DNA of 64,000 bases from contig NZ_JAMHFY010000001.1 in the NCBI RefSeq assembly GCF_023897015.1, forward strand, positions 310,001-374,000, in the 5' to 3' direction. The notes under the pieces are model-generated. The model did no database searches. It saw nothing but the letters and a program-made list of their open reading frames with translations, and had not been told where the DNA came from. The stretch is from Desulfosporosinus nitroreducens (GTDB lineage Bacteria; Bacillota; Desulfitobacteriia; Desulfitobacteriales; Desulfitobacteriaceae). The translations under genes were made by a program, and so were the position numbers. Of this stretch, positions 1 to 64,000 are shown in pieces (within the stretch, counting starts at the first letter, position 1; every line of letters begins with the position of its first letter).

Positions 1-326
1 AGGTACTTCTCACCCCTGGATCTTCCAAGCCGGCTGTCTGTGAGCCGACTGCCATGCCAATGCCAGCCCGTGCTGCCACCCTTGCCAGACTCTTGTTAAT
101 ATACTCAACATCAGGATGTCCACCGGTCATTGCATTTATGAGAAGCGGAGCTTTCAACCTCTTTCCCAAAAACTCCAGAGAAGTATCAATCTGCTCAAGG
201 TTTAAATCCGGCAGAGCTTCATATACTAAATAAATATCAGAGAAACCATTTTTCACCAAGTATTCCGTGGTATTTAGAGCAAATTCTATATGTTCCTTCT
301 TGCGATGTTGCCTAGATATTTTTCAT
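1..326 (-). CDS. fni: Type 2 isopentenyl-diphosphate isomerase, 5' part only, apparent frameshift at the start
   Basis: The minus strand reads RKKEHIEFAL, then LNLEQIDTSLEFLGKRLKAP, LLINAMTGGHP and GIGMAVGSQ. This is the typical N-terminal third of the FMN-dependent isomerase that interconverts IPP and DMAPP. The gene runs off the left edge. The only good start, ATG at 326-324, is followed by five A (319-323) and hits a stop after four codons (ATG AAA AAT ATC TAG). Removing one A would give MKISRQHRKKEHI, a normal start. In the frame of the conserved protein there is a TGA at 325-323 and no start codon before the conserved region. It is therefore either a frameshifted gene or a sequencing error in the A run. 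The family call is firm; whether the gene is intact is not. Confidence 0.85.
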
Positions 327-552
327 ACCCCCAAAGCCCTTAATTTGTTATTCTCGTTACTCAATAAAGCTCTATTCCCACCTTGGATTCCCGACTTTTG
401 ATAAAAGGCTTGGCTTGCACCAAGCTTCTAACTTTACTCTAACCTATTTACCCTTAAATTTACACATAGAATTTAACTTTTTTGATAGATCTGTATTTAG
501 GTCTTTTGGCAAAGATAGTTCTCTATATGCACTTTTCCAGTCTCTCAATAGT

Positions 553-589
553 AAAAATCTGACAAGGATTCCATAATCCTTGCCAGATT
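553..589 (-). terminator. Intrinsic terminator of the aro operon
   Basis: An inverted repeat (AATCTG-CAAGGATT with AATCCTTG-CAGATT, loop about 4 nt) lies just after the aroB stop. On the minus strand it runs into a short T tract. The position fits the end of the aroE-to-aroB transcript. Confidence 0.7.
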
Positions 590-607
590 CTCACTTTATC
601 CTTCATA

Positions 608-1699
608 TTAAGAAATAACTTGTTTCCAAGCTGCTAAGATTTCGAGGTCGGAACATTCCTTCGAAACAATCGCTTGCCCAATTCCTTTGGGCAGGATTAG
701 AATCTTTCGTCCCCCTTGATTTTTCTTATCCGATTGCATACGTTGCAACAAAGCCTCAGGGTCTTGTCCTTTAATCTCAGTCGGCAAGCCATAGGTATTA
801 AGCAACTGCTTAATTCGATCTATCTCCGCGCTAGTCATCAGCCCTTTTGCGTAGGCGAGATGGGTCGCGGCTATGATCCCAATACTAACCCCTTGTCCAT
901 GAGTAACTCCGCGATAATTCATCTCAGTCTCTAGGGCATGTCCAAAACTATGACCCAGATTCAGCAAGCCGCGTACTCCTTGTTCTCGTTCATCTTGGGA
1001 AACGATTTTCACTTTGACAGCAGAAGACCGTGTCACCATTTCGCCCCAGATCGATTTTTCCCGGAGCTTGATACTTTTTTCTTCATTCTCAAAAAACTCA
1101 AAAAGGTCTCGGTCAGCGATTATGGCATGCTTAATACTTTCAGCTAAGCCATTTTCAACTTCTTCCCAAGGCAAACTCTCGAGGGTTGAAAAGTCCGTCC
1201 AAACCGCCAAGGGTGGGTAAAAGGTGCCTAAGATATTCTTGCCCGCCGGATGATTTACCGCTGTTTTTCCACCAATGCTGCTGTCCACTTGCGCCAATAA
1301 GGTGGTAGGGACTTGAATCAAACGAATTCCCCGCATGAAGACACTGGCAAAAAAGCCCGCCAAATCTCCGATAACCCCTCCTCCGAGAGCGATGACGAGG
1401 GTTTTCCGGTCCGCATCACAACGCAACGCCGCTGTCGTTAGCTGAGCTAAACGTTCCAAGGATTTTTCCGTTTCTCCTGCCGGGACTGTCAGCAAATTCA
1501 CTCGGTAATTAAGAAGTCCTTTCTTGAGACGTTCCGAGTACAATTCGGCTACTACCTGATGTGAAATAACAAGAATGTGCTCCACATCCTCAAATTGAAG
1601 ATGTAAGTATTCTCCTAACTCTTCGAGAGACGATCCCAAAAACACGGGATACGTGCGGTCCGCCGTTACGTCAATCTTTGGCCACTTCGCTAAACTCAT
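608..1699 (-). CDS. aroB: 3-dehydroquinate synthase
   Basis: AroB converts DAHP to 3-dehydroquinate, the second step of the shikimate pathway, in the cytoplasm, using NAD and a divalent metal. The 363-residue length is normal. The NAD-binding GGGVIGDLAGFFA lies at residues 106-118 and PTTLLAQVDSSIGGKTAVNH at 131-150. The expected metal ligands are present as Glu187 (GLAESIKH), His250 (LGHSFGHALE) and His267. The start overlaps the 3' end of aroK by 29 nt, with GAGAGG about 12 nt upstream inside aroK, so translation is probably coupled. It is the last gene of the operon and is followed by a terminator. Confidence 0.97.
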   Translation of the reverse strand: MSLAKWPKIDVTADRTYPVFLGSSLEELGEYLHLQFEDVEHILVISHQVVAELYSERLKKGLLNYRVNLLTVPAGETEKSLERLAQLTTAALRCDADRKTLVIALGGGVIGDLAGFFASVFMRGIRLIQVPTTLLAQVDSSIGGKTAVNHPAGKNILGTFYPPLAVWTDFSTLESLPWEEVENGLAESIKHAIIADRDLFEFFENEEKSIKLREKSIWGEMVTRSSAVKVKIVSQDEREQGVRGLLNLGHSFGHALETEMNYRGVTHGQGVSIGIIAATHLAYAKGLMTSAEIDRIKQLLNTYGLPTEIKGQDPEALLQRMQSDKKNQGGRKILILPKGIGQAIVSKECSDLEILAAWKQVIS

Positions 1700-2204
1700 T
1701 TTTCGTCATCCTCTCTAGCTGTATAAGAATCTCTTTTACCACTTCGTCGACGCTTTTTTGCGACGTATCGACTATGAAATCAGCCTGAGAGTAACATTCC
1801 TGCCGTTCAGACCACAGCTTTTCAATAGCTTCTCTTGGACCCTTAAGTAGTGGGCGGTCATTTTTATTTCCTATCCGAGCGAGAATCGCTTCCAAGGAGG
1901 CATGAAGAGCGATAACGGTCCCGTTCTGAGCCAAAGCATCCCAATTAAGAGGGTTTAGCACTGTACCTCCGCCAGTCGCAATAACGAGCCGCTCCTGCTG
2001 ACTAAGCCTTGCAACCACGATGCTTTCCTCTGAACGGAAACGGGTCTCCCCATGCCGACGGAAAATTTCACTGACACTCAAGCTGGTTACTTCTCCAATT
2101 TCATAGTCTGTATCAACAAAATCCCAAGCGAGCGACTGAGCTAAGCGCTTTCCAACTGTGCTTTTGCCAGTTCCCATAAATCCAATGAGAACAATGTTTC
2201 GCAT
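1671..2204 (-). CDS. aroK: Shikimate kinase
   Basis: AroK phosphorylates shikimate at the 3-hydroxyl with ATP. The Walker A GFMGTGKST is at residues 8-16. Shikimate-binding Asp33 (DTDYE), Arg57 (ETRFRSEE) and the GGG at about 78-80 are present, as is the lid arginine in NDRPLLKG. An upstream ATG at 2222 exists, but MRNIVLIG at 2204 is preferred because AGGGAGGAG lies directly before it and the shorter protein (177 aa) has the usual length. The ribosome binding site lies immediately downstream of the aroC stop, so the gene is tightly packed in the operon. Confidence 0.96.
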   Translation of the reverse strand: MRNIVLIGFMGTGKSTVGKRLAQSLAWDFVDTDYEIGEVTSLSVSEIFRRHGETRFRSEESIVVARLSQQERLVIATGGGTVLNPLNWDALAQNGTVIALHASLEAILARIGNKNDRPLLKGPREAIEKLWSERQECYSQADFIVDTSQKSVDEVVKEILIQLERMTKNEFSEVAKD

Positions 2205-2218
2205 GGAGCTCCTCCCTC

Positions 2219-3367
2219 TCACTGATTTAATAAATTATCTCTATAATCTTTCCAGGCTGTTTGTAATTCTATAAAAGTATCCGCTGGAAATTTCTCAAGC
2301 ACTGCTTCGACAATTACCCAAGCTGCTACATGTTCCAAAACTACTAAAGCCGCTGGTACAGCACAGATGTCTGACCGCTCTACACTAGCTTTAACCACGG
2401 CTTTAGTCTCCAGATGCACCGTGTCTAAAGGTTGATAAAGGGTCGGAATCGGTTTCATAACCGCTTGAAGAATGATCGGTTCTCCGTTACTCATCCCCCC
2501 CTCGATTCCTCCAGCATGATTTGAAACCCTGCTGAAGCCCTGGCCCTTTTCATAACAAATTGGATCATGAACCTTGGACCCCAATCGGTCCCCTGCCTCA
2601 AAACCTAAGCCAAACGCCACCCCTTTAATCGCTTGTACTGAAAGGACAGCCTGGGCTAATTTACCATCTAACTTCCGATCCCACTGCACATGGGACCCCA
2701 ATCCTGCGGGGACATGATGCACTTGCACTTCTAAGATTCCTCCCAAGGATTCCCCTTGTTCTCGTGCCAAGATGAGCTTTTCCCCCATCTGTTGTTCGGC
2801 AATCGGGTCTCCTACAGACCACTCTGATTGTTCTACACGTTGCCAATACTCTTCATTATCAGCACGCTCTGCGTGAACACCGCCAACCGCAAGGACATGC
2901 CCCTTTATTTCTACGCCTAAGGCGGTCAGAACTTGCCTGGCAACACTCCCAATTGCTACCCTCATGGCAGTTTCTCGGGCGCTCGCGCGCTCGAGGATAT
3001 TCCGGACTTCTGTACGATATTTAAGAGCTCCTGTCAAATCCGCATGCCCTGGCCGAGGAGTCAACACTTTTCGGCTCTCTAAGTCAGCGTCTTCTCTCCA
3101 AGTCATGATTTTCTCCCAGTTTTCCCAATCACGATTAGGAATTTCCAAAGCGATTGGGGCCCCGGTACTTAATCCGCCTCGCACTCCGGAAACAAGCAGA
3201 ACTTCATCTTGCTCAATGGCCATCCTTCCGCCTCGTCCAGGGCCCTTTTGACGTTTTCTAAGTGCCTTATCGACTTGATCCTTAGAAATCTTCATTCCCG
3301 AGGGAAGTCCCTCGATAATTCCCACCAATTTCTGACCGTGTGATTCTCCCGCTGTTAAAAACCGCAC
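2219..3367 (-). CDS. aroC: Chorismate synthase
   Basis: AroC makes chorismate from EPSP with reduced FMN as cofactor, the last step of the common aromatic pathway. The protein has 382 residues, in the usual range. GESHG is at residues 7-11, RPGHAD at 105-110 and RASARETA at 127-134, all family signatures. The start is GTG, read as MRFLTAGESHG, with a purine-rich GGAAGACGGAAA before it. The first 86 nt lie inside the 3' end of the upstream pseudopilin frame, which is an unusually long overlap for this compact operon. Confidence 0.97.
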   Translation of the reverse strand: MRFLTAGESHGQKLVGIIEGLPSGMKISKDQVDKALRKRQKGPGRGGRMAIEQDEVLLVSGVRGGLSTGAPIALEIPNRDWENWEKIMTWREDADLESRKVLTPRPGHADLTGALKYRTEVRNILERASARETAMRVAIGSVARQVLTALGVEIKGHVLAVGGVHAERADNEEYWQRVEQSEWSVGDPIAEQQMGEKLILAREQGESLGGILEVQVHHVPAGLGSHVQWDRKLDGKLAQAVLSVQAIKGVAFGLGFEAGDRLGSKVHDPICYEKGQGFSRVSNHAGGIEGGMSNGEPIILQAVMKPIPTLYQPLDTVHLETKAVVKASVERSDICAVPAALVVLEHVAAWVIVEAVLEKFPADTFIELQTAWKDYRDNLLNQ

Positions 3368-3833
3368 TTTCCGTCTTCCCCTCTATATCCAACTTTTCTC
3401 GAATGCGCATACCTACTGGGGCGACAATGACACTTCTCCGCTCACCCAATGAATTGGTCAAAGTAATAGTCGTCCCCACACTTCGTCCTGAAGCATTAAA
3501 GGTTAAATCCCCCGGGCTTCCAAAAAAACTAATTCCATTTTTAAGATACACGTTTTTTATCATCTGGCCTTGCTTATAGATCTGGTAATGGTGATCCCCA
3601 GTCTGATAATAAAATTTAACCGCATACCAATTATTCTCAGCCATTGCGGCCTGACGAGCATCCCGAATGTCTTCCAATAATTGAGTTGACTCAAAGGCTA
3701 AGCGTTGCTTTTCAAAGTTAACAGGAAGCTTAATGAGCAGATAAAAACCTGAGCCCGCCAAAAGAACAAACACAAGTAACATTTCTAAGAGCGTAAATCC
3801 TCTCTCAAGATCGTTGGCACCTGCTTTGCTCAT
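3282..3833 (-). CDS. Type II/IV pseudopilin, GspH/ComGD-like
   Basis: This 183-residue protein has a short basic leader ending in RG, then FTLLEMLLVFVLLAG, a class III prepilin cleavage motif (G before F, Glu at +5) and one N-terminal membrane helix of about 20 residues. The LEDIRDARQAAMAENNW segment resembles GspH/ComGD-type pseudopilins. It would be cleaved and methylated by a prepilin peptidase that is not encoded in this window. It sits between aroE and aroC, away from the main pilus locus. Its last 28 codons lie inside aroC, so the natural C-terminus may be near MRIREK with a run-through tail. The specific role (competence or pilus) cannot be told. Confidence 0.75.
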   Translation of the reverse strand: MSKAGANDLERGFTLLEMLLVFVLLAGSGFYLLIKLPVNFEKQRLAFESTQLLEDIRDARQAAMAENNWYAVKFYYQTGDHHYQIYKQGQMIKNVYLKNGISFFGSPGDLTFNASGRSVGTTITLTNSLGERRSVIVAPVGMRIREKLDIEGKTESAVFNSGRITRSEIGGNYRGTSLGNEDF

Positions 3834-3851
3834 TTCACTCTTCCTTTACCT

Positions 3852-4691
3852 CTATCCTTTATTAAACATTCCCTTGAAGAGTTGATTCTTTAGGGCTTGG
3901 CGCATTTCCTTGACAGGGGCTTGGCCACCAAGCCAAAACTCCCAGGCCAAAGCCCCTTGATATAGAAGCATTTCTAAACCATTATGCGTTCGGCACCCCA
4001 GTTTCTTAGCTTCTTTCAAAAAAGCAGTTTCCATAGGGTTGAAAATTATATCCACAACCAGCGCCCGCTTAGAAATCCCTTCTAATGAGAATGGAAAGCT
4101 CTCCCTATGCAGCCCTACAGAAGTCGTTTGCACTAATAGGTCTACATCTTTGAGCCAGTCCCCCGGAGCGAACTCCCCTGTAGAAGCTGTGCCTCCCTCG
4201 CGTTCTATGGCTTGAGCCAATCCCTTCGCCTTTTCAGGCGTTCGATTGAGAATATGTAAACACATCCCTTGCTCAGCTAAGGCCAGAGCTATCCCTTTAC
4301 TGGCTCCGCCTGCACCTAGTAGAACTGCCTTTTTTCCTTCAAATCCATGGAGTTCTTCTTCTACAGAACGAACAAATCCATCCCCGTCCGTATTGTGACC
4401 AATAAGTTGTCCCTCATGAATTTTCACGGTATTAACCGCCCCCGCGCGCTGAGCTTGGGGAGTAAGAGTATCGAGGAGAGAGACAATATTTTCCTTATGA
4501 GGGAGTGTTACATTCCAACCGGAAAACCCCAAGGCACGAAGACCTTTTACCGCCTCCGCTAAATGGCTGGCTTCAACGCGAAAGCGTTGATATTCCGCGT
4601 CTAGCCCCAGTGCCTCATACCCTGCATTGTGCATCCAAGGAGAGAGTGAATGCTGAATTGGGTCACCCATGACTGCATAGTGTCTTTCCAC
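3852..4691 (-). CDS. aroE: Shikimate dehydrogenase (NADP)
   Basis: AroE reduces 3-dehydroshikimate to shikimate with NADPH. The substrate site is clear: HSLSPWMHN at residues 14-22, NVTLPHK at 60-66 with catalytic Lys66, Asn87 in GAVNTV and Asp102 in GHNTDGDG. The dinucleotide loop GAGGAS is at 126-131 and NRTPEKA follows as the NADP phosphate-binding region. At 279 residues it is of normal length. It is the first gene of the local aro operon (aroE, pseudopilin, aroC, aroK, aroB), with 18 nt to the next gene. Confidence 0.96.
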   Translation of the reverse strand: MERHYAVMGDPIQHSLSPWMHNAGYEALGLDAEYQRFRVEASHLAEAVKGLRALGFSGWNVTLPHKENIVSLLDTLTPQAQRAGAVNTVKIHEGQLIGHNTDGDGFVRSVEEELHGFEGKKAVLLGAGGASKGIALALAEQGMCLHILNRTPEKAKGLAQAIEREGGTASTGEFAPGDWLKDVDLLVQTTSVGLHRESFPFSLEGISKRALVVDIIFNPMETAFLKEAKKLGCRTHNGLEMLLYQGALAWEFWLGGQAPVKEMRQALKNQLFKGMFNKG

Positions 4692-4816
4692 TTATAACAT
4701 TCCTTTACATAATTCCTTTAGTAAGACCAGAACAGAAAATATAAGAAACTGCTTCAGGGAGTATTAACTCCACTGAGTACAGTTGAACCTATCTGGGCAT
4801 AGACATGATAAATAGC

Positions 4817-4842
4817 GAAAAAGGAATGGCTAAGCCATTCCT
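4817..4842 (-). terminator. Intrinsic terminator after yqeG
   Basis: The perfect inverted repeat AGGAATGGC/GCCATTCCT is followed on the minus strand by TTTTT. It lies just past the stop of the YqeG gene and separates it from aroE. Confidence 0.85.
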
Positions 4843-4848
4843 GAATGC

Positions 4849-5379
4849 TTAATGAATTTTCGGACTGTAAGGTTTGGCCGAAGCGAAATGCTTCATAACC
4901 CAAACGAGCAGTTTCTCTATCCGTCGCATAATCCGAGTTCCGATAAACTCATGATCATTGATGGGAGTGACCAAAATTGTATATAGACCCAGACGGTTTC
5001 CGCCTAAAATATCTGTAAACAACTGATCTCCAATGACAGCTGTATCCTCTTGCCCGGTTTCCAAAAGATTCATACCCGCCCGGAACGCTCTGCGGCGCGG
5101 TTTTGTGGCCCCAAAAACAAACGGAATCCCTAATCGGTCGGCAACCACGGCTACGCGTTGACGCTTACTATTGTTAGACACCACACACGCACGAATTTCA
5201 GCTGATTTAACCTTTTTAAACCACGCTTCCACTTTAGGGCCCACTTCTACATTATTCCAGGGGGTCATAGTATTATCTAAGTCAATAATTAGCCCTCGAA
5301 TCCCATCCTGACGAAGCTGTTCAACCGAAATAAGATCGAGCGAATTAGCTTGACGTGTAGGCCGAAAATACTCTAACAT
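4849..5379 (-). CDS. yqeG: YqeG family HAD-type phosphatase (HAD IIIA)
   Basis: The protein is about 176 residues. The first HAD motif is IIDLDNTMTPW, followed by VVSNNSKRQRV (motif II) and VIGDQLFTDILGGN (motif III/IV), the pattern of the YqeG/GEP4 family. The mitochondrial relative GEP4 dephosphorylates phosphatidylglycerophosphate; the bacterial substrate is not settled, so no reaction is assigned. The start MLEYFRP is chosen because TTGGAGGA lies 5-6 nt upstream. An in-frame ATG 60 nt earlier lacks a site. In many Firmicutes yqeG neighbours aroE, as here. Confidence 0.88.
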   Translation of the reverse strand: MLEYFRPTRQANSLDLISVEQLRQDGIRGLIIDLDNTMTPWNNVEVGPKVEAWFKKVKSAEIRACVVSNNSKRQRVAVVADRLGIPFVFGATKPRRRAFRAGMNLLETGQEDTAVIGDQLFTDILGGNRLGLYTILVTPINDHEFIGTRIMRRIEKLLVWVMKHFASAKPYSPKIH

Positions 5380-5447
5380 AGAATCCTCCAAAATGCATAA
5401 GTTTATATCATTATACCTTAGAGGATGCCACGAGAGCAAGTAATGGA

Positions 5448-6191
5448 CTACCTATTTGAATCAATCTTTGCCATCTCTTCCATTAATTTTTGAATGGCTT
5501 TTTTCTCAATGCGCGAAACATAGGATCGGGAAATTTCTAAGGCTTTGGCAATCTCACGTTGGGTCCTTTTGGGGCTGTTCATTAAGCCATAGCGCAATTG
5601 AAGAACTAGTTTTTCCCTTTTGGTAAGCTTTTTAACAAGTTCAAGCAACGCCTTTTGCTCTGATTCATTTTCGACCTTCAAGGAAATGTCTTCTTCGTTG
5701 GAACCCAGAACATCAATAAGCGAAATTTCATTACCCTCTTTGTCCATACCAATTGGATCATAGATTGAGACTTCGCCACGGGACTTTTTCAGTGACCGCA
5801 AATGCATTAAAATTTCGTTTTCAATACAACGGGCTGCATACGTGGCAAGCTTAGTCCCTTTGTTCGGATCAAAGGTATTAATCCCTTTGATTAAACCGAT
5901 CGTCCCAATCGAAATCAGATCGTCCCCATCTTCACCAGTACCATCAAACTTTTTGACAAGATGCGCAACTAAGCGCAAATTATGCTCCACTAAGGTATTG
6001 CGCGCATTCTCAACTTCACGGGTTAAGGTAAAAGGTTCTGTTTTACTTTGGCTGAGGATTTTTAAATAACGCGCTTCCTCCTGTTCATTTAAAGGCTGAG
6101 GAAAGGCATTATTGTTAATATACGAGACCAGTAAGGTGACTCCCTTTAAAACAGAGAGTGCAATACTGACAAAGAAGAGTTCCGCGATCAT
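5448..6191 (-). CDS. sigK: RNA polymerase sporulation sigma factor SigK (pro-sigma-K)
   Basis: SigK directs late mother-cell transcription for spore coat assembly. The N-terminus is a hydrophobic pro-sequence ending in LLVSYINNNAFPQPL, very like B. subtilis pro-sigma-K, where cleavage is after the Ser of VSY. Region 2 (NLRLVAHLVKKF, DLISIGTIGLIKGI, KLATYAARCIENEI) and region 4 (TQREIAKALEISRSYVSRIE) are intact, so there is no skin-type interruption. ATG at 6191 has AAAGGAG 8 nt upstream; a GTG three codons earlier overlaps that site. The gene lies downstream of the pilus operon on the same strand, behind a terminator. Activation should need proteolysis (SpoIVFB-like), not seen here. Confidence 0.94.
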   Translation of the reverse strand: MIAELFFVSIALSVLKGVTLLVSYINNNAFPQPLNEQEEARYLKILSQSKTEPFTLTREVENARNTLVEHNLRLVAHLVKKFDGTGEDGDDLISIGTIGLIKGINTFDPNKGTKLATYAARCIENEILMHLRSLKKSRGEVSIYDPIGMDKEGNEISLIDVLGSNEEDISLKVENESEQKALLELVKKLTKREKLVLQLRYGLMNSPKRTQREIAKALEISRSYVSRIEKKAIQKLMEEMAKIDSNR

Positions 6192-6264
6192 CTTCTCCAC
6201 TCCTTTCGCATGGTATTCTAATACCTATGCTTAGAAGCTGGAGATTTTGCTTATCCACTGAATA

Positions 6265-6303
6265 TAAAATTCGCCTTCCGATTTCTCGAAAGGCGAATTT
6301 TTA
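6265..6303 (-). terminator. Terminator of the pilus operon
   Basis: The inverted repeat AAAATTCGCCTT / AAAGGCGAATTTT overlaps the stop codon of the pilO gene. On the minus strand it is followed by TTTTATATT. It separates the pilus operon from sigK. Confidence 0.8.
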
Positions 6304-6921
6304 GGGTTGAAATAGTTTCTCGGGAGAATCTACACCAAAGGAGGAATTCATAAAGGCTGGTTTCTGAGTTGAATCGCCGGAACTTCCAAGACTGGCATAA
6401 GCCGTCAGCTTTAAGTCCGCCCGCATGTTCTGTTGCGTGCCAGTAAGGCTTATGGATTTGATCGCCAGTCGTTGACTCCCCCCGAATTGCAGATCATGAA
6501 TCATGGTGAGTATGTCCGTCGTTTTACCTAGGCAGCTAAAGCTCATGCCCATCTCTTGATAGGTACCTTTGTTTTGAGCCTGCTCAAAAGCTAAGGTTTG
6601 AGGAATAACCGAGTGTTGTTTAGCCAAAGTATAGAGTCCGACCATGAGTTGGGGGTTATCAATCCGATTCGGAAGCTGGGCATTCAATTGGTGCACCTTA
6701 GCCTCTAGCCCTGTAATTTCCTCTTGAAGCCCACTTTGATTATTTTGGTAGGAGAGCAATTCCTGATAATGATTTTCCTGAGCATTTAATTGACTTGTTG
6801 AACTTTGAATAACCGTCCATTCCGGCAAAAAAAGAACAGTTATATAAGCATAGACAAGCCCGAAGATCAGAAATAGGATAAGTATCACTTTTTCAAGCTT
6901 TTCCTTTTTTAACTCCTTCAC
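6301..6921 (-). CDS. pilO: Type IV pilus inner-membrane protein PilO-like
   Basis: The protein has 206 residues with one N-terminal membrane helix (about residues 9-30), then a coiled-coil-like stretch (NAQENHYQELLSYQNN, GLEAKVHQLNAQLP) and a small C-terminal ferredoxin-fold-like domain, the usual architecture of PilO. It pairs with PilN to form the alignment complex between the cytoplasmic PilM/PilB side and the pilus. It overlaps pilN by 4 nt (ATGA), which implies translational coupling. Sequence conservation is low in this family, so the call leans on architecture and on its place after pilM and pilN. Confidence 0.82.
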   Translation of the reverse strand: MKELKKEKLEKVILILFLIFGLVYAYITVLFLPEWTVIQSSTSQLNAQENHYQELLSYQNNQSGLQEEITGLEAKVHQLNAQLPNRIDNPQLMVGLYTLAKQHSVIPQTLAFEQAQNKGTYQEMGMSFSCLGKTTDILTMIHDLQFGGSQRLAIKSISLTGTQQNMRADLKLTAYASLGSSGDSTQKPAFMNSSFGVDSPEKLFQP

Positions 6922-7511
6922 CCTTCTTGCTCCTTACTTTTCATCGTCTGTAAGTCAAAATCCTGATTCTGCCTTAACTTTAAGTTAAAATTCAAAGTTT
7001 GTGCCTTATCTTCCAATGATACAGTCTGAATATCAACTTCTTGAAACATCCCAGAATCACGCAAACTAACCCACAGACGCGCAACGTCAACCGGTATCGG
7101 AACACTTACTCCCATTGTCAAGGTATTTTCTTGGAGAGAAAACGAATTAATTACCGTCCCTATCGGAAAGTTCTCCATTAGTTTTTCCAATATAGGCCCA
7201 GGATCTTGGGAACTCTTTTGCATAAGATCCAATAACTGCTGTTGTTCTTGAGCTTGAACCTTTAACCCCTTAAGTTGGTTAACCTGATTATTGATCTTCT
7301 CGATCGCGATGATTTGCTTTTCAACAAGGGCAATATCTCGCTTCACCTTATATTCCCACAGCCAGGGAATACTTCCCGCTACAATTAAGATTAATATGCT
7401 TCCCGTGCCCCAAAGCAATGCTCTTTCCTTCCATTTTGAAGGGCTTCCATTCTCTCTGGCCAGCCCTTCAAGCCACCGCTTAGCAAAATTAAACTCTCTT
7501 TTTTCTCTCAT
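6918..7511 (-). CDS. pilN: Type IV pilus assembly protein PilN-like
   Basis: The protein has 197 residues: a short basic cytoplasmic segment (FAKRWLEGLARENG), one membrane helix at about 29-50 (ALLWGTGSILILIVAGSIPWLW), a coiled coil (residues 55-95, rich in Glu/Gln/Ile) and a C-terminal domain. PilN binds PilM through its cytoplasmic N-terminus and PilO through the periplasm-facing part. It directly abuts pilM (adjacent stop and start) and overlaps pilO by 4 nt. The family assignment rests on topology and operon order. Confidence 0.82.
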   Translation of the reverse strand: MREKREFNFAKRWLEGLARENGSPSKWKERALLWGTGSILILIVAGSIPWLWEYKVKRDIALVEKQIIAIEKINNQVNQLKGLKVQAQEQQQLLDLMQKSSQDPGPILEKLMENFPIGTVINSFSLQENTLTMGVSVPIPVDVARLWVSLRDSGMFQEVDIQTVSLEDKAQTLNFNLKLRQNQDFDLQTMKSKEQEG

Positions 7512-8642
7512 TTAGCCCTCCCGCAAGGCCAAACCATAAAGGCTGCCATATTTCATCCCGTTCTTCTGATGTATACTCATTTTCTTGCTGAAACAAGGAC
7601 GCCAAGCATTCGGGAAGCCTACCTGCGTGGTAATTTCTAAATTGTTCTCAAAGATCTCTTGTAAGTAGGGAAGATTAGCGTAGTCTCCAGTAATATAAAT
7701 ACGATCAATGGATTTTCCAAAATGCCGTGCTGCAAAAAAGCCGAAGAATTCAGAGAGAGACTGTAAGACACTTCCCAAAGTCGTTTCAATTTCTTTTTTA
7801 GCCCAAGCATTCACTTTTGCGGTCTGCAGCTGTGAATCTTCCCCCTCTTCAGCTTGTCCATGGTCAAGCCCTTGAGCATGGACAGTAATCGCAACTTGAT
7901 CCAACTCGTTTAATGAAACCTCTAAATCGGAAAACAGGAAAAACACTCCTTGCTCTAGGAGGATAAATTCCACACGCTCAGCACTTAAATCAACAATTGC
8001 TAAATCAAGAGGAGTCCCCAACTCAGCTATATTCGTTTGGTTCTTACCCTTCAGGGTCAATTGCGAATACAATCGTGCCAATCCATCGGCCGCTAAATCA
8101 ACCACTTTTGGTTTGAATCCAATCTCTTCCCACTCAGACCAAAGTTTTTTCCACTGATACTTAGGCAGGGCAGCAAGAAGAACTCTTAAACGCATTTCCC
8201 CATCTTCTTTAAAATGTTCTAAAACTCTATAATCCACAACATAATCTAAAATATTCAAAGTAAAATATTGATCAACTTGTTCCGTCAATAGTCTATCTAA
8301 ATCTTGGGTGGACATAAGCGGAAGAGTAATCATCCGCGTAATCACTCCCTGACACGAAACGGCAATTCGCAACTTGTTCACAGGAATACCGTTCTTATTC
8401 AACCACTCCTTTAGTAAATCCGTCTTTCCAACAGCATTCGATTGCTTCTCTTCCTTCAAATCCTCTTTCTGCAATCGCAGGTCTTCACCAAGCTGGTATT
8501 GAACGCTTTGGAATTCATTTTCACTACCTGCACGAAATTCTAACAAATGGAGAATATCCAGCTTGCTCTTATGGCGAGCCACTTTGGCAACAACCCAGTG
8601 ATTTCCCTTAATAACTGCCAGCCACTGTTTCTGCTTAAACAT
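7512..8642 (-). CDS. pilM: Type IV pilus assembly protein PilM-like (actin-like fold)
   Basis: This soluble protein of 376 residues resembles PilM, an actin-like cytoplasmic component that recruits PilN and contacts the motor PilB. It has LRIAVSCQGVITRMITLPLM near residue 110, then LAIVDLSAERVEFILLEQG, like the second actin-like phosphate loop, and IDRIYITGDYANLPYLQEIF near the C-terminus, which matches the late adenosine-site region of the fold. The start ATG at 8642 follows GAGGAG. A 14-bp perfect palindrome lies upstream in the 126-nt gap to the previous gene. Confidence 0.82.
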   Translation of the reverse strand: MFKQKQWLAVIKGNHWVVAKVARHKSKLDILHLLEFRAGSENEFQSVQYQLGEDLRLQKEDLKEEKQSNAVGKTDLLKEWLNKNGIPVNKLRIAVSCQGVITRMITLPLMSTQDLDRLLTEQVDQYFTLNILDYVVDYRVLEHFKEDGEMRLRVLLAALPKYQWKKLWSEWEEIGFKPKVVDLAADGLARLYSQLTLKGKNQTNIAELGTPLDLAIVDLSAERVEFILLEQGVFFLFSDLEVSLNELDQVAITVHAQGLDHGQAEEGEDSQLQTAKVNAWAKKEIETTLGSVLQSLSEFFGFFAARHFGKSIDRIYITGDYANLPYLQEIFENNLEITTQVGFPNAWRPCFSKKMSIHQKNGMKYGSLYGLALREG

Positions 8643-8723
8643 GTTGCATTCTCCTCAAATTCTGTTTACCATTGATGTAAATGTAAAATTCCCAAGGAGC
8701 GTTTTTGATTTAATACATTTCAT

Positions 8724-8737
8724 CATAGAGCTCTATG
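8724..8737. repeat. 14-bp perfect palindrome CATAGAGCTCTATG upstream of pilM
   Basis: The palindrome lies in the gap between the Ig-like protein gene and pilM. It could be a protein-binding site or a short hairpin in the operon transcript. No flanking T run is present, so it is not a clear terminator. Confidence 0.4.
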
Positions 8738-8768
8738 CCAAAGGATATTTTAGGATACTTTGTACTTA

Positions 8769-11054
8769 TTATAGTTCCCATTCCCGAATAATTCCGCCAT
8801 TAATCGGTAAAACCTTTAACAAATACGACCCAGACAAAGAGTTGTTGTTAGTATTAAGGGTAGCCGAGATTATACTGGTTCCTGCAGAGATTCCGGTGAC
8901 TAAGACTTTATTTTCGTCAATATCTCCGATAGCTGCAACTGAGCTAACACTGCTAAACCATTTAACTCTATCGGTAACATCAGTGCTTGTTCCGTCACTA
9001 TACTTCAAATGGGCGGTAAATGGTTGAGTATCTCCAACAAAGATGGCATTCATCATCGGCACCGGTGCTGGTTTAACGATTAAAGTCGTAACCATACTCA
9101 GGTCCATAACTTCAAGGGTAGCGGAAGCCGTGATGCTCACTCCATTTATGATATAAGTTGCTGAAATTATACAGGTTCCTGCACTTATACCTGTGGCTAA
9201 GCCACTTGATGAATCAATTGTTGCAATATTTGGTTGATCGCAGGACCATTCCATAAATTCCGTTACTACTTCTTTTTCCTTTCCTTCAAAATCAGTGAGT
9301 ATCGCTTGATACTGTTGTTTGGAGCCTAATAAAATCCATGAAAAAGCGGGCTCAATACTTAGTGTCGGCAACGCTACTGTAAGCTGAGCCTCAGCTGTAA
9401 GGCTCACGCCATTAATCAAATAGGTTCCCGTAATTTTACAGGTTCCCCCTCCCTTACTAGTGGCTAATCCAGACGATTCAATAGTTGCTACACTCGAACT
9501 GTTGCTTGACCATGTTACTGATTCTGTTACATCTGCGGTCCCGTCTGAATCTTCAAGGATAGCCTTAAATGCCTGGGTAGAACCTAAAGGTATAATGACG
9601 CTTTCGGGATCAATTCTAAGGGTCGGGGATATTACTGTAAGCTGCGACGTATCTGTGTAGGTAACATTATTAATTGTATACTCCCCTGTAATTAGACAGG
9701 TTCCCAAACCAGTACTTGTTGCCAAACCACTTGGGTCAATCGTTGCTACACTCGGATCACTGCTTGACCACTTTACTTGTGGTACTCCACTTGTTATTAG
9801 ACTTGTTAAGTCATTATCACTGCTATCAATATTTAACTGGTTAACTTGTATCCCAATTTGATTTCCAATCACTCGACCATAAATATTCAGATACGTGCCA
9901 TTCATAGTAATAGTACCATTGGGTGCGTAAACCATTCCCTTTAGATTTACACTGTTATTACCTATTTTTATATTACCGTTTTTCGAATAAAGGCTAACAG
10001 GAGCATCATTCATGATAGATAAAGTGGTGGAATTAATCGTTATATCTCCCGTTGCCACGATAGGACCTATCCCTGAAAAGTCATTACAATTTATTGTTAA
10101 ATTACCATCAACATAAATTGGAGAATTTAAATAAATGTTAGTATCATTATAGGTTTTATTTCCATTATAAGTTTGTCCAGTCGCCTGAGCCATCGCTATG
10201 ATTGCATTACCAATATCCGGCATAACTATAGACGAAGCATTCTGAACTACCTTACCAATATGAATATCATTCATATTACCATTCAGTTGCACCGTTGTTA
10301 CAGCCTCACAAGTTTGGGATATATTAAGCTTATAAACAGATGCGATAAAGTCTCTATTCGAATGAGTGCTACCCTTTATGTTAATATCAGTGCCATTTAA
10401 TGCCAATGTCGAAGCAGAACTTCCTGAAAAAATCGTATAGTTTAAGGCTTCAGGAATAATAATAGCCGGTTCATCGGATATAGGGGTTGTATTTCCTTGT
10501 GAATCCGTAAAGAGAGCTTGAAACTTTTGGGTAGAATTTAATAGAATCGTTGCTTCCGGCGGGATAACATTGAGTACAGCCTCATTACCTATAACAGTAA
10601 AAGTACCGGATACTGTAACATTACCCTTGCCAGGATTACCATATACTTTAACCGTCCACTTTCCGGGGTATGCACAGCTAAGATCTAAAGTCGCATAAGT
10701 ATTAGCAGGCCCTTTAGGTATTGTTACGTAAGTTTGAAACGTTTGATTGTTACTAGGATTAAACAAGGTTACTTGCACGGGAATCTCCTGATTAACTTCA
10801 GGAGATTGAGCATTGCCTTTATTAACAGCATAAATATAGATCGGGAAAACCTGACCAGCACTGACAACTAGCTTACTAATATCTTCTTTCTTAGTAAAGT
10901 CGTCACTGCTCTGAATCGAAAAGGTTTTAGTCGAATTCCCCCCGTTCCCATTATCATCACTGTTCGCAGTGGCAAAAACTAAAGTGCCTAAAAGGACAAC
11001 GAATATTAAAGCTAGTCCAACAAATAGGGCTAAGTGATTCTTTCTCTTTTTCAT
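8769..11054 (-). CDS. Secreted Ig-like (BIG_2) surface protein with inserted beta-helix-like domain, pilus operon
   Basis: The 761-residue protein has a signal peptide or membrane anchor (basic start, hydrophobic residues 8-29, ATA near 28-30) and no prepilin motif. Residues about 160-198 match the first half of a BIG_2 repeat, and about 425-475 (VKWSSSDPSVATIDPSGLAT) match the second half. Between them lies a Gly/Asn-rich segment (SPIYVDGNLTINCN, NIKIGNNSVNLKGMVYAPNG) resembling the DUF7305/polymer-forming beta-helix seen in PilX-like proteins. Three full BIG_2 repeats follow (about 476-562, 563-652, 655-755). Its place among minor pilins and pilM suggests a pilus-associated adhesin or tip protein; that role is inference. 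Confidence 0.75.
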   Translation of the reverse strand: MKKRKNHLALFVGLALIFVVLLGTLVFATANSDDNGNGGNSTKTFSIQSSDDFTKKEDISKLVVSAGQVFPIYIYAVNKGNAQSPEVNQEIPVQVTLFNPSNNQTFQTYVTIPKGPANTYATLDLSCAYPGKWTVKVYGNPGKGNVTVSGTFTVIGNEAVLNVIPPEATILLNSTQKFQALFTDSQGNTTPISDEPAIIIPEALNYTIFSGSSASTLALNGTDINIKGSTHSNRDFIASVYKLNISQTCEAVTTVQLNGNMNDIHIGKVVQNASSIVMPDIGNAIIAMAQATGQTYNGNKTYNDTNIYLNSPIYVDGNLTINCNDFSGIGPIVATGDITINSTTLSIMNDAPVSLYSKNGNIKIGNNSVNLKGMVYAPNGTITMNGTYLNIYGRVIGNQIGIQVNQLNIDSSDNDLTSLITSGVPQVKWSSSDPSVATIDPSGLATSTGLGTCLITGEYTINNVTYTDTSQLTVISPTLRIDPESVIIPLGSTQAFKAILEDSDGTADVTESVTWSSNSSSVATIESSGLATSKGGGTCKITGTYLINGVSLTAEAQLTVALPTLSIEPAFSWILLGSKQQYQAILTDFEGKEKEVVTEFMEWSCDQPNIATIDSSSGLATGISAGTCIISATYIINGVSITASATLEVMDLSMVTTLIVKPAPVPMMNAIFVGDTQPFTAHLKYSDGTSTDVTDRVKWFSSVSSVAAIGDIDENKVLVTGISAGTSIISATLNTNNNSLSGSYLLKVLPINGGIIREWEL

Positions 11055-11208
11055 TTAACACCTCCCTAAATCCCAGGTCCCTAGTTTAACCTAAGCAATA
11101 CTCGAGGGTTCACATATTTAGTTGTTCTAAGGATTTAATACAAAACATACTGAAAAAGCGATCATTGACTCTTGGTAATGTAAATATTAAAACTTCAGTA
11201 TTCTACGC

Positions 11209-11673
11209 TTAAGGTGTATCCATGCTCATTTTAAAGGCGTATTCTTTTTTCAGTTTTCTTAAGATTCGGTTTTTATCATCTTTACTTGGGTAATACCCCT
11301 CACAGGTTGCCGTAATATTATACACCTGATCTGAATCTAGATTGGAATTAAAGTTTTGATTTGGATCAGGACTAACTGACACAGTAACTTCAAATTCTCC
11401 TCGATAAGCTGGTCCAAAAGGACTTGGCTTTTTTATCGTTATCGTAGTATCCGTATAATTCCCTTTCTTCACCGCATCAACCACAGCATTAACCATAACA
11501 GCAATTCCATAGGTTGTTCCTGCATCAGCCAAGTAGTATGCTTTTAATGCTTTTTCCTCAGTCGTTTGCATTTTAAACTGATTATTGACTAAGGAAAAAA
11601 GAATACCTGATATAAGGAGTAAGACCATTACAGCCACAACAGCTGTCAACATGGCAGAACCGCGCTCTCTCAT
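11209..11673 (-). CDS. Minor pilin, PilX-like
   Basis: The protein has 154 residues. It starts MRERGSAMLTAVVAVMVLL, a short basic leader then one hydrophobic helix, and continues LADAGTTYGIAVMVNAVVD, the AYYLADAG signature common to PilX and GspK-like minor pilins. The residue at +5 after the Gly is Thr, not Glu, as is frequent in this subclass. It lies 12 nt after the PilW-like gene and upstream of the Ig-like surface protein, so it probably belongs to the minor pilin set that primes or caps the pilus. Confidence 0.75.
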   Translation of the reverse strand: MRERGSAMLTAVVAVMVLLLISGILFSLVNNQFKMQTTEEKALKAYYLADAGTTYGIAVMVNAVVDAVKKGNYTDTTITIKKPSPFGPAYRGEFEVTVSVSPDPNQNFNSNLDSDQVYNITATCEGYYPSKDDKNRILRKLKKEYAFKMSMDTP

Positions 11674-11685
11674 AGTTTCCTCCCT

Positions 11686-12276
11686 CTAGTATAAGCGCAT
11701 ATAAGAGACAAGTTCATAAGTTCTGTTGATACTTGTATCCTCTGCAATTAAAACAATCTTAACAAGCCTTGGATTAATTTCGTCCTGAGTTAGAATTAAT
11801 GACTTAATCTGATCTGAAATTAGATGATCATTCCTATTCCCATCCCGATACCACAATTTATGATTTTGTTTATCAAAAAAAATCACTGTCCCATCAGGAG
11901 GGGAAAGTTTTCCGGTTAGGGAATCTATCGGAGGATTTTCATTGATTAAGCAATAATTAGTCGAAGTAGAGGAATAGATATAAACTCCGCTGTTGTACCC
12001 TTTTTTGGTTGTACTGTCTCTTGGTTTATCCCCATATGAGTAAGTTTTATTTGGAACGAGACGCATCTCATCTAAAATATGCATCATGGCCGACCGAGCG
12101 TTGTGATCAAGGTCATTTTGTTTGCTGGCATTGTTATATAATCTAATCTCAGAGCGCATCAATTGAGAGACATAAAGCATTAGAAAGCCAAAGATCGTTA
12201 TGGCAATCATTAGCTCTAATAAAGTAAACCCAGTGTTTTTAAAACCATCTCTCTGATCAAAGAACCTATTTTTCAT
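11686..12276 (-). CDS. Minor pilin, PilW/GspJ-like
   Basis: The protein is about 196 residues from the ATG at 12276. NTGFTLLELMIAITIFGFLMLYV gives a clear class III prepilin signal (cleavage after Gly, Glu at +5). The C-terminal half (VIFFDKQNHKLWYRDGNRND, LVKIVLIAED) is the beta-rich domain of PilW/GspJ pseudopilins. The chosen start overlaps the end of the preceding gene by 11 nt (ATGAAAAATAG); an ATG 33 nt upstream is possible but leaves a long leader. It needs a prepilin peptidase encoded elsewhere. Confidence 0.8.
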   Translation of the reverse strand: MKNRFFDQRDGFKNTGFTLLELMIAITIFGFLMLYVSQLMRSEIRLYNNASKQNDLDHNARSAMMHILDEMRLVPNKTYSYGDKPRDSTTKKGYNSGVYIYSSTSTNYCLINENPPIDSLTGKLSPPDGTVIFFDKQNHKLWYRDGNRNDHLISDQIKSLILTQDEINPRLVKIVLIAEDTSINRTYELVSYMRLY

Positions 12277-12637
12277 CGTAGTTGTACCTGTAGTTATACA
12301 TTTCAACATCGGAAATATTCGGTGAGTTAACAGAAGCAGTAACTTTAAAAGGGGTTAAGCCTCGTGGCAGCAGCTCAGGAATATGAACGTCTAAACTAGC
12401 TTTTGCAGTAATTCTGCCACTTGTTAAGTCCTCATTCTCCCCTTCTAAGGCTGCTTCTAAGGCTGCTTCCATCGCCCCAGCAGCAAAGAAGACCATTTGC
12501 TGGCGTAATTCTTGTTGACCGAGGAAACGATAGGATAGAGAATTGCTTTGTGCTACAAAAACTGTCCCCATAAGTAAAATGGTGATAGCTATGACAACTT
12601 CTAAGATTGTCATACCGTCTTCCTTATTAGTTTTCAT
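12266..12637 (-). CDS. Minor pilin, PilV/GspI-like
   Basis: This short pseudopilin of 123 residues begins MKTNKEDGMTILEVVIAITILLMG, with Gly then Met at +1 and Glu at +5, a canonical processing site. The helix continues into VFVAQSNSLSYRFLGQQELRQQ, like PilV/GspI. The C-terminal domain is small. It carries a repeated AALEAALEGE stretch. It lies between the GspH-like and PilW-like genes, the usual minor pilin order. Confidence 0.78.
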   Translation of the reverse strand: MKTNKEDGMTILEVVIAITILLMGTVFVAQSNSLSYRFLGQQELRQQMVFFAAGAMEAALEAALEGENEDLTSGRITAKASLDVHIPELLPRGLTPFKVTASVNSPNISDVEMYNYRYNYDEK

Positions 12638-12685
12638 CCTTAGCCCTCCAAATCACGCTTTAGTCTTAAAGTATTGGATGAAAGC

Positions 12686-13258
12686 TTATTCCCAACTAAT
12701 CTTAACACTCAAATCCTCTGATGTTAGGCCGATACTAACACTTTGACGGGACTTACGAGAATTAGACAAGATGATACTAACCGGGCTAACCTGAAGAAAA
12801 CCCTTTCTATCAAAAACTAAACATTTATCATAGAGCGGAATGTTGTTAATAACATTTCCATCCGCTGTTGTGGTGGGGATATCTTTAAGCCCTTCATTGC
12901 TCAGATCACTAAAATCAAACTTTATTCCCGAATCAAATCTTTGTGGATTCTCTATTACAGCATACTCATACTCACGAGAGCTATTATTTTTAATCACATG
13001 GAATGTTTGAACACTTTTTGAATTAAACATTACATAAACTTCTGTTCGCCGATCCATAGCATATTGTTTGGCATTGCGTAATTGCACTGCTACTATTTGA
13101 GCCGAAGATTCCAGATGATAATGATCAGTAACTCCTTGATACTTGGGAACAGTTACCATTGCCAGTATCCCAACCACTGCAATAACTAGCATTATCTCTA
13201 TTAAAGTAAATCCTAAGTTACTTTTCTTATAACATTCGAAACTACCGGACGTGTCCAC
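12686..13258 (-). CDS. Minor pilin, GspH/FimT-like
   Basis: The 190-residue protein carries NLGFTLIEIMLVIAVVGILAMVTVPKY, a textbook prepilin cleavage site and transmembrane N-terminus with the conserved Pro. The LRNAKQYAMDRRTEVYVMFN segment is the GspH/FimT signature. Start is GTG at 13258, with GGAGG 7 nt upstream. The overlapping ATG two bases earlier is in a different frame. It is the first of a run of minor pilins that follow pilC. Confidence 0.8.
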   Translation of the reverse strand: MDTSGSFECYKKSNLGFTLIEIMLVIAVVGILAMVTVPKYQGVTDHYHLESSAQIVAVQLRNAKQYAMDRRTEVYVMFNSKSVQTFHVIKNNSSREYEYAVIENPQRFDSGIKFDFSDLSNEGLKDIPTTTADGNVINNIPLYDKCLVFDRKGFLQVSPVSIILSNSRKSRQSVSIGLTSEDLSVKISWE

Positions 13259-13319
13259 ATGACGCCCTCCAAGCTTAATTTGTTGAGGAATTAAATATTA
13301 AGTACTTTAAATAATTGAC

Positions 13320-14543
13320 TTATTGACCCCCGGCACCTCCACCGACCCCACTCGCCATATTGAATATAGGTAAGGCAATAGCAATGATTAGCCCCCCAGC
13401 AAAGACTCCAATAATGATCGTAAAGATCGGTTCGACCAAAGCCACTAAACGTGCCAGCCCAATCTCAACTCGCTTATCATAGTGATTAGCTACTTCGACC
13501 ATTAGTTCCTCCAAACGTCCTGTTTCTTCCCCAATAGACATCATTTGTATAATGAGAGGGTCAAAGAAAGGCTCTTGTCCGAAGGCTAAGGCCATAGTCT
13601 CTCCTTTAATAATTCGGTCTTTTGAACGGACAATCGCTAAACGAGGAACTTCGTTGCCCACGATATTTTCTAGAGAATTTAAAATCGGCACAATAGGAAT
13701 AGCAGAATGTAAAAACAAGGCTAGAGTTCTAGAGAAACGGGCAATAACTACATCTTTTATGTTTTTGCCCAAAAGAGGAGTTCTTAGCAGAAAAGAATGC
13801 AGGTAAAAAAGGTACTTAGGAATCTTAAATACCCTGGCTAAAAGCACAGCGAGGGCTAGAAAACCTAGCAAGAGGTATATTCCATGACTCTGTAAAAAAT
13901 CAGCTGTGTCAACAATCATCTGAGTTGCCAATGGCAGGCTTTGACCATTCCCTTTCATAAGTTCAGTGATCTCAGGAAGAATAAAATTCATAAACATGAC
14001 AATAAGTCCGACAAGGACAATTAACATAGTCAAAGGGTAAATTGCCGCACTTGTAATCTTCTTTTGAATAAAATTTTCCCGTTCATAGTATTCTGCCATA
14101 TTAGACAGGACAGAGTCCAAGTTTCCGCTTTCCTCACCGACACTGACAATATTAATTAAAAGTTCCGGTAAAGCCCCTTGGCATTCTCGCATGGCCGCAG
14201 ATAATGAACTACCCCGACTAACACTGCGATGAATGATTCCAATGACCTCTTTCAAACGCCGATCCTCCATCTGAGAATGAAGAATGTCCAATCCCCTGAC
14301 TAAATTGGCTCCCGATCGTATCATCATCGACATTTGCGTGCAAAAAGCAGAAATAGCTTCATGCTTCACCTTAGGTTTGAATTTCTTAGAGAGCAACCCA
14401 CTCAGCGAGGACGATTTTTCTAGAAAGATAACTTGCCAGCCATTCTCGCTTATCTGCCGTCTGGCAGCCTCTAGATCCGCCGCTTCTAATGCTCCTTCAG
14501 TCACCCGTGTTTCTTCATTAATTACTTTATAGCGAAATTGCAT
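13320..14543 (-). CDS. pilC: Type IV pilus inner-membrane platform protein PilC/GspF family
   Basis: The protein has 407 residues. An N-terminal RYKVINEETRVTEGALEA segment is followed by two GspF domains: about 70-195 (FCTQMSMMIRSGANLVRGLDIL, VGEESGNLDSVLSNMAEYYE) and about 270-395 (FSRTLALFLHSAIPIVPIL, IGEETGRLEELMVEVANHYD). There are three membrane helices, near 170, 220 and 375. PilC is the membrane platform turned by PilB during pilus extension. The C-terminus is Gly-rich (GVGGGAGGQ). It lies 19 nt after pilB. Confidence 0.93.
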   Translation of the reverse strand: MQFRYKVINEETRVTEGALEAADLEAARRQISENGWQVIFLEKSSSLSGLLSKKFKPKVKHEAISAFCTQMSMMIRSGANLVRGLDILHSQMEDRRLKEVIGIIHRSVSRGSSLSAAMRECQGALPELLINIVSVGEESGNLDSVLSNMAEYYERENFIQKKITSAAIYPLTMLIVLVGLIVMFMNFILPEITELMKGNGQSLPLATQMIVDTADFLQSHGIYLLLGFLALAVLLARVFKIPKYLFYLHSFLLRTPLLGKNIKDVVIARFSRTLALFLHSAIPIVPILNSLENIVGNEVPRLAIVRSKDRIIKGETMALAFGQEPFFDPLIIQMMSIGEETGRLEELMVEVANHYDKRVEIGLARLVALVEPIFTIIIGVFAGGLIIAIALPIFNMASGVGGGAGGQ

Positions 14544-14562
14544 TCCTGCCGTTCACCTCAGA

Positions 14563-16278
14563 TTATTCATTCACATAAGTCACCCTTAGAAGTTCATCCA
14601 AGGTTGTAATTCCATCTAATACCAGTCTTGCGGCCGCCTGCTTGAGAGTCGTCATCCCCTGCTTAATCGCATAGTCTCTTAATTCATCCGCTGTTGCTCG
14701 CTGGTCAATAAGCTGTCTATGCCCCGCGGTAATTGGCATCATTTCAAAAATAGCAATTCGGCCTTTATATCCGCTCTTATTGCAGTAAATACACCCCTGC
14801 CCTTTTTTTAACACAAAAGGGGTTTCATTAGGTATTTCCAGGATAGAATGCTCTTTTAAGCCTGCCTTATATTCAGTCGCACATTGAGGACAGATGCGCC
14901 GGACAAGTCTTTGAGATATAATTCCAATAATCGAAGCAGAGAGTAGAAAAGGCTCTATATCCATATCTACTAAACGCGTAATTGAACTGGCTGCGTCATT
15001 GGTATGAATGGTCGACAACACTAAATGCCCTGTTAATGCGGAGCGTACAGCGATTTGTGCCGTTTCATTGTCCCTCATCTCGCCCACCATGATGATGTCA
15101 GGATCTTGTCTCAAAATTGATCGGAGCCCTGTTGCAAACGTCAGTCCAGCTTTAGTGTTCACCTGCATTTGATTGATCCCTTTGAAGTTGAATTCAACAG
15201 GGTCTTCAAGCGTAACCAGGTTTTTATCCGATGTATTTAACTGGTTCAGAGCTGTATAGAGAGTTGTTGTCTTACCGCTTCCCGTTGGGCCTGTAACTAA
15301 TACGATCCCGTAAGGTCTAGAGATTAAGTCCTCAAAGACTTTCAAATCTTTGCCGACAAGTCCTAAAGCTTCTGTCTCAAGAATAGTACTTGATTTATCT
15401 AAGATACGCAAAACAACCTTTTCTCCATACATTGTGGGAGATGTGGAAACCCGAAAGTCGATCATCTTCCCCCCCACCAGATAGGAAATTCGGCCATCTT
15501 GAGGTAACCGTCGTTCCGCAATATTGAGGTCAGCCATAATTTTCACCCGGCTGACGACTGGACCTGCCATACTAATCGGAGTCCGCATAATTTCACGCAA
15601 CACGCCATCCATCCTGAAGCGCACCCGAAGTTCTTCTTCTATCGGTTCAATGTGAATATCACTGGAATGGTTATTAACGGCATTGTCAATAATTGTATTT
15701 AGAAATTTGATAATCGGGGTTGATTCCTCATCAACAACTTCCACACCGGAAACGTTAAGAGACGCCAACTGAGATGTTGCTGCAACCGGTGCCACGCCCA
15801 ATTGTTTGGCATAGTCACGGGCCGCCTTTTCCGCTTCACTTCGACCATAGAAGCGATCTATAGCCCGGAGAATATCTTCTTTTTTGGCTAAACAGGGCTT
15901 GATCATCATTCTTGAAGCTAAGCGCAAATCATCGATTCCAAAATAATCAGTCGGATCGCACATAGCCACCATAAGCTGGGCGTTGTTCATTTCCACAGGA
16001 AGAACCGTGTATTTCCGCACAACGTTCTCTGGAAGTAAACGAAGAACTTGTTCGGACACAACAACGCGATTAAGATCAATCGAAGGCAGTCCCAGCTGAC
16101 TTTGCATAGTACGCAGAATATCCTCTTCAGTGACAAGCCCTTGCTTAATTAGGACCTCGCCTAAACGAAGACCAAGAGACCTTTGCATTGCAAGAGCCTC
16201 TTCTAATTGAGTTGGAGAAATCACGCCACCAGCGATGAGTATTTCTCCAAGACGTTTGCGTTCTTGGCGTAGGGCCAT
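14563..16278 (-). CDS. pilB: Type IV pilus extension ATPase PilB/GspE family
   Basis: The protein is 571 residues from MALRQERKRLGEIL. The first 150 residues are a MshEN/GspE N-terminal domain. The hexameric ATPase core has GPTGSGKTTTLYTALNQL (Walker A), EDPVEF (Asp box), LRQDPDIIMVGEMRD (Walker B) and THTNDAASSITRL (His box). A tetracysteine zinc site CPQC...CIYC follows, typical of PilB rather than PilT. The start at 16278 is set by GGAGGAAT just upstream; an earlier in-frame start at 16368 lies in the terminator hairpin. It powers pilus assembly with pilC. Confidence 0.95.
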   Translation of the reverse strand: MALRQERKRLGEILIAGGVISPTQLEEALAMQRSLGLRLGEVLIKQGLVTEEDILRTMQSQLGLPSIDLNRVVVSEQVLRLLPENVVRKYTVLPVEMNNAQLMVAMCDPTDYFGIDDLRLASRMMIKPCLAKKEDILRAIDRFYGRSEAEKAARDYAKQLGVAPVAATSQLASLNVSGVEVVDEESTPIIKFLNTIIDNAVNNHSSDIHIEPIEEELRVRFRMDGVLREIMRTPISMAGPVVSRVKIMADLNIAERRLPQDGRISYLVGGKMIDFRVSTSPTMYGEKVVLRILDKSSTILETEALGLVGKDLKVFEDLISRPYGIVLVTGPTGSGKTTTLYTALNQLNTSDKNLVTLEDPVEFNFKGINQMQVNTKAGLTFATGLRSILRQDPDIIMVGEMRDNETAQIAVRSALTGHLVLSTIHTNDAASSITRLVDMDIEPFLLSASIIGIISQRLVRRICPQCATEYKAGLKEHSILEIPNETPFVLKKGQGCIYCNKSGYKGRIAIFEMMPITAGHRQLIDQRATADELRDYAIKQGMTTLKQAAARLVLDGITTLDELLRVTYVNE

Positions 16279-16309
16279 GGGGATTCCTCCTTTCCGAGTT
16301 ACTTTAAGA

Positions 16310-16352
16310 ATATAGGAAAAGGGTGTTTCGGTAAACACCCTTTTCCTATTTG
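16310..16352 (-). terminator. Hairpin between pilA and pilB, partial terminator
   Basis: A long inverted repeat, ATAGGAAAAGGGTGTTT / AAACACCCTTTTCCTAT with a 4-nt loop, sits between the major pilin and pilB. There is no long T tract beyond the stem. It probably lowers transcription of the machinery genes relative to the pilin or stabilises the pilA message; this is inference. Confidence 0.65.
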
Positions 16353-16375
16353 ATTGAATACTATTCAAAACAATT

Positions 16376-16864
16376 TTAAGGAGTTATTTCAACGGTCAAG
16401 TCTTTAATAATATCGCCATCATTATCATGAGCAGTTATTGTAATAGTTAATGGATCAATTTTATCAACTTCTACAACTACAGATCCTCTTTTATTTACAT
16501 CATTTTTATCGTTTGTTTTTTGTACGATTAAAGCTTCACTATCTGATGCGTTTTTAGCTACTACTTTACTGAAAGTAAAAGGATTGGTAATATCATCATT
16601 ATTAAATGCCTCTATTATGTCATTCTGAATTTCATTCTCAGTTGCTCCATTGTCCGCCCATTTTGTTATTTTATTCTGAATATATCCTTCGACTAACCGA
16701 ATGTTAGTATTCAGACCAGCAGTCTTAGCCTGAGTCTTAATCGTCCCCACCTTCGGGATCAAAACAACCGCCAGAATCCCAATTACAGCGATAACAATCA
16801 TAAGTTCGATTAAAGTAAAACCATTATCTTTTCTACGTTTGATCATCTCGTTCAACTTATTCAT
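16376..16864 (-). CDS. pilA: Major type IV pilin PilA-like
   Basis: The 162-residue prepilin has a basic leader (MNKLNEMIKRRKDNG), then FTLIELMIVIAVIGILAVVLIPKV with Glu at +5 and the conserved Pro in the helix. LNTNIRLVEGYIQNKITKW continues the amphipathic helix, followed by an acidic beta-rich C-terminal domain without cysteines. A place right before pilB, a strong hairpin downstream and a standard size suggest that this is the main structural subunit. The neighbouring pilin upstream is the alternative candidate. Confidence 0.85.
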   Translation of the reverse strand: MNKLNEMIKRRKDNGFTLIELMIVIAVIGILAVVLIPKVGTIKTQAKTAGLNTNIRLVEGYIQNKITKWADNGATENEIQNDIIEAFNNDDITNPFTFSKVVAKNASDSEALIVQKTNDKNDVNKRGSVVVEVDKIDPLTITITAHDNDGDIIKDLTVEITP

Positions 16865-17194
16865 CCTCTCTCTTATGTACTTTTTCTCTTAGTTATTTAG
16901 GTCTTTAGTCCCATTCTTCCAGGACCTTGGTCCTATTACCTTTTTTCTATATATTATCGGTTTTATTATAAGTCGTCAATAGGTATATTAACCAAAATTT
17001 ATAATTACAGAAACAAATTTCGGAATATTCACAACGCTAGTGTCTACAAATAAGCTACTTGTATACTTTAAGCATAAGACCTTAATTGAAAAAAAACAAT
17101 GCTTAAGCCCGTTAATTATTAATGCAATTTGTTCCAATTTAGAACATTATCCTTGAATTTATAACACTGTTTTCAAATTACATTCTTTGAGATG
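16865..17194 (-). other. Intergenic region between the two pilin genes
   Basis: These 330 bases hold no plausible gene on either strand. The stretch is very AT-rich. It has an 8-bp inverted repeat TTAAGCAT/ATGCTTAA with an eight-base A/T run in the loop (about 17078-17106), which could be a weak terminator of the upstream pilin. A separate promoter for pilA is likely here, but I could not pick a convincing -35/-10 pair. Confidence 0.4.
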
Positions 17195-17674
17195 TCATAA
17201 TTGTATCGTCATCTGTAATCCTTTCATCAGCTTCCCTTTTTCGTCACAGCCATATACAGCTACACTGTTGTCAGGGTGTATAATCGTTAGGACAGCGCCT
17301 TTATATACAGACGGTTCAGTTGCTGATGGTACAAGAGATTCTGACTCAGCTAACACATAGACTGCTGCGGTTAGTTCATCGATATGTGGTTCATCTGTTG
17401 CAACACCAACCTTATTTGTAATCGGATTCCTCATATCTTCAACTTCTGGGATTACTGAATCTCCAAATACTTCTCTTAATTTTATGTCTAGGGTATCAGT
17501 TGCTTCAAGGCCGTATATGGCAGTGGTGACCGATCTAAAATTAGCCTGCACCCCCGTAAGTTTCGCCGCAGTCCTAACATGCTCAACCTCTGAAAATGCC
17601 AGAACCCCCACGATCGCAATAACAATCATAAGCTCAGTAAGCGTATAACCGCCTTCTTTTCTAGTTTTAAACAT
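17195..17674 (-). CDS. Type IV pilin, atypical helix
   Basis: The protein is about 159 residues from MFKTRKEGG, placed by the G-rich site GGGGGGGAT. The signal EGGYTLTELMIVIAIVGVLAF is a valid prepilin site (Gly, then Tyr at +1, Glu at +5). Compared with the neighbouring PilA (GILAVVLIPKVGTIKTQAK) the helix reads GVLAFSEVEHVRTAAK, three residues shorter and without the conserved proline. The C-terminal domain (VLTIIHPDNSVAVYGCDEKG) has one cysteine. It is the first gene of the pilus locus and could be a second or specialised pilin. Confidence 0.75.
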   Translation of the reverse strand: MFKTRKEGGYTLTELMIVIAIVGVLAFSEVEHVRTAAKLTGVQANFRSVTTAIYGLEATDTLDIKLREVFGDSVIPEVEDMRNPITNKVGVATDEPHIDELTAAVYVLAESESLVPSATEPSVYKGAVLTIIHPDNSVAVYGCDEKGKLMKGLQMTIQL

Positions 17675-17782
17675 ATTAATCAATCCCCCCCACATAAAAT
17701 GTTGCCATTTTGCAGGAGTTATAACCCATCTATAAAAGGTAAAAGATCAGTTTTCAAAACACAACAATAATAATATACAAAA

Positions 17783-17811
17783 TTGACAGAATAGTGGTAT
17801 TATTATATAAA
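17783..17811 (+). promoter_or_regulatory. Sigma-A promoter of the moxR-VWA pair
   Basis: TTGACA (17783-17788) and TATAAA (17806-17811) are separated by 17 nt, close to consensus. They lie 33 nt before the start codon of the MoxR gene, which has AAGGAGGA upstream. Confidence 0.8.
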
Positions 17812-17844
17812 ACAAGTTCAGTTATGACAAGGAGGATTATAGCA

Positions 17845-18708
17845 ATGACCGATCATGTATCCTATCAAGGAACTGATGATTACATAGTTTCGAACGATCT
17901 TCGCAACAGTGTTAATATCTCAGTTGCCCTAAAGAGACCGCTCCTAATTAAGGGGGAGCCTGGCACCGGTAAAACCGTCTTAGCGGAAAGCATTGCCCGC
18001 TCTCTTGGACTCCGATTACTTATCTGGAATATTAAATCCACCACCAAAGCACAGGATGGCCTGTATGTTTATGACACGGTCCAACGCCTGTATGACAGTC
18101 AATTTGGCGAGCAGAATGTTTCCGACATAAAACGATATATTAAGTTGGGTAAACTCGGGGAAGCCTTTGAATCTACTGAGCGGGTTGTCCTTTTGATCGA
18201 TGAAATCGATAAGGCGGACTTAGAATTTCCCAATGATCTGCTCTGGGAATTAGACGTAATGAACTTTTACATCCCGGAAACTGGGGAAACCATCACGACT
18301 AAACATCGCCCCATAGTGATCATCACGAGCAACGCGGAAAAAGAACTGCCGGATGCTTTTTTGCGGAGATGTATCTTCCATTATATTGACTTTCCAGATC
18401 AAGCAATGATGGAAGAGATTGTTCACGTCCATTTTCCTGAGCTAGAATCCAAACTGCTGGCGGAAGCATTAAAATCTTTCTATTGGTTGCGAAGTGTCTC
18501 AGGCTTGCAGAAAAAGCCCAGTACCAGCGAACTTCTCGATTGGGTACAGGCCTTAACCATTGGTGGTATAGAACCGGATAGAATTTCAAAGGAAATCCCT
18601 TTCTTAGGTGCGTTGTTAAAGAAGAATCAGGATTTTGATTTGGCCTTAAGGCAACTTCATTCGCGCGGGGCAGACAGTCCGTCACGCGCCAACAGTCGCG
18701 GCTGGTAG
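17845..18708 (+). CDS. MoxR-family AAA+ ATPase
   Basis: The 287-residue protein starts at MTDHVSYQG, chosen for AAGGAGGA 9 nt upstream. Walker A is GEPGTGKTVLAESIA, Walker B is VVLLIDEIDKAD, sensor 1 is IVIITSNAEKELPDAFLRRC with the arginine finger, as in MoxR/CoxD proteins. MoxR ATPases work with von Willebrand A partners as chaperones for enzyme or cofactor maturation. The next gene, 8 nt away, is such a partner. No carbon monoxide dehydrogenase or other target enzyme lies beside it, so the client is unknown. Confidence 0.9.
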   Translation: MTDHVSYQGTDDYIVSNDLRNSVNISVALKRPLLIKGEPGTGKTVLAESIARSLGLRLLIWNIKSTTKAQDGLYVYDTVQRLYDSQFGEQNVSDIKRYIKLGKLGEAFESTERVVLLIDEIDKADLEFPNDLLWELDVMNFYIPETGETITTKHRPIVIITSNAEKELPDAFLRRCIFHYIDFPDQAMMEEIVHVHFPELESKLLAEALKSFYWLRSVSGLQKKPSTSELLDWVQALTIGGIEPDRISKEIPFLGALLKKNQDFDLALRQLHSRGADSPSRANSRGW

Positions 18709-18716
18709 AGCAGACT

Positions 18717-19925
18717 ATGTATACTAACTTTTTTTATCAATTACGACGCGAAGGGGTTCCTGTTTCTATCACAGAATGGATGACCTTGATGGAGGCACTT
18801 AACGGAGGTTTGGCTGGATCAAGCCTATCAGGATTTTACTATCTTGCCAGAGCTGTCTTAGTTAAAAGCGAAAGTCACTTTGACCAATATGACCTTGCAT
18901 TTCAGAACTATTTTCGAGGGATAGAGACCCCTGCACAATTATTAGATCAGGTTTCCAAGTGGATGGAAAATCCTTTACCACCTAAGATGTTTTCCGAAGA
19001 AGAACGCAATGAACTCTTGAATAAACTAGGGTTACCCGATTGGGAGAGTTTAAAATCGGCTTTAGAGGAACGTCTGCGTACACAGGATGGTCCTCATCAC
19101 GGCGGAAATAAATGGGTCGGAACGGGTGGGACTTCCCCCTTCGGGCACTCTGGGTTTCATCCCGGTGGAGTGCGCATAGGGGGCGAGTCATACGGGCAAT
19201 CCGCGGTGAAAGTGGCCGCAGAGCGAAATTACCGGGAGTATCGCAGTGACAAAACCTTAGGAGTGCGTCAGTTTGAAGTCGCCTTGCGTAAATTGCGCCA
19301 GTTCAGCACGCGTCTTGACGGAGCCAAAGACCAACTTGATTTAGATGATACTATCGATAAAACCTGCAAAAATGCTGGGAAATTGAAACTTGTTTGGACA
19401 AGGCCGCGCAAAAACACCGTTAAGCTTATTGTCCTGATGGATGCGGGGGGATCGATGGCTCCCTATGCCAAAATCTGCAGTGAGTTGTTTTCTGCAGTGC
19501 ATAAGTCTTCTCATTTCAAGGATCTAAAGTTCTTTTACTTTCACAACTGTTTTTATGACCAGTTATATTTAGATGCCGCTTGCAACCCCAAAAGAGCAGT
19601 CAAAACTATTGATACTATGCATTTACTCAGCAAAGACTATAAAGTCATTATCATAGGGGATGCAGCCATGGCCCCAAGTGAACTCACGATGATCGATGGC
19701 AACATCTTTTGGGATTTAGGCAATGAGGAGCCAGGATACACCTGGTTGGAACGTTTAGCTAAGACGTTTCCGTATAATGTTTGGCTTAATCCTATACCCG
19801 AGAAATATTGGGAACGAGTTCACGGGTATCACACCATTAAAATGGTGCGCAGTGTCTTTCCAATGTATGAACTAACCCTAGAAGGGCTCGATCAAGCCAT
19901 TAAAAAATTGATGGTACGCAAATAG
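18717..19925 (+). CDS. VWA domain protein, CoxE-like partner of MoxR
   Basis: The 402-residue protein has an N-terminal helical region (FFYQLRREGVPVSITEWMTLMEAL) and a C-terminal von Willebrand factor A domain starting at LIVLMDAGGSMAPYAK. The MIDAS-like motif is D-x-G-G-S, a form common in CoxE-like proteins. A Gly/His-rich linker (HHGGNKWVGTGGTSPFGHSG) lies in the middle. It is read with the MoxR ATPase from one promoter, and a strong terminator follows. The pair probably acts together on a client complex; the target cannot be named. Confidence 0.86.
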   Translation: MYTNFFYQLRREGVPVSITEWMTLMEALNGGLAGSSLSGFYYLARAVLVKSESHFDQYDLAFQNYFRGIETPAQLLDQVSKWMENPLPPKMFSEEERNELLNKLGLPDWESLKSALEERLRTQDGPHHGGNKWVGTGGTSPFGHSGFHPGGVRIGGESYGQSAVKVAAERNYREYRSDKTLGVRQFEVALRKLRQFSTRLDGAKDQLDLDDTIDKTCKNAGKLKLVWTRPRKNTVKLIVLMDAGGSMAPYAKICSELFSAVHKSSHFKDLKFFYFHNCFYDQLYLDAACNPKRAVKTIDTMHLLSKDYKVIIIGDAAMAPSELTMIDGNIFWDLGNEEPGYTWLERLAKTFPYNVWLNPIPEKYWERVHGYHTIKMVRSVFPMYELTLEGLDQAIKKLMVRK

Positions 19926-19958
19926 CAGAAGGAACCCTTTGGGTTCCTTCTGCTATTT
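19920..19958. terminator. Bidirectional terminator between VWA gene and DUF4911 gene
   Basis: A perfect 18-bp stem, AAATAGCAGAAGGAACCC with GGGTTCCTTCTGCTATTT, with a 3-nt TTT loop overlaps both convergent stop regions. It can serve both strands. Confidence 0.85.
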
Positions 19959-20196
19959 ACATAAATTCGATCTCCAACGGCATCTTTAATATCAGTTCTT
20001 TTAACTCAGGCCAACAATACTTTGTCGTTTGGATCATGACATCACCTAATTCTTTGTTCGTAGTTGTTACAATGCCGAGATGCCCTAAGCCCTCGACAAG
20101 TTTGCAAAGCATTTGGATCTGTGACCGATCTATGCGCGCTTTTATGATAAGGTCAATATCCGAGAGGTGTGCCCCTGGTTGGTCTGAAAAATTCAT
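19957..20196 (-). CDS. DUF4911 domain small protein, copy 1
   Basis: This 79-residue protein (SDIDLIIKARIDRSQIQMLC, LVEGLGHLGIVTTTN, PLEIEFM) matches DUF4911, a small alpha/beta domain of unknown function often found next to U32 family genes. It is a close paralog of the next gene: GLGHLGIVTTTNK, MIQTTK and CWP are shared. The pair sits downstream of the U32 gene on the same strand and likely shares its transcript. Confidence 0.75.
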   Translation of the reverse strand: MNFSDQPGAHLSDIDLIIKARIDRSQIQMLCKLVEGLGHLGIVTTTNKELGDVMIQTTKYCWPELKELILKMPLEIEFM

Positions 20197-20226
20197 CTGC
20201 TACTCCCCTAATTCTTCATATTTATC

Positions 20227-20472
20227 TTAAATGAACTCTATCTCAAAAGGCATCTGTTCTATGGCCTTTTTTAAATCTGGCCAACAATGCTTGGTTGTTT
20301 GAATCATGACCTCTCCTAAAGCTTTATTCGTTGTTGTTACGATGCCTAAATGCCCTAAACCCTCGACAAGTTTATCTAACATTTGCATTTCAACCCGTTC
20401 TAAGCGCGCTTTAACGATAACATCAACATCCGAAAAAAGAGGACTTGATTGGTCTGAACCATCATAATTCAT
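20227..20472 (-). CDS. DUF4911 domain small protein, copy 2
   Basis: This 81-residue paralog of the downstream gene has FSDVDVIVKARLERVEMQML, KLVEGLGHLGIVTTTNK and MPFEIEFI. It has the same length and domain, so a tandem duplication is clear. It lies 30 nt before copy 1. Function is unknown; association with U32 proteins suggests a linked role in tRNA or cofactor modification, which is inference. Confidence 0.75.
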   Translation of the reverse strand: MNYDGSDQSSPLFSDVDVIVKARLERVEMQMLDKLVEGLGHLGIVTTTNKALGEVMIQTTKHCWPDLKKAIEQMPFEIEFI

Positions 20473-20561
20473 TCACTCGTCTCCTTAAACTACTATTGTG
20501 GACTTGTTTTTATCAATTCAACGAAGACTCCCATTTCTTTTAAGTGAGTGTTTCTTATTCT

Positions 20562-20603
20562 GCTTCGGTTACGATAGCCTCCAGTGGAGGGTTTCGCCGA
20601 AGC
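20562..20603. repeat. Nested inverted repeat between U32 and DUF4911 genes
   Basis: GCTTCGG at 20562 pairs with CCGAAGC at 20597, and an inner CCTCC/GGAGG forms a second stem. The 193-nt gap around it contains no other gene. No T run follows, so it is probably a structured part of the message or a processing site. Confidence 0.45.
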
Positions 20604-20665
20604 CGCCGGCCCTAAAACAGAACATGAGCCGCTTAACACTTTTTATCACTTCATATAATCGCGCT

Positions 20666-21934
20666 TCACTTTCTCTCGCTTTTCGCCCGCCTCAAAATAC
20701 TATAGGGAAGAATCATTCTGGGGACGGTCATCCTAATCTTCTGCTGAGCATGACGAGCCACTTCTATCGGTTCTACTTCGATATCCCACATCTCTTTAAC
20801 TTCAAACGACCAACAGTCGCCCTGGGGAGTTAGAACCTCTAAAACCTCTCCCAGCTTAAAGTTATTTCGTTGCTCGATCCAAGCTACGGACTCATCTGTG
20901 GTATCTGCGGCTGCGGCTTCGTTATCTATGTTCCCTTCATCCAACCGAACTCCTACGAAGTCATAATCCCGAACATAATGAGAAGACACTAAATTATGCG
21001 AGCTCGCCCCCGGTTTACCAAAGAGAAATCCTGCGGAATAATCCCGGTGACTGACTTTGTCCATCTCTTCTAACCACTGAGGGAGCTTGGCCTGAAAGGC
21101 TTCTTCCCCCTGATCCCAAAGAGTGTCTATGGCTTCACGATAAACCTTAACTGTACTGGCAACATATTGAACGCTTTTCATCCGTCCTTCGATCTTATAG
21201 CTGTCTATATCAATTGACTTTAACAGGGGCAGATGAGGCAAGAGGCATAAATCGTGCGAGTTGAAAACATAAGTCCCGCGTTCATCCTCCTCAATCGGAA
21301 AGACAACCTCTGGCCGTTTTTCCTCCACAAGTGCGTATCCCCACCGACAGGGCTGAGTGCACTCTCCCCGATTAGCATCTCTTCCTGTTAAATAATTACT
21401 CAACAAGCATCTCCCTGAATAAGACATGCACATGGCTCCATGGATAAAGATTTCCAGTCCCCCATCCACTTTAGTACGTACTGCTCTTATCTCTTCCAGC
21501 GTCAGCTCCCGAGCGAGAACAACCCGCTCAATCCCTTGCTTCAGCCAAAATCGAACCGAATATGAATTTGTGTTATTGGCCTGAGTGCTTAAATGAAGAG
21601 GCAGTCGAGGAGCCACCTCCTGGGCTATCGCAATAACGCCCGGATCTGAGACAATCGCTCCGTCAACACCTAAGGTTTCCAACTGCTTGAGGTAAGCCGG
21701 GAGTTCTTCAAAATCCGGCTCATGGGCGAAGATATTTACCGTTATATAAAGTTTCTTCCCTAAATCATGCGTCCAGCGAACCGCTTGCTCCATTTCCTGG
21801 AAACCGAAATTCCCGGCGTAAGCCCTCAGACCAAAAGCCTGCCCTCCCATATAAACAGCATCCGCTCCGTAGGCCAGAGCGTATCTTAACTTTTCCCAAT
21901 CTCCCGCAGGAGCTAACAATTCCGGTTTTTTCAT
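20666..21934 (-). CDS. U32 family protein (peptidase U32 / RNA-modification superfamily)
   Basis: The protein has 422 residues from MKKPELLAPAGDWEKL, with AGGGGAA upstream; a longer frame to 22027 is ignored because it overlaps the divergent promoter. The TIM-barrel-like N-terminus (AYGADAVYMGG) and the cysteine cluster (CMSYSGRCLLSNYL, GECTQPCRW) are typical. Members of this family include the tRNA/rRNA hydroxylation proteins TrhP and RlhA and the ubiquinone proteins UbiU/V; most are not true peptidases. The four conserved cysteines suggest an Fe-S cluster. The C-terminal beta domain is present. Two DUF4911 genes follow. Confidence 0.88.
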   Translation of the reverse strand: MKKPELLAPAGDWEKLRYALAYGADAVYMGGQAFGLRAYAGNFGFQEMEQAVRWTHDLGKKLYITVNIFAHEPDFEELPAYLKQLETLGVDGAIVSDPGVIAIAQEVAPRLPLHLSTQANNTNSYSVRFWLKQGIERVVLARELTLEEIRAVRTKVDGGLEIFIHGAMCMSYSGRCLLSNYLTGRDANRGECTQPCRWGYALVEEKRPEVVFPIEEDERGTYVFNSHDLCLLPHLPLLKSIDIDSYKIEGRMKSVQYVASTVKVYREAIDTLWDQGEEAFQAKLPQWLEEMDKVSHRDYSAGFLFGKPGASSHNLVSSHYVRDYDFVGVRLDEGNIDNEAAAADTTDESVAWIEQRNNFKLGEVLEVLTPQGDCWSFEVKEMWDIEVEPIEVARHAQQKIRMTVPRMILPYSILRRAKSERK

Positions 21935-21973
21935 GAAGATTCCCCTAACTTTAAATCTTTTACATAACACCTC

Positions 21974-22003
21974 TTGACGAAGTGCCTTCTGCCATATTAC
22001 AAT
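21974..22003 (+). promoter_or_regulatory. Promoter of the trpB T-box leader
   Basis: TTGACG (21974-21979) and TACAAT (21998-22003) are 18 nt apart and lie just before the T-box stem I. The region is shared with the divergent U32 gene. Confidence 0.55.
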
Positions 22004-22027
22004 ACAGAAAATTAACATGCAAGACAA

Positions 22028-22350
22028 TGAAGAGAATTAGTAAGTCTTTGAGGAATGTTTTTAGCGAGTCAGAGAAGGTGAGAGTCTGATACACTTCCCG
22101 CAGACCGAATGGATCTCAGAGTCGTAATCCGAACATGCTTTTGCATCAGTAGGTGATACCGGGGGTTTCCCGTTACAGAGACACGGATATCGAGAGGTCG
22201 ACTCTCCGCATCTGCTTATTTGTTGCCGAGAAATGCATCCTGCTCCGTATCTAAGCTTGGAATATGGGTATCTTACTATATGTAGATCCCATACAAAAAG
22301 GTGGCATATAGAAATTAACTTTCTGTCCTTTGAAGGGCGGAAAGTTTTTT
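22028..22350 (+). ncRNA. T-box riboswitch, tryptophan type, upstream of trpB
   Basis: The leader shows T-box landmarks: AGTA at 22038-22041, AGCGAG at 22063-22068, the TCAGAG-AA-GGTG distal arm, a GAA-TGG-A specifier loop with codon TGG (Trp) at 22110-22112, and the antiterminator core AAGG-TGGC (22298-22305). The variable base C in TGGC matches the G73 discriminator of tRNA-Trp. A terminator stem AACTTTC...GAAAGTT (22317-22346) is followed by TTTTTT. Uncharged tRNA-Trp should pair with TGGC and prevent termination, switching on trpB when tryptophan is low. Confidence 0.85.
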
Positions 22351-22390
22351 AGTTTTCCAATATTAAAATCATGAGATGGAGGAATTTATT

Positions 22391-23560
22391 ATGGAAAAGG
22401 GTTATTTTGGTGAATATGGCGGAAGTTTTGTCCCTCCTCAATTAGAAAACGCATTAAATCAGTTAGACGACGCATTCGAAAGGTATAAGGATGATCCTGA
22501 CTTCAATCAAGAACTCGACTATTATCTCCGTCAATATGTAGGCCGCCCCAATCCCCTCTACTATGCAAAAAAGCTTTCCCACCAATTAGGAGGGGCTAAA
22601 GTCTACCTCAAACGAGAGGATCTTAACCATACCGGTGCGCACAAAATCAATAACGTCCTTGGCCAAGCATTACTTGCTAAACGCATGGGTGCCAGACGGG
22701 TCATAGCAGAAACCGGAGCAGGACAACACGGCGTGGCCACAGCAACAGCCTGTGCCCTCTTTGACATGGAATGCGTCATATATATGGGAGAAGAAGATAC
22801 AAAGCGCCAATCTCTTAATGTCTTCCGAATGGAACTATTGGGAGCCAAAGTAGTCCCCGTCACATCTGGAACCCGTACTCTGAAGGATGCTGTGGATGCA
22901 GCCTTAGGGGACTTCGCCGTGAACTATGAGAATACTTTTTATATGCTGGGATCTGCTGTCGGTCCCCATCCCTTCCCCTCCCTTGTGAAACACTTCCAAG
23001 CGATTATCTCCCGGGAGGCACGCCAGCAAATACTCGAAGCCGAAGGTAAACTTCCTGATGCTGTCATGGCCTGTGTTGGAGGCGGCAGCAACGCTATAGG
23101 CATGTTTGCGAACTTTATCAATGATTCCTCTGTTAAACTCATAGGAGTTGAGCCGGCTGGTCTGGGGCTGGAAACTGGCAAACACGCTGCTCCCCTCACC
23201 GCCGGAGCTCCCGGAATCGTACACGGCTTTAAATGTTACGTCATGGCAGACGAAAACGGAGAGCCTCTTGCCACCCACTCCATTTCAGCCGGTCTGGACT
23301 ATCCCGGTGTTGGACCCGAGCACAGCTATCTTAAGGACATCGGCCGTGCAGAATATGTCAGCATTACAGATGATGAGTCTCTTGATGCCTTTCATCGGCT
23401 TTCCCGAACTGAAGGCATCATCCCGGCTCTGGAGAGCGCACATGCCGTAGCTTATGCACTTAAGCTTGCCCCAACAATGAGTCCTGCGCAAATTCTCATC
23501 GTCAATATATCTGGCCGCGGTGACAAAGACGTGGAACAAATCTACCAATTATCTCACTGA
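22391..23560 (+). CDS. trpB: Tryptophan synthase beta chain
   Basis: The 389-residue enzyme condenses serine and indole to tryptophan with PLP. The PLP lysine lies in [14 protein letters not shown] and the phosphate-binding glycines in [12 protein letters not shown]. The start at 22391 is preferred over ATG 22376 because GGAGGAA lies between them. No trpA or other trp gene is adjacent, so it stands alone behind a Trp T-box. It could act with a distant TrpA, or salvage indole on its own. It overlaps the convergent mltG gene by 7 nt. Confidence 0.95.
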
Positions 23561-24573
23561 TACTCTTTAACATTTTTCAGATGCTCTGCATAGGTTTTAG
23601 CAAATACATGATAGCCGTCCTTTTTGGCCACATAGTATCTGAACTCCGTTTGGGCCGGATTTAATACCGCCTGCAGAGAAGCATGTCCCGGACTGGCAAT
23701 CGGACCCGGTGGAAATCCTGAATGGAGATAAGTATTATATGGAGAGGGAATCTGAAGATCTTCGTAAGAAAGTTTCGGTTTTGGAGTTTCGAGCAAGAAT
23801 TGAATAGTAGCATCTATTTGAAGGGGCTGGTTAATCTTTAATCGATTCATTAACACTGAAGAGATCAATGGTCGATCGGCTTCTTTCACTGCCTCTTTTT
23901 CAATGAGAGAGGCTAAGGTAACCCACTGAGCAACGGTAAGTTTCATTGCAGTGAGTTGATTCTGTACTTCTGGCGTCAGCTCTTTCTCAAATTGTCGAAG
24001 AAGCAAATCAATGACGGTATGAGGAGTTGTGGTTACAGGAATATCGTAGGTATTAGGAAATAAATATCCTTCTAAGCGGTGAACCCCTATAGGGGCATCC
24101 TTTAAAAATGAATAGGGAAACTCACCTTCCGTAACAACTTTCATATACTCTTCTTTACTGCCTATTCCTTTTTGGATGAGGAGTTCCATAATTTGTTTCG
24201 TAGTATACCCTTCTGGGATGGTCACCAGATTAGTATCTGAGGCAACTGAGCGACCAATTAAGCGATTTATCATTTCGCTCGGGGACATTGCAGGGGCTAA
24301 TTGATAATCCCCAACATAGAGCTTGAAATCTTCTTGACGTTCACGAGCTAAAAACTTAAACATCCACGCACTGCGTATTAGATGACGCTCTTGTAACTCT
24401 TCGGCTAATTGCCCTGCAGTTGTTCCGGAAACAATCGTGATTTTTTCTGTGTTTCCTGACGTGGAGTAGGGCATTTTAGCCCAATTCCACCAAGACAATA
24501 ATCCGACGCCCCCGACCAATGCAAAAAGAACAATCCACGTAAATATGCCTATGGTCTTCTTTTTTCTGGCCAT
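23554..24573 (-). CDS. mltG: Endolytic peptidoglycan transglycosylase MltG (YceG family)
   Basis: The 339-residue protein has one N-terminal membrane helix ([20 protein letters not shown]), a LysM-like segment ([20 protein letters not shown]) and the YceG domain. The catalytic glutamate is in [11 protein letters not shown], and the signatures [28 protein letters not shown] and [15 protein letters not shown] are present. MltG cleaves nascent glycan strands and may release them from the synthesis machinery. Its partner genes ruvX and DUF1292 lie upstream, interrupted by the VanW gene. Confidence 0.94.
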
Positions 24574-24613
24574 TTCTCACTCTCTCTTTCTATTATTCCA
24601 GTGAGATCCTCTT

Positions 24614-25978
24614 TTAAGTCCCTACACGTAATATGCGGTTTGTCGGAGCATACCAATCACGACCCAGAAACTTCTTAGTCTCACTGCCAGTCCCATCCCG
24701 AATAATTTGCCACGTATTGACAATAATCCCTTTAGAACCGGCTTGTTCCCGAATGACTTGTCCTTTGCGCAACTTGGGATCTAGTCGCCTTTCTGTCTTA
24801 TAGGCTATTTCTCTCTCCACTTGCCGTTCAATTCGGACGGTTTTATCCGTTTTCTTACCCATAATCCTAACCGTCAGAACTCCTGGCTTTACCTCTGTGC
24901 GCAAATAGACTAAACTGTTGGTATTATTTTTAAACTTAAAATCAATGTTGGGATAATTAACGGTCGCATCTTGACCAGATGGTACATAACTAACGACAAC
25001 CGCATGAGGCTTGCGTTCCACTATCTCTAAATCACTTAATAATACGGCATTGTACAGAGTCGAAGACACCTGGCATACGCCCCCTCCGGTTCCTTGCACG
25101 TACTCGCCGTTAACAATTATATAAGCTTCTTTATATCCTGTTTCTGGCTCACGCGGACCAACTTTCTCGTTAAAAGAAAGAGTTTCTCCGGGAAGAAGCG
25201 CTTTGCCATCCAACGCTTTAGCAGCAGCCGTCAAATTAGCAGAACGATTCTTTTCTTTAACTGAAAAATTAGTAGAAAACTCCCCGATGACTGCATCAAA
25301 TGCTAAGGCTTTAACAGACTCAGTAGTAACAGCTGCCGGAACTTCTACCATGGGAATGACGATCCGTGCCGGCACATCATTTAGAGGAAATTCTTGAATT
25401 TGATTGATCAAGCTTTCGACATTGACCGTCCGCCCACTCTCCCCCGGCTGAATGACTACTGCATCTTTTTCAATCTTATAAGAAGCATCTTTGGCTGGTC
25501 TATTAAACTTTTTAAGCTTTTCCTGAAGCTCTTGACTTGCTATTAATGAATCCACTTTTAACACACTGGGCAGAGCCGTTCCGGGATTAATCTGTGTCTC
25601 CTCAATAATCTTCTGAGTATCCACCTCAATCCCTATGTCACTTAGAGTTACAGGAATCTCTGTATCATTGTACAACAGTACACGCGTTTCTTCCAGCTTG
25701 TCCTTTGCCCAATTTTCTATCTTTACGGATGCCTCAGGCAATGGAGTGCCACTTAAATCCAAATCGTCAATTTTGGTCCCATCCGAAATAATTCTATTAG
25801 TTACTTCAACTCGATTACTATCTTGTGCATCCTCAGAAAGTTTATCAGGCGCAGGAGCAGGGTTTGAAGAATTGCAACCGTTTAATAAAATGAGTAAAAA
25901 AAGAGCCCCAGCAAAAAAAAGATCTCGTATTCTTACTTTTTCTAAGTACTTTATCTTCAACACCTCCTCTTTTCTCAA
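24614..25978 (-). CDS. VanW family lipoprotein with G5 domain
   Basis: The protein is about 454 residues. A lipobox (LILLNGC) after a hydrophobic segment indicates lipidation at Cys35. Next come peptidoglycan-binding-like repeats (PLPEASVKIENWAKDKLEE), a VanW domain (GETLSFNEKVGPREPETGY, GGGVCQVSSTLYNAVLLSDL) and a C-terminal G5-like domain (EREIAYKTERR). The start codon is TTG at 25978, with no perfect site; a GTG or TTG some codons later is also possible. It lies 40 nt before mltG and probably acts in the same cell-wall process, but its exact function is unknown. Confidence 0.88.
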   Translation of the reverse strand: MRKEEVLKIKYLEKVRIRDLFFAGALFLLILLNGCNSSNPAPAPDKLSEDAQDSNRVEVTNRIISDGTKIDDLDLSGTPLPEASVKIENWAKDKLEETRVLLYNDTEIPVTLSDIGIEVDTQKIIEETQINPGTALPSVLKVDSLIASQELQEKLKKFNRPAKDASYKIEKDAVVIQPGESGRTVNVESLINQIQEFPLNDVPARIVIPMVEVPAAVTTESVKALAFDAVIGEFSTNFSVKEKNRSANLTAAAKALDGKALLPGETLSFNEKVGPREPETGYKEAYIIVNGEYVQGTGGGVCQVSSTLYNAVLLSDLEIVERKPHAVVVSYVPSGQDATVNYPNIDFKFKNNTNSLVYLRTEVKPGVLTVRIMGKKTDKTVRIERQVEREIAYKTERRLDPKLRKGQVIREQAGSKGIIVNTWQIIRDGTGSETKKFLGRDWYAPTNRILRVGT

Positions 25979-26119
25979 CTTTAGTATTTCCGCGGAGGTT
26001 GTTGTTTATCTCAATAATTAATTTTATTCATGATCAAAATTTGACTGCCAAACCTCGAATAAAGATGTTGAAATTTGAGTGCCTCCATTAGGTGGAGTTA
26101 ATAATTTCTAGACTGCAAA

Positions 26120-26157
26120 ATAAAAGAACTCGCTGAATTATTTTTCAGCGAGTTCTT
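26120..26157 (-). terminator. Terminator downstream of the DUF1292 gene
   Basis: The stem AAGAACTCGCTGAA / TTCAGCGAGTTCTT is followed on the minus strand by TTTTATTTT. It is placed directly after the alaS-to-DUF1292 gene group. Confidence 0.85.
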
Positions 26158-26195
26158 AGTATTCCCAAATATACACGGGATAAAATTAGTCCACC

Positions 26196-26501
26196 TTATT
26201 CTTCGTCTTCGGATTCCACCAGGTTTTCCCAAGCATCAGCCACTTTTTCCCATTCTTCATCGTCTTCGATGTCAAGCAACATTTCGCCGCCTTCAGCATC
26301 TTTACCGAGTTTAAGGATAATAGCCTCATCCTCTTCTGATTCGTCCTCAGAGATAGGCATCAAGACAAAGTATGTAGAACCTTCTAGTTCCAAAGTGTCT
26401 AGATGAAGAAACTCATGGTCTTTTCCCTCATCATCTGTGAGAATGACAGTATCAAACTCTTCCGCGTCATGCTCATCATGGTTATGTTCATGGTCAGTCA
26501 T
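26196..26501 (-). CDS. DUF1292 family acidic protein (YrzB-like)
   Basis: This very acidic protein of about 101 residues has a His/Asp-rich start (TDHEHNHDEHD), then FDTVILTDDEGKDHEFLHL, LELEGSTYFVLMPIS and a C-terminal run of Glu and Asp. It is the DUF1292 family, found downstream of ruvX in most Firmicutes. The start MTDHEH at 26501 has AGAGGTG 6 nt upstream; an ATG nine bases earlier is less likely. No enzymatic role is known. Confidence 0.88.
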   Translation of the reverse strand: MTDHEHNHDEHDAEEFDTVILTDDEGKDHEFLHLDTLELEGSTYFVLMPISEDESEEDEAIILKLGKDAEGGEMLLDIEDDEEWEKVADAWENLVESEDEE

Positions 26502-26569
26502 ATGATTCACCTCTTATCAAAGAATATTGTCATTGTACTATTGTAGGTAATGATTGTCAAATATTGCCC

Positions 26570-26986
26570 TTAACTATTTTTATTTTGCCGACTGTCTAGA
26601 TAACCCTGAAGGATAAATACGGCCGCCATTTTGTCTATAACGTGTTTTCTCTTCGAGCGCGACACATCCGCTTCTATAAGAGTCCTCTGGGCTGCAACAG
26701 TACTTAAACGCTCATCCCACAACTTGACTTCAAGTCCAAATTCGGCACGTAAAACCTCAGCGAACTCCTCGGTCAAAGTACATCGAGGCCCTAGCGTTCC
26801 ATTCATATTCTTAGGATACCCGATGACTATCTCCATAACCTCATACTCCCGTATAAGTTCACGCAACTCATCTAGCTCCTTCTTGGAGCGTCTAATCGTC
26901 TTAACTCCCTGGGCCGTCCAAAATAATGCGTCACTCATCGCCACACCAATCGTCTTCGACCCAAAATCCAACCCCATAATTCTCAA
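26570..26986 (-). CDS. ruvX: Putative pre-16S rRNA nuclease RuvX/YqgF
   Basis: This RNase-H-fold protein of about 138 residues shows [18 protein letters not shown] with the first catalytic Asp, [13 protein letters not shown] (GxP motif), [11 protein letters not shown] with a catalytic Glu, and [16 protein letters not shown] with the last Asp. YqgF/RuvX processes 16S rRNA ends; a Holliday junction role was the old name. The start is probably TTG at 26986, which has GGAGGG 7 nt upstream, rather than ATG at 27001. It sits between DUF1292 and the SMR gene. Confidence 0.92.
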
Positions 26987-27050
26987 CAGTATTCCCTCCA
27001 AGTTGACTCATAGTTTTTTAATTAAAACTATTTTTAGTCATAAATATGCA

Positions 27051-27374
27051 TTAATGCTTTAAACCACTTAAATTTAATCCTATGACTCCAGCCACAATTA
27101 GAAGTATAGAAACTATTTTGAGGGTATTAACTGTTTCGTTAAAAAAAACTATTCCTATTACAGAAATAACCACTATCCCTACCGCTGACCATATTGCATA
27201 TGCCACGCTTACTTCAATTTCTTTTAAAGCCAATGATAACAGCCAAAAACATAAAAAATATGAGACAAACATGCCTATTGCAGGAACAATTTTTGTCAAC
27301 CCATTGGAAAGTTTCATTAAAGTAGTGCCACAAAGTTCAAAAATAATTGCTAAAATCAAATACAGCCAACTCAT
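27051..27374 (-). CDS. SMR family multidrug efflux or transporter subunit
   Basis: The 107-residue protein has four membrane helices. The conserved charge of TM1 is Glu in AIIFELCGTTLMKLS, and the Gly-rich TM4 (SILLIVAGVIGLNLS) and WSAVGIVV fit EmrE/QacE-type small multidrug resistance proteins. TM3 and TM4 allow dimer formation. It has its own GGAG site. It is inserted between ruvX and an aldo/keto reductase in a block that is otherwise well conserved, so it may be a later addition. The substrate is unknown. Confidence 0.88.
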   Translation of the reverse strand: MSWLYLILAIIFELCGTTLMKLSNGLTKIVPAIGMFVSYFLCFWLLSLALKEIEVSVAYAIWSAVGIVVISVIGIVFFNETVNTLKIVSILLIVAGVIGLNLSGLKH

Positions 27375-27432
27375 AAGTTCTCCTTAATCTAACAACATCT
27401 GGCCCTGAATATACTTTTAATCAAGAAATACT

Positions 27433-28377
27433 TCAGACAATTTTTAAACAGAAATGGGGACAAACCCTTCCGCAATACCCACAAAGTACACAAGCCTTGG
27501 CATCAACTACCGATATATTTTCTTCAATACTTAAAGCACCCTGGGGGCAAGCTTCCAAACAAAGCCCACACCCCTGGCACCAATCTGCAATATATAGTTT
27601 CCGTTGCCTATGCTTGACCTTTCTCTGCAACTCCTCTGGGACTTCTTTATCTGCCAACAAGAGGAGATTATAATCCACTTCTTCTTGGCTGGACATTCCC
27701 AGAGCCATGCTCTGAACGCCTGAAACACCTCGGACAAAGGCTACGGCTTTTTCAGGATCGCTTGCTAAATGCCCGCCCCCAAAAACCTTCATAGCATAAA
27801 TCCCTATACCCAGGTCAGATGCAAAGGAAATAGCATCCAGCATCTCGCTTAAGGTGCCATCAATAATCCCCAGACCTTGGTAGTTTAAGATGGGATGGAT
27901 CACATCAAGACCGGGTAACAGCGCACCTGCCCTGACTCCCGCAACAGCATGCGTCGAAATGCCGATCCAGCGAACTATACCCTTTTCCTTTGCTCGCAAG
28001 AGTTCTTCCCAAGCGCCCAGATGTCCTTTCAAGGTTAAAGCACTTTCTTGCTCATGAAGTAAGAAAAAATCAAGGGTATCCCGATTAAGAGCAGTACGCG
28101 CCTTCTCTATGCTTAGGCTCATTTCTTCGGCAGTGACAGAGTACGATTTACTGACGATTCGAGCGTCCTGATGTCCTTTTATGGCTTCAGCAATTTGCCC
28201 ATAGTTATCATATATTTCTGCAGTATCAATCCAATTAACCCCTTGCTCAAGCGCATAGCGCAGAACAGAGATTCCTTCCGCTTCTGTTACACGGCCTTGC
28301 AACGGAGATATTGCCAGACTTCCAAAGCAAACCTCTGAAACGTCTGCTCCCCACAAGCCAAGCTTAACTTGACGCAT
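27433..28377 (-). CDS. Aldo/keto reductase fused to a 2x[4Fe-4S] ferredoxin
   Basis: The 314-residue protein has an N-terminal aldo/keto reductase barrel (DTAEIYDNYGQIAEAI with the catalytic Asp and Tyr, FFLLHEQES, WIGISTHAVAG) and a C-terminal ferredoxin domain with CxxCxxCxxxCP twice (CQGCGLCLEACP and CVLCGYCGRVCP), for two [4Fe-4S] clusters. This fusion is frequent in anaerobes, where ferredoxin may feed electrons to the barrel. The physiological substrate is unknown. It lies downstream of ireB and upstream of the SMR gene. Confidence 0.9.
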   Translation of the reverse strand: MRQVKLGLWGADVSEVCFGSLAISPLQGRVTEAEGISVLRYALEQGVNWIDTAEIYDNYGQIAEAIKGHQDARIVSKSYSVTAEEMSLSIEKARTALNRDTLDFFLLHEQESALTLKGHLGAWEELLRAKEKGIVRWIGISTHAVAGVRAGALLPGLDVIHPILNYQGLGIIDGTLSEMLDAISFASDLGIGIYAMKVFGGGHLASDPEKAVAFVRGVSGVQSMALGMSSQEEVDYNLLLLADKEVPEELQRKVKHRQRKLYIADWCQGCGLCLEACPQGALSIEENISVVDAKACVLCGYCGRVCPHFCLKIV

Positions 28378-28468
28378 TTTAAAACTCCTTTAGTGCATGC
28401 ACTCATTTCGCACTGTACGCTCTAAAGTTGAAACCCTCACCACATTAGTGAGGGTTCAAAGTACATTA

Positions 28469-28723
28469 CTATTTTTCTTGCAAATAGGTTCTAACCAGTT
28501 CTTCGATCAGCTCAAAGCGTTCAAGTTTACGAATCATCGATCTCGCCTGATTGTGGCTGGTAATATATACAGGGTCGCCAGACATGAGATAACCCACCAT
28601 TTGGTTGATCGGGTCATACCCTTTCTCCTGTAACGCGGCATACACCTTCTGCAATATATCGTGGGCTGAAATCGTTTCATCTCCTACAGCCTTAAACATC
28701 ATGGTTTCTTCCATTCGATCCAT
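28469..28723 (-). CDS. ireB: IreB family regulatory phosphoprotein
   Basis: This 84-residue protein has [45 protein letters not shown] and [26 protein letters not shown], nearly diagnostic of IreB/DUF965. In Enterococcus IreB is phosphorylated by the kinase IreK and affects cephalosporin resistance. The start at 28723 has AAAGGTGG 8 nt upstream; a longer frame is not needed. It follows alaS, as in most Firmicutes. Confidence 0.93.
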
Positions 28724-28803
28724 TTCCCTGTCCACCTTTCGCCTTTTCGTATACGGCTTTTTCAACTTGAATTAGATATTCTTACTCTCAGTATGATTCT
28801 CCT

Positions 28804-31431
28804 CTATTTTTTAAGAAATTCTCTGATAAGATTTGGAACTCGATCTATAGCTTCACCCAATTTACTGGGATCTTTACCGCCGGCCTGTGCCATGTCTGGC
28901 TTACCGCCACCGCTGCCGCCAGTAATTTTGGCTACTTCCTTTATAATCTGTCCTGCATGAAGCCCGCTTAAACCTTTTGGGTTAACAGTTGTAACAAAGT
29001 TAACCTTTCCTTCGCTTACAGCACCTAAGACGATAACTCCAGACTTCATCTTGTCTCGAATTAAATCTGCCATTTGACGAAGACCTTCCATATCCGGCGC
29101 CTGTACTTGGGCAGCTATGACCTGAATTCCATCGACCTCCACAACCCGACTCAATAACCCTCCAACTTCATTCTTGGCAAGCTTTGCTTGGAGTTGTCCG
29201 ATTTCACGTTCAAGGTCTTTTACCTGGGTCATCAGACCATTTACACGCTTCCCAACCTCTAAAGGTTGTGCTTTAAGGTTCTGGGCTACTTCCATTACCT
29301 GCTCATCAAGGGAACGGAAGTATGCCAGGGCTTCAAGACCGGCAACTGCCTCAATCCGACGCAAGCCAGCCCCTATTCCGCCTTCGCTAAGGATTTTTAC
29401 AAGTCCGATTTCTCCTGTGCTGTTAACATGGGTCCCACCGCACAATTCTTGACTGAACATCCCCATACTTACAACCCTGACAGTTTCTCCATATTTCTCT
29501 CCAAAAAGTGCCGTTGCTCCGCTTTGTTTAGCTTCCTTTAAAGACATTTCTGTCGCCTTAACCGGCATATTCTTTAACACAGCTTCATTAATCAGCCCCT
29601 CGACTGCCCTTAAACCATCCGGTGTCATTGGAGAAAAATGCGTAAAATCAAAGCGCAGACGTTCAGGAGTCACTAATGACCCTGCTTGTTGAACGTGGTC
29701 CCCCAAAACCGAGCGCAAAGCAGTCTGAAGAAGGTGGGTCGCGCTGTGATGACGAGTCGTAGCCAGCCGGTCAAAATTATCAATTTCCACTTCTACGGAT
29801 TCCCCGACATGTAATACCCCTGTTTTAACCTCAGCCCGATGATAAAGGGTTCCTGTCACACCTTTTTTGACTTCAAGCACGCGCGCCTCGGCACGGGATG
29901 TTCGGATTACACCCACATCAGACACCTGCCCTCCGCTTTCTGCATAGAAAGGAGTCTCTGAAAGGAAGATCATAACCTCTTCCCCCTCACCAGCGTCCTG
30001 CATCTCTTTGCCATTGACAAACAGGCCTTCAATTCGAGTCGTTAAAGAAACTTTGTCATAGCCAACAAAGGGTGTAGCTCCTAAGGATTTAGCCCTTTCT
30101 ATAAGTTCCGGGCTCTCGACCACAGCACGCATTTGCTGAGATTGTTCTTTCGCTCGGAGACGATGTTCCTCAGAAGCGGTCTGGAAGGTCAGCATATCTA
30201 CGGACAGCCCTTGTTCTTCCAGCATTTCTTCAGTTAACTCTACAGGGAAACCGTAGGTTTCATACAAATAGAAAGCATCGGCTCCAGTTAACACTGTCTC
30301 CCCTTGTTTGATAAGCTCCTTGACCTTTTCCTGCAATAACTGAGTGCCCTGTTCTAAAGTTGCTTGAAAGTTCTTCTCCTCTAAATTTAAGTGACTGAGA
30401 ATAAAGTTCTCGTTCTCTTTGAGCTCCGGATAGGCGTGGGCATAGTCCCTTTGTATAATTTGAAAGGCGGATTCCAAGAAGGGTTTGTCAATCCCTAAGA
30501 GTTTAGCAAACCGAACAGCCCGACGCAATATACGACGAAGGACATATCCTCTGCCTTCATTATTTGGCCGAATTCCATCGGACAACATAAATGAAACCGC
30601 TCGAACGTGATCTGAAACCACTTTTAAAGCTAAGTCATTTTTAGCATTATCCTTATATTTGATTCCAGCTAAGGTTGCGACATGATCAATAATAGGACGG
30701 AATAGATCCGTGTCAAAATTGGTTTCCACACCCTGCATCACAGAGGCGATCCGCTCCAGGCCCATCCCCGTATCAATATTTTGCTTTGGAAGTGGGGTCA
30801 ATACGCCTGCTTCATCACGGTTATATTGCATAAAGACCAAATTCCATATTTCCAAGAACCGATCACAATCACACCCTATAGCACAACCTGGTTTACCACA
30901 CCCTCTGGCTGCACCCAGGTCGACATAAATCTCAGAACAAGGCCCGCAAGGACCTGTCGGACCAGCCGCCCAGAAGTTCTCCGGATCACCTACGATTCGC
31001 TCGGACTTAACACCTGCTTTTTCCCATATTTGTTTGGCATCCTGATCTTCGGGATATATTGTTATCCACAATTTTTCAACCGGGATTTTCAAGACATTGG
31101 TGATATACTCCCAAGCCCAGGGAATTGCTTCCGTTTTAAAGTAATCTCCAAACGAAAAGTTTCCCAACATTTCAAAATATGTATGATGACGAGCAGTTTT
31201 CCCTACTTCCTCGAGATCCGGGGTTCGAACACACTTTTGAGCAGTCGTAGCCCGTGGAAAGGGAGGTTCAACCTGACGTTGGAAATATGGTTTAAAAGGA
31301 ACCATGCCCGCCACTGTTAACAACAATGTCGGATCATCTTTGGGAATAAGCGAAGCACTAGGCAGAATTTTGTGCCCTTTAGCCTCAAAATACTTAAGAA
31401 ACATGTCCCTTAATTCATTGCCTGAATACAA
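28804..31431 (-). CDS. alaS: Alanine--tRNA ligase
   Basis: AlaRS is 875 residues from the TTG start at 31431, preceded by AAAGGGGTG at 6 nt. The catalytic core (PTLLLTVAGMVPFKPYF, TYFEMLGNFSFGDYFK, GPCGPCSEIY), the editing domain (HHSATHLLQTALR, CGGTHVNSTGEIG) and the C-terminal DHHA1 domain (GGSGGGKPDMAQAGG) are all present. The zinc ligands of the editing site (HxxxH and CxxxH) are visible. It is the first gene of a long operon that continues with ireB, an aldo/keto reductase, SMR, ruvX and DUF1292. Its leader carries a degenerate T-box-like element. Confidence 0.97.
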   Translation of the reverse strand: MYSGNELRDMFLKYFEAKGHKILPSASLIPKDDPTLLLTVAGMVPFKPYFQRQVEPPFPRATTAQKCVRTPDLEEVGKTARHHTYFEMLGNFSFGDYFKTEAIPWAWEYITNVLKIPVEKLWITIYPEDQDAKQIWEKAGVKSERIVGDPENFWAAGPTGPCGPCSEIYVDLGAARGCGKPGCAIGCDCDRFLEIWNLVFMQYNRDEAGVLTPLPKQNIDTGMGLERIASVMQGVETNFDTDLFRPIIDHVATLAGIKYKDNAKNDLALKVVSDHVRAVSFMLSDGIRPNNEGRGYVLRRILRRAVRFAKLLGIDKPFLESAFQIIQRDYAHAYPELKENENFILSHLNLEEKNFQATLEQGTQLLQEKVKELIKQGETVLTGADAFYLYETYGFPVELTEEMLEEQGLSVDMLTFQTASEEHRLRAKEQSQQMRAVVESPELIERAKSLGATPFVGYDKVSLTTRIEGLFVNGKEMQDAGEGEEVMIFLSETPFYAESGGQVSDVGVIRTSRAEARVLEVKKGVTGTLYHRAEVKTGVLHVGESVEVEIDNFDRLATTRHHSATHLLQTALRSVLGDHVQQAGSLVTPERLRFDFTHFSPMTPDGLRAVEGLINEAVLKNMPVKATEMSLKEAKQSGATALFGEKYGETVRVVSMGMFSQELCGGTHVNSTGEIGLVKILSEGGIGAGLRRIEAVAGLEALAYFRSLDEQVMEVAQNLKAQPLEVGKRVNGLMTQVKDLEREIGQLQAKLAKNEVGGLLSRVVEVDGIQVIAAQVQAPDMEGLRQMADLIRDKMKSGVIVLGAVSEGKVNFVTTVNPKGLSGLHAGQIIKEVAKITGGSGGGKPDMAQAGGKDPSKLGEAIDRVPNLIREFLKK

Positions 31432-31491
31432 TATGAACACCCCTTTAAATTCAATCAAGAAATAACAGTCAAATTATCCCTTCCGACTGGT

Positions 31492-31575
31492 ATAAAAAAA
31501 TAATCTCTCCCTTTGTCAATCAGGGACGAGATTTTTTCGGGATCACCCTGTATCTTACCGGGCTTGAGCGGTACT
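31492..31575 (-). promoter_or_regulatory. alaS: T-box-like attenuator in the alaS leader, apparently degenerate
   Basis: The minus-strand leader reads ACAGGGTGATCCCGAAAA, then AATCTCGTCCCT, a GATTGACAA loop and AGGGAGAGATT followed by ATTTTTTT. This resembles the 3' half of a T-box (AGGGTGG...CCG and CGTCCCT with a terminator), but the core is TGAT instead of TGGN, so it cannot pair with a tRNA CCA end. No stem I is present in the short leader. It may be a remnant T-box or a simple intrinsic attenuator. Confidence 0.6.
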
Positions 31576-31621
31576 TTCTGACGTAATTATGATAGTAATA
31601 TAAAATTTCCATTGTTTATAA

Positions 31622-31651
31622 AGTATATACAGGGAATGTCTTATTTGTCAA
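31622..31651 (-). promoter_or_regulatory. alaS: Promoter of alaS
   Basis: TTGACA (31646-31651) and TATACT (31622-31627) are 18 nt apart on the minus strand, directly before the alaS leader and after the AI-2E transporter stop. Confidence 0.75.
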
Positions 31652-31656
31652 CTAGA

Positions 31657-32688
31657 TTAGACTTTCGTAGACACCAGCCTGAAATAAATATGTTTAAACA
31701 GTACTCGAATGACCGCAGCTAAAGGGACAGCCAAGAACATGCCCCAGAACCCTGCAATTTCTCCACAAGCTAGAAGTGCAAAAACAACCCAAAGAGGATG
31801 AAGTCCGACACTCTCGCCCATAAGCTTAGGAGATATTATATTCCCTTCAAGCTGTTGCACAAAGAAAATAACCAAGGTAACCTTTAAGGCCATCACCGGA
31901 GAATGAGTTAAAGCTAATAGTATCGCTGGAACTGCCCCAATTGCAGGCCCAAAATAGGGAATTAGGTCAAAAATTCCGCAAACAAGGCCAATCAACAGAG
32001 CATAATCCATGCCAACAAGTTTTACCCCTATACCGATCATTATCCCTACGATCACTGCTACGAATAAATCTCCTCGAACAAATTGCCTTACGACATGATT
32101 AATGTCTTGCCACAACCGTCGCCATTCCATCCTCCAGCGTTGAGGGATAATCCGAAAAAAGCCTTCCCCTAAGCCTTTCCAGTCTGCCAGAATGTAAATG
32201 GCAATAACCGGCGACAACATGTAAAGAGTCACTGAAGACAGTGCCTTTGGCAAGTTATCTAGAAATTGGTTAAGCCGATCAGCAATCATTGTTTCCCCTT
32301 GAATTAAATGTTCATCTAAGACAATCGCAACTCGATTAGGTAACCCTGTTGCCTTAAACTGATTCCGAAACTCTTCGATCATATCCGTAATCGACTGAAT
32401 CGTCTGAGGCAAAATAACCAACAATTTACTTAGTTCATTATAGATTATTGGGATAATAAGGAAAATGGCAGTGGCACAAAAGGCAATAATTAAGATGAAA
32501 ACAATCGCAATAGCTCTATTTCTGCTAATTTTATACCGTTCCAGCACAACAACCAGAGGGTTTAACAAGTACGCCAGCACAAAAGCAAGGAAAAACGGAC
32601 CTAATATTGCCCTCACCCGGAAGAGAATTAGTATTCCCAACAGCAAACACGTTCCCGTAAAAATCCATTTCCAATTTTTAAATTTCAT
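31657..32688 (-). CDS. AI-2E family transporter (permease-like)
   Basis: The protein is about 343 residues from MKFKNWKW, with seven or eight membrane helices. Signatures are RAILGPFFLAFVLAYLLNPLV, YFGPAIGAVPAILLAL, GNIISPKLMGESVGLHPLWVV and MFLAVPLAAVIRVLF, typical of the AI-2E transporter family. Some members export autoinducer-2 or act as ion exporters; here function is not proven. The start is uncertain, because a longer frame to 32763 lacks support. It lies just upstream of the alaS promoter, as in many Clostridia. Confidence 0.9.
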   Translation of the reverse strand: MKFKNWKWIFTGTCLLLGILILFRVRAILGPFFLAFVLAYLLNPLVVVLERYKISRNRAIAIVFILIIAFCATAIFLIIPIIYNELSKLLVILPQTIQSITDMIEEFRNQFKATGLPNRVAIVLDEHLIQGETMIADRLNQFLDNLPKALSSVTLYMLSPVIAIYILADWKGLGEGFFRIIPQRWRMEWRRLWQDINHVVRQFVRGDLFVAVIVGIMIGIGVKLVGMDYALLIGLVCGIFDLIPYFGPAIGAVPAILLALTHSPVMALKVTLVIFFVQQLEGNIISPKLMGESVGLHPLWVVFALLACGEIAGFWGMFLAVPLAAVIRVLFKHIYFRLVSTKV

Positions 32689-32791
32689 AAACCGTGAGAG
32701 TACACTTCCTTTCGAAGATCTGGGACAGAATGAACTTATGTATTTCCCTGAACAACGAAGCACGCTCTTAGAAACGGACTAAAGACAAACT

Positions 32792-32817
32792 AAAAAGCGC
32801 GCGATGCGCGCTTTTTT
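32792..32817. terminator. Bidirectional-type terminator downstream of the zinc-ribbon gene
   Basis: The stem AAAAAGCGCGC / GCGCGCTTTTTT with a 3-nt loop is symmetrical. It ends the Rrf2-isc-mnmA-PRC gene group on the minus strand. Confidence 0.85.
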
Positions 32818-32970
32818 AATCCAGCATTAGTGAAATAGTTTCATATTCTTGACAAACAGGTGCCTACCCTTTTTGAAGGATTCATACTGCGTCGCATCAA
32901 CACTTTTCTATTCTTCGCAAAAAATGAATACCACATTTTTTAAAACCTAATATTCATCGTTCCTTTTTCA

Positions 32971-33174
32971 TTAAATCGGAATTACTTCATCTGCACAAGA
33001 AACAGTGGGATTGAGGCTTGGATCATCCCAAGCCACCAAAGAGCCGTCTTCGGCCAAATCGTAAATTACTACTTTATCAGTTTGAGTCGCAAATTCAACG
33101 CAACAATCCCAACAGTAAAACTGCTCGACTCCAACTTTACCAATGGCTCTTCCACCACAAACTGGACAATTCAT
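32971..33174 (-). CDS. Small zinc-ribbon protein of unknown function
   Basis: This 67-residue protein starts MNCPVCGG and continues FYCWDCCVEF, giving two CxxC pairs that suit a zinc ribbon. The C-terminal half is acidic (YDLAEDGSLVAWDDPSLNPT). Its start overlaps the stop of the PRC-barrel gene by 4 nt, so the two are co-translated. It is a hypothetical protein and I recognise no closer family. Confidence 0.7.
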   Translation of the reverse strand: MNCPVCGGRAIGKVGVEQFYCWDCCVEFATQTDKVVIYDLAEDGSLVAWDDPSLNPTVSCADEVIPI

Positions 33175-33665
33175 GATCGCATTCCCCCTTCATTTGCTTG
33201 ATCCAAGGGGGATACTTGGTTATCAACGATTAAGATATCTTTCCCATCAATCATGACATGCGGCTTTAGAATCGTCCCCCGACCGTGAAGAAGGTCAGCG
33301 AAGAGCCCGTCAGATACCTCGAACCCTACCATTTTTTCTATGGTGTCATCGAGGAAAACATCTTCAATCGTGCCTCTAGCGTCTCCACCTTGAGTATAGA
33401 CTTCATTACCTACTTTGTCAGACCATCTTGTCCCCTTAAGTTCTTCTACTGTTTTTTCATTAACAGTCAGGGCATCTTTACCAACCGTTACAATGGCCTT
33501 CCGAGGAATACCTTTAGCTGAGTGGAAGAAATGTCCGCCTTCAAGAAGAACTCCGACAACCTCATCTTTTTCATTGTCAAGCACCAGATCATGTACCCAA
33601 CCAATTGAATTTCCACTTTTTAAATCCAACACTGGCAATCCGACAATCTCACGTGAGCGTCTCAT
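33171..33665 (-). CDS. PRC-barrel domain protein (YrrD-like)
   Basis: The protein is about 164 residues. Two PRC-barrel repeats are visible: REIVGLPVLDLKSGNSIGWV and EVYTQGGDARGTIEDVFLDD, each with the VxDLvl-type ending. PRC barrels bind partners and RNA in several systems; here the role is unknown. The start MRRSREIVG at 33665 is preferred, with GGAGGTG about 10 nt upstream; a GTG at 33677 sits too close to that site. It lies between mnmA and the zinc-ribbon gene. Confidence 0.82.
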   Translation of the reverse strand: MRRSREIVGLPVLDLKSGNSIGWVHDLVLDNEKDEVVGVLLEGGHFFHSAKGIPRKAIVTVGKDALTVNEKTVEELKGTRWSDKVGNEVYTQGGDARGTIEDVFLDDTIEKMVGFEVSDGLFADLLHGRGTILKPHVMIDGKDILIVDNQVSPLDQANEGGMRS

Positions 33666-33738
33666 TTGTTCTTCCACCTCCGCTAAAAAAATTTCTATCT
33701 ATACTCTGCCCGCCTAAACCAAACTTTATGCATGCGCA

Positions 33739-33777
33739 GGCCAAGGATGGCCAAGTGTCCCTGTAGCCATGGATGGC
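33739..33777. repeat. Dispersed double-palindrome repeat, copy 1
   Basis: GCCAAGGATGGC and GCCATGGATGGC are two near-palindromic dodecamers with a short spacer. A closely similar unit occurs at 43098-43134. It lies in the gap between mnmA and the PRC-barrel gene. Confidence 0.6.
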
Positions 33778-33790
33778 GAGAAGGAAGAAC

Positions 33791-34912
33791 TTACTTCGAC
33801 CCGCGATCTCGGCCGCGAGGATCAGAAATAATCTTCCCCCCGCCAACCACTAAATTTCCTTGATAAAAGACGACTGCCTGTCCTGGAGTCACTGCGCGCT
33901 GTGGTTCATCAAAGCGTACCATCACACCATAACAAGACCCTATTTCGCCAGGGAAAATTGTCGCTGGAGCCCCAGTGGAATTGTAACGAATTTTGGCCTT
34001 AACTTTTAATGGTTCAGTTAAATCGGGTATCGATATCCAGTTGAGATCGATTGCCCAAAGCGTATCCGTATACACATCCCGATCTTCGCCCAGAACAACT
34101 TCATTGCGCTCAGGATTCAGCCCTACCACAAACATTGGTTTACCAAAGGTGACTCCCAGGCCTTTTCGCTGCCCAATTGTGAAGTTAATAATCCCCTCAT
34201 GCCGGCCCAATTTCTTTCCAGCAAGATCTACAAAATCACCCGGCTTGATCGGGACCTCTAATCGCTGCCTCACAAAGGTCGCGTAATCATCATCTGGCAC
34301 AAAACAAATTTCTTGGCTTTCGGGCTTATCTCCAACCCCTAGGCCCCGCTCTCTAGCCATTTCCCGCACATGCTCTTTTTGATATTCTGCTAAAGGAAAA
34401 AGAGTATGTTCCAGCTGTTCCTGGGTTAGCATGTACAGTGCATATGTCTGATCTTTGCGCGCATCTGCACTATTACTTAAAAGAAATCGTTCACTGTTCG
34501 GATCTCGTAACACTTGAGCATAATGGCCGGTTGCTATAAACTCCGCTCCTAATCCACGGGCCTTGCGGAGCATCTCCCCGAATTTTACGTGTTTGTTGCA
34601 TGCCAAGCATGGGTTGGGAGTTTCACCATACAAATAAGACTGCGTGAAATAATCTACTACAGTCTCCTTAAAATACGAACGAAAGTTCATGACGTAATGG
34701 GGAATTCCCAATATAAAGGCAACTCTCCTGGCATCGTCAATAGCCGAGTTCGAGCAACAACCCCCCTCGACTTCCGGACCCGTTGCTTCCCATATCTGCA
34801 TAGTTACCCCAATCACGTCATATCCTTCTTCTTTGAGCAAAGCGGCGGCCATGGAGCTATCCACGCCGCCGCTCATACCCACAACCACTTTAGGTTTTGT
34901 AGTTTGAGTCAT
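33791..34912 (-). CDS. mnmA: tRNA-specific 2-thiouridylase MnmA
   Basis: MnmA inserts the 2-thio group at U34 of Lys, Glu and Gln tRNAs, using sulfur passed from a cysteine desulfurase. The PP-loop is VGMSGGVDSSMAAALL at residues 11-26. The catalytic cysteines are in NPCLACNKHV and ESQEICFVPDDDY. The C-terminal beta domain (GKPMFVVGLNPERNEVVLG) is complete. The gene follows iscU by 7 nt and is in one transcript with iscS, its sulfur donor. Confidence 0.96.
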   Translation of the reverse strand: MTQTTKPKVVVGMSGGVDSSMAAALLKEEGYDVIGVTMQIWEATGPEVEGGCCSNSAIDDARRVAFILGIPHYVMNFRSYFKETVVDYFTQSYLYGETPNPCLACNKHVKFGEMLRKARGLGAEFIATGHYAQVLRDPNSERFLLSNSADARKDQTYALYMLTQEQLEHTLFPLAEYQKEHVREMARERGLGVGDKPESQEICFVPDDDYATFVRQRLEVPIKPGDFVDLAGKKLGRHEGIINFTIGQRKGLGVTFGKPMFVVGLNPERNEVVLGEDRDVYTDTLWAIDLNWISIPDLTEPLKVKAKIRYNSTGAPATIFPGEIGSCYGVMVRFDEPQRAVTPGQAVVFYQGNLVVGGGKIISDPRGRDRGSK

Positions 34913-34919
34913 TCTTCAT

Positions 34920-35297
34920 CTATTCCTTTTTTTGCTGTTTATCGTGATAGTCCCCAATGGCCTTATGAAGTGCATCTGCGGCCAGATTAGAACAATGCAT
35001 TTTAGTTTCTGGAAGGCCTCCTAATGCCTCAGCTACTGCCGCATTGGAGATTACCATAGCTTCGTCAATCGTTTTTCCCTTGACCATTTCCGTAACCATA
35101 CTGCTAGTTGCGACTGCAGCTCCGCAGCCAAAGGTTTTAAATTTTACGTCTTTGATAATGTCCCCTTCGATATCTAAATATATACGCATAATGTCGCCGC
35201 ACTTAGCGTTTCCTACTTCACCGACACCATCTGGATTTTCCATTTCGCCAACGTTGCGTGGATTTGTAAAATGATCCATTACTTTTTCTGTATACAT
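34920..35297 (-). CDS. iscU: Fe-S cluster scaffold protein IscU/NifU N-terminal type
   Basis: The 125-residue scaffold has YTEKVMDHFTNPRNVGEME at the N-terminus and three conserved cysteines in NAKCGD, TFGCGAA and KMHCSNLA that hold the nascent cluster. It has the Asp after the first Cys, as in IscU. It accepts sulfur from the adjacent desulfurase. It lies 17 nt after iscS and 7 nt before mnmA, so this operon serves both Fe-S assembly and tRNA thiolation. Confidence 0.95.
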   Translation of the reverse strand: MYTEKVMDHFTNPRNVGEMENPDGVGEVGNAKCGDIMRIYLDIEGDIIKDVKFKTFGCGAAVATSSMVTEMVKGKTIDEAMVISNAAVAEALGGLPETKMHCSNLAADALHKAIGDYHDKQQKKE

Positions 35298-35314
35298 TTC
35301 TTCCTCACTCCTTA

Positions 35315-36499
35315 TTATGATTGTTTCGAATGAATAACCTGATCGTACAGTGGAGACATCATTCGCAAACGCTCCACGATTTTCGGTAATTGCTCAAGGA
35401 CATAATCGATTTCTTCTTCTGTATTCTGACGACCCAGGGAGAAGCGCAATGAACCATGGGCAATTTCATGAATCAATCCCATACCCAGTAAAACATGGGA
35501 AGGATCCAGAGACCCCGAGGTACATGCCGATCCGCTTGAGGCTGCAATTCCCAACATATCTAGAGAGAGTAATAAAGACTCCCCTTCAACATAACGGATA
35601 CTGACGTTAACGTTATTGGGTAAACGCTTTTCTCCTACCGGTCCATTTACTTTCACATATTCTATACGTTCTACGATACCATTCATCAGTTTGTCCCGCA
35701 GTTTAATTTGTTTTTTCGCGTCGTCCGCCATCCGTTGCCCAGCCAACTCGCAGGCCTTACCAAACCCAATGATTCCAGGCATATTCTCTGTTCCCGAGCG
35801 GCGCTTTCTTTCTTGCCCTCCGCCATGAATTAAAGGCACAATTCGTACCCCTTTGCGAACATAGAGTGCTCCTACCCCTTTAGGGCCATAAATCTTATGA
35901 CCTGAAACAGTCAGCAAGTCGACATTCATTTCTTCAACATTAATTGGGATTTTTCCCAGAGACTGAACTGCATCAACGTGAAAGACAATACCATGTTCCT
36001 TAGCCAGTTTACCGATTTCTGCAATTGGTTGAATTGATCCCACTTCATTATTGGCATGCATTACAGTAATCAAGATTGTGTCCGGTCGAATAGCCTTCCG
36101 TACTTCATCAACTGAAATAATTCCCTCTTCGTCTACTGGTATAACTGTCAGGTCGAATCCATTCTTTTCCAGGTATTCACAAGTTTCAAGAACAGCATGG
36201 TGTTCGATACAAGAGGTAATAATATGCTTACCTTTTTTACGAAGCGCTTCAGCTGTCCCAAGAATCGCCAGATTGTCCGCTTCTGTTCCTCCGCTGGTAA
36301 ATGTGATCTCCCTAGAAGCAGCACCGATCAACTCGGCCACCTGATTTCGAGCTTGCTCAAGGGCTTGTTTAGTCTCTCTGCCAAAGCCGTGAACACTTGA
36401 CGGGTTACCATACTTTTCTGTGTAATATGTCATCATGATAGCAGCTACTTCTGGATCAACCGGGGTTGTTGCACTGTGGTCTAAATAAACTCGCCTCAT
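35315..36499 (-). CDS. iscS: Cysteine desulfurase IscS/NifS family
   Basis: The PLP enzyme has MRRVYLDHSATTPVDPEV, the Schiff-base lysine in SGHKIYGPKGVGALY, substrate-binding GGGQERKRRSGTEN and the active cysteine in SSGSACTSGSLDPSHVL, with a short loop as in NifS/IscS group I proteins. It gives sulfur to IscU and MnmA. The start at 36499 fits AAGGGAGTGAG upstream; a GTG at 36508 is too close. It follows the Rrf2 regulator by about 47 nt and is likely regulated by it. Confidence 0.96.
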   Translation of the reverse strand: MRRVYLDHSATTPVDPEVAAIMMTYYTEKYGNPSSVHGFGRETKQALEQARNQVAELIGAASREITFTSGGTEADNLAILGTAEALRKKGKHIITSCIEHHAVLETCEYLEKNGFDLTVIPVDEEGIISVDEVRKAIRPDTILITVMHANNEVGSIQPIAEIGKLAKEHGIVFHVDAVQSLGKIPINVEEMNVDLLTVSGHKIYGPKGVGALYVRKGVRIVPLIHGGGQERKRRSGTENMPGIIGFGKACELAGQRMADDAKKQIKLRDKLMNGIVERIEYVKVNGPVGEKRLPNNVNVSIRYVEGESLLLSLDMLGIAASSGSACTSGSLDPSHVLLGMGLIHEIAHGSLRFSLGRQNTEEEIDYVLEQLPKIVERLRMMSPLYDQVIHSKQS

Positions 36500-36546
36500 G
36501 GGGCTCACTCCCTTATATCATAAACTTTGAAGCAAAAAAATAAAGG

Positions 36547-36999
36547 TTAAATGTAATACATATATAAGTTCCGCTCCGATTCAATCTTTTTGGCATCTTC
36601 AAGCATTGTTTCAAGTGTGATGGAATCAAGAACATCTGCGATGGAATCCCTGACTTTCTCCCAAATTGCCCTAGTGACACAAAACTCAGCTTTAGAGCAA
36701 ATTTCCGGGTCCTCCTCTGATACGCAATCAGTCGGAGCAATTGGCCCTTCTAACACACGGATAATATCTCCAATTTTTATTTTATCCGGTTCTCTCCCTA
36801 ACAAGTAACCACCTTGCGCACCACGAACACTTTTCACTAAACCCGCTTTACGCAAACCGGAAACTAGTTGCTCCAGATAATGTTCAGATATACCCTGCCT
36901 CTCTGCAATGCTTTTCAAAGAAGTCGGTCCTTCACCCATATGTTGAGCTAAATCAAACATGGCTTTTACCCCATATCGACCTTTGGTCGAGAGTTTCAA
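36547..36999 (-). CDS. Rrf2-family transcriptional regulator, IscR/CymR-like
   Basis: The protein is about 150 residues from the TTG start giving MKLSTKGRYGVKAMFDLA. The winged helix has SLKSIAERQGISEHYLEQLV, a standard Rrf2 recognition helix. The cysteines in DCVSEEDPEICSKAEFC have a C-x8-C-x5-C pattern, like Fe-S-binding IscR-type proteins. It heads the isc operon and probably senses Fe-S or cysteine status there. A TTGACA-TAAGAT promoter lies upstream. A CymR-like role without a cluster is possible. Confidence 0.9.
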   Translation of the reverse strand: MKLSTKGRYGVKAMFDLAQHMGEGPTSLKSIAERQGISEHYLEQLVSGLRKAGLVKSVRGAQGGYLLGREPDKIKIGDIIRVLEGPIAPTDCVSEEDPEICSKAEFCVTRAIWEKVRDSIADVLDSITLETMLEDAKKIESERNLYMYYI

Positions 37000-37059
37000 C
37001 ACCCTCACCTCTTTTCCACTAGATAAACGCTTTTTTTCATATATTTCTTATCTGTTTAT

Positions 37060-37088
37060 ATCTTATAAAAACACTCGGGATTTGTCAA
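37060..37088 (-). promoter_or_regulatory. Promoter of the Rrf2-isc operon
   Basis: TTGACA (37083-37088) and TAAGAT (37060-37065) are 17 nt apart on the minus strand. The AT-rich ATAAGATATAAACAGATAAG around the -10 could also hold the Rrf2 binding site; this is inference. Confidence 0.7.
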
Positions 37089-37203
37089 GCCTACTAGTAC
37101 CAAACTCAACTTCTTTTATATTTTACACCTAACGCTATCTTTTTACTGTGATCAAACTAACAATTTTAAACGTAAAGCTCTGCAAGCAGATGTCCGTCCT
37201 GCA

Positions 37204-37212
37204 TGATATAAT
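37204..37212 (+). promoter_or_regulatory. Extended -10 promoter of rarA
   Basis: TGATATAAT (TGN before TATAAT) lies 66 nt before the rarA start. No good -35 is seen, which fits an extended -10 type. Confidence 0.55.
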
Positions 37213-37277
37213 TAATATAAGAAAACTTGGCCAGTATCAAACCATAGCCACAGGTTGTAAGAAAGGAACATAGCCCA

Positions 37278-38585
37278 ATGGATCTTTTTTCCGCAACATT
37301 CAATCAACATCAAGTTGCTCCTCTAGCGGAGCGTATGCGCCCAAGAACACTTGAAGAGTATATCGGTCAAACTCAAATTCTCGGCCCTGGAAAACTCCTG
37401 CGTCGGGCTATTGAGGCTGACCGTGTTTCATCATTGATTCTCTATGGCCCGCCAGGAACAGGGAAGACCTCTTTAGCACAAGTCATTGCTGCCAAAACCA
37501 CGTCGCGTTTTGTCCGCATAAATGCTGTCACCTCTGGCGTTAAGGAGATCCGTGAAATTATTACGCAGGCAACAGATAATCTTCATCTTTACAGCAAGCG
37601 CACTTTAGTTTTTTGTGATGAAGTTCATCGTTTTAATAAAGGACAACAAGATGCACTTCTTCCTGCTGTCGAAAATGGAACTATTACCTTCATCGGTGCA
37701 ACAACAGAAAACCCCTTCTTTGAATTAAATTCTGCGCTCCTTAGTCGTTCAACCCTTTTTCGATTAGAACTTCTTGAACCTCCAGAAATTCGTCTCGGAC
37801 TCGAACAAGCCCTGAAGGATTCAGAACGAGGTTTAGGGCAATATCAAGCAGAAATCACCTCTGAAGCGTGGGAGCATTGGATTAATTATGCTAACGGAGA
37901 TTTACGCCGCGCCCTTAATGCTTTAGAGCTGGCAGTTCTTACTACCGCGCCAGAAAACGGAATTCGTCATATCTCCCTTGATATAGCGGAAGAATCCATA
38001 CAACAACGGGCCATCCGGTTCGATAAATCAGGGGATAATCATTATGACATCATCTCCGCATTTATCAAAAGTATGCGCGGTTCAGATCCCGATGCAGCGC
38101 TCTATTGGTTAGGGGTTTTACTTGAAGCGGGCGAAGATCCACGTTTTATTGTCCGACGGATTATCGTCCACGCGTCAGAAGATGTGGGATTGGCAGATCC
38201 GATGGTCATGCTTCAAGCTCATGCTGCTGCAAATGCTCTTGAATGGCTGGGCCTGCCTGAAGCAAGAATCCCCATAGCTCAAGCAGTTCTAGCCATCACA
38301 ACTGCACCTAAAAGCAACAGTGTTGTCACGAGCATCGATCAGGCTCTGAATTATGTAAAAAAACATCCTACTGGAGAAGTTCCCCCCCAACTTAAGGACG
38401 GACACTACCCCGGCGCAGAAAAATTAGGGAACGGAAAAGGATACCTCTATCCACACTCTTACCCAGGCCACTGGGTTGACCAAACCTACCTGCCCCCAAC
38501 TGTTCAGGGACAAACCTTTTACGTCCCCTCAAAAATGGGAAAAGAGCTTTTCACCCCCCCTAAGGCCACGGATAATAAAAGATAG
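37278..38585 (+). CDS. rarA: Replication-associated recombination protein RarA (MgsA/WRNIP1 family)
   Basis: This AAA+ ATPase of 435 residues has APLAERMRPRTLEEYIGQTQ, Walker A YGPPGTGKTSLAQVIA, Walker B LVFCDEVHRFNKGQQDALLP and sensor GATTENPFFELNSALLSRS. The C-terminal helical domain includes SAFIKSMRGSDPDAALYWL and HYPGAEKLGNGKGYLYPHSY. It acts at stalled replication forks. It is divergent from the isc operon and ends against a terminator shared with trxA. Confidence 0.95.
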   Translation: MDLFSATFNQHQVAPLAERMRPRTLEEYIGQTQILGPGKLLRRAIEADRVSSLILYGPPGTGKTSLAQVIAAKTTSRFVRINAVTSGVKEIREIITQATDNLHLYSKRTLVFCDEVHRFNKGQQDALLPAVENGTITFIGATTENPFFELNSALLSRSTLFRLELLEPPEIRLGLEQALKDSERGLGQYQAEITSEAWEHWINYANGDLRRALNALELAVLTTAPENGIRHISLDIAEESIQQRAIRFDKSGDNHYDIISAFIKSMRGSDPDAALYWLGVLLEAGEDPRFIVRRIIVHASEDVGLADPMVMLQAHAAANALEWLGLPEARIPIAQAVLAITTAPKSNSVVTSIDQALNYVKKHPTGEVPPQLKDGHYPGAEKLGNGKGYLYPHSYPGHWVDQTYLPPTVQGQTFYVPSKMGKELFTPPKATDNKR

Positions 38586-38634
38586 CCTAACCCCGCTCCC
38601 CGAATTGAAGTTTATACCCCCCCTCATTTAGCCC

Positions 38635-38669
38635 AAAAAAGCGATGCCCGAAATTGGGCATCGCTTTTT
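38635..38669. terminator. Bidirectional terminator between rarA and trxA
   Basis: The stem GCGATGCCC / GGGCATCGC, flanked by A6 and T5, works for both convergent genes. Confidence 0.9.
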
Positions 38670-38693
38670 ATTATCGGCTTATATTATTGACAC

Positions 38694-39023
38694 TTAGATA
38701 TGGGCCTCGAGCATTTTGACAAGGTCAGGTTTTCCACGGAAGCCAGTAATTTTGTCAACCATTTTGCCCCCCTTGAAAATAGCCAGTGTAGGTATGCTCA
38801 TAACTCCATATTCACTAGAGATAGGGCCATTCTCATCGACATTAACCTTCCCGATGGCGATTCGGCCGACATACTCATCAGCAAGTTCATCAATAACAGG
38901 AGTAACCATACGACATGGATTACACCAAGGAGCCCAAAAATCGACCAAAACCGCTTGCTCAGACTTCAAAACATCCGATTCAAAATTTGCAGTAGTAAAG
39001 GTTTTAACATTTGCACCTGCCAT
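38694..39023 (-). CDS. trxA: Thioredoxin with CNPC active site
   Basis: The 109-residue thioredoxin has VLVDFWAPWCNPCRMVTPVI with active site C-N-P-C rather than C-G-P-C. VDENGPISSEYGVMSIPTLAIFKGGKMV has the cis-proline and the Phe-Lys pattern of the fold. The changed residue should alter the redox potential or substrate choice. It follows csoR by 26 nt with GGAGG in the gap and is probably transcribed with it from the operator-controlled promoter. A general thioredoxin may exist elsewhere. Confidence 0.93.
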   Translation of the reverse strand: MAGANVKTFTTANFESDVLKSEQAVLVDFWAPWCNPCRMVTPVIDELADEYVGRIAIGKVNVDENGPISSEYGVMSIPTLAIFKGGKMVDKITGFRGKPDLVKMLEAHI

Positions 39024-39049
39024 AATAATTCCTCCTAATCAAATATGAT

Positions 39050-39331
39050 TTACTTAATAAATTTAGCGAGCACCCCAATAAGCTCCTCAATCGCAGCTTC
39101 CTGGTTATTGTTCTCAACGGCATTGCGCATACATCCCCGTGAATGGTGTTCAAAGACAATAGTGCCAACCCTGTTAAGCGCAGCACGAACTGCTGCCACT
39201 TGAATCAAGACATCAACACAATACTTGTCACTGTCAACCATACGTTGAATCCCTTTTACTTGGCCTTCGATTTTTTTAAGCCTGCGTATAAGATCCTCTT
39301 TAGATTCTGAATAAGGGGTTGAATTCGTCAT
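39050..39331 (-). CDS. csoR: CsoR family metal-sensing transcriptional repressor
   Basis: This all-helical repressor of about 93 residues from MTNSTPYSESKEDL reads LIRRLKKIEGQVKGIQRMV, KYCVDVLIQVAAVRAALNRV and FEHHSRGCMRNAV. The Cys, His and Cys ligands of the W-x-H-x pattern (KYCVDV, EHHSRGC) fit copper-type CsoR. RBS GGAGG lies 9 nt upstream. Its promoter has the CsoR-like operator TACCC-TAAGG-GGGTA at 39348. It represses its own operon with trxA; copper is likely but not proven. Confidence 0.9.
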   Translation of the reverse strand: MTNSTPYSESKEDLIRRLKKIEGQVKGIQRMVDSDKYCVDVLIQVAAVRAALNRVGTIVFEHHSRGCMRNAVENNNQEAAIEELIGVLAKFIK

Positions 39332-39347
39332 GCTATGCATCCTCCGA

Positions 39348-39362
39348 TACCCTAAGGGGGTA
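39348..39362. promoter_or_regulatory. CsoR-type operator
   Basis: The inverted pattern TACCCTAAGGGGGTA lies between the -10 of the csoR promoter and its start codon. It closely resembles copper CsoR operators of Bacilli (TACCC-N5-GGGTA). Repressor bound here should block transcription initiation. Confidence 0.75.
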
Positions 39363-39374
39363 GCTACAATAAAT

Positions 39375-39403
39375 ATTATAGCTAATGCACTCTTCCCTGT
39401 CAA
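39375..39403 (-). promoter_or_regulatory. Consensus promoter of csoR-trxA
   Basis: TTGACA (39398-39403), 17 nt and TATAAT (39375-39380) form a perfect sigma-A consensus on the minus strand. The CsoR operator lies immediately downstream, over the expected early transcribed region. Confidence 0.9.
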
Positions 39404-39498
39404 CTCGGAAAAGTTACTATTCCTTACAATTCAAGAAGAATTCTTTTAATAAAAAAATATTTTGTTAACTCTCCTCATTGCCCACTCGCTTTGCCTTA

Positions 39499-41283
39499 TC
39501 ATTTTACACTGGGTAACTCAATATTTGTCCGGATATGCAATTCTTTTAATTGTTTGTCCGCCACTGTCGAAGGAGCATGAGCCATTAAATCTGAGGCACT
39601 TTGAGTTTTCGGAAAAGCAATTACGTCTCTTATATTATCTTTTCCAGTTAAGAGCATAATCATTCGATCCAGGCCAAAGGCAATTCCGCCGTGGGGAGGA
39701 GTACCATATTCAAAGGCCTCCATAAGAAATCCAAATTGGGCGACAGCCTCTTCCTCAGAAAATCCAAGTAACTTGAATAACCTCTCCTGTACCTCGCGAC
39801 GATGAATCCGAATACTTCCGCCCCCGAGCTCCGTTCCGTTGAGGACCATGTCATAGGCCTTTGCCCGAACTTTAAGGGGATCAGTCTCGAGAAGATGTAA
39901 ATCTTCGTCCATCGGTGCAGTAAATTGATGGTGAATAGCGATATGACGTTGTTGTTCCTCATCATATTCCAAGAGTGGGAATTCGGTAACCCATAGGAAT
40001 TCGAGCAGTCCCTCTTCAATCAGACCTAAACGTTTTGCCAATTCCAAGCGCAGATGCCCCAATGCATCAGAGACGACAGCATAGGTATCTGCCACAAAGA
40101 ACAAGATATCTCCAGTCTCGGCACGTGTACGTTCAATTAGGGCAGCCATTTCCTCTTCAGTAAAGAATTTAGCAATAGGGGATTTCAGGCCCTCCTCAGC
40201 TAAGACGATCCAGGCTAAGCCTTTCGCTCGATAAGTACTGACAAACTTAGCCAGGTCATCGATTTCGCGACGTGGCAAGCCAGCACACCCTTTAGCGCAG
40301 ATACACTTTACGCTCCCGCCATTTGCCACCGCATTAGCGAATACCTTAAATCCGGTTTTACCCACGAGTTCTCCTACATCGATCAGTTCCATGCCAAAGC
40401 GCGTATCCGGTTTGTCTGATCCATAACGTTCCATTGCTTCTTTATATGTTAAACGCGGGAAAGGAACGGTTACAGGTTTCCCAACCGTTTCAGAGAAAAT
40501 CTCCGTCATTAATTTTTCCATCATGGGAAGTATGTCTTCCACTTCGACAAAAGACATCTCAACATCAAGTTGAGTAAATTCCGGTTGACGATCTGCTCTT
40601 AAATCCTCATCCCTGAAACAACGAGCAATTTGAAAATACTTCTCCATACCGCCTACCATGAGAAGTTGCTTATATATTTGGGGGGACTGTGGTAAGGCAT
40701 AAAACTCACCTGGGTGAACACGGCTGGGAACAAGATAATCTCGTGCCCCCTCAGGCGTAGATTTATTAAGCATGGGAGTTTCGATTTCATAAAAACCTTG
40801 ACGGTCAAAGAAATTACGCATGATCTGAGTGACTCGATGCCGAATCTTGAATATGGTCTGCATTTCAGGTCGACGCAAATCCAAATAACGATATTTTAGA
40901 CGCACTGTCTCGTCTACATCCACTTGATCTACAAGATAGTAAGGAGGAGTTTTAGCTCCATTTAAGACATCCAATGTCTGTGCCGCGATCTCAATTTTGC
41001 CTGTTGCCAGGTTTGGATTAATCATTCCTTCTGGGCGAGCAATCACTTGCCCAAGGATAGAGACAACGAACTCTGAACGCAAGCTTTCCGCCGTGGAAAA
41101 TCCTTCTCCCATCTTCTCTGGGTCAAAAACAACTTGAACAATACCTGTACGATCTCGCAGATCAACGAAAATTAAACCTCCGTGGTCACGACGGCGCTGA
41201 ACCCATCCTAACAAACGAACGGTCTCTCCCACTTTTGCTAATCCTAGCTGCCCATTTTCAACACGTTCTGAAAATACTGTCAT
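39499..41283 (-). CDS. aspS: Aspartate--tRNA ligase
   Basis: The 594-residue class II synthetase has an OB anticodon domain ([20 protein letters not shown]), the motif-2 region [20 protein letters not shown], the GAD insert and motif-3 [15 protein letters not shown]. It charges tRNA-Asp, probably also tRNA-Asn in organisms with GatCAB. The start MTVFSERVE at 41283 has AGAGAGGTG upstream and begins right after the hisS stop, so the two genes are coupled and share the hisS T-box. Confidence 0.97.
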
Positions 41284-41284
41284 G

Positions 41285-42556
41285 TTAAACACCTCTCTGA
41301 TACTTCTTGTTTATTTCTTCAACTGCGTCCACCAGTGAAACTTCCATTTGCTCGCCGAGTGTTAAATCACGAATGACAAGCACCTTTCGAGCAAGCTCTT
41401 CTTCACCAAGAATTAAGGCATAGCGTACGCCTTGTCGATTGGCTGATTTAAGTTGGTTTTTTAGACTTCGACCGAGCAAATCCATACCCACAGGCATCCC
41501 TTGGCTGCGCAAGGCACTCAGAAGAGCAAAGCCCTCGATTTGGGCTTGTTCACCCCAGGCAATCAACATAGCAAATAGTTTAGGCTTTTCTTCCGGCAGC
41601 TTATGTTGTACTTGCAGGGCTGCTAAAACACGTTCAATCCCCATAGCGAATCCAATTCCCGGAGTTGGCGGTCCGCCGATTTCTTCAACCAGCTTATCAT
41701 ACCTGCCGCCCCCACAAATGGCACTCTGCGCTCCAATTTCTTCGACCATGACTTCGAAAGCTGTTTTCGTGTAATAATCAAGTCCTCTTACCAAGCGTGG
41801 ATTAACTCGATAGACCACTCCGGCCCTGCCTAAGATAGCCAGAACTTTCTCGAAGTGAGTACTGCAGTCCTCACAAAGGGTGTCCTTTGTTGTCGGCGCC
41901 CCAACGGTCTCTTCTTGACAAGAGGGGTTCTTGCAATCTAGTATGCGCAATGGATTTCGTTCAAAACGTTCTTGGCAATCGTTACATAATTTACTTTTTC
42001 GAGCAGCCAGAAATTCCTGCAGTTGTTCACGGTGCCTTGCGCGGCAAATTGGGCATCCGACAGAATTGACATGGACCTCAAGCCCAATTAGTCCAAGTCG
42101 TTTATATAAATTCCAGACTAAGCTAATGACTTCTGCGTCCACGATCGGTTGGTCTGCACCCAAAACTTCAATCCCAAACTGATGGAACTGGCGAAAACGA
42201 CCGCTTTGTGGCCGCTCATACCGAAACATAGGGCCAATATAGTACAATTTCATCGGCTGTGGTTGGCCATAAAGCTTGTCCTCCACATACGCACGGCAGA
42301 CCGAAGCAGTCATCTCCGGACGCAGGGTCATTGATCGATCCCCTTTGTCTTGGAAGGTGTACATTTCTTTCTTAACAATATCCGTAGTTTGCCCAACACC
42401 CCTTTGAAAAAGTTCTGTCGCTTCAAACATCGGCGTCCGAATCTCTTCATACCCATATTCGCGGCAAACTGAGCGAATAGTTTCTTCGAGATATTGCCAT
42501 TGTTCGATTGTACCTGGCAATAGATCTTGAGTCCCTTTTGGACGCTGAATCGCCAT
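41285..42556 (-). CDS. hisS: Histidine--tRNA ligase
   Basis: The 423-residue enzyme has [17 protein letters not shown], motif 2 [20 protein letters not shown], the His-specific [16 protein letters not shown] and the motif-3 region [29 protein letters not shown]. An extra Cys-rich insert ([13 protein letters not shown]) between 176 and 225 suggests a zinc-binding insertion. RBS is AAGGAGG 6 nt before the ATG. It is the first gene of the hisS-aspS operon. Confidence 0.97.
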
Positions 42557-42608
42557 GCAAATTCCTCCTTAAATTATAGTTCAAAAAATGGCTTGGCTGG
42601 CACTTATA

Positions 42609-42870
42609 GAAAAAAAGCCCTCGTTCCTTGCTTTGCGCAAGGGACGAGAACTTCTCGCGGTGCCACCCTAATTGACGGTATTCTTCCGCCCACTTTTCAG
42701 TCGTTAACGAGACTATCCGATGCAAAGATACTCTTCTTTAGGGTGTCCTACCGTGTGTCTCTCAGGCTAGTTCCAGTCTTGCAAGCCCTCCCTGGAGAAA
42801 GATTAACCCGGAATTTTCCAAAAGGTTTCGTGAGTATTCTACATTTATTACGTTGTTTCAATGAATAACG
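42609..42870 (-). ncRNA. T-box riboswitch upstream of hisS-aspS
   Basis: On the minus strand the leader has a canonical T-box AGGGTGGCACCGCG, a TCTCGTCCCTTGC antiterminator/terminator partner and a terminator stem that ends in seven T. TGGC (42662-42665) matches a tRNA discriminator G, as in tRNA-Asp. The specifier loop GAGAGACACACGG (about 42752-42762) contains both GAC (Asp) and, two bases on, CAC (His). The leader probably senses uncharged tRNA-Asp; a role for tRNA-His is open. Confidence 0.9.
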
Positions 42871-42883
42871 CCTATATCTTTAT

Positions 42884-42913
42884 ATTTTACCAAATACGAT
42901 CGTTATTTGTCAA
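42884..42913 (-). promoter_or_regulatory. Promoter of hisS-aspS
   Basis: TTGACA (42908-42913) and TAAAAT (42884-42889) are 18 nt apart on the minus strand, just before the T-box stem I. Confidence 0.7.
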
Positions 42914-42988
42914 TAATTATTTGGTTATTTCTGTAAATAGATTATTTCCCCCACGACCGATAGTAAGTCCCACCAAATGATGCGCTCT

Positions 42989-43096
42989 TTAATCCGGATT
43001 AATCGCTCCAAGCTCCTGGATAACATCTTCTAAGATTAGTTCGGATTCCTCTGTGGTAGTAATTTTCACTGAATCAAGAATATTTGTATATCCCAT
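42989..43096 (-). pseudogene. Short ORF or gene remnant
   Basis: A 35-residue frame reads MGYTNILDSVKI...EESELILEDVIQELGAINPD and stops. There is no ribosome binding site before its ATG, and the start adjoins a dispersed repeat. The C-terminus looks like an ordinary acidic amphipathic helix. It could be the tail of a decayed gene; I recognise no family. Confidence 0.35.
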
Positions 43097-43150
43097 CGCC
43101 AAGGATAGCTTAGTGCCGCGGTGCCATGGATGGCAACACTGAATCAAGAA
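43067..43150. repeat. 14-bp direct repeats flanking a repeat copy
   Basis: CACTGAATCAAGAA occurs at 43067-43080 and again at 43137-43150. The 56 bp between hold the second copy of the double-palindrome repeat. It looks like a duplication at an insertion, but the first repeat copy at 33739 has no such flanks. Confidence 0.55.
43098..43134. repeat. Dispersed double-palindrome repeat, copy 2
   Basis: GCCAAGGATAGC, a short spacer and GCCATGGATGGC match the copy at 33739-33777 over about 37 bp. It lies just after the stop of the MBL hydrolase. Confidence 0.6.
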
Positions 43151-43153
43151 ATT

Positions 43154-43774
43154 TTATACCAAAAAGGGATTGTCCCGTTTTTCTTCTCCGATACTGGTCT
43201 CTTCACCATGACCAGGAAAAACTCGGGTATCTTCTGGGAGAATCAAGAGTTTTTTCTTGACTCCATCTAAAAGCTGATTCATTGATCCTCCCGGGAAATC
43301 AGTTCGCCCAATCGACCCGGCAAAAAGCGTATCTCCGCTAAACAGCCCTTCAGAACATAAGAAACATACCCCTCCAGGAGAATGTCCCGGAGTTGCTATG
43401 ACTTTGATTCGTTCTTTGCCAATCATAAGTTCTTGTCCATCCTGAAGCAGGATATCCGCTTTCTTAAGTACAAGTCTGCTTCCCACATAACTAGAGAGGT
43501 TCTTCTTGTCATCTGTTAACATCCCTGCATCATCCGCATGAATCCCTACCAAGACATCCCCCAATAGTTCTCTAAGTTCATCTACGGCACCAATGTGATC
43601 CACATGCCCATGGGTAATCAGAATATAATCTACCTTTAGACCCTTCTCCATAACCCAACGATAAATCCTTTTCCCATCTGCGCCGGGGTCGATGACCACA
43701 GCTTTCTTAGTTTCCGCACAATAGAACAAATAACAATTTGCTCCCATGGCACCCATAGCTTGCGCTTCAATCAT
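43154..43774 (-). CDS. MBL-fold metallohydrolase (glyoxalase II-like)
   Basis: The 206-residue protein has the metal motif ITHGHVDHIGAVDEL (HxHxDH), then TPGHSPGGVCFLC, FSGDTLFAGSIGRTDFPGG and VFPGHGEETSIGEE, which give the remaining histidine and Asp ligands. It is close to small hydroxyacylglutathione hydrolase-like proteins. The real substrate is unknown. ATG at 43774 has AGGAGG upstream. It lies after dtd and before the repeat region. Confidence 0.88.
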   Translation of the reverse strand: MIEAQAMGAMGANCYLFYCAETKKAVVIDPGADGKRIYRWVMEKGLKVDYILITHGHVDHIGAVDELRELLGDVLVGIHADDAGMLTDDKKNLSSYVGSRLVLKKADILLQDGQELMIGKERIKVIATPGHSPGGVCFLCSEGLFSGDTLFAGSIGRTDFPGGSMNQLLDGVKKKLLILPEDTRVFPGHGEETSIGEEKRDNPFLV

Positions 43775-43788
43775 CAAACATTACCTCC

Positions 43789-44238
43789 TTAAAACTTTTT
43801 CTTACTGTCTAAAAGTATCGTCACAGGTCCATCGTTGACCAATTCAACGTCCATCTCTGCTTGGAAAATTCCCGTCTCCACTTTTATTCCATAACTGCGC
43901 ATTCCGGCAACGCTGCGTTCGAATAGATCCTTAGCTTGTTCAGGTGGTGCAGCTGCCGTAAAACTAGGGCGTTTCCCTTTACGGCAATCACCATAAAGTG
44001 TAAATTGAGAAACTACAAGAATTTCTCCGCCTGTATCCAGTACGGAGCAATTCATTTTCCCTCCTTGATCTTCAAAAATTCGCAACCCTACAATTTTTTC
44101 AATCATCCAGCTTATGTCGTCTGCTCCGTCTTCTTGTCCAACTGCCAGCAGGACTAAAAGTCCGGCAGCTATGATTCCTACTTTTTCACCGTCCACGGTT
44201 ACCGAGGCGCGTTTAACGCGCTGTACAACACTGCGCAT
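43789..44238 (-). CDS. dtd: D-aminoacyl-tRNA deacylase
   Basis: The 149-residue protein has [20 protein letters not shown] at the N-terminus, the [17 protein letters not shown] catalytic region and the G-x-P motif in [11 protein letters not shown] (cross-subunit Gly-cisPro). It removes D-amino acids from mischarged tRNA. Its start lies one base after the relA stop, so it is coupled to relA. Confidence 0.95.
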
Positions 44239-44239
44239 C

Positions 44240-46489
44240 TTAACTTTCTCCCGTATGGATTCGCTTGACTTCCGTGATGTCTTTAACCTTACGAATTTTA
44301 TGCATCACCATTTTAAGCTGTTCCACATTTCTAATCTCAATTCTCAACTGGATATGGGCAACGTCGCCTTTTCCCACTCGGGCATTAATCCCTAGAATAT
44401 GTGTCCGAGTATCTAAAACCGTATTCATGACCTCTGTGACCAAACGCGGCTTGTCTCTCCCATAGATTTGAATGTCTACAGGATAAGTGGAATCCACTTG
44501 TTCTGCCCACATAACTTCTACGATTCGATCACTCTCGTCTTCAGAGTGGCTTAGTACATTGCTGCAATCCCCGCGATGAATGGAAACCCCGCGCCCTCGG
44601 GTAATATAACCCATTATCGCATCCCCCGGCAGAGGGTTGCAACACTGTGCGAAACGAATCAATACGTTATCCACGCCTTTGACCCTCACCCCATGCGTTG
44701 CTTTGCCATACGAAACCTGAGTTGGTGCTTTGCCTTCCCCTTGCTGGAGTGCTGCCAGCTGTACCTTTTCTCGTTCTTCTTTAGTGAGATCCTCGCGCAA
44801 GCGCATCAAGACTTTATTTGGGGTGAGTACACCGTCCCCAATTGAGGCGTATAAATCATCCAGACCTACAAAGTTTTGGGTCTTGCCAATCGCCATGAGG
44901 CTTTCAGGTTTAAGAACAGCTGCGGGATCCAGCCCCAGCTTGCGGACCTCACGTTCCAAGCTCTCACGTCCACGAATGATATTATCCTCTCGTTGCTCTT
45001 TCTTGAACCATTGGCGAATCCGATTCTTGGCCTGGGACGTTTTAACAAAAGACAACCAATCTCGACTAGGTGCTCCCCCTTGCTTTGAGGTAAGTATTTC
45101 TAAAATATCTCCGTTATTCAGCTTTGTCTCGAGCGGAACAATCCGCCCGTTAATCTTGGCACCTATGCAACGGTGCCCAACGTCTGTATGAACGCGATAA
45201 GCAAAATCAACTGGACATGAATCTGCGGGAAGTTCCACCACATCTCCCTTGGGAGTAAATACAAAAACTGTGTCTGCAAACAAGTCTATTTTCAACGACT
45301 CCATAAATTCTCCGGCATCCCGAGAATCATGTTGCCACTCCAGAAGTTGACGCAACCAAGAGAGTTTTTGATCAAAATTTACGCTCGCTGTTTTATTTCC
45401 ACAGTCTTTATTACTTGTTGACTTATTACTCGTTGACTTGTTAGCACATTCATTATTGCTTCCTTCTTTATATTTCCAATGGGCAGCAATCCCGTATTCT
45501 GACGTACGGTGCATCTCACAGGTCCTGATCTGAATTTCAAAGGGCTCTCCATGAAGTCCAATCAAGGTAGTATGCAATGACTGATACATATTTGGTTTAG
45601 GCATGGCAATATAATCCTTAAAGCGACCAGGGATCGGCTTCCACATTGTGTGAATGATCCCTAATGCACCGTAACAATCGTTGACGGAGTCCACAATGAC
45701 TCGAATCGCCATGAGGTCGTAGATTTCGCTTAGTTCTTTGTGCTGAGTAGACATTTTACGATAGATACTGTAAAAATGCTTAGGACGACCCGCAATGTCC
45801 GCATATATTTCTACTTCATCTAGTCTGTCTCGCATTTGCACTATAACTTCGTTAATATAGGCTTCGCGCTCCCGGCGTTTGAGGGCAATTCCTTCGACTA
45901 AATCATAATACTCCTGTGGTTTTAGATATCGAAACGAAAGATCTTCCAGCTCCCATTTAATCCGAAAAATCCCCAAGCGGTTAGCCAACGGAGCAAAAAT
46001 CTCCAAGGTTTCTTGGGCAATTTCTTTTTGCTTTTTCTCTGAATGATATTTCAGGGTTCGCATATTATGAAGGCGGTCAGCAAGTTTAATGAGTATAACA
46101 CGGATATCCTTGGCCATCGCCAAAAACATCTTGCGTAGATTTTCTACTTGTTGCTCCACCTTGCTTTTGTACTCAATCCGGCCAAGTTTAGTCACACCGT
46201 CAACAAGCAACGCGATTTCTGCGCCAAATGCCTTCTCAATATCCTGAATGGTAAATTCCGTATCCTCCACGACATCATGAAGCAGAGCGGCCGCAATGGT
46301 TGCTTCATCCATTTCAAGTTCAACCAAAATTTGAGCAACTTCCAAGGGATGCAGAATATAATCTTCCCCAGAGTTGCGCAGTTGGTTCCTATGAGCCACT
46401 TCAGCAAACTGATATGCCTTATCCACAATAGCCAGACGTGCCTCTGGAGATTTCTTTTTCATTTTTACCATTAATTCTGCGAAGGACAT
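44240..46489 (-). CDS. relA: Bifunctional (p)ppGpp synthetase/hydrolase RelA/SpoT
   Basis: The protein is 749 residues from [11 protein letters not shown]. The HD hydrolase has [11 protein letters not shown] and [12 protein letters not shown]. The synthetase has [20 protein letters not shown] and [23 protein letters not shown] ([20 protein letters not shown]) and C-terminal ACT ([15 protein letters not shown]) follow. An unusual Asn/Ser/Lys-rich insert of about 25 residues, with a tandem repeat, lies between synthetase and TGS. RBS AGAGGAG supports the start at 46489. Confidence 0.95.
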
Positions 46490-46681
46490 CGGTGAACTCC
46501 TCTCATCTGCCAATAACGCTCGATTACAGAAAACCTGGCTGGCGCCCGAAGACACTGTCTTTGCAAGTGTTAACTTAGCGGAGAAGCCCCAGCCGTGGGT
46601 GTATCCTTATTCGCACTTATGCTTAGAAAGTATATAACGCAAGTTCATACCTTCTATGCATGAGTAACAACTTCGCCAAAT

Positions 46682-47194
46682 CTAATACTCTGCCAAAGAA
46701 AAAACAGGGTAATCCTCCAACTTCTCCCGACCGTTTAAGAACGTTAGTTCAATTAGGAAGCCTAATCCAACTACATCTGCCCCAATCTTTTTCAGTAAGT
46801 TTGCGGTCGCAAGCATTGTTCCCCCAGTTGCTAACAGATCATCCACAACAACTACTCGTTGGCCAGGTTTGATAGCATCTGCATGGACTTCTAACGTATC
46901 AAACCCATATTCTAAAGCATAGGTTTCACCAATCGTTTGAGCCGGCAATTTACCCGGTTTACGAACTGGAACAAAGCCGATTCCTAAGGCATAGGCCACA
47001 GGTGCACCAAATAAGAAGCCACGTGCTTCGGGGCCGACAATCACGTCAGGCTGCCACGGCTTAATTTTTTCTACCAGGGCGTTAATAGCGGCATGATAAA
47101 CTTCGCCGTTTTTCATAAGAGTTGTAATGTCCTTATACGAAATTCCCTCCTTGGGGAAATCGGAAATTACGCGAATATGATCCCTGAAATCCAT
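46682..47194 (-). CDS. apt: Adenine phosphoribosyltransferase
   Basis: The 170-residue enzyme makes AMP from adenine and PRPP. The PRPP loop is [15 protein letters not shown], and [18 protein letters not shown] forms the adenine side. The N-terminus [22 protein letters not shown] matches the family. The start at 47194 has AAAGGTGG upstream. It lies between recJ and relA, a conserved order in Firmicutes. Confidence 0.95.
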
Positions 47195-47264
47195 GATCTT
47201 TACGCCACCTTTCTTTTGATGCAAACAACTTAGATAATTGTACCTAAACTTAAAAATTTTCCGG

Positions 47265-49700
47265 TCAGTAAAGTTTCTTTAATTGAATAGACGAGACGAG
47301 CAGTTGATTTTGAAATTTTAATGCTCTATCCAACCGTTCTTTTGCTAAACGATAGCGTAAAGATGATTCCAGTTCTAATTTGCTTTGAGCTGGAATCCAT
47401 TCCAAGACAATCTCATCCGTCCCGCCAAGGCATCGGATGAGCCCCAACTCCTCCAATACTTTTAATCCGACTTTCTCTTTAGCCAAAATTTTCAGATCTG
47501 TACCCCAACGAAAAGGATTAGCCCTGCTCGATTTAGCAAGCAACTCTCGATATAATTTTACCAGCTCTTCGCGAGCTATGTAACAACAACGCTGACGAAC
47601 TCTTTCCTCAAGTGGGGCTTGAAATCCTGCAAGTGCAATACGAAATATACCTAATCTCCGCAGTTTTTCGACGCCTTCTCTAAAATCCTCCTCCGTAAGC
47701 GGAAGACCGAACATCAACCCGAGACTTTGATTCACTTTTCCATCCTCATCCTGATTCAAAGGATTGGCCTCAGAACGTTCTCCTTGAGTATGTTGGCTAC
47801 TAGCCAAATCATTCCCAAGTCGAAGAGTCGGCATACTCCCAGTGTTGTCCCAAATCCATAATCGTTGATTATATTTTATAGGCCACTCTTTTTGAGGCAA
47901 ATCTCTCCAGTCCAGCCATTCAATTTCAATTTCCTCATTTGCGACCGCAATTTCCTGATATGCTGTTGGACCGGCCTCATTTATAGTTGGCCGATTCAGC
48001 CAATTCGCTTCAGTCTGAATATCTTTGATCATTAATTGAACATTTTCTTGACCTCGAAAAGTATTCCAATCCAGAACAAATGCTGCATCTAATGTCAGTT
48101 TATCCTTCAGCTCATTCAAACGTTCTCCTAACCTAAAAGCAATTCCTTCTAGCTCTCCCTTCGATCCAAAGCGAAATTTAAGATGACTTTGGTCTTTTCC
48201 TACAGTACTTAGGGAATGCACAGGAATTTCTTTACTGGCCAAAACCGGGCCTGGATTGCCAAACCCAAACGGTGCCATTAGGTCGAGTTGACGAAGTAAA
48301 TCCCCGGAAACAGCATCGAGAGCAACTTGAGAATCAATTCTTAAGACTTCATGGAAGAGAGTTTCATCAAAAGCTAAAGCTTGTTCATTCAGTCCTTCTC
48401 TAAGTTTTTCGATATTTTTTGCAGGGAGAGAAAAACCGGCGGCTTGTTTATGTCCTCCAAACTTTGTCAGCAGATGTGCTTGTGTGCTCAACTGTTCTAA
48501 TACGGGATAACCCGCAATGCCACGCGCCGAGCCCTTGGCTTCTTCTCCGTCTTCCGAAATTATAAAGACTGGACGATAATACCGTTCTACCAAACGGGAA
48601 GCTACAATCCCTACAACTCCGTGGTGCCAATGGTCTGTCGAAAGTACGATCACTCGCGGCAGCGGTTCACGTTCCAATAAGGAAATCGCTTCTGCTAAAA
48701 TTTCCTTCTCGGTTTCTTGGCGCGATTGGTTTTCCTGAGTTAACTGACGAGCAAGTTCACCCGCTCGCTCAGCATCCTCCGTCAGAAGAAGTTCCAGACC
48801 TGCTCGGGCACTGTCCATACGTCCTGCCGCATTAATTCTAGGCGCGACCATAAAGCCAATTTGTCCTGCTTTAAGGGTTTTATCCTTTAACCCACACTCC
48901 TCGATAAGAGCTGCCAGTCCAGGATGATTCGTCTCCTCCATTTGGCGAAGTCCATAATGAACTAAGACCCGGTTTTCGCCAATTAAAGGGACTAGATCTG
49001 CAATCGTACCTAAAGCCACCAGATCTAAGAGTTTGATTTCAGAGTGTATGCCTGTTTCATCGTTCCCTAAAGATTGCAATAAAGCTTGGGCCAATTTAAA
49101 CGCTACACCAACCCCGGCCAAATCCCTAAAGGGATAGCCCGAATTCTCAAGCTTAGGATTTATAATAGCAAAAGCCTTTGGTAAAACTTTTAGCGGTTCA
49201 TGGTGATCTGTAATAATGACGTCAATATTAAGAGTTTTAGCCAATTCCACTTCCACGACTGCTGTAACCCCACAGTCAACTGTAATAAGAACACTTACAC
49301 CCGCCTTAGCTGCCCGTTCAACAGCCTCAGAATGGAGACCATAGCCTTCGTCTTGGCGGTGTGGAATATAGGCCACAGCCTGTAACCCCAAATCAATTAG
49401 AACTTTGTATAGTAACGTGGTACTCGTAACTCCATCCACGTCATAATCACCATAGATAAGGACCTTTTCCTTGCGCTCTAAGGCTAAAGACAATCGCTCA
49501 ACCGCTTTTAACATGTCGCAAAAACAAAACGGTGAGATCAGATTTAAGAGGGTTGGGCGCATAAATTCAATAGCCTCTTCAGGCTGTTGATAGCCTCTTT
49601 GAATTAATATTTCTGAGACAACCGGAGAAATCCCTAAAAAATCGCGGAGTTTTTCTGTCATTCGTCCGGAAGAATGCTGTACAGACCATAATCGTTTCAC
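47265..49700 (-). CDS. recJ: Single-stranded DNA exonuclease RecJ
   Basis: RecJ is a 5'-3' exonuclease in repair. The DHH domain has [18 protein letters not shown], the [10 protein letters not shown] region, [10 protein letters not shown] and [19 protein letters not shown]. The DHHA1 region is [17 protein letters not shown], and [11 protein letters not shown] follows. A C-terminal extension of about 250 residues goes beyond the core. The start GTG at 49700 has GGGGGAG upstream. It is 811 residues long. Confidence 0.93.
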
Positions 49701-49929
49701 AAATATACTCCCCCAGGCTTTCATTATAAAACAGAGCTAAAATTGCAGCAACCATTATCGATATTCTCGACGTTTAATATTCGAAGTTCGGACTTGAAGC
49801 TCACCTTAGAATTTATCCTTCAAATAATGGGAAACACTACTCAAATGGAATCTGAAAAGCTCTCAAATTATACAACGATAATATCAAAGACCAGCCATCC
49901 AGCATACAAATCATTAAAAGTTGTAGCTC

Positions 49930-50925
49930 TTAGATCTCGCTCTCTGACTTCCAGTCTCTGACCTCCGACCCCTGCTCCGGCTTCCGCACTTGGCAACTCT
50001 GACAAGAGGAAGTCAATCCTTCCTCAACCGGACATTCCACATCTCTGTTGCTGCAAGGTTCTGCATGAATCAAGACATAAGTTATATACAATCTCTCATT
50101 AATCTCTTTTTCTATCCTGTCACACAAATCATGAACGTCAACAACTGGAGTATATTTAGCAACGACCAAATGCAAATCAACATGTCTTTCTGCTCCGGCC
50201 TTACGAGTCCGGAGTTTATGAAATTCAACAAATTCATCCTCATAGCGTTGCAGTACTTCAGCAATAATCTCACGTTCTTCATCCGGCAAACTGACATCAA
50301 CCAGCGGTGCAAAAGCCTTCTTTGTTAAATCAATTGATGCCTTTATAATCATAAACGCAACTCCAAGCGCGATGATAGGATCTATTATGGTCCAACCCGT
50401 TAGCTTGATTAAGAGCAACCCCACCAATACTCCTAATGATGTATACACATCTGTCCTCAAATGCAAGGCATCCGCCTCAAGAGCCACAGAGTCAGTTCGC
50501 TTGGCGACTTTCATAAGCCGTGTGGAGACAATCCAATTCATGATCGCTGAAACGCCCATGATTAACACACCTAAGCCCAAGCCAAAATCTGTGACATGTC
50601 CACCATTGCCGTAAATAATTTCTTGGATTTTCTTAATCGCTTCAATGATTATCATTAGCGCTGCCACAAATATCAAAGCAGCTTCGATCGTACCGGAAAC
50701 ATTTTCTATCTTTCCATGTCCGTAGGCATGGCATGAATCTGCAGGCTTCCCAGACTCTTTCACCGCAAAGAGTGCAATAAAGGCCGCCACTAGATCGATA
50801 CCAGAATGAATCCCTTCCGACAAGATACTAACCGACCCACTTACTAACCCAACTATCACCTTAGTTAAGGTTAATATAATGTTCGAAGCAACTGATAATG
50901 AGGCCACCTGTGTCTTTTCATCCAC
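49930..50925 (-). CDS. Cation diffusion facilitator family transporter
   Basis: The 331-residue protein from the GTG start VDEKTQVASL has six membrane helices and the CDF metal sites: SEGIHSGIDLVAA in TM2 and LEADALHLRTDVYTSL in TM5, both HxxxD. The cytoplasmic domain follows. It should export Zn, Fe or Mn. The C-terminal tail is Cys-rich (CSNRDVECPVEEG, SSCQSCQ), and its last 15 residues are encoded by a purine-rich heptamer repeat. GAGGAG lies before the chosen start. Confidence 0.9.
   Translation of the reverse strand: MDEKTQVASLSVASNIILTLTKVIVGLVSGSVSILSEGIHSGIDLVAAFIALFAVKESGKPADSCHAYGHGKIENVSGTIEAALIFVAALMIIIEAIKKIQEIIYGNGGHVTDFGLGLGVLIMGVSAIMNWIVSTRLMKVAKRTDSVALEADALHLRTDVYTSLGVLVGLLLIKLTGWTIIDPIIALGVAFMIIKASIDLTKKAFAPLVDVSLPDEEREIIAEVLQRYEDEFVEFHKLRTRKAGAERHVDLHLVVAKYTPVVDVHDLCDRIEKEINERLYITYVLIHAEPCSNRDVECPVEEGLTSSCQSCQVRKPEQGSEVRDWKSESEI
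49938..49978 (-). repeat. Purine-rich heptamer repeat in the CDF 3' end
   Basis: On the minus strand the sequence follows units such as GAGGTCA, GAAGTCA and GAGAGCG in a 7-nt rhythm. A second stretch of the same type lies at 58655-58690. Confidence 0.5.
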
Positions 50926-51148
50926 GACTGCACTCTCCTCACTGACTAGTATATGGTAAATCAGACTAAAGTACATAAAAATAGGACCCCTTACAAAAAG
51001 GTAGTCCCGCAGATTCCTCCGCTGCTCCAAAAGCTGAAGCCCAGCTATATGCCTGACAATAATAAGTTTATGTATAAGATAACAAATATTAAACGTAATA
51101 GCAAGGTTTTGTTTTGGGTTTTTCCGGATAATGGAAAGGATTTCAGGA

Positions 51149-51616
51149 TTAAATTGTTAAAAAGTTTCCGTAAATAATCCATCCCAATCCCAAGATTATT
51201 CGCAAAAATGTTGGCGCGAAACTCCATAATATCTGTTTTTTGCTACCTTTAGGAATAATACCTGTGCCGAATACTAAGGCCCATAGGATTATAGCAATAA
51301 CTGGCGTTGCAAAGGCCCCGAGTAAAACCAAGCTGGTCAATCCGCCTATAAGCCCGCCTACAATCTTGCTTTTATTAGCTTTTTTTCCAATAGTAAGAAG
51401 GAGCAGGATTCCAACGGTTCCACCTGCTAACATGGGAATTTCCCATTGCCAAAACATTGTTGCGTCATGGAAAAGATAGTTTATCCCACTTAAAGCGACT
51501 GTTGCCGCAACAGTTCCCAAAATCCCTCCAAAAAAAATCATTCCTGCGCAAAGAAGAAGTATTCCCTCGAGTAATACCAGTTGAATGAATTCCAAGAAAC
51601 CTCTCTCCCCCAACAC
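51149..51616 (-). CDS. Four-helix membrane protein of unknown function
   Basis: The protein is about 150 residues with four hydrophobic segments (IQLVLLEGILLLCAGMIFF, MLAGGTVGILLLLTI, GLTSLVLLGAFATPVIAIIL and IILGLGWIIYGNFL). It resembles small DUF456-like membrane proteins, but I cannot fix the family. The start codon is uncertain: GTG at 51616, or TTG at 51595, which has AGAGAGG upstream. It lies downstream of the spore microprotein locus. Confidence 0.6.
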   Translation of the reverse strand: MLGERGFLEFIQLVLLEGILLLCAGMIFFGGILGTVAATVALSGINYLFHDATMFWQWEIPMLAGGTVGILLLLTIGKKANKSKIVGGLIGGLTSLVLLGAFATPVIAIILWALVFGTGIIPKGSKKQILWSFAPTFLRIILGLGWIIYGNFLTI

Positions 51617-51719
51617 TATGTTCGTAGTAGTATATCCCAGTAATAACCAATCTAATCTTAAGGGAAATCTAGCTCTCTAAGGGTAAACTGCAATCACGAC
51701 ATCAATTACCATTATTTGG

Positions 51720-51748
51720 AACATTAATTCCATTATCTTCATATTCTG
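51720..51748 (+). promoter_or_regulatory. Sigma-K-like promoter before the Trp-rich peptide
   Basis: AACA (51720-51723), 16 nt and CATATTCTG (51740-51748) resemble the sigma-K pattern mACm-N16-CATAnnnTA, with one mismatch at the end. The start codon is about 70 nt downstream. Confidence 0.45.
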
Positions 51749-51820
51749 TATTATGGTAGATCTAATTATAGCTGCTAGCCTACAGTAAATGAAAACGATA
51801 ATTTGAAGGAGGTTTTAACT

Positions 51821-51913
51821 ATGTGGTGGGGACGTTGGGGTTTTCCTTGGTTTGGCTTCGGCCCTTGGTTTGGTTTCGGTCCTTGGTGGGGTTTTCGCCG
51901 TTGGTGGTGGTAA
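51821..51913 (+). CDS. Tryptophan-rich 30-residue microprotein
   Basis: The frame from ATG at 51821 to TAA at 51911-51913 encodes 30 residues, ten of them Trp, with Gly, Phe, Pro and Arg making up the rest. It begins MWWGRWGFPW and ends RRWWW; the repeated middle unit is FGFGPW. GAAGGAGG lies 9 nt before the ATG. It stands opposite the spore microprotein array and may be a spore coat or crust peptide. It has no clear match to a named family that I know. The reading frame, site and possible sigma-K-like promoter support it as real. Confidence 0.7.
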   Translation: MWWGRWGFPWFGFGPWFGFGPWWGFRRWWW

Positions 51914-51998
51914 GCCTTAATGGGTAAACCTTTTTCATTTATGTAATCGTATGCTTATCATTTTACTTTTCGTCCATTCTTGACCGTTCTTAATCTAC

Positions 51999-52034
51999 TA
52001 AATGGCGCTGCCCCCAATATGCAGGGCCATTTAG
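51999..52034 (+). terminator. Terminator-like hairpin after the Trp-rich gene
   Basis: The stem CTAAATGGC / GCCATTTAG with an inner GCTGC/GCAG is followed by CTATTTTA. It lies about 90 nt past the microprotein stop. Confidence 0.55.
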
Positions 52035-52050
52035 CTATTTTAAAGGAGTT

Positions 52051-52091
52051 AGCCGTCTGCTTAAAATATAGAATTTTTTAAGCAGACGGCT
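52051..52091. terminator. Long inverted repeat between the plus microprotein and the minus array
   Basis: AGCCGTCTGCTTAAAA pairs with TTTTAAGCAGACGGCT over 16 bp, around a short AT loop. It can stop transcription arriving from the spore array on the minus strand. Confidence 0.75.
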
Positions 52092-52168
52092 AGTGGTTTA
52101 GGCAATAAAACCCAAAACTAGAGGACCCCTTATCACAGTGCTCCTCTACATCACCTTTTTGAGAAAGC

Positions 52169-52267
52169 TTAGAAAATAACTCCCAAGGCGATCAGAATCA
52201 AAACGGCAATAGCTATAATTCCAGCACCAGTGCCAACACCAACACCAGCTGCACCATATCCGTACAT
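52169..52267 (-). CDS. YjcZ-like spore microprotein, type A, copy 3
   Basis: This 32-residue peptide, MYGYGAAGVGVG... followed by a hydrophobic IIAIAVLILIALGVIF, has a Gly-rich head and a single helix, as in the YjcZ/tiny transmembrane spore family. GGAGGTG lies before the ATG. It is the last gene of the six-gene array and lacks the CCPPV insert of the other type A copies. Confidence 0.75.
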   Translation of the reverse strand: MYGYGAAGVGVGTGAGIIAIAVLILIALGVIF

Positions 52268-52322
52268 GAACTCACCTCCAAATGCGAACTATTGAATGCC
52301 ACCATTTTCAAAATCTTTTTTA

Positions 52323-52415
52323 TTAGAATACGATACCCATAGCAATGAGCAAAAGAATGATAACAACCACGATGGCAATTCCTGCGCCTACTCCAGCTCC
52401 ACCTGCTCCAAACAT
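52323..52415 (-). CDS. YjcZ-like spore microprotein, type B, copy 3
   Basis: The 30-residue peptide starts MFGAGGAGVGAG and ends AIVVVIILLLIAMGIVF. The protein is identical in sequence to the type B peptide at 52641-52733, although the DNA differs at many synonymous sites. A GGGGGGT site precedes the ATG. Confidence 0.75.
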   Translation of the reverse strand: MFGAGGAGVGAGIAIVVVIILLLIAMGIVF

Positions 52416-52455
52416 ACTTATGACCCCCCTTATAAATTAGTTAGATTTTGATCGT

Positions 52456-52596
52456 CTAGAATATTACGCCTAAGGCAATTAAAATCAAAATTGCGATAGC
52501 GATAATGCCTGCTCCGACTGCACTGCCTACTGGGGCAACTGGTGGGCAACAAGCTCCTGCATACCCTGCGCCTGCTCCGTATCCATATCCGTACAT
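52456..52596 (-). CDS. YjcZ-like spore microprotein, type A, copy 2
   Basis: The 46-residue peptide has MYGYGYGAGAGYAG, then CCPPVAPVGSAVGAG and a C-terminal helix IIAIAILILIALGVIF. The two cysteines and the Pro-rich insert distinguish it from type A copy 3. GGGGGAAA lies upstream of the ATG. Confidence 0.75.
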   Translation of the reverse strand: MYGYGYGAGAGYAGACCPPVAPVGSAVGAGIIAIAILILIALGVIF

Positions 52597-52640
52597 AATA
52601 TTTCCCCCTTATATCTATAAATTAAATCTAGCGAATTTGT

Positions 52641-52733
52641 TTAAAAAACGATCCCCATTGCGATAAGCAAAAGGATGATTACTACGACTATGGCAATTCC
52701 TGCGCCAACTCCGGCTCCACCTGCTCCAAACAT
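52641..52733 (-). CDS. YjcZ-like spore microprotein, type B, copy 2
   Basis: The 30-residue peptide, MFGAGGAGVGAG with a C-terminal IVVVIILLLIAMGIVF helix, is the same protein as at 52323-52415. GGGAGGT precedes the ATG. The two genes differ by silent changes, which points to selection on the protein. Confidence 0.75.
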   Translation of the reverse strand: MFGAGGAGVGAGIAIVVVIILLLIAMGIVF

Positions 52734-52772
52734 ACTAATGACCTCCCTTAAAATCTACTTAGACTTAAATTT

Positions 52773-52922
52773 TTAGAATATAACGCCTAAGGCAATTAAG
52801 ATCAGAATTGCGATAGCGATGATGCCTGCTCCGATTGCACTCCCTACTGGTGCAACTGGGGCAACTGGCGGGCAACAAGCTCCTGCATACCCTGCCCCTG
52901 CTCCGTATCCATATCCGTACAT
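52773..52922 (-). CDS. YjcZ-like spore microprotein, type A, copy 1
   Basis: The 49-residue peptide is like copy 2 but with an extra APV in the Pro-rich part (CCPPVAPVAPVGSAIGAG) before the same C-terminal IIAIAILILIALGVIF helix. AAGGGGGAAA lies before the ATG. It follows the first type B gene by 47 nt. Confidence 0.75.
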   Translation of the reverse strand: MYGYGYGAGAGYAGACCPPVAPVAPVGSAIGAGIIAIAILILIALGVIF

Positions 52923-52969
52923 AATATTTCCCCCTTATATCTTAATTTCTAGAAGTTTAGGACCCTTTT

Positions 52970-53095
52970 TTAAAAAACGATACCCATAGCGATTAACAAA
53001 AGAATGATTACTACAACTACAGCAATCCCAGGTAGGAAATTAGGTCCACATCCAACACCTTCGACACCTTCAACTGCACCAATACCATATGCCAT
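52970..53095 (-). CDS. YjcZ-like spore microprotein, type B, copy 1
   Basis: The 41-residue peptide from ATG at 53095 has MAYGIGAVEGVEGVGCGPNF and ends AVVVVIILLLIAMGIVF. AAGGAGGT lies upstream. The head differs from the other type B copies and has one cysteine, but the tail is the type B helix. It is the first gene of the array and follows a good sigma-K-type promoter. A longer frame upstream has no start support. Confidence 0.75.
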   Translation of the reverse strand: MAYGIGAVEGVEGVGCGPNFLPGIAVVVVIILLLIAMGIVF

Positions 53096-53144
53096 AACAG
53101 CGACCTCCTTATTCCGATATTTTCCGTTTTTCTTGGGCTCACAG

Positions 53145-53173
53145 TAAGATATGTAAAAAGATCCTAAAGTGTT
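53145..53173 (-). promoter_or_regulatory. Sigma-K-type promoter of the microprotein array
   Basis: On the minus strand AACA (53170-53173), exactly 16 nt and CATATCTTA (53145-53153) match the sigma-K consensus mACm-N16-CATAnnnTA. The ATG of the first array gene is about 50 nt downstream. sigK itself is at 5448. Confidence 0.6.
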
Positions 53174-53205
53174 AATATCTTCCATTAAAATAGTTTTGAA
53201 TATAT

Positions 53206-53240
53206 AAAGACTCTCCAATCTCTGGAGAGCCTTTATATAA
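53206..53240 (-). terminator. Terminator after the deacetylase gene
   Basis: The stem AAAGGCTCTCCA / TGGAGAGTCTTT is followed by ATATATT on the minus strand. It separates the deacetylase from the spore array. Confidence 0.65.
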
Positions 53241-53257
53241 GAGTCCTTAATCTTCAC

Positions 53258-54106
53258 TTAATAGTTTGGTTCTTGAAGTCGTCGGGCAAATTCGTTCAGT
53301 CCCATATTAGCGAAACAATAAACACGTTGCAAATGCCATTCATCGAGATTAAGGTCAGCCCAACCCCGATCTGTAGTAAAAGCCATTAAATACCCTGTTT
53401 GTTTTACCGCTTGTGCCACATCACCGTTCAAATCTCCGTAAGGATAGGCAAAAAATCCCACAGACTTTCCGAGACCCTTTTCAAGTGTTTCCTTAGAATC
53501 CATTAGCTCGTTTAACACTATGGTCATATCCACTTGAGACAAATATGGGTGATTAACTGTATGCCCTTCAATTTCCCATCCATTGGCTGATAATTCTCTA
53601 AGCTGGGGCCATGACATAAATCCCTCTCCGCCAATATAGCTGGACACCATGAAGACTGCAGCAGTAAATCCATACTTTTTTACGATAGGGAAAGCAGTCG
53701 CATAATTATCTTCGTAACCGTCATCAAATGTAATCACAATTGGTTTTTGGGGGAGAACCCCACCCTTATAAAATGCCTGGTATAACTGATCCAATGTAAC
53801 GCTCTCGTACCCCTTTTCCTGCAAGTAGGCCATTTGCGCCTCAAACTGGTCAGGAGGCATTCTCACTTCATTTCCCTTCTCTAGCATGACCGAATGATAG
53901 TATAAGACAGGCACTACTTGTGCATTTTGGTTGCTTGGTGATTTTAACGTGTTTAGTAATTTGCCCGATGTCGTGCTTGGAGTGCTTGAATCTAATTGAG
54001 TCTGTGAAATAGAGCTTGAGGGCTTCTCCCCACCACAACCACTGATTCCAATGACAAGCACTTGTAAAAAGACAATTAAAAATATCTTTCCAATAACTTT
54101 TTTCAC
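53258..54106 (-). CDS. Polysaccharide deacetylase lipoprotein (NodB domain)
   Basis: The 282-residue protein starts with a lipobox (IGISGCGG), then a Ser-rich linker and a NodB homology domain: PIVITFDDGYEDNYATAFPI with the metal Asp pair, IEGHTVNHPYLSQ with the metal His, and FFAYPYGDLNGDV. It probably removes acetyl groups from extracellular polysaccharide or peptidoglycan. GTG start with AAAGGAG upstream. It lies next to the spore array, so a role in the spore wall is possible but not shown. Confidence 0.9.
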   Translation of the reverse strand: MKKVIGKIFLIVFLQVLVIGISGCGGEKPSSSISQTQLDSSTPSTTSGKLLNTLKSPSNQNAQVVPVLYYHSVMLEKGNEVRMPPDQFEAQMAYLQEKGYESVTLDQLYQAFYKGGVLPQKPIVITFDDGYEDNYATAFPIVKKYGFTAAVFMVSSYIGGEGFMSWPQLRELSANGWEIEGHTVNHPYLSQVDMTIVLNELMDSKETLEKGLGKSVGFFAYPYGDLNGDVAQAVKQTGYLMAFTTDRGWADLNLDEWHLQRVYCFANMGLNEFARRLQEPNY

Positions 54107-54279
54107 ATTGATAAACTCCTTTATGCTTAAACAAAGATTACTTCAACTTAAATAAAATAATTACTTTATTTAACTATTTTATCATATTATTTGTCTTCAC
54201 TGTCTTTCATCTGCCATATTTATTTTAAATAAATCTTTGGTAAAGGGTTAAATTGAAACGTTTAAAACTTTTAAATTTA

Positions 54280-54322
54280 AAAAAGAGATCTCAAGAATAA
54301 TTACATCTCGAGATCTCTTTTT
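54280..54322 (-). terminator. Terminator of secDF
   Basis: The stem AAAAAGAGATCTC / GAGATCTCTTTTT has an 18-nt loop. It lies just after the secF stop on the minus strand. Confidence 0.8.
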
Positions 54323-54342
54323 CATTAAACCGTACTTAGTAT

Positions 54343-55290
54343 TTAAGCGCGAACTGCTTTACCGCCTCTACGCGATTTCCTCATACGTTGCTTAATTTCT
54401 AATAGAATTGGGCTAGCTATAAAGATAGAGGAGTAAGCTCCAACAAATACCCCAATCAACATGGCTAAGGAGAATAATTTTGTTGATTCACCGCCGAAGA
54501 TAAATATTGAGAGCAGGGCGATCAGTACTGTTAGGGACGTGTTAATGGATCGGCGCATGGTCTGCCATACAGATTTATCTGCCATATCTTCATAACTGTC
54601 TGCCCGCTTCATCTTCGCTTCGTTCTCACGGATTCGGTCAAAGATGATTACGGTATCGTTGATCGAATATCCAAAAACGGTTAAGATCGCCGCTACAAAT
54701 GTCGAATCGATTTCCCATTGGAGCAGCGAAAAAGCACCGACGACTATTAAAACATCGTGTAACAAGGCGATAATCGCAGAGATTGCGAAAACAAACTGAA
54801 ACCTAATTGTAATATAGCCAATCATCAAACCAATAGCGATGAGTAATGCCCATAAAGCATTTCTGGTCAGCTCTTGCCCCATCGCTGGGCCCACTTTATC
54901 GTCTCCAAGAGAATTTTTATCATATTCTGCGACATTGGTTTCCAAGGCTGCTAATAATTCATTGCGTTTTTCCTCTTCGAGCGCTTCCGTTCGTATTAAG
55001 GCCGAAGTATCCCCATTAGACAATTGCACCGGTCCTTCAAGTCCCACCGATTTCATCGTATCTGTAATCGCAGCTTGGGTCACCGGCTTGTTGAAGGTTA
55101 TATCGAGCATTGAACCGCCCTTAAAGTCAATTCCTAAATTAAGTCCCTGCATGAAAAGAGAAATAATTCCAGGGATCAAAACTAATAACGAAAGAGCAAA
55201 CCACCAATATCGTCTCTTCATAATGTTAAAGTAAAGTGGGTGGACTTTCTTTACTTCCTCGTAAGTCGCTGGATGTCCAGTTTTCATCAT
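54343..55290 (-). CDS. secF: Protein translocase subunit SecF
   Basis: The protein is about 315 residues with six membrane helices. FKGGSMLDITFNKPV is in the first extracytoplasmic part, and FGYSINDTVIIFDRIRENE and SINTSLTVLIALLSIFIFGG are SecF signatures. It helps pull exported proteins through SecYEG using the proton motive force. The ATG overlaps the secD stop (ATGA), so the pair is translationally coupled. It ends the cluster secD-secF. Confidence 0.96.
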   Translation of the reverse strand: MMKTGHPATYEEVKKVHPLYFNIMKRRYWWFALSLLVLIPGIISLFMQGLNLGIDFKGGSMLDITFNKPVTQAAITDTMKSVGLEGPVQLSNGDTSALIRTEALEEEKRNELLAALETNVAEYDKNSLGDDKVGPAMGQELTRNALWALLIAIGLMIGYITIRFQFVFAISAIIALLHDVLIVVGAFSLLQWEIDSTFVAAILTVFGYSINDTVIIFDRIRENEAKMKRADSYEDMADKSVWQTMRRSINTSLTVLIALLSIFIFGGESTKLFSLAMLIGVFVGAYSSIFIASPILLEIKQRMRKSRRGGKAVRA

Positions 55291-56519
55291 GCATCCCCCC
55301 TTACGCCAAACCATATTGTTTTCATTTTCGGGTTAGCTCCCACAATCCACCGCAGCACTTGTCGAGTAAAGGTAATACCGGTAAACAGGGTAACAATAAT
55401 CCCTATGCCTAAGGTCAAAGCAAACCCTTGGATGGCACCTGTCCCAAAGTAGAAAAGAGTTATAGCCGCGATAAGGGTTGTTACATGGGCATCTATAACT
55501 GTGATAAATGCTCGGCTAAAGCCCGATTCTACACCAGCCCGCAGGGATTTACCAGCTCTTATTTCTTCTTTTACCCGTTCATAAATAATGATGTTAAAGT
55601 CCACGGCCATCCCGACCGAGAGAATAAACCCTGCGATACCTGGTAGCGTCAACACGACTCTAAACATCCAGAAAATCCAAAGAACTATGAGAGCATAGAC
55701 GAACAACGAAAGATTCGCGACAGCCCCTGGTACACGATAGAAGATTAACATAAATAAGAAGATAAAGATCACACCATATGCGCCAGCATAAATACTTTTA
55801 TTCAAGGAGTCTACCCCTAAAGATGCTCCTACCTGACGTTTTTCTGCAATCGACATGCTTACTGGTAATGAACCTGAACGCATGAGCACCGCATCATTTG
55901 CTGCCTCTTCTAGGGTCGCGTACCCTGTGATCTCCGCTTGACCGTTAAGAATTGGTGTATTAACGGTTGGATTTGTTAATAGATCTTCATCAAGATAAAC
56001 ACCTAGTCTTTGACCAATTAACTGGGTCGTTAATTCACCAAACTTTTTTGCTCCTTCAGATGAAAAGGATAAATTAACAACGTATCCACTAGCCTGACCT
56101 TGTCCGCCCTTAGCGTCCTTGAGGTCATCCCCCTCTAATACGATATTTCCTTGTGGATCCCTAAAGGTTAACTTAGCTGTCGTTTTCAAGATATCGACTG
56201 CTTTGTCCGGGTCGGTGACCCCGGCCAGATCGATCACGATTCGCTTTTTATCATAATCCGATTGAACTATAGGTTCAGATACCCCCAGATCATTGACCCT
56301 CTTCTCGATGATTGCTTTCGCTTTGTCTATATCATCGTTGGTAATTGGAGTGCCATCCTCGTTTGGCTCGGCTTGCAACACTAAATGCACTCCACCACGT
56401 AGGTCAAGTCCCAACAGGATGCCCTTTTCGGGATCCATTAGAGGTTTAATCGATAGTGCAACAGCTGCTACCACTAAAAGCACTAATGCCACCAGCTTGA
56501 TGATGTTTCCCCGTCTCAT
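55287..56519 (-). CDS. secD: Protein translocase subunit SecD
   Basis: The 410-residue protein has GLDLRGGVHLVLQAEPNEDG after the first helix, a P1-like periplasmic domain, and the SecD signature GFILSVGMAVDFNIIIYERVKEE with the essential membrane Asp. Five more helices follow. It works with SecF in late export. Separate SecD and SecF genes (not fused) are typical of Clostridia. RBS is GGGAGGA. Confidence 0.96.
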   Translation of the reverse strand: MRRGNIIKLVALVLLVVAAVALSIKPLMDPEKGILLGLDLRGGVHLVLQAEPNEDGTPITNDDIDKAKAIIEKRVNDLGVSEPIVQSDYDKKRIVIDLAGVTDPDKAVDILKTTAKLTFRDPQGNIVLEGDDLKDAKGGQGQASGYVVNLSFSSEGAKKFGELTTQLIGQRLGVYLDEDLLTNPTVNTPILNGQAEITGYATLEEAANDAVLMRSGSLPVSMSIAEKRQVGASLGVDSLNKSIYAGAYGVIFIFLFMLIFYRVPGAVANLSLFVYALIVLWIFWMFRVVLTLPGIAGFILSVGMAVDFNIIIYERVKEEIRAGKSLRAGVESGFSRAFITVIDAHVTTLIAAITLFYFGTGAIQGFALTLGIGIIVTLFTGITFTRQVLRWIVGANPKMKTIWFGVRGDA

Positions 56520-56625
56520 CTGCTTTCCTCCCTTTTAATTTGAATGGGACTTGCCCATGCCAAACTCCATTATAAAACTTTCAAGTTTGCAATGTCAATC
56601 TGGGGAAAATGGGAAATAGCCTATA

Positions 56626-57288
56626 TTAGAGTAATTTTACATCATTAATCTTTAATTCAAATTTGGTGAGCAGAAATTCGGCTGCTTTACGGGACAAAAG
56701 CATCCGGGCCAGAAAAATTTCAAAGTACTCCATTACCGGGCATATCTCAGTATCAATCGTGAGTTCTAAAGCGATTCGTTCCTTCGGATAGACGCGAAGA
56801 AAAGATTTTTTAACCGCATAATTAACTCGGTCGTGTATATCAAACTTCGCCAGATCTGGGTTTCGCACTCGGGAACGGTGTACATCCGATTTATCGGCCA
56901 GAATCAAAGCTGCCGAAATAACGTTGACAGGGTTCCCGTCCTGCTCATCATGATTACCGATTGCACCAATGATGATCGCAATCTCCTCTGGTTCCATATC
57001 ATGCCGTTCTAATATCCCGGCCGCGAGAATTGCCCCTGAATGTGCATGGGCGACACGGTTTACAGCATTCCCTATATCATGCAAGTAACCGGCAATGGCT
57101 GCCAGTTCGCACTCCCTTTCGGAATGCTCCATCTTTTCTAGAATATTTGAAGCAATATGAGAAACCAAGCCTGCATGCCTAAGCCCATGTTCTGTAAAAC
57201 CAATCGCAGCAAGATGACGGTTTCCGGCATCAATCAGAGCTTGTACATAGGAATCTGCTTTGACCTCTTGCAGAGTGACCTTTGTCAA
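56626..57288 (-). CDS. HD domain phosphohydrolase
   Basis: The 220-residue protein has HGLRHAGLVSHIASNIL, AIAGYLHDIGNAVNRVAHAHSG and GNHDEQDGN, giving the H...HD...D pattern of HD hydrolases. The substrate is unknown. The start is TTG at 57288, with GGGGGGAAT 8 nt upstream and partly within the EcsC stop region. It follows the EcsC gene by 3 nt. Confidence 0.88.
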   Translation of the reverse strand: MTKVTLQEVKADSYVQALIDAGNRHLAAIGFTEHGLRHAGLVSHIASNILEKMEHSERECELAAIAGYLHDIGNAVNRVAHAHSGAILAAGILERHDMEPEEIAIIIGAIGNHDEQDGNPVNVISAALILADKSDVHRSRVRNPDLAKFDIHDRVNYAVKKSFLRVYPKERIALELTIDTEICPVMEYFEIFLARMLLSRKAAEFLLTKFELKINDVKLL

Positions 57289-57291
57289 TTT

Positions 57292-58053
57292 TTAATTCCC
57301 CCCTAAAATTCGCAATCGATAGCAATTTATGCCAATTGTTCCCAGATCATCCACTAAACCGTAATTTGCCCATGCTCCGATTATTGCACCCAAACCCGGT
57401 ATGAGTTGAAGTGTTTTACGGAAATCGATGGCATCTCGATACTCCCGCTGAAACTGTTCCCAATTGACTTGCTGTAAACTTTCTTTCTCGACTGGCCAGC
57501 TTTCTCTGGACTTGTCCCAATTTAGAATGACCTTGTACAGTTCAGGTCGTTTCTCTTGACTAGAAAAGGCTAATTGAAAAACATATAACAAAAAAAGTCG
57601 CTCTCGATAATCTTCGGTAGAAAACCCATAAATATGAGCCAATTCAAAGAGAAACTTCATTTTGATGACGATAAGGGCCGGAAAATCAGCAACTGCGAGG
57701 GTAAAACCACCCGCACCGGTCCCTGCCCCTTCGGCGGCAGCAATCTTTCTGTATTTGGTTAAAAGCCTCTGAGCCGCTTGATCACGCTCTTGCAGCTTCA
57801 CTCCATAAATTATGGGACTGTTAGGGATATACTCCAATCCAAAGACGACCGATTTAACTAAACCTTTAACTGTCGCAGTAATTACAGTATGTACTTTTTC
57901 GGGGATAATCTTATCATTAATTTTTGTTTGAATAACTTTTGAGGTTCGTTCCACTAATCCCGGCCTTTGCAACAATTTCCTTACCCAACGGTTCAAATCT
58001 GCTCGCACATACTCTTCATACGTTTGGTCATTATTTATAGGATCTCTATACAA
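57292..58053 (-). CDS. EcsC family protein
   Basis: The 253-residue protein matches the EcsC family: an N-terminal helical region, an AAAEGAGTGAGGFTLAVADFPAL motif, IKMKFLFELAHIYGF and the tail IPGLGAIIGAWANYGLVDDLG. EcsC proteins are often linked to ABC exporters, but no such gene is near here, and the function is unclear. It precedes the HD protein by 3 nt and a terminator separates it from yajC upstream. Confidence 0.85.
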   Translation of the reverse strand: MYRDPINNDQTYEEYVRADLNRWVRKLLQRPGLVERTSKVIQTKINDKIIPEKVHTVITATVKGLVKSVVFGLEYIPNSPIIYGVKLQERDQAAQRLLTKYRKIAAAEGAGTGAGGFTLAVADFPALIVIKMKFLFELAHIYGFSTEDYRERLFLLYVFQLAFSSQEKRPELYKVILNWDKSRESWPVEKESLQQVNWEQFQREYRDAIDFRKTLQLIPGLGAIIGAWANYGLVDDLGTIGINCYRLRILGGN

Positions 58054-58096
58054 GGGCAGTATTCACCTCATTTATCATTTTGTATTAAATAAGTTT

Positions 58097-58126
58097 AAAA
58101 GCAAGTGGTCTGTGCCACTTGCTTTT
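58097..58126. terminator. Terminator between yajC and EcsC genes
   Basis: The stem AAAAGCAAGTGG / CCACTTGCTTTT with a 6-nt loop ends with TTTT on both strands. It ends the yajC transcript. Confidence 0.85.
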
Positions 58127-58208
58127 ATTCCGTATATATCTTTTCGGGCACTGGTCTTAAATAATCTTTAAGAGAGCTGAGCGCAATAATATATCGCTGT
58201 AATGTCTA

Positions 58209-58496
58209 TTATTTCTTATCAAGCTCAATTTCACGGTTTTCTACACTGACAATTCCACTTTTGGCCATTTCAATTTCAACTTTATCCGCAATTTCCAAAA
58301 TGACGGAATCCTCTTTAACCTTTGTGATTTTACCATAAATCCCGCCTGTTGTTATTACTTGGTCCCTAGTACGAAGGCTACTCATTAAAGCCTGCCGTTT
58401 CTTCGCCTGTTTCTGTTGAGGCCTGATCATGAGAAAATACATAATCCCAAAAAAGACTACAAAATATAGGACTAATGTCATTGTTGATTGAGTCAC
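58209..58496 (-). CDS. yajC: Preprotein translocase subunit YajC
   Basis: The 95-residue protein has one helix (TLVLYFVVFFGIMYFLMIR), the YajC signature RPQQKQAKKRQALMSSL and DQVITTGGIYGKITKV. YajC associates with SecDF. The start is GTG at 58496 with AAAGGGGGA upstream. It lies between tgt and the EcsC gene, close to secDF as expected. Confidence 0.94.
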   Translation of the reverse strand: MTQSTMTLVLYFVVFFGIMYFLMIRPQQKQAKKRQALMSSLRTRDQVITTGGIYGKITKVKEDSVILEIADKVEIEMAKSGIVSVENREIELDKK

Positions 58497-58654
58497 TTTG
58501 TAATTCCCCCTTTATTAGTCTCCTGAACTATTCACCATATCCTCGTGAAAATCCTTCCTGATTGCATAAAATTTTAACTTCCTCCGTTAGGATTACTCTA
58601 TCTGAAGCTTAACCGAACTTATTCAGCGTCTAATTGACCCTCTTCTTTTAGTAA

Positions 58655-58687
58655 TCCGACCTCTGGCTTCTGTCCCTCCGACCTCTG

Positions 58688-58690
<3 letters not shown>
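58655..58690 (-). repeat. Purine-rich heptamer repeat after tgt
   Basis: Units such as GAGGTCG, GAGGGAC, AGAAGCC and AGAGGTC recur here. It resembles the stretch at 49938-49978. Confidence 0.5.
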
Positions 58691-59851
<1,161 letters not shown>

Positions 59852-59912
59852 CTAGGCTTTACACTAAGCACAATTCAGAATGTCGCTGAATTTGAAAAGG
59901 CAACTTTCAAAT

Positions 59913-60935
59913 TCATAGAATAAGCATGGAATCTCCAAAACTATAGAACCTGTATCTCTCTTGAACGGCGGTCTCATACGCTTTTAAAATAAGTTCTCGT
60001 CCTGCCAAAGCACTGACAAGCATGACCAAGGTAGACTTTGGAAAGTGAAAATTGGTCAAGAGGACATCTACCACCTGAAATGAATAGCCTGGATAGATAA
60101 AGATATCCGTCCATCCTTCACCTGGTACAACCTTCCCTTCATGACCCACAGATTCTAAAGTTCGCGCTGCAGTTGTCCCTACAGCGATGACACGGCGTCC
60201 TTCTAGTTTTGCCCGATTAATTCGCTCCGCTGCTTCTGAGTCGACACGATAATATTCCGAGTGCATAGCATGTTCACGAATATCTTCAACTTTGACTGGG
60301 CGAAAGGTTCCTAAACCTACATGAAGAAGAATCTCCACAATTTCTATACCCGTTTTCTGGAGTTCATCTAAAAGTTTCGGCGTAAAGTGCAAACCTGCTG
60401 TAGGCGCAGCGACAGATCCCCGTTCTTTAGCGTACACTGTTTGATAACGTTCTTGGTCTTCCAATTGAGCCGTTATGTAGGGCGGAAGAGGCATTTCGCC
60501 GAGCTGATCTAGGATAGTTTCAAACATCCCTGAATAACTAAAATGGATCGTTCTGTTCCCATTTGCTAATATTTCCTGCAGTTCTCCAACTAGCATTCCG
60601 TGCCCGAAGCTAACCTTTTGCCCAATCTTAAGTCGTTTGCCTGGTTTAACTAACGCTTCCCATACATCAAGTTTAAGTCTCTTAAGCAAAAGAATTTCAA
60701 TTTTAACCTCCGTTCCCTCTTTTTCTCCAATCAAACGCGCGGGAATAACGCGAGTGTTATTTAACACAAGGACATCGCCTTTTTTCAAAAGTGAACTCAG
60801 ATCTCTAAACGTGTGGTGAGCTATCTTTCCACTTTGACGATTAACGACCATTAAACGGGAGGTATCCCGAGGCTCTACAGGATGCTGTGCAATTAAGTCC
60901 TCCGGCAATTCAAAATCAAAATCCGAGACATTCAA
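59913..60935 (-). CDS. queA: S-adenosylmethionine:tRNA ribosyltransferase-isomerase QueA
   Basis: The 340-residue enzyme converts preQ1 in tRNA to epoxyqueuosine. It begins [24 protein letters not shown] and carries [26 protein letters not shown] and [21 protein letters not shown], the family signatures. It is upstream of tgt by about 97 nt on the same strand, and after the SpoIID-like gene. Confidence 0.96.
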
Positions 60936-60980
60936 TCTATTCTTCTCCTTCAGTAAGACATGTTTATTATCTTAAAATTA

Positions 60981-62330
60981 TTATCCCTTGGAAATTGAAA
61001 CATGGTTATAGTAATACGCTATTATTTCTTGATATTTATACCCTAATTGGGCCATATGATAAGCACCCCATTGAGACATCCCTACTCCGTGACCCCAGCC
61101 CCGTCCCTCAAAAATAAAGACTCCGAACGGCTGGGGATCAGCACTTGTCCCTAATGATGAACTTAGAATTTTTGATAACAAAGGCCCTTGCTCCTGCTGA
61201 TTTGGCCTTGTTAATTCTAAAAATCCGGAGTATCCAAAGGACGCGAAAAGCCCGGTGGAATCTAATTTCCCCTGCGAATCGCTTTTGACAACTGCCTGTG
61301 CCTCAAATAAGCTTCCCAAAAAAGCTTCCTTTCGAATTGGTTGCCCAAAAGGATAGAACGCTTGAACAAATGCTCTGCCTTTAACGGTCGCAGTCTGTCC
61401 AAATTCATCCTCCAGCTTTACACTTTTTACCCTGCCGGAGGGGAATTTGTCAAGTTTAACATCACGTACGGGTCCTAATCCAAACTTTGAGCCCAAGAGC
61501 GGAGCGGAAACAATAAAGCGCCAATAATTCACCGCACCCCCAACCCCTTGCGAATAAGGATCAGGATGCGACACATTATGGATGTCTGTATTTCCCCATA
61601 CATTTTTAGCGTCCTCTGCATATCCACCGCTATGAGAAGAATAGAGTGCATCTATAGGTTCCTCAGTTTGGGCATCTACAATTATCTCCCCGCGCGTAGC
61701 CTCGATTGCTTTTGACGCTTCTCCCTCAACACTTATCCCCGCATAGGCCTGATGTATATCTGGAGAATCTGTAATCATTTTATTGCCATTATCAGTCTGT
61801 TTGACAAGATAAGTCCGAGCTGCTACAGCCTGAGCCTTAAGCGCCTCAGAGCCTCCGTTAGCCCATTCGTTACTCATCTCAATCGGCACGACTCCTTTTA
61901 GGTAGTCTTCACTATCAACTTGATTAATTAACCGCCAATGACCGTCTTGCCAATTAAGTTGTAATCCGCCACGATAAGCAGCCTCTTTACCTTCAGGAGT
62001 CTTAACACGAAGACTCCCCGAATTTATACCCTTGATTTCCAAAACTGATCCACTAAAGATTTGAAATTCTTCATGGTTAATCCGCAAGACGGGAGTCCAC
62101 CCGCCCCAACCGACTTGAAGAGTCGAACCTGCTGGAAACTTACGGGTCACTGTATCCATACTAAGTTGATAGTCGCCTTTTTCAATCTCTATTTGAACCC
62201 ACCCTGCTTGGCCCAAATTCCATACAAGCTCTACTGAAACCATTTTTGCTTGACACAGTGTTGGCTGAGCCAGCACCAGTATTAATGATACTATCCACAA
62301 AAAGGGTAACCGATACATAATCTGAAGCAT
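60981..62330 (-). CDS. SpoIID/LytB domain secreted protein
   Basis: The 449-residue protein has a signal peptide (LPFLWIVSLILVLAQPTLCQA), and the SpoIID domain (DYLKGVVPIEMSNEW, LKAQAVAARTYLV, YSSHSGGYAEDAKNVWG, GRGWGHGVGMSQWGA). SpoIID is a lytic transglycosylase for engulfment; this copy sits in the ruvB-queA block and may be a vegetative paralog. AAGGGTG lies 7 nt before the ATG. It is not certain to be true spoIID. Confidence 0.88.
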   Translation of the reverse strand: MLQIMYRLPFLWIVSLILVLAQPTLCQAKMVSVELVWNLGQAGWVQIEIEKGDYQLSMDTVTRKFPAGSTLQVGWGGWTPVLRINHEEFQIFSGSVLEIKGINSGSLRVKTPEGKEAAYRGGLQLNWQDGHWRLINQVDSEDYLKGVVPIEMSNEWANGGSEALKAQAVAARTYLVKQTDNGNKMITDSPDIHQAYAGISVEGEASKAIEATRGEIIVDAQTEEPIDALYSSHSGGYAEDAKNVWGNTDIHNVSHPDPYSQGVGGAVNYWRFIVSAPLLGSKFGLGPVRDVKLDKFPSGRVKSVKLEDEFGQTATVKGRAFVQAFYPFGQPIRKEAFLGSLFEAQAVVKSDSQGKLDSTGLFASFGYSGFLELTRPNQQEQGPLLSKILSSSLGTSADPQPFGVFIFEGRGWGHGVGMSQWGAYHMAQLGYKYQEIIAYYYNHVSISKG

Positions 62331-62476
62331 GTCTTCACACCCTTTTCCACATTAATCAGATAGTCACGTCATGGTGGAAGTTAAGTTTTGCTTATGCTTT
62401 CAGAGTGCCCTTTTTGCTTTGCATATATGCTTCGAATAATACTCTTCAATTTCTAGCAATTATCCCCTAGGGTAGT

Positions 62477-62620
62477 GGGGGACGGTTCTTGAGTTCATTT
62501 GGGGTCTGTGAAAGTAAGTAGAAATTGCACGTTCACACACGTTCCCGTTCACTGGCTCGTTGGATGCTGAAGGAATTGTCCCTTAATTTCTGGTCGCTGG
62601 GTAGGAACGTCCCTTGTCCC
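62477..62620. repeat. REP-like imperfect inverted pair before ruvB
   Basis: GGGGGACGGTTCTTG (62477-62491) and, inverted, GGGACGTTCCTA near 62603-62614 face each other around about 110 nt. Such GGGGACGGTTCTT-type sequences are frequent intergenic repeats in Firmicutes. The gap contains no gene. Confidence 0.45.
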
Positions 62621-62622
62621 TT

Positions 62623-63648
62623 TTACTCCGGGAAAAGTACGCTGTCCATCCGACTCTGGGGCAACGAATAGCCTAAATGCTGATAAGCTCTTGCTGTAGC
62701 CATTCGTCCACGCGGGGTACGTTGTAAAAATCCCATTTGAAGCAAAAAGGGTTCAACGACATCTTCAAGGGTGATCGATTCTTCTCCTATCGTTGCGGCA
62801 AGAGTATCCAGCCCGACTGGGCCTCCGGCGAAGGTCAAAATAATCGTCTTTAGTGCTTTTTGGTCAATCTGGTCTAAGCCCTCGGGGTCAACATCCAAGC
62901 GATTCAGTGCTTCTCTGGCTATGGTTTGAGTGACAGCACCGCCCTCCCAAACCAGAGCAAAATCCCGGACTCTCTTTAACAAGCGATTGCCAACTCTTGG
63001 TGTGCCGCGGGAACGGCGAGCGATCTCTTCCGCACCGTCGTCGGTAATACTCAAGCGCAAGATACTTGCTGCTCTCAGGACAATATCTTTTAGATCCTCA
63101 ACCTCATAGAATTCCAAACGACTGATAACCCCAAAGCGATCCCGCAAAGGAGACGTTAACTGTCCTGCACGGGTCGTTGCTCCTACTAATGTAAACGGAG
63201 GAAGGGACAAGCGGATTGAACGAGCACTGGGCCCTTTTCCAATCACAATATCCAGACACCCATCCTCCATGGCGGAATACAAGATCTCTTCTGTTGCACT
63301 GCTTAAGCGGTGAATTTCATCTATAAAAAGAACATCACGAGGCTCTAAAGCGGTCAGAATCGCCGCTAAGTCCCCAGGACGTTCAATCGCTGGACCGGAA
63401 GTGGTGCGAACACTCACGCCCATTTCCGCAGCAATAATATTCGCGAGAGTCGTTTTTCCTAGGCCAGGCGGTCCATATAATAAGACATGATCCAGCGCTT
63501 CTCCGCGAGTGGAGGCGGCTTGAATAAAAACACTCAGGTTTTCTTTGACTTTTCTCTGCCCTATGTAGTCACTCAAGCGTTGAGGACGCAGCCCCTCTCC
63601 TTCACGATCTGCAGGTTGTTCTTGTGGCGCAACCAGACGCTCAGTCAT
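62623..63648 (-). CDS. ruvB: Holliday junction branch migration helicase RuvB
   Basis: The 341-residue AAA+ motor has [19 protein letters not shown], Walker [17 protein letters not shown], Walker [25 protein letters not shown], sensor [16 protein letters not shown] and the winged helix [16 protein letters not shown]. It works with RuvA, which is not upstream; a thiolase tail and terminator are there instead. AGGGGGAT lies before the ATG. Confidence 0.97.
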
Positions 63649-63903
63649 ATTCTATCCCCCTCTCGTCACCAACGAAATTAAATATATTACAGAGCAGGTT
63701 TGTTTGCAAATTTCCTTATCTTTGCTAGGCTCCTCTTTGCAATCTTCACGTATAAAACCCTTCATCTCCAACCTAAACTTATTCTCCTTATAAGATAAAA
63801 CTCCTGCATGCGAAGAAGATATAATCATCAGGTCTCTCTAGATATATACAAACACCTTCAGGTTAACTGCATTCATACAGTCATCACACTACTCTAATAC
63901 GCA

Positions 63904-63939
63904 AAAAGTAAGAGCCAAACAATACTTTTGGCTCTTACT
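63904..63939 (-). terminator. Terminator of the thiolase gene
   Basis: The stem AGTAAGAGCCAAA / TTTGGCTCTTACT is followed by TTTTTGC on the minus strand. It lies 16 nt after the thiolase stop. Confidence 0.85.
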
Positions 63940-63954
63940 CTTAAATACCAAGGG

Positions 63955-64000
63955 CTATCTTTCGACAACCATAGCCGTACCTTGCCCTCCGCCAATACAT
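63955..64000 (-). CDS. Acetyl-CoA acetyltransferase (thiolase), C-terminal 14 codons
   Basis: The minus strand at the right edge reads CIGGGQGTAMVVER then TAG. This is the highly conserved C-terminal motif of thiolases, with the active-site CxGGGxG. The rest of the gene lies outside the window, so it should make acetoacetyl-CoA or cleave it, but the exact type is unknown. Confidence 0.9.
   Translation of the reverse strand, partial: CIGGGQGTAMVVER

Follow-up and report, generated by a model that had tools for sequence, protein, structure and literature searches.

SpoVM of Bacillus subtilis is a peptide of 26 residues that is made in the mother cell and sits at the forespore surface. Indolicidin and tritrpticin are animal defence peptides: short, cationic, rich in Trp, Pro, and Arg, and devoid of acidic residues. 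The yjcZ gene of B. subtilis belongs to the sigma-K regulon (PMC517825). We describe here a Trp-rich peptide gene of Desulfosporosinus nitroreducens, located in a window of 64,000 nucleotides (the whole stretch of DNA that was analysed) from an assembly of 5.46 Mb, which has some features in common with each of these systems.

Like SpoVM, the peptide is very short and probably made in the mother cell, and it may also be directed to the outer forespore membrane. It differs from SpoVM in showing neither sequence resemblance nor a family-model match (Pfam, NCBIfam), in its late, sigma-K-type promoter and in the lack of the gene from several clades; a SpoVM-like amphipathic helix is not expected, because Trp, Gly, and Pro dominate the sequence. 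With the YjcZ-type sporulation microproteins, it shares a tiny size, a sigma-K-type promoter, and a position adjoining an array of YjcZ-like layout. It has, however, no hydrophobic segment of the YjcZ type, and neither the peptide nor the tested array members match the YjcZ model. The composition is broadly that of indolicidin and tritrpticin, with much more Trp, Gly, and Phe, whereas the source is bacterial: a bare ORF, intracellular and preceded by a sporulation promoter. To our knowledge, a comparable composition is known nowhere else.

Sequence and composition of the peptide

The locus comprises the following features:

51149–51598, minus strand: mem155, divergent gene for a small membrane protein
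51718–51748, plus strand: sigma-K-type promoter, GGAAC-N17-CATATTCTG
51806–51812, plus strand: ribosome binding site, AAGGAGG
51821–51913, plus strand: Trp-rich peptide ORF, 30 residues, conserved in frame
51998–52034, plus strand: terminator-like hairpin, CTAAATGGCGCTGC...GCAGGGCCATTTAG
52169–53095, minus strand: six Gly-rich microprotein genes in an array convergent to the peptide gene, each product with a single hydrophobic segment
52169–52267, 52323–52415, 52456–52596, 52641–52733, 52773–52922, and 52970–53095, minus strand: ORFs of the array
53145–53176, minus strand: sigma-K-type promoter of the array, TTAAC...CATATCTTA

Translation of the ORF gives MWWGRWGFPWFGFGPWFGFGPWWGFRRWWW, with 10 Trp, 7 Gly, 6 Phe, 3 Pro, 3 Arg, and no Lys and a mass of about 4.05 kDa, in agreement with an earlier note on this DNA that had described a 30-residue peptide with ten tryptophans. 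Nowhere else in the window does a stop-terminated stretch of 25 residues or more reach 25% Trp, and no such stretch occurs in any of 40 simulated windows. The W-Gly-Phe-Pro repeat proposed in the same note holds in part: a core of FPW / FGF / PW and both ends are constant, whereas the repeat itself is loose and the length of the middle part changes. A signal sequence is absent, and structure prediction yields no confident fold (pLDDT 59). In the 24 sequences tested, the family carries no acidic residues, has a net charge of +3 to +5 and a content of 42–54% aromatic residues, and gives strongly negative summed interfacial values, from −16.5 to −23.9.

Ten Trp residues per about 4 kDa confer very strong absorption near 280 nm, and a screen that protects the spore from ultraviolet light or radicals could be imagined. 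The sequence supports such a role only by its Trp content, and the constant Arg, Pro, and Gly positions are left unexplained; moreover, sediments and the subsurface are the main habitats of these anaerobes. We consider a screening function quite improbable.

The peptide gene is under purifying selection

Across 24 sequences, pS is 0.55 as compared with a pN of 0.083, and the entropy at the third codon position is 0.80 versus 0.21 and 0.17 at the other positions; no excess of synonymous change is seen in the other two frames of the same alignment. Since Trp has a single codon, this synonymous signal rests on the Gly, Phe, Pro, and Arg codons. In G007, the peptide is identical, yet one third of the synonymous sites differ. 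Judging by these codon patterns, the gene is protein-coding and under strong purifying selection. A chance ORF was ruled out by the conservation and the codon-level selection, and we regard 51821–51913 as a real gene with near certainty.

The length of the family members ranges from 27 to 36 residues and changes by whole codons, in the middle of the peptide, while the start, the FP / GF / PW core, the RR pair, and the Trp-rich end are retained. Such a Gly/Phe/Trp/Arg composition, kept despite drift in length, is expected if composition matters more than fold. Together with the lack of a predicted fold, it would suit a structural coat material, that is, an aromatic, Arg- and Gly-rich low-complexity peptide that condenses by cation–π and stacking interactions and fills or glues an outer spore layer without being membrane-bound. 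Inside Desulfosporosinus, however, both ends of the peptide are nearly letter-for-letter constant, which suggests specific contacts, and we view this role as possible but unlikely.

Each gene copy looks like a stand-alone unit

The ribosome binding site lies directly upstream of the ORF and is nearly invariant in the relatives, in line with its earlier description as strong. The only other well-conserved upstream block is GGAAC-N17-CATANTCT[AG]TATTAG, and the sequence flanking it is not conserved. The pattern AAC-N17-CATANNCT[AG] is found in 20 of the 23 readable loci (the 24th locus reads N upstream), whereas 300 shuffled sets gave 3.1 such loci on average and 8 at most. The candidate late-sporulation promoter of the earlier note is thus real as a conserved motif. 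It has the −35 AC, the −10 CATANNNTA, and the spacing used to define sigma-K promoters, and the −10 of the window copy ends in TG instead of TA. The sigma-K consensus has AC at −35, whereas that of sigma-E has ATA (PMC3789822). The promoter is also recognisable in the other genera, the weakest examples being those of G063 and G064, in which the −10 alone is clear. These features make it highly probable that the peptide gene is a late mother-cell gene of the sigma-K type.

The ORF is followed by the terminator-like hairpin, whose T tract is weak in the window copy; a simple consensus scan of the window reported no terminator. The hairpin sequence varies between loci with compensatory changes: six of the nine consensus pairs are altered on both sides with pairing kept in at least one of 15 sequences, these rows having been picked by eye, a choice that favours pairing. 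With its promoter, ribosome binding site, ORF, and hairpin, each gene copy looks like a stand-alone unit.

The neighbourhood is conserved and includes a convergent array

The gene order is recJ, a CDF cation transporter gene, mem155, the peptide gene, the convergent array, a polysaccharide deacetylase gene, secF, and secD; nearly all Desulfosporosinus loci with flanks available share it. The mem155 gene is found with the peptide gene throughout the family and serves as a synteny marker. Its product matches no Pfam or NCBIfam family, and the gene adjoins recJ in most genera of the family. The deacetylase gene (53258–54106, minus strand), between the array and secF, is kept in most relatives and missing in G002 and G024; its product might act on the spore envelope.

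This order bears on two further explanations. A hairpin that follows grouped Trp codons recalls a trpL-like leader peptide that senses Trp supply by attenuation. However, no same-strand gene lies downstream: wherever the flank is available, the adjacent genes run convergently. Conservation also extends to Gly, Phe, Pro, and Arg, and the promoter is of the sporulation type, so that we judge a leader peptide extremely unlikely. A small ORF with conserved ends could also encode a RiPP precursor with modified Trp residues, Trp being a common cross-link site in such peptides. Against this, there is no modifying enzyme, leader protease, or transporter for it among recJ, the CDF gene, mem155, the array, the deacetylase gene, and secDF, and a RiPP precursor appears very improbable.

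The array that faces the peptide gene, as the earlier note had seen, consists of small hydrophobic ORFs on the opposite strand, and the link between the two is conserved across species. Its members alternate between two types, whose hydrophobic C-termini, IIAIAILILIALGVIF or IAIVVVIILLLIAMGIVF, hardly vary and whose N-terminal parts, rich in Gly, Tyr, Cys, and Pro, are variable; the copy number differs between species. The first array gene, recognised in 21 loci, has a promoter of its own, of the form TTAACa-N16/17-CATATCTTA, in every one of them, except for a second, internal copy at one locus. In layout, the array resembles the small product of B. subtilis yjcZ. This is a likeness rather than membership, because the tested array members match no Pfam or NCBIfam model, including those of YjcZ. 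The array is retained where the peptide gene has been lost; array and peptide are therefore not mutually dependent, and any partnership between them would be optional.

Distribution and losses within the family

The peptide gene was found in 21 of 30 Desulfosporosinus genomes by protein and profile searches, including the loci of D. lacus DSM 15449, Desulfosporosinus sp. HMP52, and Desulfosporosinus sp. SRJS8. When mem155 was used as bait in other genera of the family, Trp-rich ORFs were found at the same place, several of which had been missed by the profile and were recovered by synteny:

G033, next to mem155: MWGWWGFPWWGFGFGFPWFGWFGWRRRWWW
G035, next to mem155: MWWGRGFWGFPFFPGFWGFPFWGWRRWWW
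G067, next to mem155: MWGRWFWGWPWWGFGWGWPWWGWRRWWW, with 14 Trp in 28 residues
G036, next to mem155: MHWWPWGFFRWGFPFWGFPFWGWRRRWWW

Homologues from other genera are also present in G034, G062, G063, and G064. In total, 29 sequences represent six genera, Desulfosporosinus and five more that were found mainly by synteny. The earlier note had made its proposal depend on the frame being conserved in relatives; it is conserved across Desulfosporosinus and beyond, and the proposal is not refuted on this count.

Seven Desulfosporosinus genomes have the neighbours and the array at this locus but no peptide gene. None lies between mem155 and the array in G010 either, and the genera of G031/G066 and G032/G061 lack it. 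Presence and absence mapped on a mem155 tree require about five changes, on a tree of a short protein in which several branches are long or weak. The simplest reading of this pattern is that the gene is old in the family and was lost several times; to judge from the absences, it is dispensable in some species.

In G025 (L048 = G025:C179, L114 = G025:C163), the peptide gene and a sigma-K-type promoter are found apart from the usual neighbours, and the mem155 locus has no peptide gene. Because this assembly is 9% contaminated, the placement may reflect either relocation or a foreign contig.

Outside the family, no convincing member was detected in 398 genomes sampled across the phylum, in a search that was limited to 20 scored candidates in each genome and did not recover the known member of G033; distant members could thus have escaped it. 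Profile searches of the order, class, and phylum samples gave poor matches only, and the best match outside the family (G268) is not a Trp-rich small ORF.

Comparison with known families

The peptide has no match in Pfam, NCBIfam, PHROGs, or PADLOC, and the earlier impression that it belongs to no named family is borne out. A plasmid, viral, or defence-system origin was rejected for lack of matches, as was a known protein family after the Pfam, NCBIfam, and PDB searches. Among the papers searched, none mentions the peptide motifs and none joins tryptophan-rich with spore coat, small protein, and sporulation. Judged from family models, the PDB, plasmid and viral matches, and the literature, the peptide is rated a new family within a known kind, the small late sporulation proteins.

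Composition alone would suggest a membrane-active antimicrobial or lytic peptide, which either aids lysis of the mother cell or is freed on lysis against competitors: the peptide is short, cationic, rich in Trp, Pro, and Arg, and free of acidic residues. In this it resembles known Trp-rich antimicrobial peptides (PMC6017362), and a late mother-cell promoter would suit release on lysis. Yet no export signal, processing gene, or immunity gene is present in the conserved neighbourhood, and the sequence is very constant within the genus, whereas many antimicrobials are under arms-race selection. A search of PDB chains of at least 20 residues, up to an E value of 10, also gave no match; peptides of the size of indolicidin fall below that length. 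We therefore see this role as a minor possibility.

A putative late mother-cell microprotein of the spore envelope

The earlier note had offered a coat peptide, a UV shield, or an antimicrobial as possible roles; the promoter and the neighbours favour a role in the mother cell and the spore envelope. The peptide gene would be transcribed in the mother cell by RNA polymerase carrying sigma-K, presumably at the same stage as the convergent array, when the coat and outer layers are forming. The product would stay in the mother-cell cytoplasm. As it has no signal sequence and no acidic residues, is positively charged and highly aromatic, and has negative interfacial values, it would be expected to bind, through interfacial contacts of Trp and Arg, to the anionic outer forespore membrane or to the assembling coat. 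It would thereby end up in the spore envelope, with the hydrophobic microproteins of the array as natural candidates for partners. We give this proposal, that the peptide binds the anionic forespore membrane or coat via Trp and Arg and joins the envelope, an even chance of being right. It is consistent with the conservation and codon-level selection, the conserved promoter with its −35 AC, the like promoter of the array, the place of yjcZ in the sigma-K regulon, the composition and charge, and the stable gene order; the independence of the array from the peptide, the lack of a confident fold, and the unclear −35 in G063 and G064 speak against it.

A bolder version of the envelope role sees in the peptide a new kind of spore material: a Trp/Arg/Gly low-complexity microprotein that would form condensates with the array proteins on the outer forespore membrane and so give the spore an aromatic layer of its own. 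We find this rather doubtful. In one genus, Trp makes up half of the residues.

Trp ranks as a rule with the scarcest and most expensive residues, yet members of this peptide family have retained 8–14 Trp within 27–36 residues across the span of a bacterial family. Its recovery illustrates how synteny finds tiny low-complexity genes that profile searches miss. If the peptide is a component of the spore envelope, it would be an example from nature of a minimal peptide or material that binds membranes through Trp and Arg, and it would open a way to study the spore surface of sulfate- and organohalide-reducing anaerobes, which has received little attention.
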